Notes under the pieces: model-generated
What the model was told of the DNA's origin: nothing
The model's input: only the letters and a program-made list of their open reading frames with translations
Databases searched by the model: none
Assembly (NCBI RefSeq): GCF_032393985.1
Contig: NZ_CP135918.1
Span: forward strand, 1,798,001-1,862,000
From: Fischerella sp. JS2
Lineage (GTDB): Bacteria; Cyanobacteriota; Cyanobacteriia; Cyanobacteriales; Nostocaceae
Reading direction: 5' to 3'
DNA: 64,000 bases
Shown: positions 1 to 64,000 of the stretch, one piece after another
How positions within the stretch are numbered: position 1 is the first letter of the stretch
Layout: each line of letters begins with the position of its first letter
Made by a program: the position numbers and the translations under genes

Positions 1-242
1 ACTTCTTGCGTATTTTCTCTAAAATACTAGTAGCAATAAAAATTTAAATCTTAGGATTGAAACATCTTACCTCTGTATACTCTGCACCTCTAGCGGTTTC
101 ACAACGCTAATACCATTGGCTGATGAAAATCCCTTTTTGTCTTAGTGTCTTTGTGTTTCAAAAAGAAATTTGATTCACCACCAAGACACTAAGAAAAATT
201 GTTTTTTGGATTCACCACTAAAGGGCTGCATCTCTCCAAGAT
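1..242. other. intergenic region with hairpin at window edge
   Basis: No gene is visible. Positions 141-151 and 183-193 form a perfect 11-bp inverted repeat (CTTAGTGTCTT / AAGACACTAAG) around a 31-nt loop, just downstream of the clpB stop. There is no clear T-tract, so terminator function is uncertain. The same CTTAGTGTCTTTGTG wording recurs near 9414, so this is probably a dispersed repeat family rather than a clpB-specific element. Confidence 0.5.
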
Positions 243-2915
243 CTATGCTTCCCGCGATGCTTCCAGTATGTAGGAAGTTGTACTATCTGGCATGGGTATT
301 TGCACTACCTTTTTTTTACTAAAGGTTAATTCGTGATCTGCCTTATCAATGACAATCGTGTCCCCTGCAATAAAGGTATTCTCCAAGATTTTGGTCGCGA
401 TCGCATTCTCTACTTCTCTTTGAATTGCCCGTTTAATTGGACGAGCGCCATAAACTGGATCGTACCCCACCTCCACTAAGTAATCACAGGCAGCAGGAGA
501 TATTTCCAAAGAGATTTTTTGCTCTCTAAGTAAATATTCCACCCGTTTGAGTTGAATCCGCACGATTTGCCGCATCTCACTACGATTGAGGGCATGGAAG
601 ATAATTAAATCGTCAACCCGATTGAGAAATTCCGGACGGAAGTGCGATCGCAAAGCATCCATTACCCGATTCCGCATTTTTTCATACTGGGAGTCATCGC
701 TGGAAACATCCAAGATGTGTTCGCTACCAATATTACTAGTCATGACAATGACAGTATTGCGAAAATCAACGGTTCGCCCCTGACTATCCGTAATTCTACC
801 GTCATCAAGTACTTGTAGCAGAATATTAAACACATCTGGATGGGCTTTCTCAACTTCATCTAACAGCACCACCGAATAAGGACGGCGGCGAATTGCTTCT
901 GATAGTTGACCGCCTTCTTCGTAGCCGACGTATCCTGGAGGCGCACCCACTAACCGAGAAACTGAATGTTTCTCCATATACTCAGACATATCCAAACGCA
1001 CTAAGGCGTCATCAGAATCAAATAAAAACTGGGCTAAAGCACGGGCGAGTTCCGTTTTGCCAACTCCCGTCGGTCCCATGAATAAAAATGAACCGATGGG
1101 ACGGCCTGGATCTTTCATTCCAGCACGGGCGCGACGAATGGCAGCGGCAACAGCACAGACAGCTTCCTGTTGTCCAATTACTCGTTCGTGTAGATGGCTT
1201 TCGAGTTTGAGTAATTTCTGCCGTTCCGACTCCAACAAACTATTAACGGGAATTCCTGTCCATTTGGCGACGATTTCAGCAATATCGGCTTCAGTGACTT
1301 GTTCCCGCAATAAGGTTTTACCTTGACTTTGAATTTTCAGGAGTTCGGTTTCTTTTGCTTCGCGATCGCGTTGCACTCCTTCCAACTTGCCATACTTCAA
1401 CTGAGCAGCTTTATTTAAATCGTAAGCCCGTTCTGCTTGTTCTATTTGTACTCGCAGCTTTTCTTCTTCTTGCTTTAAAGCACTAATGGCTTCTAATAGC
1501 TGCTTTTCACCTTGCCATTGTCCATTCAAATCCTGCTGTTTGGCGGTTAAATTGCTAATTTCTAGCTCAATTCGCGCTAAACGCTCTTTCGTTTGGGGTA
1601 CAGCCTTTTCTTCTCCCGCCAAGGACAGTTTTTCCATCTCTAGCTGCATCAGGCGACGATCAATCGCTTCCAACTCAGCCGGTTTGGAGGTAATCTCCAT
1701 TTTCAATTGGGCGGCGGCTTCATCTACCAAATCAATTGCTTTATCTGGTAAAAAGCGGTCATTAATGTATCTGGCTGAGAGGGTAGCAGCTGCTACTAAC
1801 GCTGAGTCTGATATTTTAACGTTGTGATGGACTTCATAACGTTCTTTCAGTCCTCGCAGGATAGAAATTGTATTTTCCACGCTGGGCTGATCTACAAATA
1901 CCTGTTGAAAACGCCGTTCTAAGGCTGCGTCTTTTTCAATATATTTACGGTACTCATCCAAGGTGGTAGCACCAATACACCGCAGTTCTCCTCGTGCCAA
2001 CATTGGTTTGAGTAAATTGCCTGCGTCCATTGAGCCTTGTTGCCCGGAACCCGCACCAACAACGGTGTGTAGCTCATCGATAAATAAGACAATTTGACCG
2101 TTTGATTCCGTAACTTCCCGGAGAACTGATTTCAGGCGGTCTTCAAATTCACCTCGGTATTTAGCGCCAGCAATTAAACTACCTATATCTAGGGCAATAA
2201 GTTGGCGATTTTTCAAAGATTCGGGGACATCACCATTGATAATGCGTTGTGCTAAAGCTTCAGCGATCGCAGTTTTGCCAACTCCTGGTTCACCAATCAA
2301 AACAGGGTTATTTTTGCTACGCCGAGACAATACCTGAATTACCCGCCGAATTTCGTCATCCCGCCCAATTACCGGGTCGAGCTTGCCAGACTTTGCCTGT
2401 TCTGTCAAGTCTCTACCGAATTTTTGTAAAGCTTCATAGCGAGATTCGGGATTTTGGTCTGTGACTTTTTGGCTACCACGAACTGCTTTAATCGTAGCTT
2501 CTAACTTCGCACTATCTAAATTAAAACCTTTGACTATCCGTCGTCCGACACGTTCATCTTCGACAAAAGCCAGCAGCATATGTTCTACGGATATGTAAGA
2601 ATCCTTCATCCGTACTCTTGCTTCTTCGGCTAAGTCCAATAGATTATCTAAAGAACGCCCTAAGTAAAGCTGATCACTTCTACCAACTTTCGGCTGACGA
2701 CGGATAAAATCTTCTAGTTGCTGTAGCAAACGGTTAGCATCTACACCAGCACGGTTAAAAATTCGTGCTGCTAACCCATTTTCTTGTTGTAATAGAGCAA
2801 TAATTAAATGTTCTACATCTAATTGCTGTTGTTGATAAGCACGTACTATATCCTGAGATTTGACAATCCCTTCCCAAGCTTTATCTGTAAATTTATCTGG
2901 ATCTGTAGGCTGCAT
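243..2915 (-). CDS. clpB: ATP-dependent disaggregase ClpB
   Basis: Hsp100 AAA+ disaggregase that rescues aggregated proteins together with the DnaK system in the cytosol. The 890-residue protein has the N-terminal Clp_N repeats (about residues 1-150), a first AAA+ module with Walker A GEPGVGKT (about residue 205) and Walker B LFIDELHT, the long coiled-coil middle domain typical of ClpB (about 410-530), and a second AAA+ module with GPTGVGKT (about 610) and the C-terminal D2-small domain. Length and order match the family. The frame stays open upstream to 3026, but that stretch translates a dispersed palindromic repeat; the ATG at 2915 gives the usual cyanobacterial N-terminus [10 protein letters not shown]. 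Cyanobacteria often carry two clpB genes and I cannot say which paralogue this is. No CIRCE operator was seen. Confidence 0.96.
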
Positions 2916-2953
2916 TTTTACAATTTTGGATTTTAGATTTTGCGAAAAGTTTG

Positions 2954-3021
2954 TAGACACGAAGTAGCTTCCCGTAAGGGTGCTAGGACTTCCGGCGTTC
3001 GCGCAGCGTCCCGGAGGGAAC
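2954..3021. repeat. dispersed degenerate palindromic repeat
   Basis: A segment with nested inverted words (GAAGTAGCTTCCCG, GGCGTTCGCGCAGCG, CCCGGAGGG) lies directly upstream of clpB. Related wording (CGGAAGCCGCTCCGCGTCTACG type) recurs near 30548, 42670 and 58155-58230. This style of repeat is common in Nostocales genomes. It would lie in or near the clpB leader. Confidence 0.6.
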
Positions 3022-3124
3022 CTCAAAGCTTTTTAAGACGGATTTTAAACTACGGACGTATTTGTCTTAGACTATTATCCCAGCATGAATTGCTTACAGC
3101 CGCTTGTATCTATGGTTGCAAATT

Positions 3125-3162
3125 GATAGTGGTTAGTAGTTAGTGGTCAACTACTAACTATC
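3125..3162 (-). terminator. hairpin downstream of the SLH porin gene
   Basis: GATAGT(3125-3130)/ACTATC(3157-3162) and TAGTAGTT(3134-3141)/AACTACTA(3149-3156) form one interrupted stem 14 bases beyond the porin stop. There is no long U-run after it on the minus strand, so it may be a 3'-end stabilising hairpin or a factor-dependent stop rather than a classical intrinsic terminator. Confidence 0.45.
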
Positions 3163-3175
3163 TTCATTTCTCAAT

Positions 3176-4909
3176 TTAAAACGAAAATACACTTCTGAGG
3201 GTGGTTTGCCAAATAGTGTTGTTAGAACTATCGTTATCGGCGTTTGTGACTAATGAAAATGTGGGGGTGATACTCAGATTGTCACTGAGTTGGAGATTAT
3301 AGAATGCTTCAAAGTTTGTCTGAGTGGCATTTCCTAAATCTTCACTGATAAAAGGCTGACCGATCGCTACACCCGCAACAGTACCGGGAAGCAAAAGGTT
3401 ACGAAATCCCACACCTACAGCCCATGTCACCGGATGTAAATCTAAATCCTCGTCGATGGCGGTATTATATCCATTGTAATTACCAAATCCAAAGCGTCCA
3501 AAAATGCCTGCATTCCTATTGAGGCTATACTCGGCATTGACACCAAAGGCGTTAATGTCTGTGTTATTAATCAGGGCATTTGTGTATTGCAGCCTCAAAG
3601 CTAGCTTGTTACTAGGTGAGTATTCAACTTCCACACTAGCTTGATAGCGATCGCCAAATAAACCCCCTTCTGTGCTGGTAAAATTTGGTTGGTCAGCATC
3701 GGCAGCAATGTAGAGCGATCGCATCGTGAATTGACCATTGCCAGGGTTCCACTGCACAGCAGCACCTGCACCGCCATTGCGGTCAATTTGATTTTGAACA
3801 ATCAAAGGATTATTGAGAAAAAAGCTAGAACTAAAATCAACCGCCTCGTTGTTGGCATATTTATTATGGTCAATAAAATCTCGTGGTGACATTTTTGCAC
3901 CCACTGTCACCGCCACATCTTCGGAAGGACGAAAAGTATAGTGTAAGCGTCTCAACTTGAGATCAGAGTCTACTTCCACATAATCAAGTCCACCGCCATT
4001 GGCAATTAAACCAGTACTTCCCAGCAAATTATTCTCGTCTTGCTGTGCCAAACCAATTGCATCTCCACCATTGTTACCAGCTTCTAATTGAGTCACAAGT
4101 ACATCTTGTTGATTGAAGCTAGTGGAGAGGGTTAAACGGGAACGGGAAACCACAGTTTTGCTAGCATCAGTACCATCAGTCAAAGCAATAATTGCTTCAC
4201 CATGTAGTTTCGTAGTTGTAGAAAATTGGTGTGCTTGTAATTCGCTGTTGCGTGCTTCTAAATTATCAACTCTTTGCTCTAAATCATCTAAAGCCGAACG
4301 AAATTCTTTTTGCAATCGCCGTAAGACAATTACGTCTTCTTGGATAAAGCGATCGCTCATTCTATCAGCAATAATATCTTCAACCTTAGATAAAGTAGCT
4401 GCAAGAGCAACAGCAAACTCATAACGGCTCATGGGACGATTACCATGAAAGGTGCCATCTGTGTAACCAGAAATGACACCATATTTTTCCATGAGTGATT
4501 TTAATGCCTGGTAAGCCCAGTCTGTTGGCTGAACATCAGATAATTCTGAAACTGAAGTTTGCTGTGTTCGCAAATCAGAATCAACGTCAAGATTACCAAA
4601 CACTTCATTTTTTACTAATGACTCAGAGTTTGCTATGTTTGAAAACTCTGTTTGCCCAGCACTAACATCAGTTTCTGGAGGTAAGACTTCCACATTATTT
4701 GTGGCGATATTGTCCTCTGGAATGACTGCTTGTAAGCTAGAGTCAGAGCTTTGAGTTTCTGGCGACGGTTGAAGTAGCAGAGAATCCGCCTTTGCGGATA
4801 AGCACATCTGGCTAAGGACGCCCCAACCGACTAAACCCCCCGCTAAGAATTTGGGCGAACGAATCCTCCGTTGTCGGCATTGCTTGACGCTCAATTCTAT
4901 CTCCTGCAA
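3176..4909 (-). CDS. SLH-domain OprB-family outer-membrane porin
   Basis: Cyanobacterial outer-membrane porin of the SLH-OprB type, thought to bind peptidoglycan-linked polymers through the SLH domain and to pass inorganic ions or small solutes. The 577-residue product begins with a basic N-terminus and a hydrophobic segment (about 22-42, ending AKA-D) that fits a signal peptide. An acidic spacer is followed by one SLH domain (about 125-190, with DVQPTDWAYQAL and GYTDGTF), a short coiled coil (about 200-225, LEQRVDNLEARN) and an OprB-like beta-barrel to the C-terminal SVFSF; the terminal Phe is typical of outer-membrane barrels. It is followed by a hairpin at 3125-3162. The transported substrate cannot be told from the sequence. 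Confidence 0.92.
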   Translation of the reverse strand: MQEIELSVKQCRQRRIRSPKFLAGGLVGWGVLSQMCLSAKADSLLLQPSPETQSSDSSLQAVIPEDNIATNNVEVLPPETDVSAGQTEFSNIANSESLVKNEVFGNLDVDSDLRTQQTSVSELSDVQPTDWAYQALKSLMEKYGVISGYTDGTFHGNRPMSRYEFAVALAATLSKVEDIIADRMSDRFIQEDVIVLRRLQKEFRSALDDLEQRVDNLEARNSELQAHQFSTTTKLHGEAIIALTDGTDASKTVVSRSRLTLSTSFNQQDVLVTQLEAGNNGGDAIGLAQQDENNLLGSTGLIANGGGLDYVEVDSDLKLRRLHYTFRPSEDVAVTVGAKMSPRDFIDHNKYANNEAVDFSSSFFLNNPLIVQNQIDRNGGAGAAVQWNPGNGQFTMRSLYIAADADQPNFTSTEGGLFGDRYQASVEVEYSPSNKLALRLQYTNALINNTDINAFGVNAEYSLNRNAGIFGRFGFGNYNGYNTAIDEDLDLHPVTWAVGVGFRNLLLPGTVAGVAIGQPFISEDLGNATQTNFEAFYNLQLSDNLSITPTFSLVTNADNDSSNNTIWQTTLRSVFSF

Positions 4910-4922
4910 TTGTGCCTCAGAA

Positions 4923-5354
4923 TTACTGAGTTACAAGTTTTTGTTCTTCCTGTTTAAGAGCAGAACCTTGAGTACCCAGTTGAATAAGTTCTACTTTATA
5001 CCCATCTGGGTCTTCCACAAAAGCAATTACCGTAGAACCATGTTTCATTGGCCCTGGTTCTCGCACTACTTTCCCACCACGTTTTTTAATTTCTTCACAG
5101 GTAGCATAAATATCATCAACTCCGATGGCAATATGACCGTAAGCATTGCCCAAATCATACTTATCCACACCCCAGTTATAAGTTAGTTCAATAACTGTGT
5201 GGTCACTTTCCTCACCATAACCAATAAAAGCCAGAGTAAACTCTCCCCCTGGATAATCTTTTTGCCGCAGCAACTTCATTCCCAAAAGATCACAGTAGAA
5301 CTTCAGCGATTCTTCCAAATTGCCAACACGCAACATTGTGTGTAGGAGTCGCAT
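4923..5354 (-). CDS. gloA: lactoylglutathione lyase (glyoxalase I)
   Basis: Glyoxalase I isomerises the hemithioacetal of methylglyoxal and glutathione to S-lactoylglutathione, the first step of methylglyoxal detoxification in the cytosol. The 143-residue protein is a single VOC-fold protein with the hallmark [17 protein letters not shown] start, ELTYNWG near the middle (metal-ligand Glu) and [11 protein letters not shown] at the end. The frame is open to 5435, but the ATG at 5354 is preceded by GGAG about 6 nt upstream and gives the usual N-terminus [10 protein letters not shown]. It lies 13 bp upstream of the porin gene on the same strand, so the two could share a transcript. gshA, needed for its glutathione cofactor, is also in the window. 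Confidence 0.95.
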
Positions 5355-5534
5355 AACTATCTCCGGTTGTGGTAATTGGTTGTGATTGCCCCTAAATATT
5401 GTAAACGAAGGCAGAAGGCAGGAGACAGGAGGCATTTATCGGTGTGCTGTACTACAAGTTCATGATCTACTACAATCCAAATATAGTAGTCAGTGCGATC
5501 GCTTTCTGTTCTCTTTAGATTGACAGCATTCTCC

Positions 5535-6083
5535 ATGAGAACTTCTTGGCGTTTAAGAGATTATGTATTTGCTGCCTTCATGACGATAGGCATGGTGATT
5601 GCTGTGATTATTGTCGGACCCTTTGCACCACCTGGCTTTCAGCTATTAGCTTGGGCTCCACTAGGAGGTATTTTCCTGACTTTAGGAATGGCACGTTTGC
5701 AACGTCGTGGTAGTGTGGCGTTAATGATTCTGCCTCTAGCACTACTACTAGGGTTAATATCGCCAATTATCTCACTTTACTTAGCTGCCACTGTCTTAGT
5801 GACAGAATTGGTGATGTTTTTCGTGGGGAACTATCGACGCAAAATCAACCGTTTACTCGGGAACGTCCTCTTTTTTAGTAGTGCTAATTTAGGCGGTTTA
5901 CTACTTGCTGCTTTTTTGATCAAAACTTCTAGGGCAGACCCATTTGTCAAAATAGTTACCCAGCATTGGCTATTGTTACTGTTGACTATACTTGCAGGAG
6001 TAGCAGGGGCAGTTGGTTGGTGGCTGGGAGAATTGGGGATTCAGCAACTACAGAAAGCTGGCAAGATGGATGTTGAACTGTAA
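5535..6083 (+). CDS. multi-pass membrane protein, possible MptD-like/ECF S component
   Basis: A hydrophobic protein of 182 residues with about five to six predicted membrane segments, starting with RLRDYVFAAFMTIGMVIAV and ending in a short basic/acidic tail. The layout and size resemble the MptD-like putative S components of energy-coupling factor transporters, but I see no substrate-defining motif and no ECF T or A component beside it. The frame is also open from a GTG at 5493; neither start has a convincing Shine-Dalgarno sequence, and I prefer the ATG at 5535 because it gives a compact N-terminus. It is divergent from gloA with about 180 bp between the start codons. Function is tentative. 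Confidence 0.65.
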   Translation: MRTSWRLRDYVFAAFMTIGMVIAVIIVGPFAPPGFQLLAWAPLGGIFLTLGMARLQRRGSVALMILPLALLLGLISPIISLYLAATVLVTELVMFFVGNYRRKINRLLGNVLFFSSANLGGLLLAAFLIKTSRADPFVKIVTQHWLLLLLTILAGVAGAVGWWLGELGIQQLQKAGKMDVEL

Positions 6084-6193
6084 TGCCTATAAAAAATCTA
6101 GCCCCTCTATCCTGACAAATGTAGGTTTTTTACAACAACCTTGGGAACGGGACAAGGAAGAAAAAATCATTGACAACCAACAACTAACTATAA

Positions 6194-7238
6194 CTATACT
6201 TTTACCCCTTCAATCACACTGACAGGAGATGGAGTTGGGATGATATTGGTAAGTTGAAACCCAGCAGCAGCAAACAGTTCTTTATATTCGCTAGCGGTGC
6301 GTTCGCGTCCACCAGTAGTCATGATTAACATTTCAATGTCAATAAATTTACCAGGAGAGGGTTCGTTAACTCCTGAAATCACAGCTTCTATAATCAGAAC
6401 TTTGCCGTTTTCTGGAATCACTTGATGACAGTTTTTGAGAATTTGAATGCATCTTTAGATCATCCCAATCATGAATAATATGTTTCATGATGTAAGCATC
6501 ACCACCACTGGGTACGGATGCAAAAAAGTCTCCACCGATCGCTTGACAACGTTCTTTTAGTCCAATTGCTTCTATATGCTGAGTTGCACCTGCAACTACA
6601 CTTGGTAAATCATAAACAATTCCCTTCAATGTCGGATTAGCTTGAAGGATACTAGTCAGCAAACTACCATGTCCACCACCAACATCAACTAGAGTTTGGA
6701 TAGATGAGAAGTCGTATGCAGCCACAACACCAGTGATTTCAACTGCCGAAAAACTAGTCATTGCTGCATGAAAAATAGCAGCTGCTTCTGGGTTTTGACC
6801 CAAATACTCGAAGATAGGCATTCCATTTACATAATCAGATGCTGGTTTGCCAGTTTTGACACTATAAAGAATTTTTCCTAAGGGTTGCCAGCGCCAATCT
6901 TCACCACCACACATAACGGCAACATCACGCAATGAACCAGAAACACCACTTCTGAGTAATTCTGCCATTGGTGTAAGTTGAAAATGACGGTTCTCGTCTT
7001 CACTAAAAATGCCAATACTTGCGAGAGCCCGCAATACCCGATACAAAGATTCTGCATCAACAGCAGTAGATTTTGCTAGTTCTTCACTGCTTTTAGCACC
7101 ATCTTGAAGTAAATCGGCAACACCTAATTTAGCAGCTACGTAGATCGATTGAGTCACCCAAGGAGCCGTAATCATTTGCAGCAGCGTCTGCGCTAAGGGG
7201 CTTTGGTTACTTTGGTTGAGATTTTCTAGGGTGGACAT
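6194..7238 (-). pseudogene. frameshifted family-2 O-methyltransferase
   Basis: SAM-dependent O-methyltransferase of the plant-COMT/CrtF-like family: N-terminal winged-helix dimerisation region (about residues 10-100), then the Rossmann core with VDVGGGHGSLL (about 190) and the catalytic-type HIIHDWDD (about 250). Immediately after HDWDD the frame is lost near 6457-6463. The rest of the domain (RCIQILKNCHQVIPENGK and on to VIEGVKV) continues in another frame and ends at 6194. The local sequence gatgat-CTAA-agatgc, against an expected gatgat-GAA-agatgc, points to one extra base. The upstream frame would run into an unrelated tail and lose part of the SAM domain. It could be decay or a sequencing error; the neighbouring genes are clearly decayed. 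Confidence 0.85.
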
Positions 7239-7313
7239 GATGTCTCTTAGTTAATAGGGTATTTGGATACTAACCTTTTGATTCAAAAAGCCTGTGCATG
7301 AAATCTGAAAAAC

Positions 7314-7669
<356 letters not shown>

Positions 7670-7838
7670 CTAGCCATAAATGTATTAATTACATCTGTCA
7701 AAAGCTACGGAAGCTATTTCTACCTGAAGTAGGGTTAATCTAAAATACCTGATTTATAAGATTTTGTGAGTGAGGGATAGCAAATTAACCTCAGTAATTT
7801 TAGTTACCCTGTTTTGGTAAAGTAATCGGAGACTTTTT

Positions 7839-8294
7839 ATGACATTTGCAACTGACGAAAGAACCAAAAAAGCTGTAGAACAGTTTCGCAAATTTGAAGT
7901 TGATACTCAGCTAGCCTTACTCTGGTTCGGTTATCTAGACATTAAAGATAAATTGATACCAGCAAATCAAACTTCTGCCCAAGATACAGCTGCGGCATTA
8001 TACGATCAAATCAAAGCATTGCCAAAGGAACAGCAGCTACAAGCACAACGTGACATAGCTAGCCGTGCTAATAGTGACATTAGCCGCGCCTACACTGCTT
8101 TAAGTTCCAGTGCCAAGATAGACGTATGGTTGCGTTTAGCGCAAGGAATGGAAGAAGGTGCTGTGATTCAAGTTCCCTCAGACTATAAATTGCCTGAGAA
8201 TACCAATGATTTTGTCAATACTGTCAAAGGCTTGGAATTTGAACAGCGTGTAGACTTCACACGTAGTATTGTGACGGAAATGGGAGCAAAATAA
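7839..8294 (+). CDS. helical carotenoid protein (OCP N-terminal-domain homologue)
   Basis: Stand-alone homologue of the alpha-helical carotenoid-binding N-terminal domain of the orange carotenoid protein. Members bind a ketocarotenoid and act in singlet-oxygen or excitation quenching near the phycobilisome, depending on clade. The 151 residues cover the whole domain: LALLWFGYLDI matches the OCP helix with LIWFAYLEM, followed by ANSDISRAYTALSSSAKIDVW and the RLAQGMEEG segment. The C-terminal NTF2-like domain of full OCP is absent and no gene for one is adjacent, so this is an HCP rather than a broken OCP. A GGAG lies about 7 nt before the ATG. I do not assign an HCP clade number. Confidence 0.9.
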   Translation: MTFATDERTKKAVEQFRKFEVDTQLALLWFGYLDIKDKLIPANQTSAQDTAAALYDQIKALPKEQQLQAQRDIASRANSDISRAYTALSSSAKIDVWLRLAQGMEEGAVIQVPSDYKLPENTNDFVNTVKGLEFEQRVDFTRSIVTEMGAK

Positions 8295-8320
8295 GAAAGT
8301 TAAAGGTAAAAGATCAAGGT

Positions 8321-8356
8321 GAAAGGGTTTTATTTTTCCCTTTCCCTTTATCTTTT
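8321..8356 (+). terminator. terminator-like hairpin between convergent genes
   Basis: GAAAGGG (8321-8327) pairs with CCCTTTC (8338-8344), followed by a T-rich stretch ending TCTTTTTT, 27 bases after the carotenoid-protein stop. It sits between two convergent genes, so it may serve both. Confidence 0.5.
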
Positions 8357-8364
8357 TTCCTATT

Positions 8365-8922
8365 TTATTCTATCTGAAGCGCCTCCCACTCTGGACGCAA
8401 AATACCATACACAATCAAATCAAAACGCTTACCCTCCCGTTGAATAAAGCTGCGTTGAGTTCCTTCTTGACGGAATCCTACTTTTTCATGGGCTTTAATT
8501 GACCGGATATTATAACTAATAGTTGATGATCCTACTCGGTAGAGGTTTAATTCCCGGAAGGCGTATCCCAACAGCAGTCTTAGTCCATCTGTACCATAAC
8601 CTTTACCCCAATATGCCGGATCACCAATTGCAATACCCAATGAAGCAATCTGATGCATCCACTGAATATTGAACAAGCCAGCGCAGCCAATCAAAGTATC
8701 ATCTGCTAAAGTACGCAGATGAAAATGGAACCCGTTAGGCGAAGCAGTCATACTGCTTTGAAATTCTGTCCAGGTTTCTGGAGTGATTGGACGGGCCGGA
8801 TCATTATCCATGATGCGTAAATACTCGTCGTTTTCAGACCATTTGGCAAAATATTCGCTGTCTTCCAATCTAGGTGCAGCAAGGCGAACCAACTTACCTG
8901 TAAAAAGTGGTTTGAATTCCAT
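8365..8922 (-). CDS. GNAT-family N-acetyltransferase (RimJ/RimL-like)
   Basis: Acetyl-CoA-dependent N-acetyltransferase of 185 residues. The N-terminal strand VRLAAPRLEDSEYFAKW, the acetyl-CoA loop region AYWGKGYGTDGLRLLLGYAF (about 115-135) and the C-terminal helix NIRSIKAHEKVGFRQEGTQR are diagnostic of the RimJ/RimL subgroup, which acetylates ribosomal proteins, amino acids or antibiotics. The substrate cannot be deduced. The ATG at 8922 has AAGGAT about 8 nt upstream. It converges on the helical carotenoid protein gene. Confidence 0.9.
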   Translation of the reverse strand: MEFKPLFTGKLVRLAAPRLEDSEYFAKWSENDEYLRIMDNDPARPITPETWTEFQSSMTASPNGFHFHLRTLADDTLIGCAGLFNIQWMHQIASLGIAIGDPAYWGKGYGTDGLRLLLGYAFRELNLYRVGSSTISYNIRSIKAHEKVGFRQEGTQRSFIQREGKRFDLIVYGILRPEWEALQIE

Positions 8923-9536
8923 TGAAAGATCCTTTGTTGGTATGTCTTTGAGTTCATAAATTCACAGCAAAGTCTTTGCACTAGAAGCGCAGTGCAGAGT
9001 CCAACTGAACTGTACTTACCACCAGCAAGTATCAGCAGAGAATTAAGTTTTTACTCAATGACAGGCAACAAAGGCGATACCTAAATAAGTATTAAAGAAA
9101 TTATCTTTTTATAGTATAGCAATCCTAGTTGAGTTGTGAAAATTAAGATGGCCAGAGCCCTGGCTTTTCAAGTCAGACAGGAATCTTGTTGTTCACGAAT
9201 TAATTAAGACAAGCTAACGACAGCTAATTCTAACGCTTCTCATTTGGATGAAGTACAACTTTAACGGTGTACATCTGTGTTCGTTTTTTCTCTCAGGACT
9301 ATTGAACCGCCAAGACGCCAAAAAAGCCAAAGGTTCGTAGACGTGCGTAAGTCCTATTCTTGTACTGCACCTTACTGCAAAGGCTATATACCTGACTTCA
9401 AAATACTTAGTGTCTTTGTGCCTTAGTGGTGAAAAAAAATTACTAACCAGGAAGACTTCAAGACATAAAGAATTGTCATCCCTTATTACGTACAAAATTT
9501 TTGACGACTACTTCGCATTCCCTAACCAAGTGTGAT
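8923..9536. other. intergenic region, repeat-rich
   Basis: No convincing gene. It contains dispersed wording such as CCGCCAAGACGCCAAAAAAG near 9308 and CTTAGTGTCTTTGTG near 9412, both typical of non-coding repeats in these genomes and partly shared with 141-193. An open frame of 93 codons on the minus strand here is a translation of those repeats. Confidence 0.5.
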
Positions 9537-11798
9537 TCACCACAAACCTACTTGTTGTCTTAGTTCTTCCATATCTAAATGATCACTCGCAAAAGCTTTC
9601 CGTAAAAGTGCATGGGGAATAAACTTGTCATACTTCTGAATTTCTGGTGCTTCTGCATCACTCAATAAATTCTCAGCTGTAATTCTTTGCTCACACAAAG
9701 AAAGAATTTCTGGATAAAGAGAGCTAACTTTTGTTTTATCTAATTTAATTATTAAATAATACGGATTTACACCGCCAATACTTTTAATTGCTAAAGATTC
9801 ACGACAAAACATGTTCAGTAACCTTTCCAAAGTCCGATAAGCCACTGTACCCATCCAAGGAAAAATGCAACACTTATCTTTAGCCAAAAGTAAAATATTT
9901 TTTTGCTCTAATCCACAATTGCGTGTGAGTTCGCGAACTATACGTAAACGCTGAATCGCGTTATTTTGCAAATAAGGGTATTCTATATCTTCAACTAAAA
10001 CTTGTCGCATTCTTTGGAGGACACGTGTATGAATTGTACCGCTACCACCACGCCAAAAAATACTTGCTTGCCCTTCAACTTGCTTTACTAAAATAATCTT
10101 CTTTTTAAAATCAACTTCTACAACTTCCCAAGTTCTCCCTGCCAAAGCAAATTGATTACCTACAGGCGGCGGCATAGATATACTACCAATTTCTGTAGCT
10201 CCTTGCTTAACCACGAACTCCTCATTATCTGGGAAGACAGCGTAAAATTGGAACTTACCCACTACCCTTTCACCAGCCAAACCCAAAATGAGTTTACCTT
10301 CTTCAGTCAATTGTAGATGATTAATATCAATTAAATAGCGTAGTAATAATTTCAAATCATCTTTGGATACAGCAGCAAACACAGGTAAACTCAAGACTTT
10401 TTGAGCAAGAGTAACTGGTGAAATTTCACCAACTGCTACTAAAATGCTCATAGTTTGGTGATACAACAAACTAAACGGATATCGCACAGGCTTAATTGGC
10501 TCAATCCACTTTTCCTCCAAATAAAGTTGAATAATTGCAATACACTGCAACAGTTGCCAAGGAATTTGTTCCGGTAGAGATGCTTCTTGTAATACTTCAT
10601 TTTCGGCACAAACAAAGCGCATATCAGCAGCTTCACCCCTTCTACCTGTACGTCCCAAACGTTGTAAAAAACTTGCTACAGAAAGTGGCGCTTCTAACTG
10701 AATCACCCGTTCAAGATAACCAATATCTATACCTAATTCTAAAGTTAAAGTTGCAGCAGTCACAGCAGGTCGATTCGGTTCCCGCATCGCCCTTTCTGCA
10801 CCTTGTCGCAAGCTAGCAGAAATACTGCCATGATGTACATGATATATATCTGCTTCCCCTTCCTGCATTGCCACTTTTCGTAAAGAAGCAATCACCGCTT
10901 CAGTCTGCGACTTGTTATTAGCAAAAATCAAACACTTACGATTCTTACTCAAATTAAAAATATATCTTTCATAACTACTTTTTCCTCCTAGTAATTCACC
11001 TGCTTTTCTTTCTTGGTGAACTTTGTTTTCTTTGTGGTTTGTTTCATCAATAACCCCATCATCAACGTCAACAAAAAAATGCTCCACAGCCAACCTAACT
11101 TGCCTATTTCCCCCCTCAATCTTGGGTGTAATCACCGACTTTTTACTCCCAGAACATAACCACTCCTCAGCCAATGCGTAATCACCAAGAGTAGCCGATA
11201 AACCAATTCTACGGGGTTGCTTTTGCGTCAAATTTTCCAACCTAGCCAACTGACAAAGAATCTGACAACCCCTTTCCGTACCCATAAAAGCATGAATTTC
11301 ATCAATGACAACAAATCGTAAATCACCAAACAAACGCTTGATGTCATGATATTGATTAATTAATAAACTTTCTAAAGACTCCGGTGTGATTTGCAGAATA
11401 CCTCGAGGATTTTTAAGCAGCTTACTTTTATGACTTTGAGAAACATCACCATGCCAATGCCAAACAGGGATATCTACTTCTTTGAGTAAACCATGCAAAC
11501 GTGCAAATTGATCATTAATTAAAGCTTTAATTGGGCCAATATACAATGCACCAATCGTACTTGAGGGATTTTTATGTAATAAAGTCAAAACTGGTAAAAA
11601 CGCTGCTTCTGTTTTTCCAGCAGCCGTAGCAGCCGCAATTAATAAATGAGCATCTGTATCAAAAATCGCTTGACATGCTGCGATTTGAACCGGACGTAAT
11701 TCCGTCCAGTTGTGATGGTAAATATATTCTTGAATAAAAGGTGCAAGCCGGGAAAATATGCGTAAATTTTGCTCATCTACGTGTATCTGCTTTGACAT
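9537..11798 (-). CDS. DEAD/DEAH-box helicase, Lhr-like
   Basis: Superfamily 2 ATP-dependent helicase of about 753 residues. Visible motifs in order: Q-motif region around ELRPVQIAACQAI, Walker A ATAAGKTEAAF, Walker B VIDEIHAF (DEIH), motif III SATLGD, motif V LELGIDIG and motif VI QRLGRTGRRG. A long C-terminal half includes a winged-helix-like segment with FWRGGSGTIHTRVLQRM, as in Lhr-related helicases. Family members act in nucleic-acid repair or RNA metabolism; the exact substrate is unknown. The frame continues to a GTG at 11855, but the ATG at 11798 gives the natural N-terminus before the Q-motif. No operon partner is evident; a small lipoprotein gene lies about 100 bp upstream on the same strand. 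Confidence 0.88.
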   Translation of the reverse strand: MSKQIHVDEQNLRIFSRLAPFIQEYIYHHNWTELRPVQIAACQAIFDTDAHLLIAAATAAGKTEAAFLPVLTLLHKNPSSTIGALYIGPIKALINDQFARLHGLLKEVDIPVWHWHGDVSQSHKSKLLKNPRGILQITPESLESLLINQYHDIKRLFGDLRFVVIDEIHAFMGTERGCQILCQLARLENLTQKQPRRIGLSATLGDYALAEEWLCSGSKKSVITPKIEGGNRQVRLAVEHFFVDVDDGVIDETNHKENKVHQERKAGELLGGKSSYERYIFNLSKNRKCLIFANNKSQTEAVIASLRKVAMQEGEADIYHVHHGSISASLRQGAERAMREPNRPAVTAATLTLELGIDIGYLERVIQLEAPLSVASFLQRLGRTGRRGEAADMRFVCAENEVLQEASLPEQIPWQLLQCIAIIQLYLEEKWIEPIKPVRYPFSLLYHQTMSILVAVGEISPVTLAQKVLSLPVFAAVSKDDLKLLLRYLIDINHLQLTEEGKLILGLAGERVVGKFQFYAVFPDNEEFVVKQGATEIGSISMPPPVGNQFALAGRTWEVVEVDFKKKIILVKQVEGQASIFWRGGSGTIHTRVLQRMRQVLVEDIEYPYLQNNAIQRLRIVRELTRNCGLEQKNILLLAKDKCCIFPWMGTVAYRTLERLLNMFCRESLAIKSIGGVNPYYLIIKLDKTKVSSLYPEILSLCEQRITAENLLSDAEAPEIQKYDKFIPHALLRKAFASDHLDMEELRQQVGLW

Positions 11799-11895
11799 TG
11801 ATAAAAATTTTTTAGACTCAAAATTTCTATCAATAATAATGGGCGGACGAAACACCCGCCCTACTCATTAATAAAGCTTATTTAGCTTCAGATAC

Positions 11896-12303
11896 TTATT
11901 GAGGACAATTAATACTGGAATCTAGCTGTGCTTTTGCAGCTTTGACTTTTGCAGATGCTTGCTTAATAGAAGTTGCAGCAGAAGCAAGAGTTTGTCTGTT
12001 AGAAAGACTATCAACCGTCTTGTCAAGGTTATTGTAGGCTTGGTTGAGATCATCTATTCTAGCTTCTTTCACCCTTTGTGCTGATTCCCTAACATTTGCG
12101 ATCGCCTGATCAACTGCTCTATCCGCGGCTCTGAGATCTCCAACTGTGGAAGCGGGAGTTAAATTTGACATTTGGTTAACAGCCTGTTCCAATTTAGCTA
12201 AATTTCCACAAAATTCAGCAGTTGCATTCTGAGTAGAAGTTGGCTGACAAGCTATCAAGGTCAAGAAAGGAAAAGCTACTAAGACAGTAATTGCTTTTTT
12301 CAT
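11896..12303 (-). CDS. small lipoprotein, helical
   Basis: A 135-residue secreted lipoprotein: basic start, hydrophobic core and lipobox LIAC with Cys19, then a helical region rich in Ala, Gln, Asp and Lys with spaced hydrophobics (for example LDKTVDSLSNRQTLASAATS). Two cysteines, one near residue 32 and one near the C-terminus (SSINC), could form a disulphide in the periplasm. I do not recognise a named family. It stands alone between the helicase gene and thiL. Confidence 0.75.
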   Translation of the reverse strand: MKKAITVLVAFPFLTLIACQPTSTQNATAEFCGNLAKLEQAVNQMSNLTPASTVGDLRAADRAVDQAIANVRESAQRVKEARIDDLNQAYNNLDKTVDSLSNRQTLASAATSIKQASAKVKAAKAQLDSSINCPQ

Positions 12304-12500
12304 TTTTAGTATTTCATCACTTTTTGATTACCTAAATTATTCGTTTAGGTATTTTTGATAGATATGAAATTCTGCAATTCAAAAACGAAATAACATGATG
12401 TTACAAGGGTATTGAATTTACCCTATTTGGAAGAAGCAATTTACCTCAATCTGGTTTGATTATCTTTAAACAATATCCTAAAAAAAATTAAATTCTTATT

Positions 12501-13556
12501 ATGAATAATCAATCATCTTATTTGCTAGTTAAAGATATTGGCGAACAAGGGCTATTACAAATTTTGCAACGCTTCTGTCCTAAGGAAATTATTGGGGACG
12601 ATGCAGCAGTAATTACTACTGAACTAGGGCAATCTCTGGTAGTAACTACTGATGTTTTAGTTGACAAAATTCATTTTAGTGAACTTACTACCTCAGCAGT
12701 CGATGTTGGTTGGCGCGCTGCTGCTGCTAATTTATCAGACTTGGCGGCAATGGGTGCTTCCCCCTTAGGAATTACTGTCGGGCTGGGACTACCTGGTGAT
12801 GTTTCTGTAAGTTGGGTAGAACAAATGTATGTAGGTATGACACAATGCCTACAACAATACAACACTCCAATTGTGGGTGGGGATGTAGTGCGATCGCCAG
12901 TAATTACTATTGCCATTACTGCTTTTGGTCAAGCTTACCCCCAGCAGATTATCCGCCGTCACCAAGCTCAAGTGGGAGATAGAATCATCGTTACTGGTGT
13001 TCATGGTGCGTCCCGGGCGGGCTTAGAATTGCTCTTGCATCCCGAAAAGGGAGAAAACCTTAGCCCAGAAGAAACAAAGGCTTTAATCCGCACTCACCAG
13101 CGCCCACAGCCCCGATTAGATGTCTTACCCATCCTCTGGCAAATTCTTGGTTCTTCCTACACCCTTAAACCCCCACACCCTTACACCCCTATTTCCCACT
13201 TGCCGGTATCTGGGATGGACAGCAGCGACGGTTTAGCAGATGCGCTAGTACAAATTTGCCGTGCTAGTAATGTTGGCGCTGTAGTAGAACGTACACAAAT
13301 TCCTTCGCCACCAGCTTTTGCGCACTGGCTAACCCAAGAACAAGCCTTACAGTATAGCCTCTACGGTGGTGAAGATTTTGAATTGGTGTTGTGCTTACCA
13401 AAAGAGCCAGCCTACAAATTAGTACAAATGCTTGGTCAAGGTGCAGCTGCGATTGGAGAAATCACAAATGGCTCAACCGTAGTATTACATGACCAAAAAC
13501 AAGAATTCCCTGACCAAGTTTTGACTCTTAGTCAGGGATTTCAGCATTTTGGTTAG
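12501..13556 (+). CDS. thiL: thiamine-monophosphate kinase
   Basis: ThiL phosphorylates thiamine monophosphate to thiamine diphosphate, the last step of cofactor synthesis. The 351-residue protein has the PurM/AIR-synthase fold, with GDDAAVI near residue 34, TTDVLVDKIHF, the metal-binding WRAAAANLSDLAAMGA and the C-terminal ATP region SGMDSSDGLADAL and GGEDFELV. Between about residues 217 and 234 a Pro/Tyr/His-rich stretch (LKPPHPYTPISHLP) interrupts the usual alignment. It is encoded by the low-complexity cacccttacacccc type sequence seen elsewhere in intergenic DNA, so it looks like an in-frame repeat insertion. No neighbour is functionally linked. Confidence 0.94.
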   Translation: MNNQSSYLLVKDIGEQGLLQILQRFCPKEIIGDDAAVITTELGQSLVVTTDVLVDKIHFSELTTSAVDVGWRAAAANLSDLAAMGASPLGITVGLGLPGDVSVSWVEQMYVGMTQCLQQYNTPIVGGDVVRSPVITIAITAFGQAYPQQIIRRHQAQVGDRIIVTGVHGASRAGLELLLHPEKGENLSPEETKALIRTHQRPQPRLDVLPILWQILGSSYTLKPPHPYTPISHLPVSGMDSSDGLADALVQICRASNVGAVVERTQIPSPPAFAHWLTQEQALQYSLYGGEDFELVLCLPKEPAYKLVQMLGQGAAAIGEITNGSTVVLHDQKQEFPDQVLTLSQGFQHFG

Positions 13557-13599
13557 TGGTTAAAAACCAACTACTAACTACCAACTACTAACAAATTTA

Positions 13600-14613
13600 T
13601 TACTTCCACTTCTCGGCTACTAATTCTGCCAAGTCGAGAACACGTTGGCTGTAACCCCATTCGTTGTCGTACCATGCCATAACTTTCACCATGTCGCCAC
13701 CCATGACCATTGTCAAGCTGGCATCAACAATGGAAGAGGCATCAGTACCTTGATAGTCAGAGGATACCAATTGTAGTTCACTGTAATCTAAAATGCCTTT
13801 TAGCTCATTTTCAGAAGCACTCTTGAGAGCGGCGTTAACTTCTTCCGCAATTGTTGGCTTCTCAACTTGGATCACGAAATCCACCATCGAAACGTTGGGG
13901 GTGGGTACACGCAATGCTACACCATTGAGTTTGCCTTTGAGTGCTGGTAATACTAACGCTACAGCTTTTGCTGCACCGGTGGAAGTAGGAACAATGTTAA
14001 TTGCCGCAGCACGCGCACGGCGTACATCTCGGTGAGAAGCGTCCAGCAGGCGCTGATCTCCTGTGTAGCTGTGGGTGGTGGTCATTGTACCTTTGATGAT
14101 GCCAAATTTTTCGTGTAAGACTTTGGCAACAGGAGCCAAGCAGTTGGTAGTACAGCTGGCGTTGCTGATGATGTGGTGTTTATCGTGATCGTAATCGTGA
14201 TGGTTCACGCCAATCACGAAAGTACCATCTTCATTTTTGCCAGGAGCGGTGATCAAAACCTTTTTGGCGCCAGCATTTATATGCTTCATCGCCCCTTCTT
14301 TGGCAGTAAAGACCCCTGTCGCTTCAATAATTAGGTCAATTTCCCACTCTTTCCAGGGCAAGTTTTCTGGGTTGCGATCAGATACGCATTTTACGGTCTT
14401 ACCGTTTGCGATGATTGAGTTATCATCGGCAGTAATTTCAACACCTTTTAACTTCCCTAGCATCGAATCATATTTGAGCAGGTGAGCGTTGGTTCTGGGA
14501 TCTGAGGTGTCGTTGATAGCAACTAGGTCGATATTGCTATTCTCTCTACCCAACCAACAGCGCATAAAGTTACGACCGATGCGCCCGAAACCGTTGATAG
14601 CAACTCTAATCAC
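13600..14613 (-). CDS. gap2: glyceraldehyde-3-phosphate dehydrogenase, photosynthetic (Gap2) type
   Basis: Tetrameric GAPDH of the Gap2 type, which in cyanobacteria works in the reductive Calvin-Benson direction and can use NADPH. The 337-residue sequence shows [10 protein letters not shown] at the nucleotide site, [18 protein letters not shown] (Gap2-like, unlike glycolytic Gap1), catalytic [12 protein letters not shown] (Cys near 155), HSYTGDQR and WYDNEWGYS near the end. The start is a GTG at 14613 (protein begins [10 protein letters not shown]), with GAGGG about 10 nt upstream. It is convergent with thiL, separated by a short repeat-like AACTACTAACTACC stretch. Confidence 0.96.
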
Positions 14614-14891
14614 AGCGTCTTGCCCTCTGTTATATATGCCTAATTAAATCTTATGGTTGACCCCGATCATATCGCAAAGGGGGGAGTATTTATAACTATA
14701 AAGTGTTAGAACCCAAAAAAAATTTTAATTTTTTTTATTAGGGCATTTGTCATTGGTCATTTGTCATTTGTTAGTGGTTGGTTGTTAAACATCCCCCTTG
14801 TCTCCCTTGTCTCCCACACTCCCCGCACTCCTCACCTTCTTCTGAATTTTTAATTTTTAATTTTTAATTGTTTTGTCCCCGATTCCCTGTT

Positions 14892-15506
14892 TTAAACATA
14901 GAGGCTGTGAGCAGCTATGTAACTTCGTACTGATTCTGGAACTAGGTAACGAATCGATTGGCGATCACGACATAAGTTACGAATGATACTTGACGAAACT
15001 CCCACTAAAGGGGTATGCAATAATTGCCAGTGTATGGTGCTGGACTGACTTGCAAATTTTTGCTCCACTTGCTTGCAGATTAAATCAGTTTGAGTTATAC
15101 ATTCACTACCAAGATATCGGGGTGCGATTAACCAATCGCACAATTGTGCTAGCTCCTGTCCGCGATACCACTGAGGTAGCGTTTGAAAGGAATCCAGACC
15201 AACAATCCAACACCAATGAGTATTGGGATAAAAATTGGATAAATCAATCAGGGTATTAATGGCATAAGAAGTACCAGATTGCGATTGCTCAATCGGTGAA
15301 ACAGTAAATCCTAAGTTGTCTGTTATCGCCGCTTGTAGCATCGCTAAACGATGTTGAAACGAAGCTGCTTTTTTATGAGGAGGATGAGCTGATGGCACCC
15401 AAAGAATCTTTTCTAGGGGTACTTGATTGAGAGCTGTTTCGGCTACGATGAGATGTCCCCAATGAACAGGATCAAATGTGCCACCAAAAATTGCAATTTG
15501 TTGCAT
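14892..15506 (-). CDS. nadD: nicotinate-nucleotide adenylyltransferase
   Basis: Transfers AMP to nicotinate mononucleotide in NAD synthesis. The 204-residue protein has the nucleotidyltransferase signature GGTFDPVHWGHLIVA at the N-terminus, WVPSAHPPHKK, and the C-terminal ISSSIIR-type motif here written VSSSIIRNL. The ATG at 15506 is the natural first codon. The 278-bp stretch between it and gap2 holds low-complexity tgtctccc-type repeats only. Confidence 0.92.
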   Translation of the reverse strand: MQQIAIFGGTFDPVHWGHLIVAETALNQVPLEKILWVPSAHPPHKKAASFQHRLAMLQAAITDNLGFTVSPIEQSQSGTSYAINTLIDLSNFYPNTHWCWIVGLDSFQTLPQWYRGQELAQLCDWLIAPRYLGSECITQTDLICKQVEQKFASQSSTIHWQLLHTPLVGVSSSIIRNLCRDRQSIRYLVPESVRSYIAAHSLYV

Positions 15507-15845
15507 CCACTCTTTTTTTTAGCTTGATTCGATTTCAAAGTAGTTAACACTCAGTCTACCATTGTAGCCAATTCCAGCAAATAGACCGATATTATGTGTT
15601 TGAAAATACAGTTGTATATTTCCCGAAGGTGCAGAAATTTGCAGAATAAACATAATATTAGTTCAGAAAGAGAAAAACCACTTACAAGGTTAAAATCATT
15701 CTGAAGTAATGTAATCTGAGCATGAAAATCTACCTATCAGGAGTATGAGATTTATACAGAGGTAGTATCAATAAAAAACAAAATCCTGTTATGATACGCG
15801 TGTCATTTGTGATGTTTATGTGGTGTGGTAATAGAGGAGTAATTG
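15507..15845 (+). promoter_or_regulatory. nadD-murC divergent intergenic region
   Basis: 339 bp between divergent genes. A TATGAT box at 15790-15795 is a plausible -10 for murC, but I see no good -35. The strong GAGGAG at about 15834-15839 is the murC ribosome-binding site. No other structure was recognised. Confidence 0.4.
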
Positions 15846-17309
15846 ATGAAAAAATCTGTAGACTTTAGCGGTAGACCATTTCATTTTATTGGTATTGGTG
15901 GCATAGGTATGTCTGCTTTGGCATATGTGCTAGCAAAACGTCAATTGCCTGTTTCGGGTTCGGATCTTCGTCCAAATCACATTACTTCCAAATTGGAATC
16001 TATCGGGGCTCATATTTTTGCTAAACAAGAAGCAAGCAATTTAGAATTCTTTCGCCCAAAAGAGAATGAAAATCGAGTAATTTTAAATACTCAAAATCAT
16101 GTGTCAACTAACAAAGTGGCACAACTACCGCAAGTAATTTGTTCCACAGCAATAAATACTAATAATCTGGAATATAAAGCAGCATTAGAATTAGGCTGCC
16201 CAATTTTCCATCGTTCAGATGTATTGGCAACTTTAATTTCTGAATATGACAGCATCGCAGTTGCTGGAACTCACGGCAAAACTACCACCAGTAGTATGAT
16301 AGGATATCTGCTACTGCAAGCTGATCTAGATCCAACAATTTTGATTGGTGGTGAAGTTAATGCCTGGGAAGGTAACGCTAGATTAGGTCAAAGTCGGTAT
16401 TTAGTAGCAGAAGCAGATGAATCAGATGGTTCATTAGTTAAACATGCCCCAGAAATCGGTGTAATCACGAATATTGAACTAGACCATCCCGACCACTACG
16501 ACAATTTAGAAGAAGTAGTGGAAATATTCCATACCTTCGCTAAAAGTTGTAAAACTTTGGTAGCTAGTATTGATTGTGCAACGGTGCGTGATCGCTTTCA
16601 ACCAACAATCAGCTACAGTTTAAATCCAGAAACAGGCGCAGATTATACCGTTACAAATATAGACTATCGTGCAGATGGCACTACCGCTTTAGTTTGGGAG
16701 CGGGGGAAAGCCTTGGGTGTGTTAAATTTGCGTTTGCTCAGTCGCCATAACCTTAGCAATGCTCTAGCAGCAGTAGCTGTTGGTCGCGTCTTGGGATTAG
16801 AATTTGGCGAGATTGCCAAGGGACTTGCCACTTTTGAAGGCGCAAGACGTCGCTTTGAATTCCGGGGCGAAGCTCACGGAATCACATTCATTGACGACTA
16901 TGCCCACCATCCTAGCGAAATTCGTGCCACTCTAGCAGCAGCACGTCTGCAAGCAAGACCAGGACAAAGAGTAGTTGCCATATTTCAACCTCATCGCTAC
17001 AGCCGTACACTGGCATTTTTAGAAGAATTTGCCGAATCTTTTACCCATGCTGATGTAGTTATACTCACTGACATTTACAGCGCTGGGGAAGTCAACATAG
17101 GGCAAGTAAGCGGTGAACAATTAGTACAGGAAGTTGCCAAACATCATCCACAAGTCAAGTATCAAGCAAACTTAGCCTTAATGTGTGATTTCTTACAGCA
17201 AACACTACGTTCTGGAGACTTAGCACTGTTTCTAGGAGCTGGGAATTTAAATCAGGTAATTCCGGAGGTAATTGCTACACTCCATCAACCAGCTACAGCG
17301 ACATCTTAA
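15846..17309 (+). CDS. murC: UDP-N-acetylmuramate-L-alanine ligase
   Basis: Adds L-alanine to UDP-MurNAc in peptidoglycan synthesis. The 487-residue protein contains the N-terminal Rossmann motif GIGGIGMSALA, the ATP loop GTHGKTTTSS near residue 130, the central ligase region EADESDGSLVKH and the C-terminal DDYAHHPSEI. A TTG directly precedes the ATG in frame; the ATG at 15846 is chosen because GAGGAG lies 6 nt before it. Compared with typical MurC there is a somewhat longer loop after about residue 60 (FRPKENENRVILNTQN). It is followed by murB 124 bp downstream on the same strand, a usual murC-murB pair. Confidence 0.96.
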   Translation: MKKSVDFSGRPFHFIGIGGIGMSALAYVLAKRQLPVSGSDLRPNHITSKLESIGAHIFAKQEASNLEFFRPKENENRVILNTQNHVSTNKVAQLPQVICSTAINTNNLEYKAALELGCPIFHRSDVLATLISEYDSIAVAGTHGKTTTSSMIGYLLLQADLDPTILIGGEVNAWEGNARLGQSRYLVAEADESDGSLVKHAPEIGVITNIELDHPDHYDNLEEVVEIFHTFAKSCKTLVASIDCATVRDRFQPTISYSLNPETGADYTVTNIDYRADGTTALVWERGKALGVLNLRLLSRHNLSNALAAVAVGRVLGLEFGEIAKGLATFEGARRRFEFRGEAHGITFIDDYAHHPSEIRATLAAARLQARPGQRVVAIFQPHRYSRTLAFLEEFAESFTHADVVILTDIYSAGEVNIGQVSGEQLVQEVAKHHPQVKYQANLALMCDFLQQTLRSGDLALFLGAGNLNQVIPEVIATLHQPATATS

Positions 17310-17433
17310 AAGTCTTATGGGCTAGTTTCTTGCTCTAGCTGAATGTCAGTCTTGCAAATTTCATTTATTGCATCAAATAATTACCGTATTTGTACGGTGG
17401 ATAAACATCAAATTAAAACAGATTCTGGTAAAT

Positions 17434-18429
17434 ATGGCAATTTCCCAGGCAGGTGTAAGTGTCTGCACAAATTCTGGTGTGAATGTAAATAAACGACAAA
17501 CAACTAATTCCAAAACTAAGGAAATTCCCTTACTTGGTACTGACTGCGCGATTAAATCACAAGTTCCTCTGTCAGCATATACTTCCTACAGAGTCGGAGG
17601 GCCAGCAGAATGGTATGTTGCACCTCGCAACATCGAAGCAATGCACGCGAGTTTAGTGTATGCAAAAGAGGAAGGTTTACCAGTAACAGTACTGGGAGCA
17701 GGTTCTAACTTGCTAGTAAGCGATCGCGGTATTCCAGGCTTAGTTATCGCTACCCGCCATTTGCGCCAAACTCACTTTGATCCAGAAACCGGTCTATTAA
17801 CAGTAGCAGCTGGGGAACCAATACCCAGTTTGGCAATGGCTGCGGCAGAGCAGGGATGGCAGGGCTTAGAATGGTCTGTAGGTATCCCTGGAACCGTTGG
17901 TGGGGCTGTAGTGATGAATGCAGGAGCGCATAATAGCTGTATTGCAGATATCTTAGTCAGCGCTCAAGTACTTTCACCCGACGGTACTATCGAAACCCTG
18001 ACTAGTGAACAATTGGGTTATAGCTATCGTACTTCTATCTTACAAGGAAGCGATCGCATTGTTACCCAAGCCACCTTCCAAATGCAACCAGGCGCTGACC
18101 CCGCCCTTGTGATTGCAACTACCAAGCAACACAAACAGCACCGACTGACAACACAACCTTACGACAAACCTAGTTGCGGTAGCGTCTTCCGTAACCCCAA
18201 ACCCTACGCCGCAGGTTGGTTAATTGAACAAACTGGTTTAAAAGGCTTTCAGATTGGTAACGCACAAGTAGCACAACGTCATGCTAACTTTATCGTTAAT
18301 TGTGGTGGTGCAAGTGCGTGGGATATTTTTAATCTCATCCGCCATGTGCAATATCAAGTACAGGATCGGTGGTCAATTTTATTAGAACCAGAAGTCAAGA
18401 TGTTGGGAGAATTCCCCGCAGCTTGTTGA
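17434..18429 (+). CDS. murB: UDP-N-acetylenolpyruvoylglucosamine reductase
   Basis: FAD-dependent reductase producing UDP-MurNAc, the step just before MurC. Visible are the FAD-binding [45 protein letters not shown], the SYRTS loop and catalytic CGSVFRNP, and the terminal Glu region [10 protein letters not shown]. It is a type I-like MurB of about 331 residues. The frame is open from a TTG at 17368, but the extra 22 residues are unlike the family; the ATG at 17434 is preferred, followed by a divergent 35-40 residue leader before the conserved domain. It is probably cotranscribed with murC. Confidence 0.95.
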
Positions 18430-18600
18430 TAGTTGCGATTGAAATTATGCAGTTTAAATTATGTAGTAAGCACGCTTTGTGCTTACTACTAATTTTTTGA
18501 ACACCAAATTTTCGAGCGATCGCCCAATCTCTACAAACCAGAATTACTGAGGCGGGAAGTGGAATCCCAATTTGCTCAACCACTCCCCGATTAAGCTCTA

Positions 18601-18918
18601 TTAAATCAAACTTCTGAGACGCTGGACTAATTGTGGTGCTTGCAACACACCCTCAATTCTATCCACTGGCTGACCTTGCTTAAACAGTAATAGAGTTGGT
18701 AGAGCCTCTATCCTATACTGAGTAGCCAATTGTTGGTATTTTTCAGTGTCTATTTTGACAATTCTAATTTGACCTTGGAGTTGGGCATTAACCTGCTCTA
18801 AAATCGGAGTCATCATCTGACAAGGCCCGCACCAGTCAGCATAAAAATCTACCAATACGGGTACATCAGAACCAGATAGCATTTCTTCAAAGCTATTGAA
18901 TTGCTTTTTTGTAGCCAT
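18601..18918 (-). CDS. thioredoxin
   Basis: Thiol-disulphide oxidoreductase of 105 residues with the classical active site WCGPC (Cys30, Cys33), VDFYADWCGPCQMMTPIL context, and the cis-Pro loop IEALPTLLLF. The QMMTPIL sequence after the active site, instead of KMIAPVL, resembles the y-type thioredoxins of cyanobacteria, which serve antioxidant enzymes, but this assignment is only by memory of the pattern. The window also has a 2-Cys peroxiredoxin, a plausible partner. It is convergent with murB. Confidence 0.93.
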   Translation of the reverse strand: MATKKQFNSFEEMLSGSDVPVLVDFYADWCGPCQMMTPILEQVNAQLQGQIRIVKIDTEKYQQLATQYRIEALPTLLLFKQGQPVDRIEGVLQAPQLVQRLRSLI

Positions 18919-19191
18919 GTGATACGCACCAGTTTTTTATTGTTTGATTTTAATAGTAGTTCTTTACAGCTTGGATGATTGTAAAGCATATTTGCAGTGC
19001 TGTATTGGTAATTGGTGAGACTACTTGCCGTCTTGGCTTATGCCGAGATGGCAAAGTAGCGAACCCGAAGGGTAATTGGTAATTAAAGATACTGATGATT
19101 TTTCCAGATCCGATACCCAATGCCCAAGCTTTATATAGTAAGCAATTAGTCGGAAATCGTATCACAGAACATTTAAAAAGTATTATAAAAA

Positions 19192-20001
19192 TTACTTATA
19201 GGCTATATTACTATGGGTAATTGCTTTGGGATTGCTATTTGTTTCCATCCCATCCTCATACAGGAGTTTCATGACATCATCTTTGTATTTCTGAAATGTA
19301 GTATGGCGCTTGATTTGAGGATTCGATTTGCTAGGTAGTTGGATTTGCAATTCCTGCCTAATTGTACCTGGTCGCGCACTTAATACGTAGATGCGCTGTG
19401 ATAAAAAAATTGCTTCCTCCACATCATGAGTGATCATAAAAATTGTCGTGCTGGTACTACGCCAAATCTCCAGTAAAAATTGCTGCATTGCTTCTTTTGT
19501 TTGTGCATCTAAAGCACCAAAGGGTTCATCCATAAGTAAAATTTTTGGTTTCGATGCTAAAGCACGGGCGATCGCTACTCGTTGTTTCATCCCACCAGAA
19601 AGTTCTTTCGGTAGCGCCTTCGCAAACGTAGATAAACCTACTACCTCAAGATAATAAGCCGCCTGTTGTCGTCGCTGGGCTTTCGGTACGCCCTGTAGCT
19701 TCAAACCAAATTCTACATTTTCGGCAACACTCATCCACGGATAAAGAGTATAGCTTTGAAAAACCATACCACGATCAGATCCTGGCCCTGTAACGCACAC
19801 CTCATCAACCAGTATTTCCCCTGCTGTCGGAGTATCCAACCCTGCAATTAGGCGTAGCAGAGTTGACTTACCAGAACCACTAGCACCTACTGCACAGACA
19901 AATTCTCCCTCTTCAATGTGCAAACTAATATCTTGCAGCGCAGTCAGCAAACCGCGCTTAGTTTTGAATTGTTTGTGGAGTTGATTAATTTCTAAATGCA
20001 T
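19192..20001 (-). CDS. ABC transporter ATPase, guanidine locus (TauB/SsuB family)
   Basis: Nucleotide-binding subunit of a nitrate/taurine/sulfonate-type importer. In 269 residues it has Walker A GASGSGKST (about 40-48), the signature LSGGMKQR, Walker B ILLMDEPFGALD and the switch His in MITHDVEEA. It is the last gene of the minus-strand series, 13 bp after the permease. In Synechocystis the same order of ATPase, permease and binding protein beside hypB, hypA and the guanidine hydrolase (sll1082-sll1077) is established, so guanidine is the likely cargo; within the family alone taurine or sulfonate could not be excluded. Confidence 0.9.
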   Translation of the reverse strand: MHLEINQLHKQFKTKRGLLTALQDISLHIEEGEFVCAVGASGSGKSTLLRLIAGLDTPTAGEILVDEVCVTGPGSDRGMVFQSYTLYPWMSVAENVEFGLKLQGVPKAQRRQQAAYYLEVVGLSTFAKALPKELSGGMKQRVAIARALASKPKILLMDEPFGALDAQTKEAMQQFLLEIWRSTSTTIFMITHDVEEAIFLSQRIYVLSARPGTIRQELQIQLPSKSNPQIKRHTTFQKYKDDVMKLLYEDGMETNSNPKAITHSNIAYK

Positions 20002-20014
20002 AATTTGTTATTTG

Positions 20015-20872
20015 TTATTTGTCATTCGTCATTGCCCACTTACAAGAAGCGCGCAATAATAATCGAAACAAAAGGTCAATTCCTAAACCAATTAAACCAA
20101 TTACAATTAACCCAGCAAAAATTTCATCTGTTTTCAAATATCTTTGGGCAACACTAATTCGTCGTCCTAAACCTTCTGTTGCTGCTACTAATTCCGAGAC
20201 AATTACTAAATTCCAAGATGCTGCCATATTCACACGGCAAGCATCGATGATATTAGGCAGAATAAATGGGAAAATGACTTGTAGTAAAACTTGTTTTCTT
20301 TGACCACCTAAAGTATAAGTAGTTTCTAATAATTCCTTGGGAACAAACTTCACTGCATCCATCACCATCAAGGTATTAAAAAACAGTGTGCCGATAAAAA
20401 TCAGCATGATTTTTGGCGTTTCTCCCAAGCCAAAATATAAAATTAGTAAGGGAATAAATGCAGGGGCTGGCATATAGCGGACGATGCCAATCAGTGGTTC
20501 TAGTAAGGCTCGAATGCTGGCAAAAGTCCCCATCAATGTGCCTAATGGAATAGAAACAATTGCTGCTAGCGAAAATCCACTCAGGACTCGCAATAAACTA
20601 AAAGCAATATCTTTTTGTAAATCTCCACTTACCAAAAGCCTTTGAAATGCATCCCAAACTTGACCAGGAGAAGGAAGAAATAAAGGTGGAATTAAGCCTG
20701 TATTAGAAATAATCCACCACAGAAGTATAGGTACGGTAATTGACAAGAACATTAAAGCCCAAGCCAAGTTATGAGGAATATCCTCAGCAATGCACCAAAA
20801 GTATGATTTTGGTAACATTTTCTGAGGACGAGCAAAATTGATTGCTTGCAAATCTTCAGCGTTATGGTTCAT
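20015..20872 (-). CDS. ABC transporter permease, guanidine locus
   Basis: Inner-membrane permease of 285 residues with about six membrane segments and the BPD_transp_1 coupling region ETTYTLGGQRKQVLLQVIFP, near the EAA loop. A cytosolic N-terminal stretch of about 30 residues precedes the first helix. Its ATG overlaps the stop of the binding-protein gene in an ATGA tetramer (20869-20872), so translation of the two is coupled. It pairs with the ATPase downstream and the lipoprotein upstream as one importer. Confidence 0.9.
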   Translation of the reverse strand: MNHNAEDLQAINFARPQKMLPKSYFWCIAEDIPHNLAWALMFLSITVPILLWWIISNTGLIPPLFLPSPGQVWDAFQRLLVSGDLQKDIAFSLLRVLSGFSLAAIVSIPLGTLMGTFASIRALLEPLIGIVRYMPAPAFIPLLILYFGLGETPKIMLIFIGTLFFNTLMVMDAVKFVPKELLETTYTLGGQRKQVLLQVIFPFILPNIIDACRVNMAASWNLVIVSELVAATEGLGRRISVAQRYLKTDEIFAGLIVIGLIGLGIDLLFRLLLRASCKWAMTNDK

Positions 20873-21909
20873 GATTTTTGCTTAGATGCATAGGCTTTGA
20901 TAAAGCGATCATCAAAGATTTGGTTAAGATTCGGCGCTTGTTTAATCAAACCGCTTTCAACCAGAAATTTACTAATTTCTTCAGCAGCGTATCTAATAGA
21001 TGTCATGTTGTTACCAGCATTAAATGCTTGCAAATTGTCTTCTAGAGTAAAAATTTTAGTTCCTGCGTCGTATGCCTGATATTCGGCAACAGAAACCCCT
21101 GCACGTTTTGCCATAATTTCGTAAGCTTTTGCTTGATTTGCTTTGATAAAATCTAAGGTTGCAAACCAAGTATTTACTAATGCCTGGACATCCTGGGGAC
21201 GCTGATTAATGAGTTGGCGACTGACAACTAAATGGTCAGGAATTGCTCCTGGAAAGTCTTGAGAACTAAATAATTCTTTACTGCCAGGACGTGATAAAGC
21301 CTTTGTGGTGAAGGGTGCAAACACTCCCACTGCATCAACTTGACCAGCAACAAAAGCTGCGGCGGCTGCACCTGTTTCTAGTGGTTGGAACTGAATATCA
21401 GCTTGTGTTAAACCTGCTTTTTTTAAACCTAGTAATAATAAAAAATGGTCAACAGTTCCTTCTTCAGCCGCAACTTTTTTGCCTTTGAGGTCAGCAATAG
21501 TATTAATTCCTTCTCTGACAATAATTTTATCGTTACCAGTGGAATTGTCATTGACCAAAACAATCACCTGGTCCGAACCAGCCGCTACTGAACTAATCGT
21601 GTCATTTAAAGTTTGAGTATTGGCATCTAATTGACCTGCCCTCAAAGCATTAATGGAATCTAAATAGCCATCAAACCACTTCAAATCGACATTAACTTGA
21701 TTTGCTGCAAATAACTTTTGTTCTTGAGCAATTTGCCAAGGAAACCAACCAGGCCAAGCACTAAAACCAAATTGAATTGGTTTAGTATTTGTAGGAGTTG
21801 CAGCAGAATTTCCCGATGTAGAAGTTTGTGGAGAAGGAGTGCAACTGACTGCAACAATTAAACTGATGAAAAATAAAGCTAATAAAGATGGCAAAATGCG
21901 TAACTTCAT
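20869..21909 (-). CDS. ABC transporter substrate-binding lipoprotein, guanidine locus
   Basis: Periplasmic binding protein of the NMT1/TauA-like family (346 residues) anchored as a lipoprotein: hydrophobic N-terminus with lipobox AVSC, Cys23. The mature part begins after a Ser/Thr/Pro linker and shows FGFSAWPGWFPWQIAQEQKL and the AEEGTVDHFLLLLGLKKAGL helix typical of the fold. By locus conservation it should bind guanidine or guanidinium. It is separated by 22 bp from an OmpA-fused binding protein upstream, so two binding proteins serve one permease. Confidence 0.9.
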   Translation of the reverse strand: MKLRILPSLLALFFISLIVAVSCTPSPQTSTSGNSAATPTNTKPIQFGFSAWPGWFPWQIAQEQKLFAANQVNVDLKWFDGYLDSINALRAGQLDANTQTLNDTISSVAAGSDQVIVLVNDNSTGNDKIIVREGINTIADLKGKKVAAEEGTVDHFLLLLGLKKAGLTQADIQFQPLETGAAAAAFVAGQVDAVGVFAPFTTKALSRPGSKELFSSQDFPGAIPDHLVVSRQLINQRPQDVQALVNTWFATLDFIKANQAKAYEIMAKRAGVSVAEYQAYDAGTKIFTLEDNLQAFNAGNNMTSIRYAAEEISKFLVESGLIKQAPNLNQIFDDRFIKAYASKQKS

Positions 21910-21931
21910 GAAACTCCTCTCACAACTAACA

Positions 21932-23494
21932 TTAATTAATACGAACTAGACGAATTTCCGTGCGTTGATTACGTTTATCCTCAGGGTTAACTCCAGGCAG
22001 TGGCTGGCTAGAACCTTTACCCACAGCTACAATCTTGTGCTTGAGACCGCGATCGCGCAGATAATTCGCTACTGTCTGCGCCCGTTTTTGACTTAGAGTT
22101 TGGTTAAAATCGGCCTCACCAAACTTAGAAGTATGGCCAATCACTCGTACGGCTATTGTTTGTTCGTTGAATTCTGCAATCTCCCGACTCAGCTTATCTA
22201 GCGTTGCCTTACCTTTATCGGTAAGCAGGGCAGAGTCAGTTGTGAATTTCACCTCCCCTTGCTGTTGCAAATTGCCAATATTAGGGGCAGTGGCGATCTG
22301 ATTGGGATTGAAATTAGGGATAGCAGCGATCGCTTTTCCTTTACCAGCAAATCTGTCTGCTAATTCTGGGTTATCAATACGCACCTGTTGAATCAAATTT
22401 TGAGTGTTTTGTGCCGCCTTTGCCATGAACTGGGAGGTAAACATTTCCTTGGAATTCTGGGGAACCTGATTCATTTTGCCTACTAGCGCCAGCACCGCAG
22501 CAGTAGAGTTGATGCGTTTCTCTAAAGTGCCATCCTTCATCCAGTTGTCAGCTTCAACGGAGGTAAAAAAGTCAATGCCTTGCAAAACTGCACTAGCATC
22601 AGTGCTAGATAACTTGCCATCAAGAGCAATTTGTGCCTGCAACTGTTCAGCATTGCGGACATTAGTATCAATGAAGCGGTAATAAACAGTAAGTAATTGT
22701 GATATCTTCTCTGGTTGCGACTCAATTAGGCGGTTAGAAGCAACAATTACATCTACAATTGTTCCTGGTAAATCCTTACTCGATAACACCACTGTGTAAC
22801 CCTTGTGTCTAGCTTGGCTAACGTAAGGTTCCCAAAGCACAGCAACAGCTACATTTTGATTGGAGTCTTGCAATAGTTTCCAAGCTTCGGAAGCATCTGC
22901 CACTTTTTTGATTTGGAAATCCGACAGCTTAAACTCCTCAAATTTCGTAGTCAACACCTGTACCAAATACTCGCTAGGGGTATCGCCAGCAAAAACAATT
23001 GTGAACTGTTTTCCCTTGTTGCGTGCTTCCTCTACCAACTGCCTCAAAGCTAGCATTGATTTGAGATTAGGATACTTCTTAGTGTTGAGGATAACTGCGT
23101 CTGCTCCTACTGTAGTATCAATTAGCCCCACAATTTTTCCTTGAGGCTTTTGTTTAAGAAACTGATCCAGTGTCGTTACCAACAAGTCAGATTGTCCCTG
23201 GTTAAAACGTTCAGTGCGTTGAGTTTGGTCAAATTCATCTTCATAGCGCAGGTTTAAACCAGCTTGTTTTAGCGCTTCCAAAAAAGTCTGATTGCGAAAA
23301 GTGCTGTAACCACTAAAAGTGTCTCCCAAAAGTGTTAATTTTTCATCCGTCAATTCAGGTGCGGATGGATTTTTGACACTTGAAAAAGTAGGAGATGATA
23401 ATTGGTCGATCAGCCAAATCGTACCAAAAGTCAAACAAGAAACCCCTAGTCCAAGAGCCAAAAAAAGAAAAATGGGAATGTTACGCTTACTCAT
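21932..23494 (-). CDS. substrate-binding-protein/OmpA fusion in guanidine locus
   Basis: A 520-residue protein with an unusual architecture: N-terminal membrane segment (about 5-30), an NMT1-like periplasmic binding domain (about 45-330; LGDTFSGYSTFRNQTFLEAL, TIVFAGDTPSEYLVQVLT), a linker, and a C-terminal OmpA-like peptidoglycan-binding domain (about 410-520; VRVIGHTSKFGEADFN, LSQKRAQTVANYL, NQRTEIRL). It would tether a ligand-binding domain between inner membrane and peptidoglycan. It lies between ghaB and the lipoprotein binding protein. The frame is open from a TTG at 23527; the ATG at 23494 gives a better N-terminus. A sensor, or a scavenging accessory to the importer, are both possible; I know of no defined role. 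Confidence 0.82.
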   Translation of the reverse strand: MSKRNIPIFLFLALGLGVSCLTFGTIWLIDQLSSPTFSSVKNPSAPELTDEKLTLLGDTFSGYSTFRNQTFLEALKQAGLNLRYEDEFDQTQRTERFNQGQSDLLVTTLDQFLKQKPQGKIVGLIDTTVGADAVILNTKKYPNLKSMLALRQLVEEARNKGKQFTIVFAGDTPSEYLVQVLTTKFEEFKLSDFQIKKVADASEAWKLLQDSNQNVAVAVLWEPYVSQARHKGYTVVLSSKDLPGTIVDVIVASNRLIESQPEKISQLLTVYYRFIDTNVRNAEQLQAQIALDGKLSSTDASAVLQGIDFFTSVEADNWMKDGTLEKRINSTAAVLALVGKMNQVPQNSKEMFTSQFMAKAAQNTQNLIQQVRIDNPELADRFAGKGKAIAAIPNFNPNQIATAPNIGNLQQQGEVKFTTDSALLTDKGKATLDKLSREIAEFNEQTIAVRVIGHTSKFGEADFNQTLSQKRAQTVANYLRDRGLKHKIVAVGKGSSQPLPGVNPEDKRNQRTEIRLVRIN

Positions 23495-23616
23495 AAGACC
23501 CGTCGATTTTAGTATCGAATTAGACAATTTATTTGGTCTTTGCAGTAGATTTACGCGTGCAATTGCTCCCTGAGTTTATCTAATAAGTAAGGCTTTAATT
23601 TTTGTGACAAATTATA

Positions 23617-23743
23617 TCATGTCCGGATGAACACTTGTAAAAAAACGAAGAACCTCACCCCAACCCTCTCCTTGCTAAGGAGAGGGTGCTGAAGGCGGGT
23701 GAGGTAATGCAGAAATTAGTAAGTAATTAGCCGAACTTGATAT
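23617..23743. repeat. 127-bp MITE-like element, copy 1
   Basis: Identical, base for base as read, to 55304-55430. Imperfect terminal inverted repeats are visible when this copy is extended by a few bases: ATATCATGTCCGGATGAACA on the left against ATATCAAGTTCGGCTAATTA from the right end. Inside is a strong double hairpin, CCTCACCC/GGGTGAGG outside and ACCCTCTCCTT-GCT-AAGGAGAGGGT inside. No coding capacity. It lies in the 482-bp gap between ghaB and the OmpA-fusion gene, so it would be transcribed if the guanidine locus is one operon. The rest of that gap shows no gene. Confidence 0.85.
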
Positions 23744-23976
23744 TAGTCCTTTATCCTTAATCATTTTTCGTTAGTTTTGTAATTGCACCTTACAAATAGT
23801 GCAAAATAAATCTGTACTGTAGATGCATAAAATTGCACATTTCTACAACCTGCCAGTGTCAGGGTTAGTCAATTAATGACCTTCAGGACATGGTAAAGTT
23901 CCTATTAGGTCTGTTGATTATGACTTTGCGTAAATATCCGCATAATACAAAGTAGTGGCTCTTCTACCTACTTTCA

Positions 23977-24666
23977 CTATGAGCTTAAAGGGTAGTTTAG
24001 GGATTTGAACTGACGTACCCAATCAAACCAAACTTCCAAGCCTTCACCTGTTTTTGCAGACACAGGAATAATTGTGACATCGGGATTCATCTGACGGACA
24101 TTAGCTGCAATGCAGCTAATATCGATATCCAAATAAGGAGCCAAATCTATTTTGGTAATCAGCAGACAATCTGCTTCTTGAAACATAATTGGATATTTCA
24201 GAGGTTTATCTTCACCTTCAGTCACACTCAACAAAGCAACTTTGGCATGTTCTCCAACTTCAAATTCAGCAGGACAGACTAAATTACCAACATTTTCCAC
24301 CAGCACCAAATCAAAATCATCCGGATTGTATTCATGTTGGAGTCGATGAATTCCACCTGCCACCATTTTGGAATCTAAATGACAAGAACGACCTGTATTA
24401 ATTGCTATCACTGGCACACCGTATTTTCGCAGACGTTCTGCATCTAAATCGGTGGTCATATCCCCTTCAATCACGGCAATTTTTAACTCATTGCTCAAAG
24501 TAGCAAGCGTACGCTCCAGTAGTGCTGTTTTCCCTGCGCCCGGACTACTCATAATGTTGAAACAAATAATTTCCCATTCATCAAAATGCGATCGATTGTG
24601 ATCAGCCCCTTGCTGATTAGCATGAAGCAAGTTAATTCCTAATGCTGCGTCAAATGTTTGATGCAT
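23977..24666 (-). CDS. ghaB: HypB-like nickel GTPase for guanidine hydrolase
   Basis: SIMIBI-class GTPase of the HypB family, 229 residues. Walker [14 protein letters not shown], the switch region [13 protein letters not shown], metal-site-type GRSCHLD (Cys-His) and [13 protein letters not shown], and the base motif ITKIDL are all present; the His-rich N-terminal tail of hydrogenase HypB is missing. Encoded beside a HypA-like protein and the guanidine hydrolase, it fits GhaB, which helps deliver Ni2+ to GdmH. No hydrogenase gene is nearby. The start is chosen at ATG 24666 ([10 protein letters not shown]), 17 bp inside the ghaA 3' end; an ATG two codons upstream and a TTG at 24687 are alternatives. 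The overlap suggests translational coupling. Confidence 0.92.
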
Positions 24667-25012
24667 AAGCATACTCAATTTTGTCAATTTTTAACTCTCT
24701 ACCTGAACGAATATCCTCCATTGGAGAATTACACTCAGGACATGCATATTGCCAGCCAATTTGCGGTAAATATTCTCGTTGACAACGATGACAAAAGGCA
24801 ATTAATGGTGTTTCTTTAATTACCAGTTTTACCCCTTCTAAAAAGGTATCGTGCGTTTGCACCTCAAAAGCAAATTGTAAGCTGGCTGGTTCAACACAAG
24901 TAAACTTACCAACAATGAGGTGAATTTGAGAGATCTGAGGGCGCTCAGGCTGGGATTCCCACCAATCTTTGACAGTGAAAATGAGCGCTTTGGTCATATC
25001 AGTTTCGTGCAA
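24650..25012 (-). CDS. ghaA: HypA-like nickel metallochaperone for guanidine hydrolase
   Basis: Ni/Zn metallochaperone, 120 residues. The zinc site CHRC...CPEC is clear near residues 73-98. The decisive point is the start: a TTG at 25012, preceded by a near-perfect AGGAGG about 6 nt upstream, makes the protein begin M-H-E-T-D, placing the nickel-binding His at position 2 as HypA proteins require. Longer readings to 25066 would bury that His. It overlaps ghaB by 17 bp. In this context it is best named GhaA, the HypA-type partner in GdmH nickel loading, rather than a hydrogenase factor. Confidence 0.92.
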
Positions 25013-25094
25013 ACTTCCCCTCCTTCCTCCCAGGCTCAAACCCAAGACAACACCGACTAATATCAAATCCGATTAATCACTTACTGCATCTATA

Positions 25095-25152
25095 CCTCAC
25101 CCCGGCTGCGCCACCCCTCTGGTGAACCCGCAACAGAGGGGGAGGGGGTGAA
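25095..25152. repeat. dispersed CCTCACCCC palindrome, loop orientation 1
   Basis: Outer arms CCTCACCCC and GGGGGTGA enclose a hairpin CCCCTCTGGTGAACCCGCAA followed by CAGAGGGG. It sits between gdmH and ghaA. The copy at 28464-28527 has the same arms but its inner part is the reverse complement. Confidence 0.7.
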
Positions 25153-25227
25153 GTTGCGTTCCTCTGCGTTTAAGATCGCCACTTTTTTATGCAATCCCCA
25201 CACCACACACAAATGCCAATGATAAAC

Positions 25228-26421
25228 TTACCTCCAATCTTCCACTAACTCTGATTGGGCTTCGGAGTGAATATACCCGGGTTTTTCCTTGCGTGGTAAT
25301 TGACCAGATATGACTAAATGGGCCATTGTGTCGCAAATCACCCGTGTTGCCATTAATGATGTAATGTCACTGATATCGTAAGGAGGCGAAACTTCTACAA
25401 CTTCCAAACCACAAATAGGTGCTTTTTGGACAATTTTACCTAACATGGAAAGTGCTTCACGTGGTAATAATCCACCCGGTTCAGGCCAGCCTGTTCCAGG
25501 CACAAAACCAGCATCAATGCAATCAATATCAAAGCTGATGTAAACGCAGTCAGTACCATCCAAAGCTCGTTCTAAGGCAAAGTTGACTGCTGCATCTAGA
25601 CCCATCTCTGTAATATCCGTAACTGTGAGGATATTAGTGGCTCTTTCTCGGCAAACTTTTACACCTTGACGCGGTACTTGCCAACCACCAATCCCTAATT
25701 GCACAAGGTTCTTTGCAGGAGCATTTTTGATATTTGTTGCATGGAACCAGGGACAGGTATGCATTCTTTCATCAAGGTCTGTTTCCTGGGTATCAACATG
25801 GCGATCAAAGTGAATAATTCCGACTTTTTTGTCACCTAAGTGACGACAAACACCTCGCACTGTCGGAAATCCAATAGAGTGATCGCCTCCCATAATGATG
25901 GGAAACGCACCAGAACTAAAGATATGGGCAATACCTTTAGAAATCTGGTCAAAAGACTTTTCGTTATTAGCGGGAATGGTAAAAATATCACCCACATCAC
26001 ACAAGGTAATTTGCTCACGCAAATCAACACCTAATTCAAAGTTATAAGGAGTGTATAGTGCGGAAATACGGCGGATTCCTTGGGGACCAAAGCGAGTTCC
26101 AGGTCGATAGGTAGTTCCAGAATCGTGTGGTACACCCACGATCGCAACATCATATTCACCGACTTTCCGCACATCTTCTAAATAAGGTGCTTTCAAAAAA
26201 GTATTAATTCCAGCAAAGTGGGGAAGTTCACCGCGAGAAAAGGTAGGAATGGAGCGATCGCTGATACTTTCTGCCGCTTCTAAACCAAATTCTAATCCTC
26301 GAGAAACTTCCTGCTGCCACCCTGTCAGGGGTAAATTCGCTTCTTTTTCCAGCGCCCGATTCGCTTGTGTTTCCGGTCGTTGGAAATGAGAATTGGCATC
26401 ATTAAAAGATTGATCTGTCAT
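25228..26421 (-). CDS. gdmH: guanidine hydrolase (Ni-dependent ureohydrolase)
   Basis: Ureohydrolase-family enzyme predicted to split guanidine into urea and ammonium. The 397-residue length, with an N-terminal extension of about 80 residues before the catalytic fold, matches GdmH better than agmatinase or arginase (about 300-320). Metal-binding motifs: MGGDHSIGFP, HFDRHVDT (agmatinases usually have DAHxD) and SFDIDCIDAGFVPGTG. Context strengthens the call: ghaA and ghaB nickel chaperones follow, then an ABC importer, and a guanidine-I riboswitch precedes it, the arrangement known from Synechocystis Sll1077. The ATG at 26421 is about 35 nt after the terminator U-run; no clear Shine-Dalgarno. 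Activity on other guanidino compounds cannot be excluded from sequence. Confidence 0.93.
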   Translation of the reverse strand: MTDQSFNDANSHFQRPETQANRALEKEANLPLTGWQQEVSRGLEFGLEAAESISDRSIPTFSRGELPHFAGINTFLKAPYLEDVRKVGEYDVAIVGVPHDSGTTYRPGTRFGPQGIRRISALYTPYNFELGVDLREQITLCDVGDIFTIPANNEKSFDQISKGIAHIFSSGAFPIIMGGDHSIGFPTVRGVCRHLGDKKVGIIHFDRHVDTQETDLDERMHTCPWFHATNIKNAPAKNLVQLGIGGWQVPRQGVKVCRERATNILTVTDITEMGLDAAVNFALERALDGTDCVYISFDIDCIDAGFVPGTGWPEPGGLLPREALSMLGKIVQKAPICGLEVVEVSPPYDISDITSLMATRVICDTMAHLVISGQLPRKEKPGYIHSEAQSELVEDWR

Positions 26422-26454
26422 GTTTCAAAAAATGACATCTAAATGATTATAAGG

Positions 26455-26513
26455 AAAAACTATAGCCCGGGTAAGTCATAACAGTTCAATTTCTGCTATG
26501 TACCTCCCGGGCT
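26455..26513 (-). terminator. riboswitch-controlled intrinsic terminator before gdmH
   Basis: On the minus strand AGCCCGGG (26513-26506) pairs with CCCGGGCU (26471-26464). CAUAGCAG (26500-26493) pairs perfectly, with one G-U, with CUGUUAUG (26484-26477) around an 8-nt loop. AUAG and UUUUU follow (26455-26459). The 5' arm, AGCCCGGGAGG, is also the 3' conserved strand of the guanidine-I aptamer, so ligand binding and termination are mutually exclusive. Confidence 0.9.
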
Positions 26514-26608
26514 TTTTTCCCGCCGTGTGCCAGTTTTTGCGAAACTGGGTGCTTCTCTTGGACCAGTCGTTTAACTTCTAATAATTAAACCGGAACCCTA
26601 GAAGCTAT
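26503..26608 (-). promoter_or_regulatory. guanidine-I (ykkC) riboswitch aptamer
   Basis: The minus-strand RNA contains the conserved blocks of the ykkC/guanidine-I class in the correct order: CUAGGGUUCCGG (about 26602-26591), ACUGGUCCAAGAGAAGC (about 26568-26552), a variable hairpin CCAGUUU-CGCAAA-AACUGG, ACACGGCGGGAAAAAAGCCC and CGGGAGGU (26526-26503). It precedes gdmH and overlaps the terminator at 26455-26513. The expected logic is that guanidine stabilises the aptamer, frees the downstream arm and lets transcription reach gdmH-ghaA-ghaB and possibly the transporter. Confidence 0.93.
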
Positions 26609-26669
26609 ATGTTTTTACCCAATTGCTAATAGTTATTTTTGAGGACAGGCTTTTTATACCCAAAGTTTA

Positions 26670-26711
26670 TAGATAGCAATTATTTTCTCACAAAAATGTA
26701 TTATTAGATAC
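26670..26711 (-). promoter_or_regulatory. NtcA-type site and -10-like box for the guanidine operon
   Basis: GTATCTAATAATAC on the minus strand (26711-26698) is a perfect GTA-N8-TAC NtcA site. Exactly 22 nt further on, TATCTA (26675-26670) sits where the -10 (TAN3T) of an NtcA-activated class II promoter is expected; it misses only the last T. A transcript starting near 26660 would have about 50 nt before the riboswitch. The site is palindromic and could also act on the plus-strand gene at 26907. Confidence 0.6.
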
Positions 26712-26906
26712 AAAATTTTTTAAAATACTTCTATCAAAGGAATTGAGATATTGTTATTTTTGATAACAATTTATTAAGTGATTTAACTAGTTATAATTGT
26801 TATTTCACCTTATGGGGAATCTGATTTATCCTCCCAGAAAGAGGTCAAGGCGATCGCACCTCCGCTAAAACCGAAATATAAGCAATGTTACTGAAGGTGC
26901 CAAGCA

Positions 26907-28109
26907 ATGGCAGATAAATCCCAAAAAGATAGAGAAGATAAAAAAACCAATAATACACCCACTTCCGATATAAAAGAAGATAAGCCATCTTTGTTAGAAT
27001 CAGTTGCCGAAACATTAGGCTGTGTAGCTGGAACCGCAGTCGGGGTCGGAACAGCAGCTGGTAGTACAGCGATTGAAGCTGGTAAAGCAGTTGCAGAAAC
27101 AGCAGCTGGGGTAGGGGAAGCAGCAGCCAAGCAAGCACACCAACTATTTGAGCAAGCAACTCATACAGCAGGACAAGTAACAGAAAGACTGGGTGAGAAC
27201 TGGCTGATCCGCAGAGTAGCTGGTGCATTAAATCTTAATTGGCTAGTTGGTGCTAGTGACAATGTTGATTTAGACAAATCCGCAGCATTAGTCAAAAAGC
27301 TTCAGCAAGAGCATCCAAATGAATCGCCTAGCCAATTAGCCCACCGGATCATGGTGGATAAGGCAACGAAAGCTGGTGGAATTGGTTTAGCAACAAGTAT
27401 TTTACCGGGTTTTGCCGCAGCACTACTAGCAATTGATTTAGCAGCTACAACCCAGTTGCAATCAGAAATGATTTATGAGATTGCCGCCGCCTATGGGTTA
27501 GATTTAAAAGATCCCAGCCGTAGAGGTGAGGTGTTGGCAATTTTTGGATTAGCTTTAGGTGGTGGTCGTCTGTTGAGAACAGCAGGTTTAGGCTTGTTGC
27601 GAAATGTACCTTTTGCAGGTGCAGTCATTGGTGCTAGCTCAAATGCAACAATGATTTATTCTTTGGGGTACGCGGCTTGTCGATTTTATGAAGCCAAGCT
27701 AGATGAATCCAAGTCTCTAACTTCTGAAGAAACCTTAGCAGAACTGAAGCAACAAAGCGATCACTATTTAGAAACTGCGATCGCTCAACAAGCAGTTATG
27801 GATCAAATCTTAGTTCACATGATCCTAGCCAGACATCCAGACAAGACTTGGGAAGAAATTCTACCAGAGTTAGAAGCTGCAAATCTCAGTCCTGCTTCTT
27901 TGGAAGCAATAAGCAAAAATATTAAATCACCCCAGCCTTTAGAACAACTTCTCAATCAACTTAACCGTGATTTTGCGATACCACTGTTAGTTCAAGGTTA
28001 CAAAATTGCCAAACTAGATGGTGAGATTAAACCAGCAGAACAAAAAGTTATTGATGCGATCGCCACTAAATTTAATATTAGTCCAGAGTCAATAGTCAAT
28101 GGTCAATAG
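26907..28109 (+). CDS. EcsC-like protein with TerB-like C-terminal domain
   Basis: A 400-residue protein. A charged N-terminus is followed by an Ala/Gly/Thr-rich amphipathic region with repeated small-residue helices (about 30-90; VGVGTAAGSTAIEAGKAVAE). The EcsC-like hydrophobic core (about 130-265) includes AHRIMVDKATKAGGIGLAT, then LPGFAAALLAIDLAATTQL, YEIAAAYGL and ALGGGRLLRTAGLGLLRNVP. The C-terminal part (about 285-400), ending in KIAKLDGEIKPAEQKVIDAI, looks like a TerB-type helical domain (small acidic motif KxDGxI). EcsC is named from an ABC-export operon in Bacillus but its chemistry is unknown. It diverges from the guanidine operon; a link through the shared NtcA site is speculative. 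Confidence 0.7.
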   Translation: MADKSQKDREDKKTNNTPTSDIKEDKPSLLESVAETLGCVAGTAVGVGTAAGSTAIEAGKAVAETAAGVGEAAAKQAHQLFEQATHTAGQVTERLGENWLIRRVAGALNLNWLVGASDNVDLDKSAALVKKLQQEHPNESPSQLAHRIMVDKATKAGGIGLATSILPGFAAALLAIDLAATTQLQSEMIYEIAAAYGLDLKDPSRRGEVLAIFGLALGGGRLLRTAGLGLLRNVPFAGAVIGASSNATMIYSLGYAACRFYEAKLDESKSLTSEETLAELKQQSDHYLETAIAQQAVMDQILVHMILARHPDKTWEEILPELEAANLSPASLEAISKNIKSPQPLEQLLNQLNRDFAIPLLVQGYKIAKLDGEIKPAEQKVIDAIATKFNISPESIVNGQ

Positions 28110-28207
28110 TCAAAAATTTAGTGAGTGTTTAGTGGTTTTGGGTAAAGGATTTTTTTATTCCTTTAACCTTTTTCCCTTAACCTTTTCCTGACTTCTGCAA
28201 GAAGTGT

Positions 28208-28318
28208 AATACAGTTCAGTTAAGATTATTGGTGTGCTTTTTTGATATGTAGAGACGTTGCAATGCAATCTCTGTGCGAGTTTTTTCGTGAGATAAATTC
28301 TCTAATCTGAACTGTATT
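28208..28318. repeat. 111-bp TIR-bearing miniature element
   Basis: Perfect 12-bp terminal inverted repeats AATACAGTTCAG / CTGAACTGTATT bound a non-coding 111-bp unit. It contains an internal AGAGACG-TTGCAATGCAA-TCTCT hairpin of the GTAGAGACG family (compare 43414 and 43546). No transposase. A MITE-like element. Confidence 0.65.
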
Positions 28319-28463
28319 GAACTATATCTCTTTTTCCCCCTGATACTCTGGGAAATTAAGGGGGTAAATCTAACTTGTGTGTACACGTTAGCCCCGATTT
28401 GGGGAGGGTTGGGGAGGGGTCTGATCTATGTGTTGTGTTGCATTCTTTTTTCATATTGGTATA

Positions 28464-28527
28464 ACCTCATCCCGTCCTAGCGGACACCCCTCTGTTGCGG
28501 GTTCACCAGAGGGATAGGGGGTGAGGT
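28464..28527. repeat. dispersed CCTCACCCC palindrome, loop orientation 2
   Basis: Arms ACCTCATCCC and GGGGGTGAGGT enclose CCCCTCTGTTGCGGGTTCAC followed by CAGAGGG. The inner segment is the reverse complement of the inner segment at 25095-25152, as if the loop had flipped. Confidence 0.7.
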
Positions 28528-28701
28528 TTGTTCATGCTTGGTGGTGAAACTTAACACCAACCTACTGTAGGGGAGGGTTTAGCTACAATTCAGGTCGGCA
28601 ATACTCTTAAAATATCTATAAAAACCCGCCCTTACCAACAACCCATAAAATACGAATTTTACGCAATACTGGTACAAGAACTTTTGCACACAATAAGAAA
28701 A

Positions 28702-30183
28702 ATGGAAATTATACCTAGTAATATCCCGATTTTAGAGTGGACTGGAGATGGTCTGGCTGTAGGATTATTTGAAGATAACACAGAGCTAACTGGCGAACTG
28801 GCGAGTTTAGATGAGAAATTTGCAGGGTATATAAAAGAACTAATTGCCGAAGAGGAATTTCAGGGAAAAGTCGGTAGCACTGCTGTCACAAGATTAGCCA
28901 ATGGTAGCCCAGTTCGTAAAATTATTTTGGTAGGTTTAGGAAAACCAGATGCATTGAAATTGGATAGTCTGCGCCGTGCAGCAGCTGCGATCGCTCGCCA
29001 AGCCAAAAAGCAAAAATGTAAAACTCTGGGGATTAGTTTACCTGTTTGGAATAACGACCCTGCCCAAACTGCCCAAGCCTTAGCTGAAGGCGTACAATTG
29101 GCATTATACCAAGATAATCGCTTTAAATCAGAACCTGAGGATAAAGGGCCACAAGTAGAAACAGTAGAATTACTAGGACTGAGTGGACAAGAAACAGCGA
29201 TCGCTCGCGCTAAGCAAATTAGTTCTGGGGTAATTTTGGCAAGGCAACTGGTAGCGGCCCCTGCAAACGAAGTCACACCAATTACAATGGCAGAAACCGC
29301 AATGGCGATCGCTTCCGAAGCCGGAATGCATATAGAAATTCTGGAACAGGAAGACTGTGAGAAGTTGGGTATGGGTGCGTTTTTGGGAGTCGCCAAAGCA
29401 TCTGATTTGCCACCAAAATTTATTCACCTCACCTACAAACCAGAAGGTACACCCAAACGCAAGCTAGCAATTATTGGTAAAGGCTTAACCTTTGATTCTG
29501 GCGGACTCAACATCAAAGGTGCAGGTAGCGGCATCGAAAATATGAAAATAGATATGGGCGGTGCAGCAGCGACTTTTGGTGCAGCCAAGGCTATTGGTCA
29601 ACTCAAGCCAGATATAGAAGTTCACTTTATCTCCGCCGTCACCGAGAACATGATTAGCGGTCATGCCATGCACCCTGGCGATATTCTCAAAGCCTCTAAC
29701 GGTAAAACCATAGAAGTTAATAACACCGATGCAGAAGGACGTTTAACTCTAGCCGATGCTTTGGTGTTTGCTGATAAACTCGGAGTTGATGCGATCGTTG
29801 ATTTAGCAACTCTCACTGGTGCTTGTGTGATTGCTTTAGGTGATGATATTGCTGGTTTATTTACTCCTGATGATAGTTTGGCTAAAGAGTTAGAAACAGC
29901 AGCCCAGAGTGCAGGCGAAAAAATTTGGCGACTGCCAATGGAAGAAAAGTATTTTGAGGGAATGAAGTCTGGAATTGCGGACATGAAAAACACAGGCCCT
30001 CGTCCTGGTGGTTCGATCACTGCTGCTTTGTTCTTAAAACAATTCGTCAAAGATACTGCGGCTTGGGCACACTTAGATGTCGCTGGGCCTGTTTGGACAG
30101 ATAAAGAAAACGGCTATAACGGGCCTGGCGCGACTGGCTTTGGTGTTCGCACCCTTGTAAATTGGGTGTTAAGTTATTCGTAA
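28702..30183 (+). CDS. pepA: leucyl aminopeptidase
   Basis: M17 family leucine aminopeptidase, a hexameric dizinc/manganese exopeptidase removing N-terminal residues from peptides in the cytosol. The 493-residue protein has the N-terminal macro-like domain (1-170) and the catalytic domain with [15 protein letters not shown] (metal-binding Asp/Lys), [13 protein letters not shown] and the family signature [15 protein letters not shown]. The frame is open from a TTG at 28684; the ATG at 28702 gives [10 protein letters not shown], a normal start. Nothing nearby suggests a special substrate. Confidence 0.95.
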
Positions 30184-30658
30184 ATCAACCATCCTTTTTA
30201 GAGAATGGTATTATACCTAAGCATCTGATTGCAGAAGGCTGAAGGGTCGATTAGCTGGGGATTGGAACCCCAACCAATCGTAGACACCGTTGAGACGGTG
30301 GGGTTTTAGACCCCTGTGGCGATCGCTAAAAGGCTTGACCGAAGAAAGGCAGAGGGCAGAGGGCAGAAGGCAGCTATGTAAGAGATTCAAGGGTGTGCCT
30401 GATGCCACAAGGGTCACAAGCCCCTAAATTCATTTATGAAAAAATAAGAAAATATGTATTTCGAGACGCAAAGCGCAAGAAATACTACGTCCTTGCTAAA
30501 TCCCTTAAATTTATTTATAGAGATTCCTTCTGCATAGCTGCCTACCTACGGAAGCCGCTCCGCGTCTACGTACTTTTGCCTTCTAAAAAAAGATATAATT
30601 TATACCTTCTGCCTTCTGCCTTTTTTTGTCATACCAATCGGGAACTGGAGTAAGCGTT
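30184..30658. other. intergenic region with dispersed repeats
   Basis: No gene is supported. There is a hairpin GGGGATTGGAACCCC near 30260 with a flanking GATTAGCTG...CAACCAATC arm, a GGCAGAGGGCAGAAGGCAG short tandem repeat near 30350, its complement near 30600, and CGGAAGCCGCTCCGCGTCTACG near 30549. An 86-codon open frame crosses these repeats and is judged spurious. Confidence 0.5.
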
Positions 30659-30893
30659 GTGGGAGGAAGTAAGTATCAGCCACTTTTAGAATATCCTTAA
30701 AGAAGTGATTGCTCTGAAATCACCCTTTCTTTCACAGAAATTGAACAATTGATTAATAACACCCTACCCAACTCAGGCAGAAAAGAACGTCGCTGGTGGG
30801 GAAATCGCATCACAGGCTTGCCCCAAGCCTCAGCTTGGATGAAGGCAGGGTACGTAAGTAGAACTTAACCTAGAAGCAGAAACTGTCAAATAG
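30659..30893 (+). pseudogene. broken small gene resembling the DUF7662 family
   Basis: Reading from a GTG at 30659: GGSKYQPLLEYP, a TAA stop (30698-30700), then RSDCSEITLSFTEIEQLI and NNTLPNSGRKERRWWGNRIT, then QASAWMKAGYV. After that one extra base moves the frame, and VELNLEAETVK ends at a TAG (30891-30893). The pattern F-x-x-I-E, LP-x-S-x-R, WW-x-N and AWMKAGY is that of short DUF7662-type proteins of unknown function, often found as stand-alone small ORFs. One nonsense codon plus one frameshift mean about 77 codons of a formerly intact gene. Confidence 0.65.
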
Positions 30894-31264
30894 AATCATG
30901 AGGGTGGATGGAAAAATACTCTAAAGAATCTTCGTTTCATTGTCCAACCACTCTTTCTAATTTGGTTGATTTATCCCTAGTTAGATATTTTTCCCAATTC
31001 TGATTTATTGCTGAGATTCAATCACTTAATTTGTGCAATGAATCAATTGAAACCTTTTTATGCTTCTGGATAATTTCATTGATTTCCTACTTGTTTAATT
31101 CGGAAAGAGACAAAAAAGAGTTACAGCAGATTTCAAGTTTGTGAGTACACAATACCCTACCCGCGCTATCGCGCACCCTCCCCGCTTGTGGGGAGGGTTA
31201 GGGAGAGATGTACTCTATTTAATTGCAAAATGCTGTAAATTGTTGATCTGGGAAATCCCGTTAT
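30894..31264. other. intergenic region with palindrome
   Basis: 371 bp without a gene. ACCCTCCCC (31175-31183) and GGGGAGGGT (31190-31198) form a perfect 9-bp stem downstream of the peroxiredoxin stop on the minus strand; it is one more dispersed GC-rich palindrome and might stop or stabilise that transcript. The rest shows nothing recognisable. Confidence 0.5.
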
Positions 31265-31864
31265 CTAGACAGCAGCAAAGTAAACTTTGGACTTGACAGG
31301 GTCGGGAATCATTGTCTGATCCCCAGGCTGCCAACCAGCAGGACAAACTTCATCCGGGTGAGATTGTACGTACTGAATAGCTTGTAGTGTCCGCAGAGTT
31401 TCATCTACGTTACGACCGAAGGCGAGGTTGTTGATGGTCGCGTGTTGAATAACACCATCTTTGTCAATAATGAACAGACCACGCAAAGCTATGCCAGCTG
31501 CTGGATCTAGGACGTTGTAAGCAGTGCTAATCTCTTTCTTAATGTCGGACACAAGGGGATAGTTAAGATCACCAACACCTCCAGACTTGCGATCGGTCTG
31601 AATCCATGCTAGGTGTGAAAATTCGCTATCAACGGACACACCGAGGATTTCTGTGTTAATCTTTTTAAATTCTTCGTAGCGATCGCTAAAAGCTATGATT
31701 TCTGTTGGACAAACAAAGGTAAAGTCTAGGGGATAGAAAAACAAAACTACATACTTACCGCGATAGTCGGAAAGTTTTATTGTTTTAAATTCTTGATCCA
31801 CCACAGCAGTTGCTGTAAAGTCAGGAGCTGATTGACCAACACGGAGGCATCCTTCTGTAGACAT
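31265..31864 (-). CDS. typical 2-Cys peroxiredoxin
   Basis: Thiol peroxidase of the AhpC/Prx1 type that reduces hydrogen peroxide and organic peroxides with electrons from thioredoxin. The 199-residue protein carries the peroxidatic site [13 protein letters not shown] (Cys52) and the resolving site [10 protein letters not shown] (Cys near 174). The ATG at 31864 has GGAG 8 nt upstream. Reductant is probably a thioredoxin, such as that at 18601. The [13 protein letters not shown] and downstream C-terminal segments suggest the eukaryote-like, over-oxidation-sensitive arrangement, but this would need an alignment. Confidence 0.94.
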
Positions 31865-32125
31865 ATACTAATTCTCCTTGGAAATTATTTTCGTCTAGTA
31901 GTCCGCCAAAGTTTTTTTGGCGGATGGGAAAAGAACATTGGTAATGAGGATTTTTACCCTCTAACCTTTAGCCTTTACCCGACCAATACCCTAAATTTTG
32001 GGTTGGCTAAGTACTAGCTGCCCGCTCATTTTAGGTGTACAGGTAATACTTACCTGTCTACGTCCTGACAGCTTAATTACGAACTGTTACAACTATATCA
32101 TACTCATAACGATTTTGAGTAGCAA

Positions 32126-34255
32126 ATGGCCGATTTAGATACAAGAGAATGGTTGCTCACAAATGGCTTGGGAAGTTTTGCCAGTGGTACGGTTTCTGAT
32201 GTCCGCACTCGTACTTATCATGGTTGGTTATTTGCTGTGACTAACTCGCCTTATAGACGCACCCTACTGTTTTCGCATCTCGAAGCTAGCCTGGAACTAC
32301 CAAAGCAAGTTATAGCATTGGGGACAAATTTTTGGGGTAGTGGTCAGATTGATCCAACAGGTTACGAACTGCTACGTCATTTTGATATTAATCCAGTTCC
32401 CAAATGGGTGTGGGGTGAAGATGACTGGCAATTAACAAGACAGTTGGTGATGCCCCACGGTTGGGGAGAAGATAGGGAGGTGGGGAGATGGGGCGATGGG
32501 GAGAAAAACTTTACCCCATCTTGTAATCGCCTTTTAATTCAATATCGTTATGAAGGTAAGGATGAGGGCATTTTGAGATTGCGACTGTTGATCGCTGAGC
32601 GCGATTTTCACGACCAGCAAAAAGCCACTCCACAGTTACAGTTCTCACAATTATTAGGTCAGGAACAAGTCTGTTTGCAAGGGATAAATTCAGGAGTGTT
32701 TGGCACACCTTGGCACTTGCGTTGGACACGAGGTAATTATCAACCAGACGGATTTTGGTATTGGAATTACCATTTACCAGAAGAGACACGGCGAGGATTG
32801 AGCGATCGCGAAGATCTTTACAGTCCTGGTTATTTAACAGTTACGCTTTTACCAGGAGATGTGGTCACTCTAGAAGCCAAGGTGGGTTTTCCCGATCTTT
32901 TACAAAGCCCCCTCACTGACGATACCTTTGTAGAAGTTGTGGAGGCAGAACAAGAACGACTCTCTTTAATTTTTGGATGGGAACAGGAAGAAATGGAGAG
33001 ATTGGGAGATTGGGAACTCAGGGCCCCCACTCCCCAAAGGGAGTGGGGATTAGAGGCAATGGGAAGGTGGGGAGAAAAAAGCACCCCATCATCTTTCCCT
33101 ATTTGGCAGCAATTACTAAGGGCAAGCGATCAGTTTGTTGTTTCCCGCTTCTGTACTGCTGAACCGACTGTAATAGCTGGCTATCATTGGTTTAATGACA
33201 GGGGACGTGATACTTTGATAGCTTTACCAGGTTTAGCGTTGCGGACTCAACGGTTTGACTTAGCAAAAGAAGTTTTACAGAGTCTTGGACGTTACTGTCG
33301 CCACGGTTTGATCCCCAATATATTTCCTAGTCTAGAAAATGAACCGATTTACAATAGCATTGATACGGCTCTGTGGTGGATTGAAACTTTAGGACTATAC
33401 CTAGAAGCGACACAAGACTGGTTGTTTTTAGCAGAACAATACTCAGTGATACAGCAAATTTATAAAGCCTTCATTGGTGGTACACGCTACAACATTCAAG
33501 TAGATTCTACAGATGGTTTAATTGGTTGGGATGCTCGTGGTGTTGCTCTAACTTGGATGGATGCAGTTGTTGATGGACAACCTGTAACACCCCGTCGTGG
33601 CAAGCCAGTCGAAATTAACGCTCTATGGTACTCAGCTTTATGCTGGGCTTCTCGGTGGGCAGAAATCTTGAGTGAGCAAGAAGTTGTCGCCGAACCAAGT
33701 CGTTTCGCTAAACAGGCCCGACGTTATAGCCAGCAAGCCCAACAAGTAAAAGACTCACTCCAACAGTTCTGGAATTCCCAGCTGGGCTACTTATACGACA
33801 CTATAGAACCAGACGATCATCGTAACTCTCAGGTTCGTCCAAATGCCGTGATCGCGCTTTCCCTCTCGCATTGCGCCTTTTCTATTCAACAGGGGCGTCA
33901 GATATTACAGTTAGCGACTAAACGCTTACTCACACCCTATGGTCTTCGTACTCTGGACCCAGGTGATCCAGAGTACTATGGCAAATATATGGGTAATCCA
34001 CAACAGCGCGATCGCTCTTATCATCAAGGTACTGTTTGGTGTTGGCTCATTGGCCCTTTTATCCGAGCTTGGAAACGTTTTTATGCTACAGAACCTTTGC
34101 CCTTAGACTGGCAACCTCTGCTAGAACACTTTCTGGCTGACGGCTGCCTTGGCTCAATTTCGGAAATTTTTGATGGTGATGAGCCACACATACCCAGAGG
34201 TGTGATCGCTCAAGCGTGGTCAGTTGCTGAGGTACTCCGCCAGCTTGGGAATTGA
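32126..34255 (+). CDS. glycogen debranching enzyme, amylo-alpha-1,6-glucosidase family
   Basis: 709-residue protein with the bacterial GDE N-terminal beta-sandwich (about 1-270; EWLLTNGLGSFASGTVSD, RTRTYHGWLFA) and the GH133-like (alpha/alpha)6 catalytic barrel (about 330-705; FNDRGRDTLIALPGLAL, then YNSIDTALWWIE, then SEIFDGDEPHIPRG). It should hydrolyse alpha-1,6 branches in glycogen. Two stretches are absent from typical relatives and look like inserted repeats: near residues 115-131 (VGRWGDGEKN) and near 289-322 (MERLGDWELRAPTPQREWG...MGRWGEKSTPS). Both come from ggggagatgggg-type DNA. The gene stands alone; a convergent tRNA follows. Confidence 0.92.
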   Translation: MADLDTREWLLTNGLGSFASGTVSDVRTRTYHGWLFAVTNSPYRRTLLFSHLEASLELPKQVIALGTNFWGSGQIDPTGYELLRHFDINPVPKWVWGEDDWQLTRQLVMPHGWGEDREVGRWGDGEKNFTPSCNRLLIQYRYEGKDEGILRLRLLIAERDFHDQQKATPQLQFSQLLGQEQVCLQGINSGVFGTPWHLRWTRGNYQPDGFWYWNYHLPEETRRGLSDREDLYSPGYLTVTLLPGDVVTLEAKVGFPDLLQSPLTDDTFVEVVEAEQERLSLIFGWEQEEMERLGDWELRAPTPQREWGLEAMGRWGEKSTPSSFPIWQQLLRASDQFVVSRFCTAEPTVIAGYHWFNDRGRDTLIALPGLALRTQRFDLAKEVLQSLGRYCRHGLIPNIFPSLENEPIYNSIDTALWWIETLGLYLEATQDWLFLAEQYSVIQQIYKAFIGGTRYNIQVDSTDGLIGWDARGVALTWMDAVVDGQPVTPRRGKPVEINALWYSALCWASRWAEILSEQEVVAEPSRFAKQARRYSQQAQQVKDSLQQFWNSQLGYLYDTIEPDDHRNSQVRPNAVIALSLSHCAFSIQQGRQILQLATKRLLTPYGLRTLDPGDPEYYGKYMGNPQQRDRSYHQGTVWCWLIGPFIRAWKRFYATEPLPLDWQPLLEHFLADGCLGSISEIFDGDEPHIPRGVIAQAWSVAEVLRQLGN

Positions 34256-34277
34256 AAATTGGTATTTTGATCTTTAA

Positions 34278-34351
34278 TGGCTCAGGTGTGATTCGAACAC
34301 ACGACCTAGGGCTTATGAGTCCCCCGCTCTAACCTACTGAGCTACTGAGCC
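34278..34351 (-). tRNA. tRNA-Met (CAT), elongator type
   Basis: 74-nt gene folding into a cloverleaf: acceptor GGCTCAG/CTGAGCC with discriminator A, D-arm GCTC/GAGC, anticodon loop CTCATAA with CAT at 34317-34315, and T-arm GTGTG-TTCGAAT-CACAC. The fully paired G1-C72 acceptor end argues for elongator Met rather than initiator. No CCA is encoded. It lies between the debranching-enzyme gene and the M23 peptidase gene. Confidence 0.95.
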
Positions 34352-34603
34352 AAACTTTTCTCACCGATTTTTAAATATAGCATACTAGTTTTGTGATGGC
34401 TAGTCTTAGCATAGCTAGAAATGTTGCAAATTTTGTTGCTTGTTGGTAGTCAATACTTCTCGGATATCTGACTTGTGGTCTGGAAAAAGGGTAAGGGAAA
34501 AGATTTGAATTTACCTTTTTCCCCTTTCCCCTTTAATCGAAAAGTATTGTGTTGCTCGTTTAGTGTTAGCAATCACCAAACAATAAACAACTAGCACCAA
34601 AAA

Positions 34604-36916
34604 CTATATGCGTTGTTGTGGTGGCAAGAAGGCCATAGGATTGACTGCGCCTTTACCAGTTGGATGAATTTCAAAATGACTGTGGGGCCCGGTGCTGAAG
34701 CCAGTACTACCCATTGCAGCAATCATTTCACCTTGGTTTACTCGTTGACCAACACGTACTAAAACCTTGCTGTTGTGACCGTAACGAGTCAAACTGCCAT
34801 CAGCATGGCGGATATCGACAACGTTACCATAGCCGCCGTTATTCCAACCAGCTTTTTCTACTACGCCACCAGAGGAAGCATAAATCGGTGTACCAGTTCC
34901 GTTAGCGATGTCAATTCCTTTGTGCATCCGTCCCCAGCGCCAACCATACCCAGAGGTGAGGACTCCTTTAGCTGGCCAAATATAGCCTTTAGCTGTAGGT
35001 GTGATTTCTTCAATTGGCTTAGGCAGGTATGTATCAACTGCTGCCAATGGTGGTAATTCTGGGGAAACTTGAGTTCCTCGCTTAGCATTAAAAGACTGAG
35101 GTACATCGCCACCCATACCAGGTGTTGCTACCTTCTGATTTTGATTAGCAGCAAATTCTGGATTGATCGGTTCTTTATTCTGTCTAGTGGTAGTATAGGT
35201 TGATACCCTTGGTCTGGGAACAGGGATTGATACTGCTAGGGGATTAGCTTTACTAGCTGAGGTTGATACTACTACGTTGCTAGTAGGTCTAGAAACAGGA
35301 ATTGGGATCGCGACATTATTGGGTTGGGTAATAGGAATTTGTACAGCAGTGTTATTGCTAACTTCCTCTACCACAGCTGTATTGCCAGACTGTTGAGCCC
35401 GGTATTTTGCTCGTAATCTTTCAATTTCTGCTTTTAAGCTGTTTAAACGTGGATTTGTGTTTTTAGCATTCTTTGATTTGGTTGCATCTTGTTTCCTAGC
35501 CAGCTGCATTTCGGTAATCGCTGTTGGGATGGGAGTATCACCACCCATACCATAGGCATTTTCTGTGGCAGGAACAGTTGCTGTTTTATTAGTATTTGTC
35601 GTTGAATCAGTGGAATTATATTCTGTGTTAACTGTATTGGTTTGAATTTGGTTGTTTAAGGGTGATGACCCAATTCCAGAAGTGCTTGGATTAGCAACAA
35701 CTGAATTAGGGCTAGTATTGGCAACTTTAGAATTATGACTCAATTCAAAAGCACTGGGGTTAATTGCTACTGGTGCTGAGGTGGCTGTTTTGTCTACCTC
35801 ATTAGTAGGGATATTCAGCTTTTGATTGATTTTGAGTTGGTTAGGATTATTAAGTTGATTTGCCTTAGCTAGTTCTGATACTGATGTACCATAAGCGCGT
35901 GCGATCGCAGCTAATGTATCCCCTGGTTTGACTTCATAGGTAGCGCTAGCTGATGAGGTGACGACTTTTGCTGTTGCTACTGTTGATGTAATAACTGGGG
36001 TGGTAACTGTTGGTGTTGCAGCTGTTGTGGGTACATTCACTACATTTTTTTGCTTCAACCTAGACACCAGGCTAGCTTGGCTGTCATCGCTACTAGTTTG
36101 TGACTGTTGTGACTGTACTGTAAAAGCGCTGCTTGTGTTTGTCTGTGAAGTTTGATTAACAACTGCTGATGTTGGTTGAGTTTGATTTGTGACAACTTTG
36201 GGTAATTCTGTAGTTCTCTGAGATCGCAGTTGTGCCAGACTAGCTCTTAAACGGTCTGATTTTTCCTGTAAGCGGTAGAGTGCAAATTCCTGCTGCGCTT
36301 TCAGTTGGGCATTTACTTCGCTGTTAACTGTATTATCTTCTACTACTGTTTGCGGTTGAGCAGCAAAAGATGTGGTTTGATTGCTGGTTACTCCATAGCC
36401 ATTAGATAGTGTTTGTATAGGTGTTTGTGTATTGGTGTTACCACTAGGAACACTCAGCCCGTTTGCTATTGGAGCTTTGGTTGGTACTACAACTGGCGCC
36501 TGAGTTGGCACAGTTATTCCATTTGTGACAACCTGCCATTTTGCCCTAAGCCCAGGCAGCTGTGAAATTGCTGTTGGTTCAACTAAAACAGGATTTTCAG
36601 GCTGACTCACTGATGATTTGGTCTCGGACTCTAAATGATTTGTACGAGCAATTTTTAATTTTGCATCAGCAGTAGCAGGAAGTGTTGAGGCTGTATTTTG
36701 ATTGCCTACTGGTTCCGCAGCAAGGGCTTGATCGCTTTGTCGAGTCACCAAAAGGCTAGTCGCCCCCATTGAGATTGCCAAACCAATCATGGCGGCTTTT
36801 GTTGGTACCAGGCGGTGGATATGTGAGTTAACTGGATTTTGCTGTTCCACCGGTACTTCCTCGCTTTGGGTGTTTTCTAACACAGCCTTCTCTCTTTTTT
36901 TCAATGCTCGTTTCAA
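34604..36916 (-). CDS. LysM and M23 peptidase-domain cell-wall protein
   Basis: A 770-residue envelope protein of the NlpD/EnvC-like group. A basic N-terminus and one hydrophobic segment (about 40-66) would anchor or export it. Coiled-coil segments flank a LysM domain (about 330-375, YEVKPGDTLAAIARAYGTS) in long Ser/Thr/Asn/Val-rich linkers. The C-terminal M23/LytM domain (about 650-765) has the zinc ligands HKGIDIA and HSHFEI, so it may be an active endopeptidase. The start is a TTG at 36916 with a perfect AGGAGG 6 nt upstream. Its leader is about 750 bp long and structured (37157-37264). Confidence 0.9.
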   Translation of the reverse strand: MKRALKKREKAVLENTQSEEVPVEQQNPVNSHIHRLVPTKAAMIGLAISMGATSLLVTRQSDQALAAEPVGNQNTASTLPATADAKLKIARTNHLESETKSSVSQPENPVLVEPTAISQLPGLRAKWQVVTNGITVPTQAPVVVPTKAPIANGLSVPSGNTNTQTPIQTLSNGYGVTSNQTTSFAAQPQTVVEDNTVNSEVNAQLKAQQEFALYRLQEKSDRLRASLAQLRSQRTTELPKVVTNQTQPTSAVVNQTSQTNTSSAFTVQSQQSQTSSDDSQASLVSRLKQKNVVNVPTTAATPTVTTPVITSTVATAKVVTSSASATYEVKPGDTLAAIARAYGTSVSELAKANQLNNPNQLKINQKLNIPTNEVDKTATSAPVAINPSAFELSHNSKVANTSPNSVVANPSTSGIGSSPLNNQIQTNTVNTEYNSTDSTTNTNKTATVPATENAYGMGGDTPIPTAITEMQLARKQDATKSKNAKNTNPRLNSLKAEIERLRAKYRAQQSGNTAVVEEVSNNTAVQIPITQPNNVAIPIPVSRPTSNVVVSTSASKANPLAVSIPVPRPRVSTYTTTRQNKEPINPEFAANQNQKVATPGMGGDVPQSFNAKRGTQVSPELPPLAAVDTYLPKPIEEITPTAKGYIWPAKGVLTSGYGWRWGRMHKGIDIANGTGTPIYASSGGVVEKAGWNNGGYGNVVDIRHADGSLTRYGHNSKVLVRVGQRVNQGEMIAAMGSTGFSTGPHSHFEIHPTGKGAVNPMAFLPPQQRI

Positions 36917-37667
36917 AGACGACCTCCTATGAACACTAGCGCTTAACTGACCTCGATAATTTAAAGTCGAGTAGTAGTCAATGATTTAGATCACATTAAA
37001 CAACAGATCAAGATCACACTGAACAGAGATACTTAGGCAAGATTAACTTGCTTCTTTAATTTAGACAAGTTCACATTTCTAAAATTTAGTAAAAAATTAA
37101 TTTTTCTGTAACTTGTCTGTTCACTGCTCATAACCTACAATGTCTTGCTCTTTATAGTTGTCTCAAAGCTTACTGTCGGGACTGACTTGCAAGAGTGAAC
37201 CACCGTCGTAGATAACTTTGATCTTCAAAGGTTTTTCACTCAATCCGTCATCACAACAGGAGACTTTACGCTGATTATTCCCTAAAACACAACCGTACTA
37301 ACTCTCAACGCATGTTTACGCTCCTAAACTCATTTAACGGTTATATATTCGCTCAAATGGTTGATATGACATCACTTCGGTTTTTTTGTTCCTCAAATTA
37401 AAAAAATCAAATTCACGAAAATCTATCGTTCGATTCAGCAAATCTCTCTTTTGCTATATACAAATTTCTTATAGATAATTCTAGCGATTTCTAAGTATTA
37501 TTACTGCTAGTTTGCCAAAATTTCAATAAATTAGTATAGAATTTGACTTTTTTATCAAGACAACTATAGGTGTTCATCTCTAAACTTATGAAAAACATTA
37601 ATTTTTGATTAACTTTAAGGTATTTTTACTTAAAAAGTCAACTTATATACATCGTGTATTCTGTGAT
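36917..37667 (-). promoter_or_regulatory. long structured 5' leader of the LysM/M23 gene
   Basis: 751 bp without a gene. On both strands 37157-37264 folds well: GAGTGAA (37193-37199) with TTCACTC (37235-37241) around a perfect inner hairpin CTTTGA-AGA-TCAAAG (37216-37221 / 37225-37230), a TGAC/GTCA pair, and GTCTC (37160-37164) with GAGAC (37260-37264). LysM/M23 genes are known targets of c-di-AMP (ydaO) riboswitches, and wording such as TCCCGACAGTAAGC and GGGAATAATCAGCGTAAAG is faintly reminiscent, but the match is not good enough to claim it. The promoter could not be placed. Confidence 0.4.
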
Positions 37668-38129
37668 TCATTCTAAGTAACCCAACTGACGACGCGCTTC
37701 AAATAAAGCTACTGCCACACTCACAGAAAGATTCAAACTGCGAACTTTGGGTTGACTCATGGGAATATAGATAGTGGCATCACAACTGCTAATGACTTCT
37801 GGTGGCAAACCTGTAGTTTCACTACCAAACAACAGCCAATCATCAGCTCGATACTGAAAGCTAACATAGTTATAACTACCGCGTACACTGAATCCTAGCC
37901 GTCTTCCTCCTCGTTGCTCATGTAAGGTTTTAAATGCTTCTAGAGATTCGTGATAATGCAGCTTGACATAGGGCCAGTAATCTAGACCAGCTCTTTTGAG
38001 ATAGCGATCGCTAATTTCAAATCCTAAGGGGCCAACCAAGTGTAGTTCTGTACCTGTTGCAGCACAAGTACGAGCAATATTACCTGTATTGGGCGGTATG
38101 AGGGGATTAACTAGAACTACCTGAGGCAT
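37668..38129 (-). CDS. trmL: tRNA (cytidine(34)-2'-O)-methyltransferase
   Basis: SPOUT (SpoU) methyltransferase of 153 residues that methylates the ribose at the wobble position of tRNA-Leu. The trefoil-knot motifs are clear: VNPLIPPNTGNIARTCAATG at the N-terminus, LFGSETTGLPPEV, and IPMSQPKVRSLNLSVSVAVA at the C-terminus. Length is normal. Confidence 0.93.
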   Translation of the reverse strand: MPQVVLVNPLIPPNTGNIARTCAATGTELHLVGPLGFEISDRYLKRAGLDYWPYVKLHYHESLEAFKTLHEQRGGRRLGFSVRGSYNYVSFQYRADDWLLFGSETTGLPPEVISSCDATIYIPMSQPKVRSLNLSVSVAVALFEARRQLGYLE

Positions 38130-38707
38130 TTTCTGTTGGCTTTACAGTATCTTTAAAAGTAAAGTATCAAAAAGTTTTAGATCTATCTGTTGATAGAGGC
38201 GACTTATAGCTTTTGTTAATAAATTTCAACCTACCACAATTGATTAGAAATTTAAAACAAAACAAAGAATACTCCCAAAAATTTTTCTGAGAGTAACTAT
38301 AGAGTTGTTTTTGAGAAGATAAATTTTTATTTCTAAAGACAGATGCTGTTTCCTTTGGAGAGTTTATCAGCTTCTTAAAACTAGAGAATGGGGTGTCAAA
38401 CCCCCCAGTGGAATTAAAGGGGAACAGGGAAGGGGAAATGGGGAACAGTAGCCCTACTGACGGCACACTAGCCGCTACGAATGAAATAGGTACTTAGACA
38501 GAGTTGATGACACAAATTTTTTTCCTGTTAAGAGTTCCCTATCTCCAGGAATGAATTTAATTTTGTCCAACTACATTAAACACTCTTTTCTCTCCTACAC
38601 CCCCACACTCTTACACACGCGCTTGTGCTACAACGGAGGGAACCTCCGCAACGCATTGACTCCCCTACACCCGTGTTGATTAAAAGTTCCCTGTAAAACC
38701 TAGTTGA
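38130..38707. other. intergenic region
   Basis: 578 bp without a supported gene. A 99-codon minus-strand frame has no recognisable domain, crosses low-complexity sequence and is not called. An ACGGAGGGAACCTCCGCAACG palindrome near 38634 belongs to the dispersed repeats, and tacacccccacactc-type repeats surround it. Confidence 0.45.
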
Positions 38708-39841
38708 TCAAGCTACTGAGACACACAATTTATCTTCTAGTTCTACTTCACGTTCTCGTATAGCACCAATAGCCTGAATAATTGTGCTTTGAGTGCTAAA
38801 ACCAACAGCATGTAGCTGTAACCATTGTTGGGCTTCATTACCTTCACGGAGAATTTTCTGTAAAGGTGAAAGGAAACAACTAAAACCGTGTTGCTTAGCT
38901 AGCACCAAAACTTCCTGATAAAGTTCAGCAATCCAGTCTCTAGCAGTGATTTTTCTGCCATCTTGCCAATGCAAAAGTTGGGCATCAAGGCTAGAAGTAG
39001 CCGCAGCTATTTCGTTATTAGCAGTTAAGGAGATGAGTTCCTTGGGAGAAAAAGTACTTTGAGTTAAAGGATCAAGATGGGGATTTTCGATGAGCTGTAA
39101 CAGACGTGCTTCTAGCAAAGCAGTAATTGCTAATAACGATATAGGATCTGTCACTAAATCACAAATTCGCAATTCCAGCCGATTTAAATCATAAGGACGG
39201 CGATCGCCATTTGGTCTTACCGATACCCACAGATGACGAACATTTTGCATTGTTCCTGCGGCTAGCTGTTGTTCTACCCATTGAATATGATCAGCATGGC
39301 TGGTAAATAATGGCACATGAGCAGGCGTTTGGGGAAATACACCCCAACGGCTAGAGTGAAAGCCTGTGGCTTTGCCATCCAGGAAAGGAGAAGAAGCACT
39401 CAAAGCAAGGAACAACGGTGCTTCTACCCGGATGAGGCGACAAGCCCGCATCAGCAGTTCCGGGTCATCAATGCCAATATTAATATGTACACTAGCCGTT
39501 ACTACTTTTGTGCCATAGGTTTGCTCGATATAAGTGTGATAAGGATTTGTAGGATCAGACCGAAAAAAGCGATCGCTACCGCCCAAAGACAACGTACTAC
39601 CAGGAATAAGGGTATAATTGCCCAATTGCTGAAGATACTCCCGCAGCCTCAAGCGGGGACGCAGGATGGCACACAATAATTGGTCATAATTACGACTAGG
39701 CGCAGTAATATACTCTACATTCCTGCTATCTGGCTCTCGTACATATCCATCCAAAGACGCTGTAATCTTGTCAGAGAGACCGACGATTTCACCATTAGGC
39801 GTGCCGGTGTACATCTCTATCTCAAAGCCCTTTAATAGCAC
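38708..39841 (-). CDS. gshA: glutamate-cysteine ligase, cyanobacterial type
   Basis: First enzyme of glutathione synthesis, joining glutamate and cysteine. The 377-residue sequence matches the cyanobacterial GshA family by its N-terminus KGFEIEMYTGTPNGEIVGLS, PGSTLSLGGSDRFFRSDPTN, TASVHINIGI and the central NRLELRICDLVTDP. It starts at a GTG (39841) with GAGGAG about 9 nt upstream. gshB is not in the window; gloA, which depends on glutathione, is. Confidence 0.92.
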   Translation of the reverse strand: MLLKGFEIEMYTGTPNGEIVGLSDKITASLDGYVREPDSRNVEYITAPSRNYDQLLCAILRPRLRLREYLQQLGNYTLIPGSTLSLGGSDRFFRSDPTNPYHTYIEQTYGTKVVTASVHINIGIDDPELLMRACRLIRVEAPLFLALSASSPFLDGKATGFHSSRWGVFPQTPAHVPLFTSHADHIQWVEQQLAAGTMQNVRHLWVSVRPNGDRRPYDLNRLELRICDLVTDPISLLAITALLEARLLQLIENPHLDPLTQSTFSPKELISLTANNEIAAATSSLDAQLLHWQDGRKITARDWIAELYQEVLVLAKQHGFSCFLSPLQKILREGNEAQQWLQLHAVGFSTQSTIIQAIGAIREREVELEDKLCVSVA

Positions 39842-39956
39842 CTTCTGTTTCTCCTCGGCTCTCCTTATTCTTAAATTGTATCCAATGAGACGATTTTCTG
39901 CATTGCACCCGTAGGGGGAATCAGTTATCAGTTATCGATCATTGAGAAGTGAACTA

Positions 39957-39992
39957 CACTCCCCACACTCCCCATACTCCCCACACTCCCCA
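39957..39992. repeat. 9-bp short tandem repeat
   Basis: Four consecutive 9-bp units of CACTCCCCA, one with TACTCCCCA, upstream of gshA and downstream of the HDAC-like gene. Similar tcccttgtctccc-type strings occur near 14800, 46795 and 49520. Confidence 0.7.
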
Positions 39993-40003
39993 CCTCCTTG
40001 ATC

Positions 40004-40921
40004 CTAAAGATGAAAATGCCGATAAACTTCACTCGCAGCCCGATGTACAAGGGAATGACGATAGACAAGGGACTTTAAATCATCAGCATAACCACCACCA
40101 ATGACGCAGGCGACAGGATATCCAGTCGCAACACAGGTACTTAAAACTTGCATTTCCCGACGATAGATACCAGTGTCAGTTAAAGCTAATTTACCCAAGC
40201 GATCGCCGACATGAGGGTCGACACCTGCATCATAGAAAATCAAGTCTGGCTTTAACTCAGATAACAAATCTGGCAAATATCCGGCTAAAGTTTGCAAATA
40301 GGGATCATCTTCCATACCAATGGGAAGTGGGACATCTAAATCACTCTTTTGTTTAGTACCAGGAAAATTGACTTCGCAATGCATCGAAAAGGTAAAAACA
40401 GTGCGATCGCCTTGAAAAATAAATGCTGTCCCATCTCCTTGATGAACATCCAAATCTACTATCAAAATTTTCTGAACTAGTCCTAGCTTTTGCAAGACAC
40501 GAGAGGCGATCGCTAAATCATTGAAAATGCAAAAGCCAGAACCATAACTAGGAAAAGCATGATGAGTACCACCAGCAGTATTGCAAGCTAAACCGTGACT
40601 CAGTGCTAACTTGGCAGTCAAGATCGTACCAGCTACCGCTATACAGGTACGATTTACTAGCGCTGGACTCCAAGGTAAACCAATACGCCGTTGAGCTTTG
40701 GAGTCCAAGGTTCCTTCATAATAAGCTTGAACATATTCGGGCGTATGAACCAACTCTATTAATTCCTGTGGAGGATGTTTGGGGATATGAAATTGATAGG
40801 GATGTGCCACACCATCAGCTAACAGTAGTTCGTATAGTTGCTGAAATTTGGGCATCGGAAAACGATGTCCTTCAGGTAGTGGCGCAACGTAATCTGGATG
40901 ATAAACCAGCGGTAAGTCCAT
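40004..40921 (-). CDS. histone deacetylase/AcuC/AphA superfamily protein
   Basis: Zinc-dependent amidohydrolase of the class II-like HDAC superfamily (305 residues). Conserved elements: the starting YHPDYVAPLPEGHRFPM, charge-relay GGTHHAF, FCIFNDLAIA, metal ligands DLDVHQGDG, and YDAGVDPHVGD. Bacterial members deacetylate acetyl-CoA synthetase, polyamines or other amides; the substrate here is unknown. Divergently oriented from the small gene at 41287. Confidence 0.92.
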   Translation of the reverse strand: MDLPLVYHPDYVAPLPEGHRFPMPKFQQLYELLLADGVAHPYQFHIPKHPPQELIELVHTPEYVQAYYEGTLDSKAQRRIGLPWSPALVNRTCIAVAGTILTAKLALSHGLACNTAGGTHHAFPSYGSGFCIFNDLAIASRVLQKLGLVQKILIVDLDVHQGDGTAFIFQGDRTVFTFSMHCEVNFPGTKQKSDLDVPLPIGMEDDPYLQTLAGYLPDLLSELKPDLIFYDAGVDPHVGDRLGKLALTDTGIYRREMQVLSTCVATGYPVACVIGGGYADDLKSLVYRHSLVHRAASEVYRHFHL

Positions 40922-41286
40922 TTTTAGCTATCAGCTATTGCTCAAACTCGATATGTATCAAACAGTTAAAATTTAACGCTAATGCTGTAAATCACCTACC
41001 GAGTTCCTTTGTCTCAAATTTCGTATTTTGCCCCTAATCCCCAAAGGGAACTTGAGTTCCCCAGCCCTACCCAATATCGGGGAAGATGTGGTTACGGGTA
41101 GGGTTTTTCTGTACCTCATCTAAGATGAAATCTGCTAATTTTTCTTAAACTAAAAATTTATAGCTTGCAAACTAAAAATTTTTAGTTTATAATAAACACA
41201 TAGAGAAGGCGCTCCAGACTAACAACCTCAAGCGCCTCTCTATCCCAAAACAATTGTTCATCGTTTTGATATTCAAAATTGTAGCA
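40922..41286 (+). promoter_or_regulatory. promoter with palindromic operator and leader hairpin
   Basis: TTGCAA (41165-41170), a 17-bp spacer and TATAAT (41188-41193) form a near-consensus promoter. The spacer is filled by a perfect 20-bp palindrome AAACTAAAAATTTTTAGTTT (41169-41188), and AAACTAAAAATTT also occurs once more just upstream (near 41150). The transcript would begin near 41200 and at once form a hairpin: AGAG and AGGCGCT (41202-41213, one bulge) against AGCGCCTCTCT (41231-41241). The gene starts 46 nt later. Confidence 0.7.
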
Positions 41287-41487
41287 ATGACACAACCAAT
41301 TTTTTGCCAAACACCTACTAGAGGCTTTGTAAATTTAGCTTACGCTCGCAAAGTTTGCTTTCGGGAGATACACTATAACATGGCTTGGCAATTTACCTGC
41401 GTCATCATTTGGAGTAATGGTGAAAAGGAAAGTTTTTTTGGCAAAGACGCTAAAGTTATATTCCAAACATTAGAAAAAATGAAATAA
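41287..41487 (+). CDS. small hypothetical protein behind regulated promoter
   Basis: 66 residues, with the sequence pattern RGFVNLAYARKVCF then W-x-NGEKESFFGKDAKVIFQTLEKM. The layout (short strands, NGE turn, FxGxxA helix) looks like a small alpha/beta DNA- or ligand-binding fold, but I do not recognise a family. ATG at 41287 is preferred over an upstream TTG-like frame start because it follows the promoter and leader hairpin. The strong promoter with a palindromic operator argues that it is a real, controlled gene. Confidence 0.55.
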   Translation: MTQPIFCQTPTRGFVNLAYARKVCFREIHYNMAWQFTCVIIWSNGEKESFFGKDAKVIFQTLEKMK

Positions 41488-41545
41488 AAGTAACATTGCG
41501 GGGGAAACTCAAGTGCGATCGCACAATTATAGAGAATCAAAAAGC

Positions 41546-41632
41546 GCGATCGCACCAAAACAAATCAAATAGTCTGCTTCAGCAGACTTTAGCTATGAGA
41601 CTGCGATTGAAATCGCAGGCGTTTCAAATGCG
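41546..41632. repeat. 87-bp HIP1-led double-hairpin repeat, copy A
   Basis: Starts with GCGATCGCAC and contains AGTCTGC-TTCA-GCAGACT and TGCGATT-GA-AATCGCA hairpins, ending near ATGCG. The second copy at 42573-42659 differs mainly in the hairpin loops (TTCC, TT). Confidence 0.8.
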
Positions 41633-41723
41633 TAGACGCAAAGCGGCTTGTCACCAGACATCGCATAATCCTAGAAAATCAAAAAGCGCGATCGCTTGTT
41701 AGTTGATCCAAATGCGATTAGGA

Positions 41724-42122
41724 TTATTTACCTTCAGGCTTTTTAACTTCACATCTTGTCAGCCCTTGAGACCTTTTTACGAATTTCTCATCAAAGGTGT
41801 AGAGTTGAGTATGGTGTTGACTTTGGGTTAAATGAAAAGCATCCGCAAAATCTAAGCCAGTTTCATGCCATTGCAGTACTTGAGCAATTAAACTGGCATT
41901 TGTTAAATGAACATTCGATAAACCAAAAAGCTTACGCAATGCTGTACATATTTCTTCTGTTTTAAACTTATACGCAAACCTTAGTACCCATTCAGTTTCC
42001 AGAATCACCGTATCTGGGATAAAAACATCATGATTCTGGAAAATTTCTAAACTCTGTTGATACTGTAATTCATCATCTTGGGTCAACAGCCTGACAATAA
42101 TATTAGTATCAACTGCGATCAT
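41724..42122 (-). CDS. PIN-domain toxin, VapC-like
   Basis: 132-residue PIN-domain RNase: start IAVDTNIIVRLLTQDD with the first acidic residue at 5, ETEWVLRF (second acid near 43), and GLDFADAFHL (third acid near 95). Such toxins cleave tRNA or rRNA. Its ATG overlaps the stop of the antitoxin gene by 14 bp, a typical toxin-antitoxin arrangement with coupled translation. Confidence 0.88.
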   Translation of the reverse strand: MIAVDTNIIVRLLTQDDELQYQQSLEIFQNHDVFIPDTVILETEWVLRFAYKFKTEEICTALRKLFGLSNVHLTNASLIAQVLQWHETGLDFADAFHLTQSQHHTQLYTFDEKFVKRSQGLTRCEVKKPEGK

Positions 42123-42372
42123 GCCATGATTCCTCTACACCTTGGCGAATAGCATTATCCATATCTTCAATCGTTTTTGCTGTACCTTGATATTTCAAAC
42201 ATCCTGCAACATCATCCAAAGTAGTTGCGGCAAAAGATTTCTTTGGCTTGAGAAGAATACCATCACCCATCTTAATTATGATTAGTTCTTGACCAACTTC
42301 CCAACCATAATCCTTTCGTAATACTTCAGGAATAATCACTTGTCCTTCATCAGATATTTTTGTCATGTCCAT
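42109..42372 (-). CDS. AbrB/MazE-type antitoxin
   Basis: 87-residue swapped-hairpin AbrB-type DNA-binding antitoxin: TKISDEGQVIIPEVLRKDYG, then QELIIIKMGDGILLKPK, followed by a C-terminal toxin-neutralising tail. The frame is open up to 42582, but the upstream part reads the 21-bp repeats, giving SSLKQET heptads; the ATG at 42372 (or two codons later at 42366) starts the domain properly. No strong Shine-Dalgarno is seen. It overlaps the toxin gene and precedes it, as expected. Confidence 0.82.
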   Translation of the reverse strand: MDMTKISDEGQVIIPEVLRKDYGWEVGQELIIIKMGDGILLKPKKSFAATTLDDVAGCLKYQGTAKTIEDMDNAIRQGVEESWHDRS

Positions 42373-42442
42373 GAGGTGACAAAGCAGAAAAATAAAGACT
42401 TCGTAGGAATTATAGCCGTTTGTCCAAGGGGATTGGAGTTCA

Positions 42443-42568
42443 AAACTTGAAGTTTCATGTCTCAAACTAGAAGTTTCTTGTTTCAAACTAGAAGTTTCTT
42501 GTTTCAAACTAGAAGTTTCTTGTTTCAAACTAGAAGTTTCTCGTTTCAAACTAGAAATTTTTCGTTTA
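42443..42568. repeat. six 21-bp tandem repeats upstream of toxin-antitoxin operon
   Basis: Six head-to-tail 21-bp units with the core AAACTAGAAGTTTCTTGTTTC; the middle units are identical and the end units degenerate. Each unit contains the inverted repeat AAACT-AGA-AGTTT. No spacer sequences, so not CRISPR. Position upstream of an AbrB-type antitoxin suggests an operator array. Confidence 0.9.
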
Positions 42569-42572
42569 AAAT

Positions 42573-42659
42573 GCGATCGCACTCAAACAAATCAAATAGT
42601 CTGCTTCCGCAGACTTTAGCTATGAGACTGCGATTTTAATCGCAGGCGTTTCAAATGCG
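42573..42659. repeat. 87-bp HIP1-led double-hairpin repeat, copy B
   Basis: Second copy of the element at 41546-41632, also preceded by GCGATCGCAC. Stems are conserved, loops differ. Confidence 0.8.
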
Positions 42660-42707
42660 ATGTCTGACGACAAGCCACTGCGTGTCTACGCACCACCCCT
42701 CACCTAT

Positions 42708-43091
42708 CTACTGCTGATATTTTCTAATCAACTCCAAAGTTTTTTGATAGAACTGTGTATTTCCTTGTTGTTGAAACAGTTCAGCAGCTTTCTGTAAATC
42801 CGCAATTCCACCATCCTTCACCACATGATAAGCAGTCAAAACAGTGTAAGTGTCCCCAGAATGTTTAATCAAAACACCGGAACCAGAAACAGTTGGATCT
42901 TGAGTATTGACAATCCACACCGTAATTTCTCTACCAATCTGTTCCACCTCTTGCTGAGATAAAGCGACTGCAACTTGTGATTGCACTAATACCATTGATA
43001 CGCCTATGAATACAGGTGGCAGTGTATAGAAGTACTTAATTTTATATAAAAGGTGTGTTGCTAAAATTTGTGGAAATATAGCGTTTTGCAT
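42708..43091 (-). pseudogene. internally deleted trypsin-TPR protein
   Basis: 127 residues that join the beginning and end of a secreted trypsin-like protease with TPR repeats (compare the intact gene at 61451). Signal region VFIGVSMVLVQSQVAVALS, protease start with SGSGVLIKHSGDTYTVLTAYHVV (catalytic His of the triad) then, without the Asp and Ser parts, a C-terminal TPR-like DLQKAAELFQQQGNTQFYQ. The reading frame survives the deletion, so a small secreted protein may still be made, but no proteolysis is possible. Confidence 0.75.
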
Positions 43092-43134
43092 TTGATTAGA
43101 ACATACCTCACCCCTGCCCCTCTCCTTAGTAAGG

Positions 43135-43228
43135 AGAGGGGTGTCCTCTCTTGACGGGGTGAGGTTTTGTAGCCCCTCTGCGCGGGTTACCAGAGGGGTG
43201 TCCTCTCTTGACGGGGTGAGGTTTTGTA
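43135..43228. repeat. 37-bp direct duplication within a dispersed palindrome
   Basis: The string beginning AGAGGGGTGTCCTCTCTTG and ending GGTGAGGTTTTGTA occurs at 43135-43171 and again at 43192-43228, separated by a CCCCTCTGCGCGGGTTACC loop variant. Looks like a tandem growth of the CCTCACCCC element. Confidence 0.75.
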
Positions 43229-43413
43229 CTCCACTCAGTCAAAAATTACCATATATGGCAATAAAAAAGCTACAAATCAAACTTGCAGCTTTTCGCAATC
43301 GTACCTAGATATATCATTATCAGTGAACAGTAAACAGTTATCAGTTATCAAGGTGTATGGTGATACCGATTTGAAAAAAGAATATGACAGATCACATTTG
43401 TTCATATTTGTAG

Positions 43414-43569
43414 AGACGCGATTTATCGCGTCTTGCTTTTGAACCAAGGACATATTGCAATCATTAATTGTATTGGTATGAGAACACCACCAAAACCTAC
43501 CAATACGGTTCGGATAAGACAAACCGATTGACATTTAAATCCACCAGAGACGCGATAAATCGTGTCTCT
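43414..43569. repeat. paired GTAGAGACGCGAT palindromes
   Basis: AGACGCGAT-TT-ATCGCGTCT at 43414-43433 and a slightly degenerate GAGACGCGAT-AA-ATCGTGTCTC at 43547-43568, both next to TAGAGA/TCTCTA wording. A dispersed cyanobacterial palindrome family. Confidence 0.7.
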
Positions 43570-43697
43570 ACAATCTCAAAATTATGATGAAAAATCCTTA
43601 ACCGAACCGTATTGCAAAACTTACTACCAATTGATGAGGTACTGATAACTGATAATGGGATGGTGCGTTGCGCTGCGCGACAACACACCCTACCTAT

Positions 43698-46628
43698 TTA
43701 ATTCGTCAAAACCATTGGCGGATACTGCTGCAACACCTGCTTCAAATACTGCCCAGTATACGAGTTGGGATTCTCTGCAACTTCTTCTGGCGTACCCTTA
43801 GCAATAATTTCTCCGCCTTTATCGCCACCTTCTGGCCCCAAATCTATCACCCAATCGGCACAACGAATTACATCTAAGTTGTGTTCAATCACCAAAATCG
43901 AATTACCTTTATCCACTAACCTCTGCAACACATCCAATAACTTATGCACATCATAAAAAGATAAACCTGTGGTTGGTTCATCGATTAAATAAAGAGTTTT
44001 ACCTGTGGCGCGGCGTGATAATTCTGTTGCTAACTTGACTCGCTGTGCTTCCCCACCAGATAAAGTCGTTGCAGGTTGTCCGAGTTGAATGTAACCTAAG
44101 CCAACATCTACTAAAGTTTGCAAACGATTCACAGCTTTGGGAATATTTTTGAAAAATTCCAAAGCTTCCTCAACCGTCATCTTCAAAACATCAGCAATAG
44201 ATTTGTCTTTGTATTTAACTTGCAAGGTTTCGCGGTTGTATCTTGCACCTTTGCAAACTTCACACTGCACATACACATCCGGCAAAAAATTCATTTCAAT
44301 AACATTCACACCCTGTCCACTGCAAGCTTCGCAACGTCCACCTTTGACATTAAAAGAAAATTGTCCCGGTTTGTAACCCCTGGCTTTCGCTTCAATGGTG
44401 GCTGAAAAGGTGTCACGAATCACATCAAAAATACCTGTGTATGTGGCTGGATTAGAACGAGGTGTCCTACCGATGGGTGATTGATCAATAACGATCGCTT
44501 TATCAATCGCATTCAATCCCTTAATTCCATCGATTTCTTTCGGGAAAGGAACTTTACGCAAAAGATGATGTTGCAATGCTGGGTAAAGTAATTCATTAAT
44601 TAAAGTTGATTTCCCAGAACCAGAAACACCAGTCACAGCAACAAGTTTACCCAGTGGAATCTCCACATCTATATTTCTCAGGTTATTACGACGAGCATTT
44701 TTAATAACTAAACTGATCCCATTCCCATCTCTTCTATTTCCAGGAGTTTGAATCACTCGCCTTCCCGACAAATAAGCACCCGTCAGTGAATTTTCTGCCT
44801 CTAATAACGCTTGTAAATTACCTTCAGCAATAATATTACCGCCGTGAATACCTGCACCCGGTCCAATATCAACAATATGATCAGCAGCGCGAATAGTTTC
44901 TTCGTCATGCTCCACTACAATTAACGTATTCCCCAAATCCCGCAACTTCGTTAAAGTCCGCAATAACCGTCCGTTATCCCGTTGATGCAAACCAATACTT
45001 GGCTCATCTAACACATATAACACCCCAGTTAACCCAGAACCAATCTGAGTCGCCAAACGAATACGCTGCGCCTCTCCACCCGACAGCGTCATCGCCGGAC
45101 GATCTAAAGTCAAATAATCCAACCCCACATCCAACAAAAACTGCAACCTCGCCCGAATTTCCCGCAACACCAAATCAGCAATTTGCATTTGGCGATCGCT
45201 TAACTTTAATTGATCAACTCTCTGGCGACACTCACGAATCGATACTCCCGTCAAATCCAACACTCGGTATTGTCCCAATCTTACCGCCAAAGCTTCCGGC
45301 TTCAAGCGCTTTCCCTCACACACCGGACAAGGTTGATCAATTAAATATTGTTCCAATTTTTGCTTAATTAACTCCGTACCTCCCTCATATTGCCTCTGTA
45401 ATATCGGAATTACCCCTCTAAAACTCTGCTTCTTCTGCACCTCTGCGGTTTCTTCTCCCTGTAAAATAATCTGCTGTTGTTCCTCCGTCAACTTTTGCCA
45501 CTGCGTCTGCAACTCGAATCCGTAAGCTTGACTCAAACCATACAGCAACTCCAAATAATAAGAATTATCCTTTTCCGACCAAGGAGCGATCGCAGCATAC
45601 ACAGGTGCTTCCGGGTCAGGTACTACCAACTCTGGCGAAAATCTTCTTAAACTGCCGATACCATGACAATGAGGACAAGCACCATAAGGTGAATTAAACG
45701 AGAACAAACGCGGCGATAATTCCTCCATCACCGCACCGTGTTCTGGACAAGCAAAGTTTTCGGAAAAGACTAATTCTTGTTCATTGTTAGACCCCCCACC
45801 TTCAGCACCCCCCCTTGCCAAGGGGGGATTAGGGGGGGTTTCCTCAGAAATTGGAGTAAATAAAATTACAGCTATACCTTCGGATAACTTCAAGCAAGTA
45901 CTCAGTGAATCGAATAAACGCTCTTGAATACCGTCTTTTTTCACCAAGCGGTCGATAACAACTTCAATAGTGTGTGTAAAATTTTTATCTAACTCAATGG
46001 CATCAGAAAGTTCCCGTACTTCTCCATCGATACGCACACGCACAAAGCCTTGGGAAGCGAGACTAGATAACAGTTTCTTATGAGTGCCTTTTTTACCCCG
46101 AACCACAGGCGCAAGAATTTGAAAGCGGGTGCGATCGCTCAACTCCATAATCCGATCCACCATCTCATCGATAGTTTGAGGCGCAATACAGCGATCGCAA
46201 ATCGGACAATGGGGTTCTCCAGCCCGTCCAAATAATAACCGCAGATAATCGTAAATCTCTGTCACCGTTCCCACTGTTGAACGGGGGTTATGGGAAGTTG
46301 ACTTTTGATCGATGGAAATCGCCGGACTCAACCCTTCAATTGACTCCACATCCGGTTTATCCATCTGTCCTAAAAATTGTCGGGCGTATGCACTAAGAGA
46401 TTCCACATAGCGGCGCTGTCCTTCAGCAAAGATAGTATCGAATGCTAAAGAAGACTTACCAGAACCAGAAACACCCGTGAAAACAATCAGGCGATCGCGT
46501 GGTAATTCTAAATCAATATTTTTCAGGTTATGCTGCCTAGCACCGCGAATTCTAATCTTATTAAGGCTGTTGGGGTTGGGGTGGGGAGGGTGTCCATTTA
46601 GGGATGCAGCAAACTGAGTTTCTGACAT
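43698..46628 (-). CDS. uvrA: excinuclease ABC subunit A
   Basis: DNA-damage recognition ATPase of nucleotide excision repair, 976 residues. Two ABC ATPase modules: [14 protein letters not shown] near residue 50 and [14 protein letters not shown] near 665; signature [12 protein letters not shown] and [12 protein letters not shown]; zinc fingers CPICDRC, CPVC and CEACSGQG...CEVCKG. Between about residues 263 and 280 an extra [15 protein letters not shown] is encoded by a GC-rich palindrome (45790-45841), placed in the loop before the [14 protein letters not shown] zinc-finger region and leaving the frame intact. Everything else matches the family. Confidence 0.96.
45790..45841. repeat. GC-rich palindrome inserted in frame in uvrA
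   Basis: CCCCCCCTTGCCAAGGGGGG with flanking CCCCCCAC and AGGGGGGGTT arms. The same kind of element is found in ureC (56085-56140). Its length keeps the frame. Confidence 0.8.
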
Positions 46629-46848
46629 ATCAACAGGCTAATGAATATGGGGCAGCACGAAACAGTCCTTAATAATACTAGCGTTGACTTGCACATAATA
46701 GAACAATCGTACTGCTTTCTCAATGGAGAATGGAGGGATCGGGGAGTGTCAGGGGTGTGAGGAGAATAATTATAGTAACTAATTCCTCTTATCTCCCCCC
46801 TCTCCCTTGTCTCCCTTGTCCCCCTTATCCCTGATCCCCGATCCCTAA

Positions 46849-47391
46849 CTATGCCTGTTCCCAAAGTTCACGTACATGACCAGGAAGCCAGCTAGCAATC
46901 TCTTGAATACGCTCTTGGGAAAGTTCTTCTTTAGTAGCAGAAAATACAGCTTTGACGACTTGCTCACGATCAGCTGTGCGTGGTAATCCTCCCTCGTTGG
47001 CTACTCGGAAAAGGAAGCGATCGCTATCAATTTTGAAGATACCAGGGCCTTGCCAAGGTGGACGTACCCGGCTCAAAAAGCCCACAATCGGATTCGTATC
47101 TCGCCAGAGTTCGGCTACTTCTAGGTTCTGGAGTTCTTTTTCTTCTGTAGTGTACGCTGGTTCATGCAATTCTGCTTCCACATTATCGGCGGCTTCTGTG
47201 GTCATTAAGTCGCGCATCACACGAAACACAACTTCAGTAATGTCTCTAGCATCATAAGGATCAGCAAGTCCACCTCTGACCATGACTTTTTCCAAAAACG
47301 ATCTGTGTTCGTCTGCGATCGCAACTCTAGAATCTTCAACTTCAGTAGGATCGACTTCCGGTAGGTCTTTTCTTAAAATTTCGTCCGGCAT
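46849..47391 (-). CDS. DUF2267-domain protein
   Basis: A 180-residue acidic protein with the DUF2267 pattern: [30 protein letters not shown] and later the [22 protein letters not shown] repeat, ending in [12 protein letters not shown]. Members are common in cyanobacteria, sometimes near stress genes; no biochemical function is established. The ATG at 47391 is natural. Confidence 0.85.
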
Positions 47392-47520
47392 ATTTTTTCC
47401 TGTGCTTTCTAGTATTTAGCAATTATGCTCATTTACTAAATTGCACTAGTTAAAAATGCTTAACACCGTTCAAAAGTTGGAGAAGCGGGGTAGCCAAAAG
47501 TTAGAGATTATTCTAGATCA

Positions 47521-48078
47521 TTACTGCTGAATACGTAACTGAGATGGAGCTGTTTGTATCCGTGAGGGGTTAATTAGCCTTTGCTGGATGATAACATTCC
47601 TTAGTTGCCAATCAACTAAATTAATACCTTGCTGATTTCCTAAAGTACTATATATATTCTTGGCTGCTGTGAGATTAGAAGATGCATCTTCTAGCCTACC
47701 AGTTTCGGTGAATACTTGCCCTAATCCACTTAGAGCGATCGCTTGCCCCTGTCTATCTCCATTTTGCTTTGCTATTTCCAGCCCCTGAGATAAACGCTGT
47801 TGAGCTAAATCGTAATTTTTTTCTAGTCTGTAAGCATCACCTAAGATAAGGTAATCATCAACTGTAGCTTGTCCTAATTTTATCAGTCCCTCAATTTTTT
47901 CAATTACCGCACGCTGACCACTACCAATATGACTACCCTTGTACCTAGACCCACAAGGACGAACACAGTTTCCAAACCTTGACTGTGCTTGAACTGTGTA
48001 AGTATCATTTGCAACTATGGTAGATATCAATATTAAACTTAAACCAGTTGTAGTGAAGTTTTTAAGATGCACCGACAT
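47521..48078 (-). CDS. secreted TPR-repeat protein
   Basis: 185 residues with a signal-like N-terminus (LKNFTTTGLSLILISTIVA) and two to three TPR units (KLGQATVDDYLILGDAYRLEK..., LAQQRLSQGLEIAKQNGDRQ, AIALSGLGQVFTETGRLEDA). Typical of CHAT/TPR accessory proteins, probably a periplasmic scaffold. A pair of Cys residues (NCVRPCG) follows the signal. Partner unknown. Confidence 0.75.
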   Translation of the reverse strand: MSVHLKNFTTTGLSLILISTIVANDTYTVQAQSRFGNCVRPCGSRYKGSHIGSGQRAVIEKIEGLIKLGQATVDDYLILGDAYRLEKNYDLAQQRLSQGLEIAKQNGDRQGQAIALSGLGQVFTETGRLEDASSNLTAAKNIYSTLGNQQGINLVDWQLRNVIIQQRLINPSRIQTAPSQLRIQQ

Positions 48079-48235
48079 ATCTCCTATATATAGAAGTAGT
48101 CTTTATTCTTGACAGAACAACTTTATTTTCCTGATAAATCTTTGCTTTTTATTGTACAAACTTAAATTTATCTAAGGTATTACCCTAGAGGGTACTTTTT
48201 TGTAAATATTATTATATTTCAAGCAAAAAAAATTA

Positions 48236-50341
48236 TCAATATTTTAAGCGTTGTTTTGCTAACTTCAGCCATTCTTTGTCATCTGGATGGTTAGGATCTG
48301 CAAACTGTAAGCATTTTTCCCATTCTGCTTTTGACTTATTTTTTTGATTGCTTGCTTCTAAAACCTGTGCCAATAGACAATATGCTGAACCTCTTTGATT
48401 ATCTAAATTAATAGCTTGATTAAGAGCCTTTTTAGCCTCAGAATAACGTTTCAGTTCAAAGTACGCCCAGCCTAAATTCTTGAATATAACGTACTCCACA
48501 TTCTTGTATGCAGATAAATCTTCTACATCTAAGTTATTTTTTACAGGTATTTGCAAAGCTTGATTAAGGAGTTTAACTGCTGTGAGATAGTCTTTTCTCT
48601 GAGTAATATACAATCGAGCTAAGTTGTTATAAGCTGGAGCAAAATTTTTATTTTTCAAAATAGCATATTCATAATTAGCACTAGCATTATTAAAATCTTG
48701 TAATTTTTCGTAAGCTAATCCTTGATTATATAAGGCTGGGACGTAATCTGGTTTTAGTATTAGTGCTAGTTCATAGTCCTGTATAGCACTTTGAATTTGA
48801 TTGTTTTCATATTTTGCAAATCCACGATTGTTGAAAAAGATAGCTAGCCAAGGTAACAAAACTGTAAAAATAAAAGCTAATAAGACAAACATACTAGATA
48901 GGACAAAACCAAAACGGATTGTCTGTTTTGCTTTACTCTGAGCTTGATGCAATATTTGATTTGCTTTTTCTGTTGCCTCCTTTTGTATTTCCAAGGCTAC
49001 TTTGATATCTCTTTTCTCCACATCCTGACTAGCGGCTAAATACTGATAATCCAAATCACTTAAACTCTTACCAACTGCCCAAGCTTGAGCATCCTGCAAA
49101 GCCTGTCCCCGCAATAGGCGTGACTCGTCCTGTCTTTGGGAAGCAACCCAAAAATTAAGTGTAACTGCATAGGGACGCAATTTTGCTAGTTCTTTTTCAC
49201 ACCATTCTTGGTTAAATATTTCTGCATAGATACGGTTAAATATTCGCAGCTTACCATCCCGCTTCACTACCAATCCCGTCAGCCGCAGTTCGGTTTGTTC
49301 AGCAGTTTCATCAGCAATTATTTCTCCCTGCTGCAAAATTTGCTGACACAATCCCAACAATCGCCCGGTACGCTGTTCACCACTCCGCATAATTCTGTCA
49401 CGGATAGTTCTTAAGTGTTCTGGTTCGTCCTGCGCTTCCCAATTTTTAATCATCCGTTCGCGGATCAGATTTTCTACCCAAACTGTAATCTCTAACTCTT
49501 CCCTCTCTTCACCTCCCCCTATCCCCTTGTCTTCCTTGTCTCCCTGTCCCCCTTCTTCCCATTTCCCCAGCCAACAACTTACACACCTTCTGCGTCAGAA
49601 ACGGCTGTCCCCTGTCCATTCGAGTACCGCCTTCAGCAACGCTTGGGGATTTCCCACAGTTGCCAAACCTTCCCCCAGTGGTTGCGCCTCTTCGAGTTGA
49701 AAACCTGTTAAATCAACAGCCCGGCCAATATTAAAAGGCGTGCGTCGCCTATCTTGAATTAAATCCCAAGGCGTAGACACGCCAATTAACGCAAAACTCA
49801 GCCGCTTATATGCCGGATAATCTGCCCGCCGATTGTAGCAATCTCGAATCACAGCAAAAAAGTCATCCAGATTAAATTGCAGACTCAAGATACTGTCAAT
49901 TTCATCAATAAAAATAACAATATTCTCAGTAATTCTTTTTAAAAGTACCGTTTCAAAAAACTTACTTAAATGCTGCACAGGCGAAAGTAAGCTGTTCTCA
50001 TACCACCAACTTTCTAAATCAAAATCGGTGTAAAGATTAAAACTTCCCACCAAACTATCAATCACTCCAGCATACCATTGCTCTGGGGTTATATCTGCTG
50101 TACCGATCGCAGTAATATCAACAGCAGCACAAGCAAATCCCTCTGCTTGCAATTGTTGCATCGTCTGCACCCGCAAGCTGGATTTGCCCATCTGGCGGGA
50201 GTTGAGGACGTAACAAAAATCTCCACCTTTCAAACCTGCGTAGAAATCTTGATCAGCTTGCCGTCTGACGTAGGTTGGGGCGTCAGTTGGGAGACTTCCC
50301 CCGACTTGATATTCATAGTTGGGACGAGGCGAAATACTCAT
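48236..50341 (-). pseudogene. AAA-like ATPase/TPR gene, broken by frameshifts
   Basis: Two ORFs, 49595-50341 (N-terminal) and 48236-49453 (C-terminal), form one former gene of the cyanobacterial AAA-like domain family. The first has SLPTDAPTYVRRQAD, Walker A NSRQMGKSSL and Walker B NIVIFIDEIDSI, then stops at EWTGDSRF. In another frame GGQPFLTQKVCKLL continues, so one G is missing in the run at about 49608-49612. A low-complexity ggagacaaggaagacaagg stretch (about 49500-49570) then shifts the frame again before WVENLIRERMIKNWEAQD and the C-terminal membrane helix and TPR repeats. Function is unknown; such ATPases resemble signalling STAND-type proteins. Confidence 0.8.
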
Positions 50342-50570
50342 AGATTAACTGCTAGACAGCGCTATTTCATCTTGAACGCAGAGCTTTGAGTTGAGATGAA
50401 GATTACTACAACATATATTCGGTTCATTACTGGCAGGAAATCACTAATACTTTCTTAAATAAATTCGCCATTAAAAAACCCGATTTCTCGGAGAAATCGG
50501 GTCAATTAGCCGTGAACTAAAGTTCCGGCTCAAATCTGAAACCCGCTTAAGCTGGTTAAAAAGTTTACAA

Positions 50571-50695
50571 TAGACCTCTTGCATGAATCATAAAAACCAC
50601 CCTCAATCCCCCCGTGAACCGGGGGAAGATTTAGTTTACTCTCCGTTCACGCTTAGGGTTGGGGTCGGGTAAACAATATTTGTGCAAGAGGTCTA
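50571..50695. repeat. 125-bp TIR-bearing miniature element
   Basis: Perfect 13-bp terminal inverted repeats TAGACCTCTTGCA / TGCAAGAGGTCTA enclose a non-coding interior with CCCCCCGTGAACCGGGGG hairpin. It lies between the alpha/beta hydrolase gene and the broken AAA gene. A half copy is at 51853-51924. Confidence 0.75.
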
Positions 50696-50735
50696 ATAGT
50701 CAGCCTTGAGCTGACTTAAACTATTAGCCCCAACT

Positions 50736-51656
50736 TTAGTTGAGGGCGCTATGTTGATTGAATAAAGAATGCTCTAACCACTCCACAATCTCTGAATTCA
50801 CCACATCCGGCACTTCATCATGGGGACAATGACCAGCACCAGGAATAGGAACGATTTTGATATTTTTACCATTTTCTTGCGCTTGCTCGTAAATTTTTGC
50901 ACCAGTAATGGGTGTCCAAGGATCGTCAGCACCCCAAATTACCAACATAGGATGGTTGACTTTCGGCAATAGTTCCGCCGGAGTCGGACCAGGAGGTGCG
51001 GTAAGAATAGATGCAAAGACTTTTTGCGCTCCTGGATCACATGAAGGTGTATGAAGCATATCTACCAATTCATCAGTAACAGCTTGGCGATCGCGATAAA
51101 CTTGGTAGAGAGTCCGGCGAATTTGGTGCTTTTGCCGAATCCGATTAAATACGAAATTCCCAGTAATTGGATGACCAACTAATTTATTAAAAGCAGACAT
51201 CACAACTCGTAGCGGTGGGTTCAATTCGTGGGGACGATGACTCAAACCCCCCGCAGAGTTAATCAATACCCCACCCGCAGCAATTTCTGGATGTTCGGCT
51301 AGTACCATCAAGCTTAAAAGTGCGCCAATAGAGTTACCAATAAATACGGCTGGTTCATTAATATGGGCTATCCAAAAATCTTTGAGTAATTCTACCCAGA
51401 CTTCCACTGTGTAATCAATAGGCGCTTTCTCTGAACCACCAAATCCCAATAAATCAAGGGCAAATACTTGGTAGCCAGCATCGGCTAAAACAGGGATATT
51501 TTTTCGCCAGTGACCAATACAAGCGCCAAAGCCGTGAACCAAAACCAAGGGCTTACCTGTACCCAGGACAGTGTACTGAATTTTGTAACCTTGCCAAGTC
51601 CAAACGTGTTTTTCAAAAGTGGCTGTTGTTGGTAGCTGCTGATTAATGACAGTCAT
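50736..51656 (-). CDS. alpha/beta hydrolase
   Basis: 306-residue alpha/beta-hydrolase. Oxyanion region VLVHGFGACIGHWRKN, nucleophile elbow GNSIGA (Ser), acid WGADDPWTP and His in PGAGHCPHDE form a standard triad. The sequence is similar in style to the cyanobacterial/plant pheophytinase-like group, but the substrate cannot be deduced. The ATG is at 51656. Confidence 0.88.
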   Translation of the reverse strand: MTVINQQLPTTATFEKHVWTWQGYKIQYTVLGTGKPLVLVHGFGACIGHWRKNIPVLADAGYQVFALDLLGFGGSEKAPIDYTVEVWVELLKDFWIAHINEPAVFIGNSIGALLSLMVLAEHPEIAAGGVLINSAGGLSHRPHELNPPLRVVMSAFNKLVGHPITGNFVFNRIRQKHQIRRTLYQVYRDRQAVTDELVDMLHTPSCDPGAQKVFASILTAPPGPTPAELLPKVNHPMLVIWGADDPWTPITGAKIYEQAQENGKNIKIVPIPGAGHCPHDEVPDVVNSEIVEWLEHSLFNQHSALN

Positions 51657-52415
51657 TGTTAAGATTCGTAAAGCATCTCTTTATATAGTAATTTTCTCAA
51701 ACTTATAAAGTTAAAGAAACTAAGGAGAATCGTGGAATAGCAGCAATCGATTCTAATTGGGTAGCTTCGAGATTTCAACCCGCCGTTTTGAGGGTGGCAA
51801 ATATTTGTATAATTCTTTCTCCTCTATTGGCTAGTTTTGCTCATTTCGTTGATGTATATTAACTCCCTCCCCTTATTAAGGGAAGGGTTGGGGTGGGGTT
51901 TTGAGGATTCATGCAGGAGGTCTAGTATTTTCAAAAGGGTGAATTGGGACAAAACTCTCAACACAACACAGGTTACTTTTTGACTCGATGACACAGCAGT
52001 ATTTGACGAAGAGCTAGAATGAAATTGTTAGTGACTATAGCAACTTAATTAAGCAAAAAGACATAAATAAATCATGTGATTAGTGTAGAGATGAATTTAG
52101 CTGACAAGCTTGCTATATGAATATTAATCCTATTCAAATCTCTCTCCACTCAATTAGGTACTTATTACATAGCTGCAAAACAGAGATGCTTTGCCACTAT
52201 CTAGACAGAAAATAACTGACAAATTTATTGTCTTTCACATTTTTATCTCAAAAATTGTGTGATTAAGGTGAAAAAAGCACGCCGAAAAAGAGTGTGCAGT
52301 AAGTAATTTAGCCTAAATCCAAGTTTTTTGTTTTTCTGTTCTCTGCTAACCATTCATGAGTCTATGACAGAGAAATCATAAAAAAATTAGCAAAGTTATG
52401 TAGAAAAATAAACTT
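51657..52415. other. intergenic region with half MITE
   Basis: 759 bp between divergent genes. The only structures seen are the partial element 51853-51924 (CCCTCCCCTTATTAAGGGAAGGG and a right end ATTCATGCAGGAGGTCTA). The 490 bp before the decarboxylase gene look AT-rich and otherwise empty; I could not place its promoter. Confidence 0.5.
51853..51924. repeat. partial copy of the TAGACCTC miniature element
   Basis: Ends in GATTCATGCAGGAGGTCTA, which matches (with one change) the reverse complement of the left end of the 50571-50695 element. No left terminal repeat is seen. Confidence 0.6.
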
Positions 52416-53558
52416 ATGTTTCCCCAATTAGTTGATACAAATACTTCAGTAAGTCTTAAACGACTACAGCAGTATATAGCTGAATGTGCAAAACTTTCTA
52501 TAGGTTATCCTGTTAACCTTAACTTCGATTACACTTTACTGCTGCCATTCTTTCAATACAATCTTAATAATGTAGGTGATCCATTTATTGAGGGTAATTT
52601 TGCTCTTCATTCTAAAGAATTTGAGCGACAATCTCTTCATTGGTTTGCCCAACTTTATGAATTAGAAGAATATTGGGGATATCTTACCAGTGGTGGTACA
52701 GAAGGCAATCTCTACGGTATGTTCTTGGGTAGAGAACTCTACTCTGATGCGATTCTTTATTCTTCTGGTGATACTCACTATTCGGTTGCTAAGGCAGCAC
52801 GTTTATTGAAATTACCTCATGTTGTGATTAGTTCACAATTCAATGGTGAAATCAATTATGAACATCTAGAGTATGAGCTATCAAAGCGAAAACAACAAAG
52901 TGCCATCATCAATATAAATTTAGGCACTACTATGAAAGGAGCAGTAGATAATATAGAGCGAATTATTGAGATCACACAAAAGTTAGGAATTCGCTTTTAC
53001 ATTCACTGTGATGGCGCACTCGGAGGAATGTTACTTCCTTTTATTAAGGAAGCACCAAAAATTAGTTTTCGAGACTATCCCATTGGAAGTATTTCGGTTA
53101 GTGGCCACAAGTTTATCGGTTCTCCGATCGCTTACGGAATTGTTCTTACCCGTCAACCCTATGTCAAAAAAATTGAGACAAGTGTTGAATATATTGGCAG
53201 TAAAGACATGACTATTTTGGGTTCACGTAGCGGACTCGCTGCTTTACTTTTGTGGTATGCTATCCAGACGAGAAGTCAGTACTTCCACAGGGAGGTTGCT
53301 ACCTGCTTGCAAAATGCGCGCTATTTACGCGATCGCCTCTTGGAAATCAATTACCATCCTTTACTTAATAACTTTTCAACTACAGTCGTTTTTGACAAAC
53401 CTGGAAGCGAGTTGTGCCGCAAGTGGCAATTAGCCACAGAGGGAAATCTTGCCCATGTCGTCGTTATGCAGCACATTTCTACTCAAAAAATTGACCAGTT
53501 TATAGACAATTTATTAGTTAAGAATAAACTGCCTTCTTTCTCAACCTCTTGCTTGTAA
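52416..53558 (+). CDS. histidine-decarboxylase-like PLP enzyme
   Basis: 380-residue group II PLP-dependent decarboxylase similar to bacterial histidine decarboxylase: GYLTSGGTEGNLYGMFLGRE, INLGTTMKGAVD, HCDGALGGMLLPF, and the PLP-lysine in SVSGHKFIGSP (Lys near 232). Decarboxylation of histidine gives histamine; the family also holds serine and other amino acid decarboxylases, so substrate is tentative. It stands alone, after a 759-bp gap. Codon style is similar to its surroundings; a role in a siderophore or amine pathway has no support here. Confidence 0.85.
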   Translation: MFPQLVDTNTSVSLKRLQQYIAECAKLSIGYPVNLNFDYTLLLPFFQYNLNNVGDPFIEGNFALHSKEFERQSLHWFAQLYELEEYWGYLTSGGTEGNLYGMFLGRELYSDAILYSSGDTHYSVAKAARLLKLPHVVISSQFNGEINYEHLEYELSKRKQQSAIININLGTTMKGAVDNIERIIEITQKLGIRFYIHCDGALGGMLLPFIKEAPKISFRDYPIGSISVSGHKFIGSPIAYGIVLTRQPYVKKIETSVEYIGSKDMTILGSRSGLAALLLWYAIQTRSQYFHREVATCLQNARYLRDRLLEINYHPLLNNFSTTVVFDKPGSELCRKWQLATEGNLAHVVVMQHISTQKIDQFIDNLLVKNKLPSFSTSCL

Positions 53559-53588
53559 ATCTCATTTGATTTATAAAAGTCTTAATTT

Positions 53589-55148
53589 TTAATTTTTGAA
53601 TGTTGTATTACAGTATGGGTGAGTTAACTGTGCATTGTCTACAGTAGCATTACCACCATCTGCTCTTCTTTGAATGTGATCTATAGAGATGGAGTGACTG
53701 TGCAGATAACCACCACATATTTTGCATCGGGGAACTTTGGGTAAAGCATCTCTGATAAAAGCTGCGGTTTTTGTCTCTCCTGAAAACTTTTTACCTTGAG
53801 AATCACTTGTATTAGCTTTAATTTTTGTTTTTAATGTGCCAAATTTTTTCTCAGCTACTATTTCCTTGATAATATTTTTCTTATCTACACCATTCAATAA
53901 TTTGTTGATGATTTCTAAGTAAAATTGTTTAACTTTTTCATGTGCTTCTAGAGCCTTACTCTTCCTGACAATTTCAGGAATCATATCATCCTGCCAAATA
54001 ACCCATTCAAAATCTTTCCTGACTTCTGTAAATTTAGAAAAATATTTATTTCTTTCTAAATGTAATATTAAGCTAACTACACCATAAAAAGAGCCAATTT
54101 TAGGTTTGCCCAAATTTGTGTAGAAATATACTATTGGATGAAGACCAAGAGATGAAGGATCATTGGAATTTATTCTTCGAGCTAACTTGACACAATTTTT
54201 CAGCAATTGTATCGTTTTTTCTCCTATCAAATCTTCTCCTAAGCCTTTATCTTCTTGTATATTATTGACAAGATTGACAAACTCTAAAATAAGTTCTAGT
54301 TTTTCTGAAGGTGGTAAATTTCCTACTATTGGAACATCTAGAGTTTTAATAGGATTTTTTAATTTAGGCTCAAAAATAAGTTTATGTATTTCTTGAGCTA
54401 GTTTTTCGACTTCATCCTGCTTTTCTTGGGAAAAATCTGACCAGTATTTATGTCCGCTACCACTTCTCATAATTGCACGAGCAGCAATACCATTAGGCGT
54501 TTTCCGGGCTTTTAGCAAGCGAATCTCAGTTTCACCGATAGGTGTAGCTTTTTGATTAATTTTGAAAAAAGAGTCCTCTGCTTTAGCCGCATCACCTTCA
54601 AGCCATTGAAGTTGGATACCCAAAGCACCCAGATTTCTTGCTCTATCAAGCATTTTTATATCTAACTGTCCCTGCTTCTGGGTTAATGATTGATAATCCT
54701 TATAAGAACCAATTTTTGATTTAATTAATTTTCTTGTTTCTTGAGCAGCATTTTCTGCTCTTCTGTGATGTCTCCATCATAGAATTCTTTAGAAATCTTG
54801 CCATCACCATAGTCATCATTTATCCAGGCTATTGAAGAACTAAGCCGATGCGAGCCATCAATTACGAAATAGTAACTACTAGAACTTCTCCAAAGAATAA
54901 CTGCTGGGATCAAATCCCATCTAAAAACTTTCGATAAAACCACAAATTTTCTCAGTATCCCATTCATTAGTTTCTCTTTGAAAATCAGGTTTGCGTAAAA
55001 ATGGATAGAAAAAAGAATTTGGTTCTAAATCACGAACCGATATCATAGGAATATTTCTTCCTATGTTTTGGCTTTGCTGTCCTTGGACTTCAAATGCTTC
55101 TCTTGGTATCAGTGCATCTAGGCTAACTTGTGGACTGTCTTTTGGCAT
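53589..55148 (-). pseudogene. ParB/DUF262-like plus HNH nuclease gene with three frameshifts
   Basis: Three ORFs, 54921-55148, 54725-54967 and an upstream-extended 53589-54653, make one former protein of about 515 residues. N-terminal part: FLRKPDFQRETNEWDTEKI and FVIDGSHRLSSSIAW, the DUF262/DGQHR-like catalytic or binding pattern. A helical middle region follows. C-terminal HNH nuclease: CKICGG, SIDHIQRRADGG, LTHPYCN. The breaks lie near 54931-54935 (T6 to T5), 54917-54919 (G4 to G3) and 54757-54760 (A5 to A4), each a lost base in a homopolymer. Such nucleases are often anti-phage or modification-dependent. Either decay or sequencing error. Confidence 0.8.
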
Positions 55149-55562
55149 GGTCTCTACTTTTCTGGACTTTTGGAATTAAAATATAAATTTAGTGTTTAAT
55201 AATACAAGACACTTCTAAGTAAAGCAATAATAATTTCACTCTTTCACTTTCTTGAATAAATGAAATATCCAACCTATTAGAAAATAGAGAATCACTAGTG
55301 ATCTCATGTCCGGATGAACACTTGTAAAAAAACGAAGAACCTCACCCCAACCCTCTCCTTGCTAAGGAGAGGGTGCTGAAGGCGGGTGAGGTAATGCAGA
55401 AATTAGTAAGTAATTAGCCGAACTTGATATGAATGATTATAACTAAATAATTGCTTGATATCAGCAGGTAAGGCATCAATAATTTCAACGACAGTAACTT
55501 TTTAGTTAAGCAACGACTACTTAGAAGTTGCTCAACAAATTAGTGTCAAGATTAATGTCGGA
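55149..55562. other. intergenic region with MITE copy 2
   Basis: 414 bp between the broken HNH gene and ureC. Contains the 127-bp element and AT-rich sequence; no gene seen. Confidence 0.6.
55304..55430. repeat. 127-bp MITE-like element, copy 2
   Basis: Identical to 23617-23743 over the full 127 bp as read. The flanks differ, which fixes the boundaries: CTAGTGATC on the left and GAATGATT on the right here, versus ACAAATTATA and TAGTCC in copy 1. Confidence 0.85.
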
Positions 55563-57305
55563 TCAAAACAAAAAATAACGCTGTGCCATTGGTAGAACCG
55601 TTGCTGGTTCACAAGTTAACAACTCTCCATTTGCCCTAACTTCGTAAGTTTCTGCATCTACTTCCATACGTGGTAGTGCATCATTCAACTTCATATCCTG
55701 CTTACTTAACTGTCGCGTCCCAGAAACTGCAACTGCTTGCTTTTGCAACTTCAACTGATTAGGAATATCGCTTTCTAACGCTGCTTGGGAGATAAAAGTT
55801 AATGATGTCGCGTGACGCGCACCTGCAAAACTGCCAAACATTGGACGCATATGTACAGGCTGGGGTGTGGGAATACTGGCGTTAGCGTCTCCCATCTGCG
55901 ACCATGCAATCATGCCACCTTTAATTACTATTTCTGGTTTCACACCAAAAAATGCTGGACGCCACAAACATAAATCTGCAAGTTTACCCTCTTCCACTGA
56001 ACCTACATACAGTGAAATTCCATGCGTAATTGCTGGGTTTATGGTGTATTTTGCCACATAGCGTTTTGCCCTGAAGTTATCATTCTGAACCCCCCCTGTT
56101 TCCCCCCCTTGGTAAGGGGGGGATGAAAGGGGGGATAAAAATCCGCGTTGCACTTTCATTTTATGTGCTGTCTGCCAAGTACGAATTATGACTTCCCCAA
56201 CTCTGCCCATTGCTTGGGAGTCAGAAGAAATCATGCTAAATGCGCCCAAGTCGTGCAAAATGTCTTCAGCAGCGATGGTTTCCCGACGGATGCGTGACTC
56301 AGCAAATGCCACGTCTTCAGCAATTCCTGGATCGAGGTGATGACAAACCATCAACATATCCAAGTGTTCATCAAGAGTGTTAACGGTATAAGGACGGGTG
56401 GGGTTAGTGGAGGATGGTAAAACATTTGTCTCACCGCAGACTTTGATGATATCCGGCGCGTGTCCACCACCTGCGCCTTCGGTGTGATAGGTGTGGATGA
56501 CACGATTTTTAAAAGCGGCGATTGTATCTTCTACAAATCCTGCTTCATTGAGAGTGTCAGTGTGAATCGCTACCTGCACGTCGTAATCATCAGCAACACT
56601 GAGGCAAGTATCAATCGTTGCTGGGGTTGTTCCCCAGTCTTCATGGAGTTTTAGCCCTATTGCACCAGCTAAAATTTGTTCTACAAGTCCTTGGGGTTGA
56701 CTGGTGTTACCTTTACCTAAAAATCCCAAGTTTACGGGGAAGGCATCAGCAGCTTGCAGCATGCGGTAAATATTCCAAGCTCCGGGTGTGCAGGTAGTAG
56801 CATTTGTACCAGTAGCTGGTCCAGTACCGCCACCAATCATTGTAGTAATTCCGGAAGCGATCGCAACCTCAATTTGTTGGGGACAAATAAAATGAATATG
56901 GGCATCAATTCCGCCGGCGGTGAGAATCATGCCTTCGCCAGCAACAGCTTCTGTACCAGGACCGATAATAATATCTATACTGTCTTGAATGTAGGGATTT
57001 CCAGCTTTACCAATTTTAAATATTTTGCCGTCTTTAATGCCAATATCTGCTTTGACAATACCCCACCAATCGAGAATTAATGCATTAGTAATTACCATAT
57101 CAACAGCACCATCAGCGTTGGAGACTGGGGATTGTCCCATACCATCACGGATAACTTTACCCCCGCCGAATTTTACTTCATCGCCGTAGGTAGTGAAGTC
57201 TTGTTCGACTTCGATAAACAATTCTGTGTCGGCTAGGCGGATGCGATCGCCTACTGTGGGGCCATAGGTTTCCGCATAAGCGCGACGATCCATTCTGTAA
57301 GGCAT
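55563..57305 (-). CDS. ureC: urease subunit alpha
   Basis: Catalytic subunit of Ni-dependent urease, hydrolysing urea to ammonia and carbon dioxide. 580 residues. All active-site elements are visible: HIHF (nickel His pair), the carbamylated Lys in [31 protein letters not shown], flap His CHHLD and Asp in [12 protein letters not shown]. Around residues 388-406 a GC-rich palindrome adds [19 protein letters not shown] in a surface loop where typical UreC has a shorter loop; total length exceeds the usual 567-572. The frame is open to 57407, but the ATG at 57305 ([10 protein letters not shown]) is natural. It is last in ureD-A-B-C order. ureE, F and G are not in the window. Confidence 0.95.
56085..56140. 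repeat. GC-rich palindrome inserted in frame in ureC
   Basis: CCCCCCCTTGGTAAGGGGGG with AACCCCCCC and AAGGGGGGA flanks. Similar to the uvrA insertion at 45790-45841, and in frame. Confidence 0.8.
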
Positions 57306-57339
57306 AATACATTCTTTCAAACTGAGTTTAGAATCGAGT

Positions 57340-57465
57340 TTAAACGCAAAGGGGCGCAAAGATAAGCGCAAAGGTTCGCAGAGGATAGATGAGGGGGTAG
57401 CAAACAAATCCTAACTCTGCGTACCTCCGCGTTTACCTCAGCGTTCCTCTGCGTTAAAGAATAAA
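57340..57465. repeat. dispersed repeat between ureB and ureC
   Basis: The 183-bp gap between ureC and ureB is filled by GCGCAAAGATAAGCGCAAAGG and CCTCTGCGTTAAAG-type strings, a family of complementary AACGCAGAGG / CCTCTGCGTT repeats common in Nostocales. No gene. Probably transcribed inside the urease operon. Confidence 0.6.
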
Positions 57466-57488
57466 TATAAGGAATGCGCATAATTATC

Positions 57489-57797
57489 TCAGAGGTTTCC
57501 GTTAATTCTGCTATTAAATCCGTAAACTTGGCGTGTACCAGCAAGGGGAACTAGGGTGATTTCTTTTTCATCCCCTGGTTCAAATCTAACTGCTGTTCCG
57601 GCGGGAATATCGAGGCGCATTCCTCGTGCTTGTTTTCGATCAAAGTTTAAGGCGCTATTGACTTCAAAAAAGTGGAAGTGGGAACCGACTTGAATAGGGC
57701 GATCGCCTGTATTTGACACTCGTAATTTTACTGTCGGACGCCCTGCGTTGAGTTCTATTTCGCCTTGTGGTGTAATTATTTCTCCGGGAATCATCAT
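57489..57797 (-). CDS. ureB: urease subunit beta
   Basis: Structural subunit of the urease trimer, 102 residues. Features: [41 protein letters not shown] and [17 protein letters not shown], all typical. Two ATG codons are adjacent; the first is used. Lies 31 bp downstream of ureA. Confidence 0.95.
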
Positions 57798-57828
57798 GCT
57801 TAACCTAAAACCTAAAATTCAAAATTCT

Positions 57829-58131
57829 TTACCTGATGGGATTATGCACTGTCACTAACTTTGTCCCATCAGGAAAAGTTGCTTCCACCTGCACTTCATG
57901 AATCATCTGTGGTACTCCTTCCATGACATCATCCCGTGTCAATAAGGTAGTACCATAACTCATCAACTCAGCAACTGTCCTCCCATCTCTCGCACCTTCC
58001 AAAATTGCGGCCGAAATATAGGCAACAGCTTCTGGATGATTCAACTTCAAACCCCTGTCCTTACGTCTTTCTGCTAATAAAGCAGCAGTGAAAATCAGTA
58101 ACTTGTCTTTTTCCTGCGGCGTCAGTTGCAC
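57829..58131 (-). CDS. ureA: urease subunit gamma
   Basis: Small structural subunit, 100 residues, with the classic [40 protein letters not shown] and [21 protein letters not shown]. It starts at a GTG (58131) with GGAGG about 7 nt upstream. Lies 111 bp downstream of ureD, with a dispersed palindrome (about 58155-58230) in that gap. Confidence 0.95.
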
Positions 58132-58242
58132 TTTTTACCTCCCTTCTTGGCGTCTACTCTACCCCACGGGAACGCCTTACAGCGTACGAGAAGCCACTAC
58201 TTTCGGAAGCCACTCTGTGTCTACGTGTCTAAGGCGGTTCGT

Positions 58243-59109
58243 TCATATCTGCCAAACTCTTGGCACACAGCTACCACGACTCAAAAAAGACATACGTAAT
58301 AACTGCCAAACACCGATAAACCAGTTTCTCACCTCAGCAGTTGAAGATCCACGATATCTACACAAAAGTCCATGTTCTAAACGAGTGACACCAAAGTGGG
58401 AATGGGTAATTGGCAATTGCCAAAGATTTCGGGCTTTTTCGACTATTTCTGGTGATATTTCTTGTCCAATGTAGACTAGACTACCTACGATTGGTTGCCC
58501 TGCTAAACCGTGGGGACTGTGAAAAACTTCTTCACTACCTGGTAGCCATTGTCGATCTATCCATAAAGGTTTACCTTGTTGCCAAATTTCGGTGTGCGAT
58601 CGCCACTCTCCTTGTAAAAATTTCTCTCCCCTCGCACTACGTCCAAATCTAGTAATTTCCCAGCCTAAATAATGAGAATTTGTAGCTAATTTGACTATAA
58701 TGTCTTGTCTGTATAATGCACGGTCAAAAACAATTGTTTCTTGGGGCAACCATTCTAAACAAGCATTATTATCAACTTTGATCTCAATAATTTGTTTGGC
58801 AATCATACCATTACTACGGTAAATTTTGCCAGCAGTCGCGGTAGTAATTAATGCTTGAGCATGGGGTTGGAGGTGGAAGTTGTAAAATAAGCGATCGCCT
58901 CCCACAATACCCCCAGCTGTATGTAAAATCACACTATGACAAACTTCTTGTCCTTCTGGATAAAATGGGCGTTGTACTTTTAGCGGTGCTTGATTTTGAT
59001 TGAAAATCAACTGGGTTTGATTTTGGCGATAAGCATACACTAAGTGTAAATTCCCATGCCAAAAATCCTTGCTTGGTGTTGTGATTGGATAATTACAATG
59101 CTGGTTCAC
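58243..59109 (-). CDS. ureD: urease accessory protein UreD
   Basis: Scaffold for nickel insertion into apo-urease with UreF and UreG. 288 residues with LHTAGGIVGGDRLFYNF near residue 65, GWEITRFGRSARGEKF near 150 and the end FLSRGSCVPRVWQ. The start is a GTG at 59109. Only 15 bp separate it from the upstream methyltransferase gene on the same strand, leaving no room for an independent promoter except inside that gene. Confidence 0.94.
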   Translation of the reverse strand: MNQHCNYPITTPSKDFWHGNLHLVYAYRQNQTQLIFNQNQAPLKVQRPFYPEGQEVCHSVILHTAGGIVGGDRLFYNFHLQPHAQALITTATAGKIYRSNGMIAKQIIEIKVDNNACLEWLPQETIVFDRALYRQDIIVKLATNSHYLGWEITRFGRSARGEKFLQGEWRSHTEIWQQGKPLWIDRQWLPGSEEVFHSPHGLAGQPIVGSLVYIGQEISPEIVEKARNLWQLPITHSHFGVTRLEHGLLCRYRGSSTAEVRNWFIGVWQLLRMSFLSRGSCVPRVWQI

Positions 59110-59124
59110 AAATACTAAGAAATT

Positions 59125-60444
59125 TTATTTTTTTGCTAGGATTACATAATCATCTAATTTATAATTAGAATTGTGTCTTTGATCAAAATATTTTTGGATT
59201 AGAGAAGTCATATAAAGTTGTTTAGGCAATTTCTCATCAGCAAACTTTGCAAATTCAATTGCAGAACAAGGTCTTCTTGAATCTCTTGATGTTAAATATC
59301 TATACCAGACTAAATCTAAATCTAGGTCTGAAACAAACTGATTAACTATATACTTTTCTTGAGATATGTCTTCTGTGCGAGGCATATCGTAAAATTTAAA
59401 TAATTTTTTATCTTGTATTATTAGTATTACATAACCATTTATTTTAATACTTCTATTAATAATTTTATTATATATAGAATTTGCTTGTTGCTTTTTATTA
59501 CTCTCTAAAAAGAAACAGTGAGAAATAATAATAAAATCAAAAAAATTTTCTGGAAGATTACTTGATTGAGAGTTAAAGTTAAAGATGTCATCAGTGACAA
59601 ATCTGAAGTAAGCATTAATCAAACTTTTTCGAGACTCTATATATCGCCGCCAAAACTGAAGTCCTCGATACTGAAACGCATCTTGTTTTTCTAGAGAATA
59701 GTAAGATATGTGCATCTGTGGAATCTGCAAGAAACCAATACTACTTTGTAGAAATAAAGCTAGACCATAGGCAACAGTTCCTGGCCCTGCTGCAATATCA
59801 AGAATATTAATATTTTTAGAAAGCAAACCAGCTTCGTAAACAAGAAACCAAGCTAAATAAAGACAATATACATTTTCTAAAAAATATTTCATGAAATAGA
59901 CGTGGGGAGTCAGACTAAAAGCATAACTAGGATCTTGCCCAATTTTTAGATTATTAATATCTTTTAAGGCATCTTCTAGCTTCAGCTTCAACTGCTTTTC
60001 TGGAATTTTACTCAATTCATCTTGTAGATAGGCGATTAAATTTTCTTCTATATCATTAAATATGTCTTGGTCAATTCCAGTACATTGCAATTTTGTTTGG
60101 TCATGATATTTCAAATTAAATTTTTTATATACAGACTCAATAAATTCTTGTTTTGGAACTAATACCTGCCTATTTTGTGGTTGAGTAAGAAAATCTAAAT
60201 TTCTATTTTCTAATTCTTGTAAGGTATCATTGAGATTATTTTTTAGAGTTTTTACCTCTTGCTTGTATTGCTGTGAAGAAATTTCTAATTGCAGCTTATC
60301 TCTAAACAGTTTTTCTAACCAAGATAATCTTGCCCCTGATTTTTGAATTTCTTGCAATAGCTGCATAGCTTGTCGAGTGTTACCTCGACGGATTGCCAAC
60401 TTGAACTGCTGACTGCGCCACCAGTTAGCGATAATTCTACTCAT
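59125..60444 (-). CDS. Rsm22-like SAM-dependent methyltransferase with coiled-coil N-terminus
   Basis: 439-residue protein. N-terminal helical/coiled-coil part (about 1-85; NLNDTLQELENRNLDFL). From about 190 a SAM-binding Rossmann region: ILDIAAGPGTVAYGLALFLQ (motif I), DAFQYRGLQFWRRY, and FDFIIISHCFFLESNKKQQ (motif IV region). The arrangement is like the Rsm22/mitochondrial-ribosome methyltransferase group, though I cannot name the target. The start is ATG at 60444; it overlaps the radical-SAM gene by 8 bp (ATGAGTAG), so the two are translationally coupled. Confidence 0.78.
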   Translation of the reverse strand: MSRIIANWWRSQQFKLAIRRGNTRQAMQLLQEIQKSGARLSWLEKLFRDKLQLEISSQQYKQEVKTLKNNLNDTLQELENRNLDFLTQPQNRQVLVPKQEFIESVYKKFNLKYHDQTKLQCTGIDQDIFNDIEENLIAYLQDELSKIPEKQLKLKLEDALKDINNLKIGQDPSYAFSLTPHVYFMKYFLENVYCLYLAWFLVYEAGLLSKNINILDIAAGPGTVAYGLALFLQSSIGFLQIPQMHISYYSLEKQDAFQYRGLQFWRRYIESRKSLINAYFRFVTDDIFNFNSQSSNLPENFFDFIIISHCFFLESNKKQQANSIYNKIINRSIKINGYVILIIQDKKLFKFYDMPRTEDISQEKYIVNQFVSDLDLDLVWYRYLTSRDSRRPCSAIEFAKFADEKLPKQLYMTSLIQKYFDQRHNSNYKLDDYVILAKK

Positions 60445-61363
60445 AACCAAATCCGTCTTTACCTTCCTTGATTTCTTGTTCTGGAAGTCGAGAAACTAAC
60501 TTTTGCTTGAATGTTATATAGCTTACTTTCTCGTTATCATACCACCAAGCGTATTTACGCTTAATTTCTTCAGCTTCTTGCCTAGTTGATGCCACTAAAG
60601 AATTATTCTGACTGGGGTGAAAATCCTGAATGACAATTCTATCTACAAATCTTAATTGCTCAATAAAAATATCTTCTTCATCTGGAAAAGTTGGCAGTAA
60701 AGGAGTGATTGTCACAGAAATTTTAGGAATAAAACCTTTGAATTGATCAATATTTAGCTTGATGTTTTTGAGTGCATTTAACCTAGCTTTTATACTGGGC
60801 GATCGCGGTTCAAAATCTCTCCTCACTAATTCACTACCAGTGGGAATACTCATATTGATTCGCAATCGTTGAAATCGTTGTAAATAATCAATATCTCTAG
60901 TAATAATTGGACTGCGAGTTTGAATTACTAAAGTAGGAGTGGGATAAAAATCAAGCATTACCCCTAGTAAATTACGAGTCAACTGATATTTCGATTCAAG
61001 AGGCTGATAAGGATCTGTAACACTGCTCATATAAATCTTAGGAGATTTTTGAGGATTTTTTCGATACCAACTTTCTAATTCTTTCTCTAATATTAGTGAT
61101 GCATTTTCTTTAAAAATTACCCATTTTCCCCAATCTAAACGCATTTTTGTATTAGGGCTAAATGCAGCAGCATAGCAATAACTACATCCATATTGACAGC
61201 CTCTATAAGGATTTAAAGTAAAGTCATAAGCAGCAATAAAACCAGTGGCTTTTGTCAGCAGAGATTTAGAATTTTGAGCATAGATATTGATATCTCCAAA
61301 TTTTTCTTTGACTAATTTTGTGGGAGTAAGCTCACAATATCCTTGATATTGGGATTTTGCCAT
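60437..61363 (-). CDS. SPL-family radical SAM protein
   Basis: 308 residues with the radical-SAM iron-sulphur motif CQYGCSYCY (Cys56, Cys60, Cys63). A PYRGC prefix and the following KMRLDWGKWVIFKENA are typical of the spore-photolyase-like/Rv2578c-type subgroup. TPLLPTFPDEEDIF and the QTRSPIITRDIDYLQ region complete the barrel. Reaction unknown. Its stop overlaps the methyltransferase start. Together they may form a two-step modification unit. The ATG is at 61363. Confidence 0.85.
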   Translation of the reverse strand: MAKSQYQGYCELTPTKLVKEKFGDINIYAQNSKSLLTKATGFIAAYDFTLNPYRGCQYGCSYCYAAAFSPNTKMRLDWGKWVIFKENASLILEKELESWYRKNPQKSPKIYMSSVTDPYQPLESKYQLTRNLLGVMLDFYPTPTLVIQTRSPIITRDIDYLQRFQRLRINMSIPTGSELVRRDFEPRSPSIKARLNALKNIKLNIDQFKGFIPKISVTITPLLPTFPDEEDIFIEQLRFVDRIVIQDFHPSQNNSLVASTRQEAEEIKRKYAWWYDNEKVSYITFKQKLVSRLPEQEIKEGKDGFGYE

Positions 61364-61450
61364 GTTGAAATTTGATAATAAGTAGTTGTATAGAGATATG
61401 AATTATCATATCTCTACATCTTTTATAGCCAGGGTTATTTGAGATGACAA

Positions 61451-63622
61451 TTACCTAATTTTAGGATTTGCTAGTAGTTTTTGCGTATCTGCTATTAGTC
61501 TGTTACCCCAGAGTTGTTGTTTAATAAACTTAATATCACCCCATCTATTATCTAAACGCAAAGCTGCTTGGGCCATTGCTAAACCCTGGTCTTGCTGTCC
61601 TTTATTGTATAAAGCTACTGCTAGAGCCAGCTGAGATTCTGGACTGGTATTGTTAATATTTATTGCCCTTTGAAACTGACGTATAGCTCCTTCAACATCT
61701 CCCAATTCATATTTAACTAACCCCAGGTTGTTAATAGCTGGTGATAATTTTGCGTCCAGAGAAAGTGCTTTTTCGTAAGCTGCAATTGCCCTACGATAGT
61801 CTTTTTGGTAGTGAAAAGACAAACCCCTAAATCCATAGGCAACAGCATTTTTAGGATCTAACTGCAATGCTTGATTTATATCTGCATTCGCAGCTTGAGT
61901 ATTGCCTAAAACCAAATTAGTTAAACCCCGATAAGCGTAAGCTACACTAGGACTGACATTACCCCATTGACTATTAGCTTTAATTGCTCGATCATAAGAA
62001 TTTCGGGCTTCTGTATATTTTCCTAACTCTCTAAATATATCTCCTTGGGCAACCCAAGCTACTGAAAATTTGGGATTAATTTGGGTTGCTTTGGTTATAT
62101 CTGCCAATGCACTCTGTTTATTTCCTTGCAGATAATAACCACCACCCCGGTAGAAGTAAGCATTAGCATCATTTGGGTTACGGGCGATCGCTTGGTTAAA
62201 TGGTTCGATCAGCACTTGCTGAGATGCGGATGCTGGGTTTTCTACAAATTTGATTGCGTTTTGGACTTCTTGGTATAAAAATGAATTTCCTTCTTTTTGA
62301 ATTAAATCACTTGCTTTCTGCAAATCTGCCAATGCACCTGGTTTGTCTCCCCAAAGAAAACCACGTACAACCCCCCGCAATTGATAAGTGCTAAAAAAGT
62401 TGGGATCTAATTTCAGCGCTTGATCAAAATCAGCATTAGCCCCTTTTCGATCTCCTAAGCCAGCGCGGGAATAACCCCGGACAGCGTAGGCGTGGGCAAA
62501 ACCAGGTTCTTGGTCAATAAATTTGTTGATATCAGCGATCGCTCCTTGGTAATCTGGTAAAAATGCACGAGCGCTACCCCTAGCAAGATAAGCAAAACCT
62601 AAATTAGGATTCAGGCGCACAGCTTCTTCACCATCCCTCACCGCCCCTGGTATATCTTTCTCTGTGAGACGAATTGCACACCGCATGGCGTAAGCAAACC
62701 CATTTTTAGGATTGAGTTGTATTACTTTGTTCAAGTCTGAAGTCGCTGATTGTAAATTTCCGATCAAAAAGTAAGCATTACTCCGGCGGAAGTAAGCATC
62801 AGGGTTATTAGGACTAATTTTCAGGGCTTGATTGTAGTCTGCGATCGCGCCTTGGTAATCTTTTCTTTGGGCTTTTGCTCCTCCCAAACTAATATAGTCT
62901 TCGGCACTCCGTTGTCTTGTGGCAGTTTGGGAACCCGTCGCGATTGGCTGGGAATTTCTTCTAGTTGCCAAAAAAGTGTTAATCGGAATTCCCAATCGCA
63001 AACTTGCTACCAGCGCCCCGTCCTTACGTACCTCTGTATCAGCCCGTCCATTAATACCTACCACACGCCCTTGTTCATCTAACACCGGGCCACCACTCAT
63101 ACCTGGAATCGCCTCGTTGTTGTAAACCAGAGTATATCCATCTTTGCCCTCTTTGAGGCGACTACGGACATTCCCATCTGTAAATTGATAACTACGTTCT
63201 TTGGTGATACCAGGTAAAGCATCAGCCCAACCCACCACGTACACCGTCATTCCTTCCCGGACTTGGTCGGAGTTGCCAATATTAGCAATTCGGTAATTTT
63301 TATTACTATTAAACTGTAAGACAGCTAAGTCTAATCCAGGTAACTCTTGACTGCGGTACACAGGATATTTACTACCATCGGGGGTTTGAATCTCATATCT
63401 GCCATCATTCACCACTACATGACGATTAGTGAGTACGTAGTAAGTTTCGCCCTTACGATCAAAAATTACTCCCGAACCCACACCATCTCCACTAATCAAA
63501 ACAGTAAAATCTTTTGCTAAATCGCTGACTTGAGCAGGTGTTAACGCCACACTGACTTGAGGCTGCATGATTGTGAGAGTTGCGCCTACTAGTGTTGCTG
63601 AAAGATGACGAGTAAATTTCAT
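61451..63622 (-). CDS. secreted trypsin-like protease with TPR repeats
   Basis: 723 residues. Signal peptide (about 1-26). Trypsin/HtrA-like domain (about 30-225): catalytic His in LTNRHVV, Asp in GLDLAVLQF, Ser in IPGMSGGPVLDEQG. Then from about 240 at least eight TPR units (for example AKAQRKDYQGAIADYNQALK and YFRRSNAYFLIGNLQSATSD). Probably a periplasmic protease or protease-scaffold with TPR binding. The shorter gene at 42708 is a deleted paralogue. It lies 87 bp upstream of the radical-SAM gene on the same strand. Confidence 0.9.
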   Translation of the reverse strand: MKFTRHLSATLVGATLTIMQPQVSVALTPAQVSDLAKDFTVLISGDGVGSGVIFDRKGETYYVLTNRHVVVNDGRYEIQTPDGSKYPVYRSQELPGLDLAVLQFNSNKNYRIANIGNSDQVREGMTVYVVGWADALPGITKERSYQFTDGNVRSRLKEGKDGYTLVYNNEAIPGMSGGPVLDEQGRVVGINGRADTEVRKDGALVASLRLGIPINTFLATRRNSQPIATGSQTATRQRSAEDYISLGGAKAQRKDYQGAIADYNQALKISPNNPDAYFRRSNAYFLIGNLQSATSDLNKVIQLNPKNGFAYAMRCAIRLTEKDIPGAVRDGEEAVRLNPNLGFAYLARGSARAFLPDYQGAIADINKFIDQEPGFAHAYAVRGYSRAGLGDRKGANADFDQALKLDPNFFSTYQLRGVVRGFLWGDKPGALADLQKASDLIQKEGNSFLYQEVQNAIKFVENPASASQQVLIEPFNQAIARNPNDANAYFYRGGGYYLQGNKQSALADITKATQINPKFSVAWVAQGDIFRELGKYTEARNSYDRAIKANSQWGNVSPSVAYAYRGLTNLVLGNTQAANADINQALQLDPKNAVAYGFRGLSFHYQKDYRRAIAAYEKALSLDAKLSPAINNLGLVKYELGDVEGAIRQFQRAININNTSPESQLALAVALYNKGQQDQGLAMAQAALRLDNRWGDIKFIKQQLWGNRLIADTQKLLANPKIR

Positions 63623-64000
63623 TTTTAACCTCTGTCTAAATATAGTTTTGTCTAAATTAGTACGTATTATTAACTAAATAATAGTAATATTAACTAACTG
63701 ATTTCTAAAATAAATTTACTTAAGTTGTTAATAGCTAATAGTAACTAACAATTAGCAATCACCACTCAGCCACAAACGGAAAGTCTATCTGTGTCCATCT
63801 GTGTGCATCTGTGTTCGATAAAAACATAAACTTTGTCACAGCTTTAATTCACATCCAAGGTAAGTTTGTAATCACAACTTTATTCTTCATTTAAGATTTT
63901 GCGATCGCCACAACTTTGTAATCAGCGATCACTCACAATCTTGTCAACCTACTTCTACCATCACTAAATCCCTTGCAGTCGTTTGATCTCACTCACTGAC
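63623..64000. other. intergenic region at window edge
   Basis: 378 bp without a gene. There is a CTGTGTCCATCTGTGTGCATC direct-repeat string near 63789-63820 and a HIP1 site near 63900. The trypsin-TPR promoter must lie here, but I could not place it. Confidence 0.45.

Follow-up and report, generated by a model that had tools for sequence, protein, structure and literature searches.

The guanidine locus of the heterocyst-forming cyanobacterium Fischerella sp. JS2 is probably a nitrogen-scavenging operon in which a binding protein fused to an OmpA domain serves the importer as a second, envelope-anchored receptor. Seven genes lie on the minus strand of the 64-kb stretch of DNA analysed (the window), behind an NtcA-type site, a Guanidine-I aptamer and a terminator. 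The order is gdmH, ghaA, ghaB, the OmpA-fused gene and the three genes of a TauABC-type importer (table 1). All named parts are present and share this strand, and the prediction that riboswitch, gdmH, ghaA, ghaB and a three-part ABC importer are co-oriented holds, with profile scores over the cut-offs. The further suggestion that known parts are newly joined here stands only in part. The OmpA-fused protein and the NtcA-type site are real, but the core (riboswitch, gdmH, ghaA, ghaB and the importer genes) is already known as one operon, sll1077-1082, in the accessible portions of the literature. Set against that published operon, as far as these portions describe it, only two things are additions: the binding protein with its OmpA fusion, and the conserved position of the NtcA-type site.

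Table 1. Features of the guanidine locus and the urease genes in the window.
Feature	Position	Strand	Evidence or remark
NtcA-type site GTATCTAATAATAC (GTAN8TAC), putative	26698..26711	-	position kept across loci
Extended -10-like element TGCTATCTA	26670..26678	-	begins 20 nt past the NtcA-type site
Guanidine-I riboswitch aptamer (RF00442)	26502..26612	-	87.1 bits, gathering score 63, E 3.3e-14
Terminator-like hairpin	26455..26512	-	5' arm (GCCCGGG) doubles as the last aptamer strand; 3' arm CCCGGGC, then TATAGTTTTT
gdmH, predicted Ni-dependent guanidine hydrolase, 397 aa	25228..26421	-	785 bits to 7esr/7oi1; motifs in common
ghaA, HypA-like nickel chaperone	24650..25012	-	PF01155 99.5 bits; TIGR00100 114.5, cut-off 88.1
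ghaB, HypB-like nickel GTPase	23977..24687	-	TIGR00073 313.7, cut-off 121.2
OmpA-fused periplasmic binding protein, 520 aa	21932..23494	-	PF00691; profile similarity to the importer's binding protein
Importer substrate-binding protein, 346 aa, lipobox-like AVSC	20869..21909	-	TIGR01728 SsuA family 230.3, cut-off 163.5
Importer permease, 285 aa	20015..20872	-	PF00528 83.1 bits
Importer ATPase, 269 aa	19192..20001	-	PF00005 117.6 bits
ureC, urease alpha subunit, ~29 kb from the operon	55563..57407	-	PF00449 and PF01979
ureD, urease accessory protein	58243..59109	-	PF01774 213.4 bits

The proposed mechanism has six stages. (i) In nitrogen shortage, NtcA would bind the GTAN8TAC site and switch on transcription. 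(ii) The RNA leader would end transcription at the terminator unless guanidine occupies the aptamer, following the known mechanism of the Guanidine-I class. (iii) Bound guanidine would keep the last strand of the aptamer out of the terminator, a strand that sequence and partial folds place in both structures. (iv) The read-through transcript would supply GdmH, the nickel loaders GhaA and GhaB, and the importer. (v) GdmH would convert guanidine to urea and ammonium, the reaction known for Sll1077, and the urea would go to urease, whose genes lie about 29 kb away, to complete the breakdown. (vi) The OmpA-fused protein would be held at both ends, by its N-terminal hydrophobic segment and its C-terminal OmpA domain, keeping its TauA-like domain in the periplasm; there it might catch guanidine, or a guanidino compound akin to it, for delivery either to the importer itself or to the importer's separate binding protein. 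How guanidine, a nitrogen source, is supplied in nature is poorly known. If the importer does have a second receptor, possibly tethered to the wall, this would point to selection for capturing guanidine or a similar compound at low concentration.

Three published cyanobacterial systems are close to this locus. The operon sll1077-sll1082 of Synechocystis sp. PCC 6803 agrees with it in riboswitch class, gene order and gene families, and the two GdmH proteins are 86% identical; no OmpA-fused binding protein is listed among sll1077-1082 in the accessible literature, whereas Fischerella has one between ghaB and the binding-protein gene. The marine picocyanobacterial cluster (Pro-eCAG_004 / Syn-eCAG_001) has the same riboswitch, speB2/gdmH, hypA, hypB and a TauABC-like importer in the sections available of PMC10119275; a Rieske Fe-S gene follows in most Synechococcus/Cyanobium copies, unlike the Fischerella locus, and the words OmpA and NtcA are absent from the main text of that paper. 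In Limnospira indica PCC 8005, the ykkC-yxkD RNA182 stands, as in Fischerella, ahead of an agmatinase-labelled gene with hypA1/hypB1, but the cassette has six genes against seven (PMC8400943, in extract). Guanidine is stated to be the substrate of the sll1080-1082 importer in the accessible text of PMC10094980 and of the review PMC12186494. In the window, the binding protein, permease and ATPase of a TauABC/SsuABC-type importer form one unit (TIGR01728 and Pfam over cut-off); the best NCBIfam models, TauC for the permease and SaoA for the ATPase, score under their cut-offs. The predicted structure of the importer's binding protein (AlphaFold mean pLDDT 88.7) has 6ssy as its best Foldseek match (TM 0.75/0.87).

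The extra OmpA-fused binding protein of the original prediction is borne out by an OmpA domain (PF00691) that scores 60.4 bits against a cut-off of 27.2, at 428-521 of the listed TTG open reading frame. Translation probably begins at the ATG at 23494, and the resulting 520-aa product has an N-terminal hydrophobic segment, a TauA-like binding fold (about 47-363), a linker and the OmpA domain (about 417-510). In profile comparison it aligns with the importer's own binding protein over 295 columns (probability 99.2, E 9.5e-20), and its AlphaFold model (mean pLDDT 82.4) has TauA 6ssy as its best Foldseek match. Both Fischerella binding proteins share the fold of TauA/SsuA-type proteins (6ssy, 2x26), a likeness at fold level, with identities of 16% for the OmpA-fused protein and 21-24% for the importer's own. 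We take the fused protein to be an accessory receptor for the importer, anchored in the envelope, with guanidine or a relative as candidate ligand.

The position of the gene recurs. Fischerella-type genomes, Coleofasciculus (L131) and Aliterella (L201) all have it between ghaB and the binding-protein gene, and in a Chroococcidiopsidaceae genome (L184) it is the next gene after ghaB, at a contig end: the same spot in several unrelated cyanobacteria. It is upstream of the binding-protein gene, 18-290 bases before it, in 18 of 18 loci chosen for having both genes on one strand. Twelve Nostocaceae gdmH loci pass from ghaB to the binding-protein gene with the OmpA-fused gene absent, which makes it dispensable. 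In the window, a gap of about 480 bases holding a dispersed repeat separates it from ghaB, so co-transcription with ghaB is uncertain; no strict NtcA-type motif occurs in this gap.

The main alternative is a separate role: the OmpA-fused protein would bind a different ligand (e.g. biuret, guanylurea, nitrate-like anions or phosphate), its gene having arrived beside the importer by duplication from a second cassette. We give this a substantial chance, though somewhat short of even. The same genome does carry a second cassette of OmpA-fused, binding-protein and permease genes, at about C1:3319680-3323205, with no aptamer in the 17 kb around it; in F. thermalis and G525 an isochorismatase-family hydrolase gene comes after this cassette. 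Its binding protein and permease are, however, 74-77% identical to those of the guanidine locus, so its ligand may itself be near guanidine. Family-wide, 55 of 75 rows have no importer or gdmH neighbour under a distance rule that counts genes as paired when on the same strand within 1.5 kb (L165 is counted as alone, although a 57% identical binding-protein gene lies about 0.7 kb away on the opposite strand), and the family is therefore not dedicated to guanidine; in 12 further rows the gene heads importer cassettes lacking gdmH. The binding domain alone was searched against 386 genomes, with matches listed to near E 1e-4 and OmpA-fused family members left out. Of the 82 plain binding-protein matches listed, 45 have a guanidine aptamer no more than 7 kb away and the three best are not among them, a weak test, as a count without a base rate. 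Against the alternative stands the insertion point, which gdmH loci of separate lineages have in common, near the importer's binding-protein gene.

The tree of the 75 rows has a branch with an SH-aLRT of 97 (quick search, no bootstrap) that puts 19 of the 20 paired rows, the very divergent L192 included, on the same side. Matches spanning <=400 query residues or containing an in-frame stop were dropped, leaving 72 rows, and L129, L184 (cut to 330 aa) and L185 (the longest piece between stops) were added by hand. L192 and L065, the most divergent rows, join as long branches whose placement is unsure. Distances correlate with those of the importer's binding protein at r 0.53 for the OmpA-fused protein, against r 0.94 for the permease. 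The riboswitch as a general marker of the OmpA-fused gene is ruled out: an aptamer accompanies 5 of 78 contig loci and none of the 12 importer-paired loci lacking gdmH (for L140, only about 370 bases upstream).

A scan that started from cyanobacterial sequences found the fusion of a TauA-like to an OmpA domain in no records other than cyanobacterial ones. Tentatively, and with the balance a little unfavourable, these proteins may constitute a cyanobacterial class of envelope-anchored receptors, one clade of which is a second receptor for guanidine-type importers; the importer here would then have two receptors and be gated by NtcA and the riboswitch. The literature searched, with subscription papers mostly outside it, contains no tie between an OmpA-fused binding protein and guanidine, and PMC11446756, in the part available, is unrelated to the question. 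The OmpA-fused gene offers a concrete gene for testing.

Upstream of gdmH, the leader matches RF00442 above the gathering score, as had been expected of it, and the match is the only one found in the genome. With a model built in this analysis, which includes the aptamer sequence itself, the score is 98.2 bits. In 24 of 24 leaders the GCCCGGG strand is paired, wholly or for the most part, with a downstream complement, in minimum-energy folds read by eye that took in the last 27 aptamer bases and 63 downstream, leaving out the rest of the aptamer. These partial folds thus give the RF00442 leader an expression platform that shares the 3' strand of the aptamer. Consensus scans for promoters and terminators returned fewer sites than in shuffles.

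An NtcA-type site had also been proposed, and GTAN8TAC is present. The motif alone is at chance level, with 18 occurrences in the 64-kb window where base composition predicts about 20. It rises above chance because 17 of 20 homologous Nostocaceae loci keep it at the same position, -95 to -105 from the aptamer. Among these 17 aligned loci seven of the eight inner columns vary, and the TGnTA(T) bases of an extended -10-like element are in register with the site. This conservation suggests that low nitrogen and guanidine act together on the operon; if the site works, the operon would be an AND gate, open when the cell is nitrogen-starved and guanidine is present. That the site is instead a chance match, with an operon responding to guanidine only, is unlikely but carries some weight. 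The motif frequency is near expectation, the strains are related and so the shared position is partly inherited, and the site is missing in L073 and displaced to -124 in L074 and -112 in L075. In a canonical NtcA-activated promoter, a -10 box of the form TAN3T lies about 22 bases from the site. In the -10 region here TGnTA(T) is conserved, with no clear TAN3T box at the usual distance. Ammonium represses the sll1077-1082 operon of Synechocystis, which fits NtcA control without proving it; NtcA explains only part of the ammonium-repressed genes, so that repression alone does not point to NtcA, and the operon is not named as an NtcA target in the accessible text (PMC10094980). No NtcA link to the guanidine operon was found in the available parts of PMC12930504, PMC12282138, PMC10094980, PMC8400943, PMC13192157 and PMC13226834.

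The OmpA-fused protein might also have lost its transport ligand and serve in the envelope as a scaffold or a sensor, setting the position of the importer. The joining of a binding fold to an OmpA domain would suit this role, as would the extra N-terminal part of some family members (e.g. L125, 553 aa). It is nonetheless improbable, given that the binding domain keeps many invariant residues over 29 sequences, including the stretch SS-D-PG-I-D, which aligns with the importer's binding protein. One feature of the OmpA domain counts against the receptor reading. In OmpA-like domains, the Asp of GHTD and a downstream Arg hold diaminopimelate, providing peptidoglycan binding. The family shares the PF00691 match with such C-terminal domains, but the Asp is absent: GHTS or GHAS occurs in 71 of the 71 rows having the motif (of 75). 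The downstream Arg (R471) is invariant across the 29 aligned sequences. Among 14 other OmpA-hit loci scanned, eight have the motif, with Asp in four, Ser in three (of which L036 is a divergent family member) and Asn in one; Ser is therefore not unique to the OmpA-fused binding-protein family.

GdmH is a predicted guanidine hydrolase, far nearer in sequence to Sll1077 than to agmatinase and arginase chains. Of the refuting conditions proposed beforehand, the two open to computation (a sub-threshold aptamer, and kinship of GdmH with arginine/agmatine hydrolases) both came out in favour of the locus as read. Pairwise scores are 785 bits to 7esr/7oi1 (Sll1077), 596 to 9fek and 170 to the next arginase-family chain; over 383 aligned residues GdmH and 7esr are 85.9% identical, and both have GGDHS, DRHVD and SFDIDC, the conserved metal motifs of the arginase family. 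Mislabelling is easy, as anticipated. The NCBIfam agmatinase model TIGR01230 is just exceeded (176.4, cut-off 174.3), and the agmatinase subfamily NF002564 stays below its cut-off (209.2 against 302). That gdmH encodes an agmatinase in an arginine/agmatine catabolic operon, as the TIGR01230 score alone would allow, has a negligible chance and is ruled out by the gap between the guanidinase and other arginase-family scores, with a guanidine aptamer preceding the gene.

The HypA, HypB-type GTPase, binding protein, permease and ATPase each exceed their own Pfam cut-off. For ghaA the most likely start is the TTG at 25012 (MHETD...), not 25066, and ghaB may start at the ATG at 24666. A second HypA/HypB-like pair lies elsewhere in the genome (C1:3813690 and C1:3812845), separate from GhaA/GhaB, and its HypB-like member is only 50% identical to GhaB. 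An Rfam 5_ureB_sRNA match (106 bits) antisense to the ureC coding frame was set aside as probable coding homology. In another genome of the genus (G386), the riboswitch and gdmH are kept and the rest of the block is absent at that place, a possible natural experiment on the requirements of GdmH.

The guanidine locus is confirmed as an operon and is largely known; its additions are a seventh gene that recurs in other genomes and an NtcA-type site whose position is conserved. As the original prediction held, the riboswitch, gdmH, ghaA, ghaB and a three-part importer lie in one direction, and both the gene for an extra, OmpA-fused binding protein and an NtcA-type site are present. The surrounding genome is a single contig of 7.02 Mb. 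The novelty of the joined core was overstated. Excerpts of PMC8390497 and PMC10094980 describe a riboswitch-linked set in Synechocystis, sll1077-1082, made up of gdmH, hypA, hypB and three genes for an importer, and the same set or parts of it are named in excerpts on a picocyanobacterial cluster (PMC10119275) and on Limnospira (PMC8400943); the joined core is therefore not new. Two reviews, likewise in excerpt, name the set or parts (PMC12186494; PMC12930504). Taken as a whole, the locus is probably a guanidine nitrogen-scavenging operon with an envelope-anchored extra receptor, under guanidine and NtcA control.

Coordinates of the operon and related features (window positions unless a locus or contig is named)
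Feature	Location	Strand	Content
Operon	26711-19192	minus	5'->3': GTAN8TAC, Guanidine-I aptamer, gdmH, ghaA, ghaB, OmpA-fused binding protein, binding protein, permease, ATPase
Dispersed repeat, inverted copies	23697-23748 and 25055-25102		flanking ghaA-ghaB
Rfam 5_ureB_sRNA match	56864-57150	plus	106 bits, antisense to ureC
Second cassette (L062)	~G000:C1:3319680-3323205 (same genome)		paralogous OmpA-fused protein, binding protein, permease; 60-61%, 74% and 77% identical
G386 locus (L096)	C27 3958-5793		gdmH to thioredoxin gene
Xenococcus contig (L172)	1873-9410		aptamer, ghaA, ghaB, OmpA-fused gene
L125	2867-7901		OmpA-fused protein gene, tubulin-like protein gene
Broken gdmH frame, L184	~6192-6196		A-rich codons near residue 199
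Broken gdmH frame, L167	~10052-10056		A-rich codons near residue 199

The GdmH product scores 785 bits against 7esr/7oi1 (Sll1077; 85.9% identity to 7esr over 383 aligned residues), 596 against 9fek (68.8% over 362) and at most 170 against other arginase-family chains. The warning that gdmH would be mislabelled agmatinase was justified, because the NCBI model TIGR01230 just exceeds its cut-off (176.4 against 174.3). One other arginase-family gene is found in the genome. A second HypA/HypB-like pair lies elsewhere, which marks ghaA and ghaB as copies in their own right. Spacing within pairs is close: ghaA and ghaB overlap, as do the binding-protein and permease genes, and the OmpA-fused gene ends about 25 bases before the binding-protein gene. 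Two gaps are wide, about 215 bases between gdmH and ghaA and about 450-480 between ghaB and the OmpA-fused gene. Each contains a copy of a dispersed repeat, and for a 121-base stretch around one copy 58 matches are listed in the genome, the stretch itself among them and some places entered once per strand. The window also carries the urease genes ureC and ureD; the 5_ureB_sRNA match there is probably conserved coding sequence, not an RNA gene.

Guanidine-I riboswitches have a known 'on' mechanism. The aptamer scores 87.1 bits against RF00442 (cut-off 63) and is the only copy found in this genome. A possible leader hairpin, followed by a T run, uses GCCCGGG, the last aptamer strand. This strand is wholly or mostly paired in 24 of 24 leaders, in minimum-energy folds of a 90-base stretch made up of the final 27 bases of the aptamer and 63 beyond it. 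Because the strand is common to both, aptamer and terminator-like hairpin would be mutually exclusive. The hairpin arrangement agrees with the class mechanism.

The motif GTAN8TAC occurs in the window at chance level (18 seen, about 20 expected). Its position upstream of the aptamer is -95 to -105 in 17 of the 20 fetched Nostocaceae loci with aptamer and gdmH (one, L067, with a gdmH remnant only), a conservation uncorrected for strain kinship; in L075 the position is -112 and in L074 -124, and L073 is without a site. At least one strict site falls within 200 bases upstream of the aptamer in 24 of 27 loci scanned, the exceptions being L073, L172 and L069. The six outer bases are constant through selection of the 17 loci, so the argument for NtcA lies in position and in the variable interior (seven of eight inner columns), after which TGnTA(T) bases stand in register. 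NtcA may bind here. Ammonium represses the Synechocystis operon (excerpt of PMC10094980), which fits NtcA control. In excerpts of the same paper, however, NtcA explains no more than a part of the genes that ammonium represses, and the operon is not listed as one of its targets. Because ammonium repression is thus weaker support for NtcA, a chance match, with the operon answering to guanidine alone, was given more weight and the favoured explanation less; such a match is still considered rather unlikely.

The extra protein combines a two-lobed binding domain with an OmpA domain, as read from sequence and Foldseek; its AlphaFold model has a mean pLDDT of 82.4, residues 1-50 being unreliable. The nearest named records are from Fischerella thermalis PCC 7521 (92%) and F. 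muscicola PCC 73103 (91%). Sequence marks it as homologous to the importer's own binding protein: profile comparison gives probability 99.2, E 9.5e-20 and 20% identity over 295 columns, and an SS-D-PG-I-D stretch is common to both. TauA (6ssy) is the top Foldseek match of each. Several points count against an anchored receptor. The OmpA motif is GHTS or GHAS in 71 of 71 family members having it, though Ser also occurs in two of seven motif-bearing OmpA domains outside the family. Co-divergence with the importer (r 0.53) is weaker than between importer genes (r 0.94); it is matched by none of 2000 permutations across 17 loci, in a test that leaves shared species history in. Twelve other Nostocaceae genomes pass from ghaB to the binding-protein gene without the extra gene, in otherwise complete-looking loci. 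Most family rows (55 of 75) stand alone, with no importer or gdmH neighbour on the same strand within 1.5 kb, a rule under which short contigs may hide neighbours.

Across 217 family-level genomes, the aptamer exceeds its cut-off in 27 (30 at E 0.001 or better), and the OmpA-fused protein is matched at E 1e-30 or better in nine, one over the OmpA part only. Four carry the extra gene inside the guanidine locus (this genome, G387, G527 and G525), G387 with riboswitch and extra gene on two contigs. A contig scan seeded with 12 cyanobacterial sequences gave 78 loci, each in a record with a cyanobacterial title. In Fischerella-type genomes, Coleofasciculus sp. LEGE 07092 (L131) and Aliterella atlantica (L201) the gene has ghaB on one side and the binding-protein gene on the other; it lies after ghaB at a contig end in a Chroococcidiopsidaceae genome (L184), and immediately upstream of gdmH in a Limnothrix genome (L167). 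The gdmH frame is broken in the last two, metagenome-derived assemblies of different lineages, likely through homopolymer sequencing error. At 12 loci the gene heads an importer cassette and gdmH was not found; in one, L192, the importer is merely 28-44% alike. In all 18 loci selected for both genes, same strand and nearness, gene order not being a criterion, it precedes the binding-protein gene, by 18-290 bases. In a quick-search tree of the 75 members (55 alone, 12 importer only, 8 with gdmH or ghaB; SH-aLRT only), a branch with support 97 separates 24 rows (12 importer, 7 gdmH/ghaB, 5 alone) from 51 (50 alone plus Limnothrix), and the gdmH-linked label needs at least four changes. The Xenococcus locus counts as alone despite its upstream aptamer, ghaA and ghaB, the last 4.5 kb from the OmpA-fused gene; gdmH had no match there. 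In L125, the OmpA-fused protein has a cysteine-rich N-terminal extension and its gene adjoins that of a tubulin-like protein (PF13809).

Genome G386, of the same genus, keeps gdmH (99% identical), aptamer and NtcA-type site. A thioredoxin gene, which in the window lies beyond the ATPase gene, follows gdmH by about 138 bases, with AATTACC repeats at the junction; neither ghaA and ghaB nor the genes for the OmpA-fused protein and the importer lie between them. A search elsewhere in G386 for three of the products gave best matches of 50% identity for ghaB and 28% for the importer's binding protein, and weak OmpA-domain matches only for the OmpA-fused protein. The absence is read as a natural deletion but may be an assembly fault, because the draft consists of about 270 contigs and this one measures 6.1 kb.

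The 17 kb retrieved for the second cassette contains no aptamer. Downstream lies a PRMT-like methyltransferase gene here and an isochorismatase-family hydrolase gene in F. thermalis (L123) and G525 (L124). Since the isochorismatase superfamily includes biuret and guanylurea hydrolases, a guanidine-related ligand for this cassette is a possible lead.
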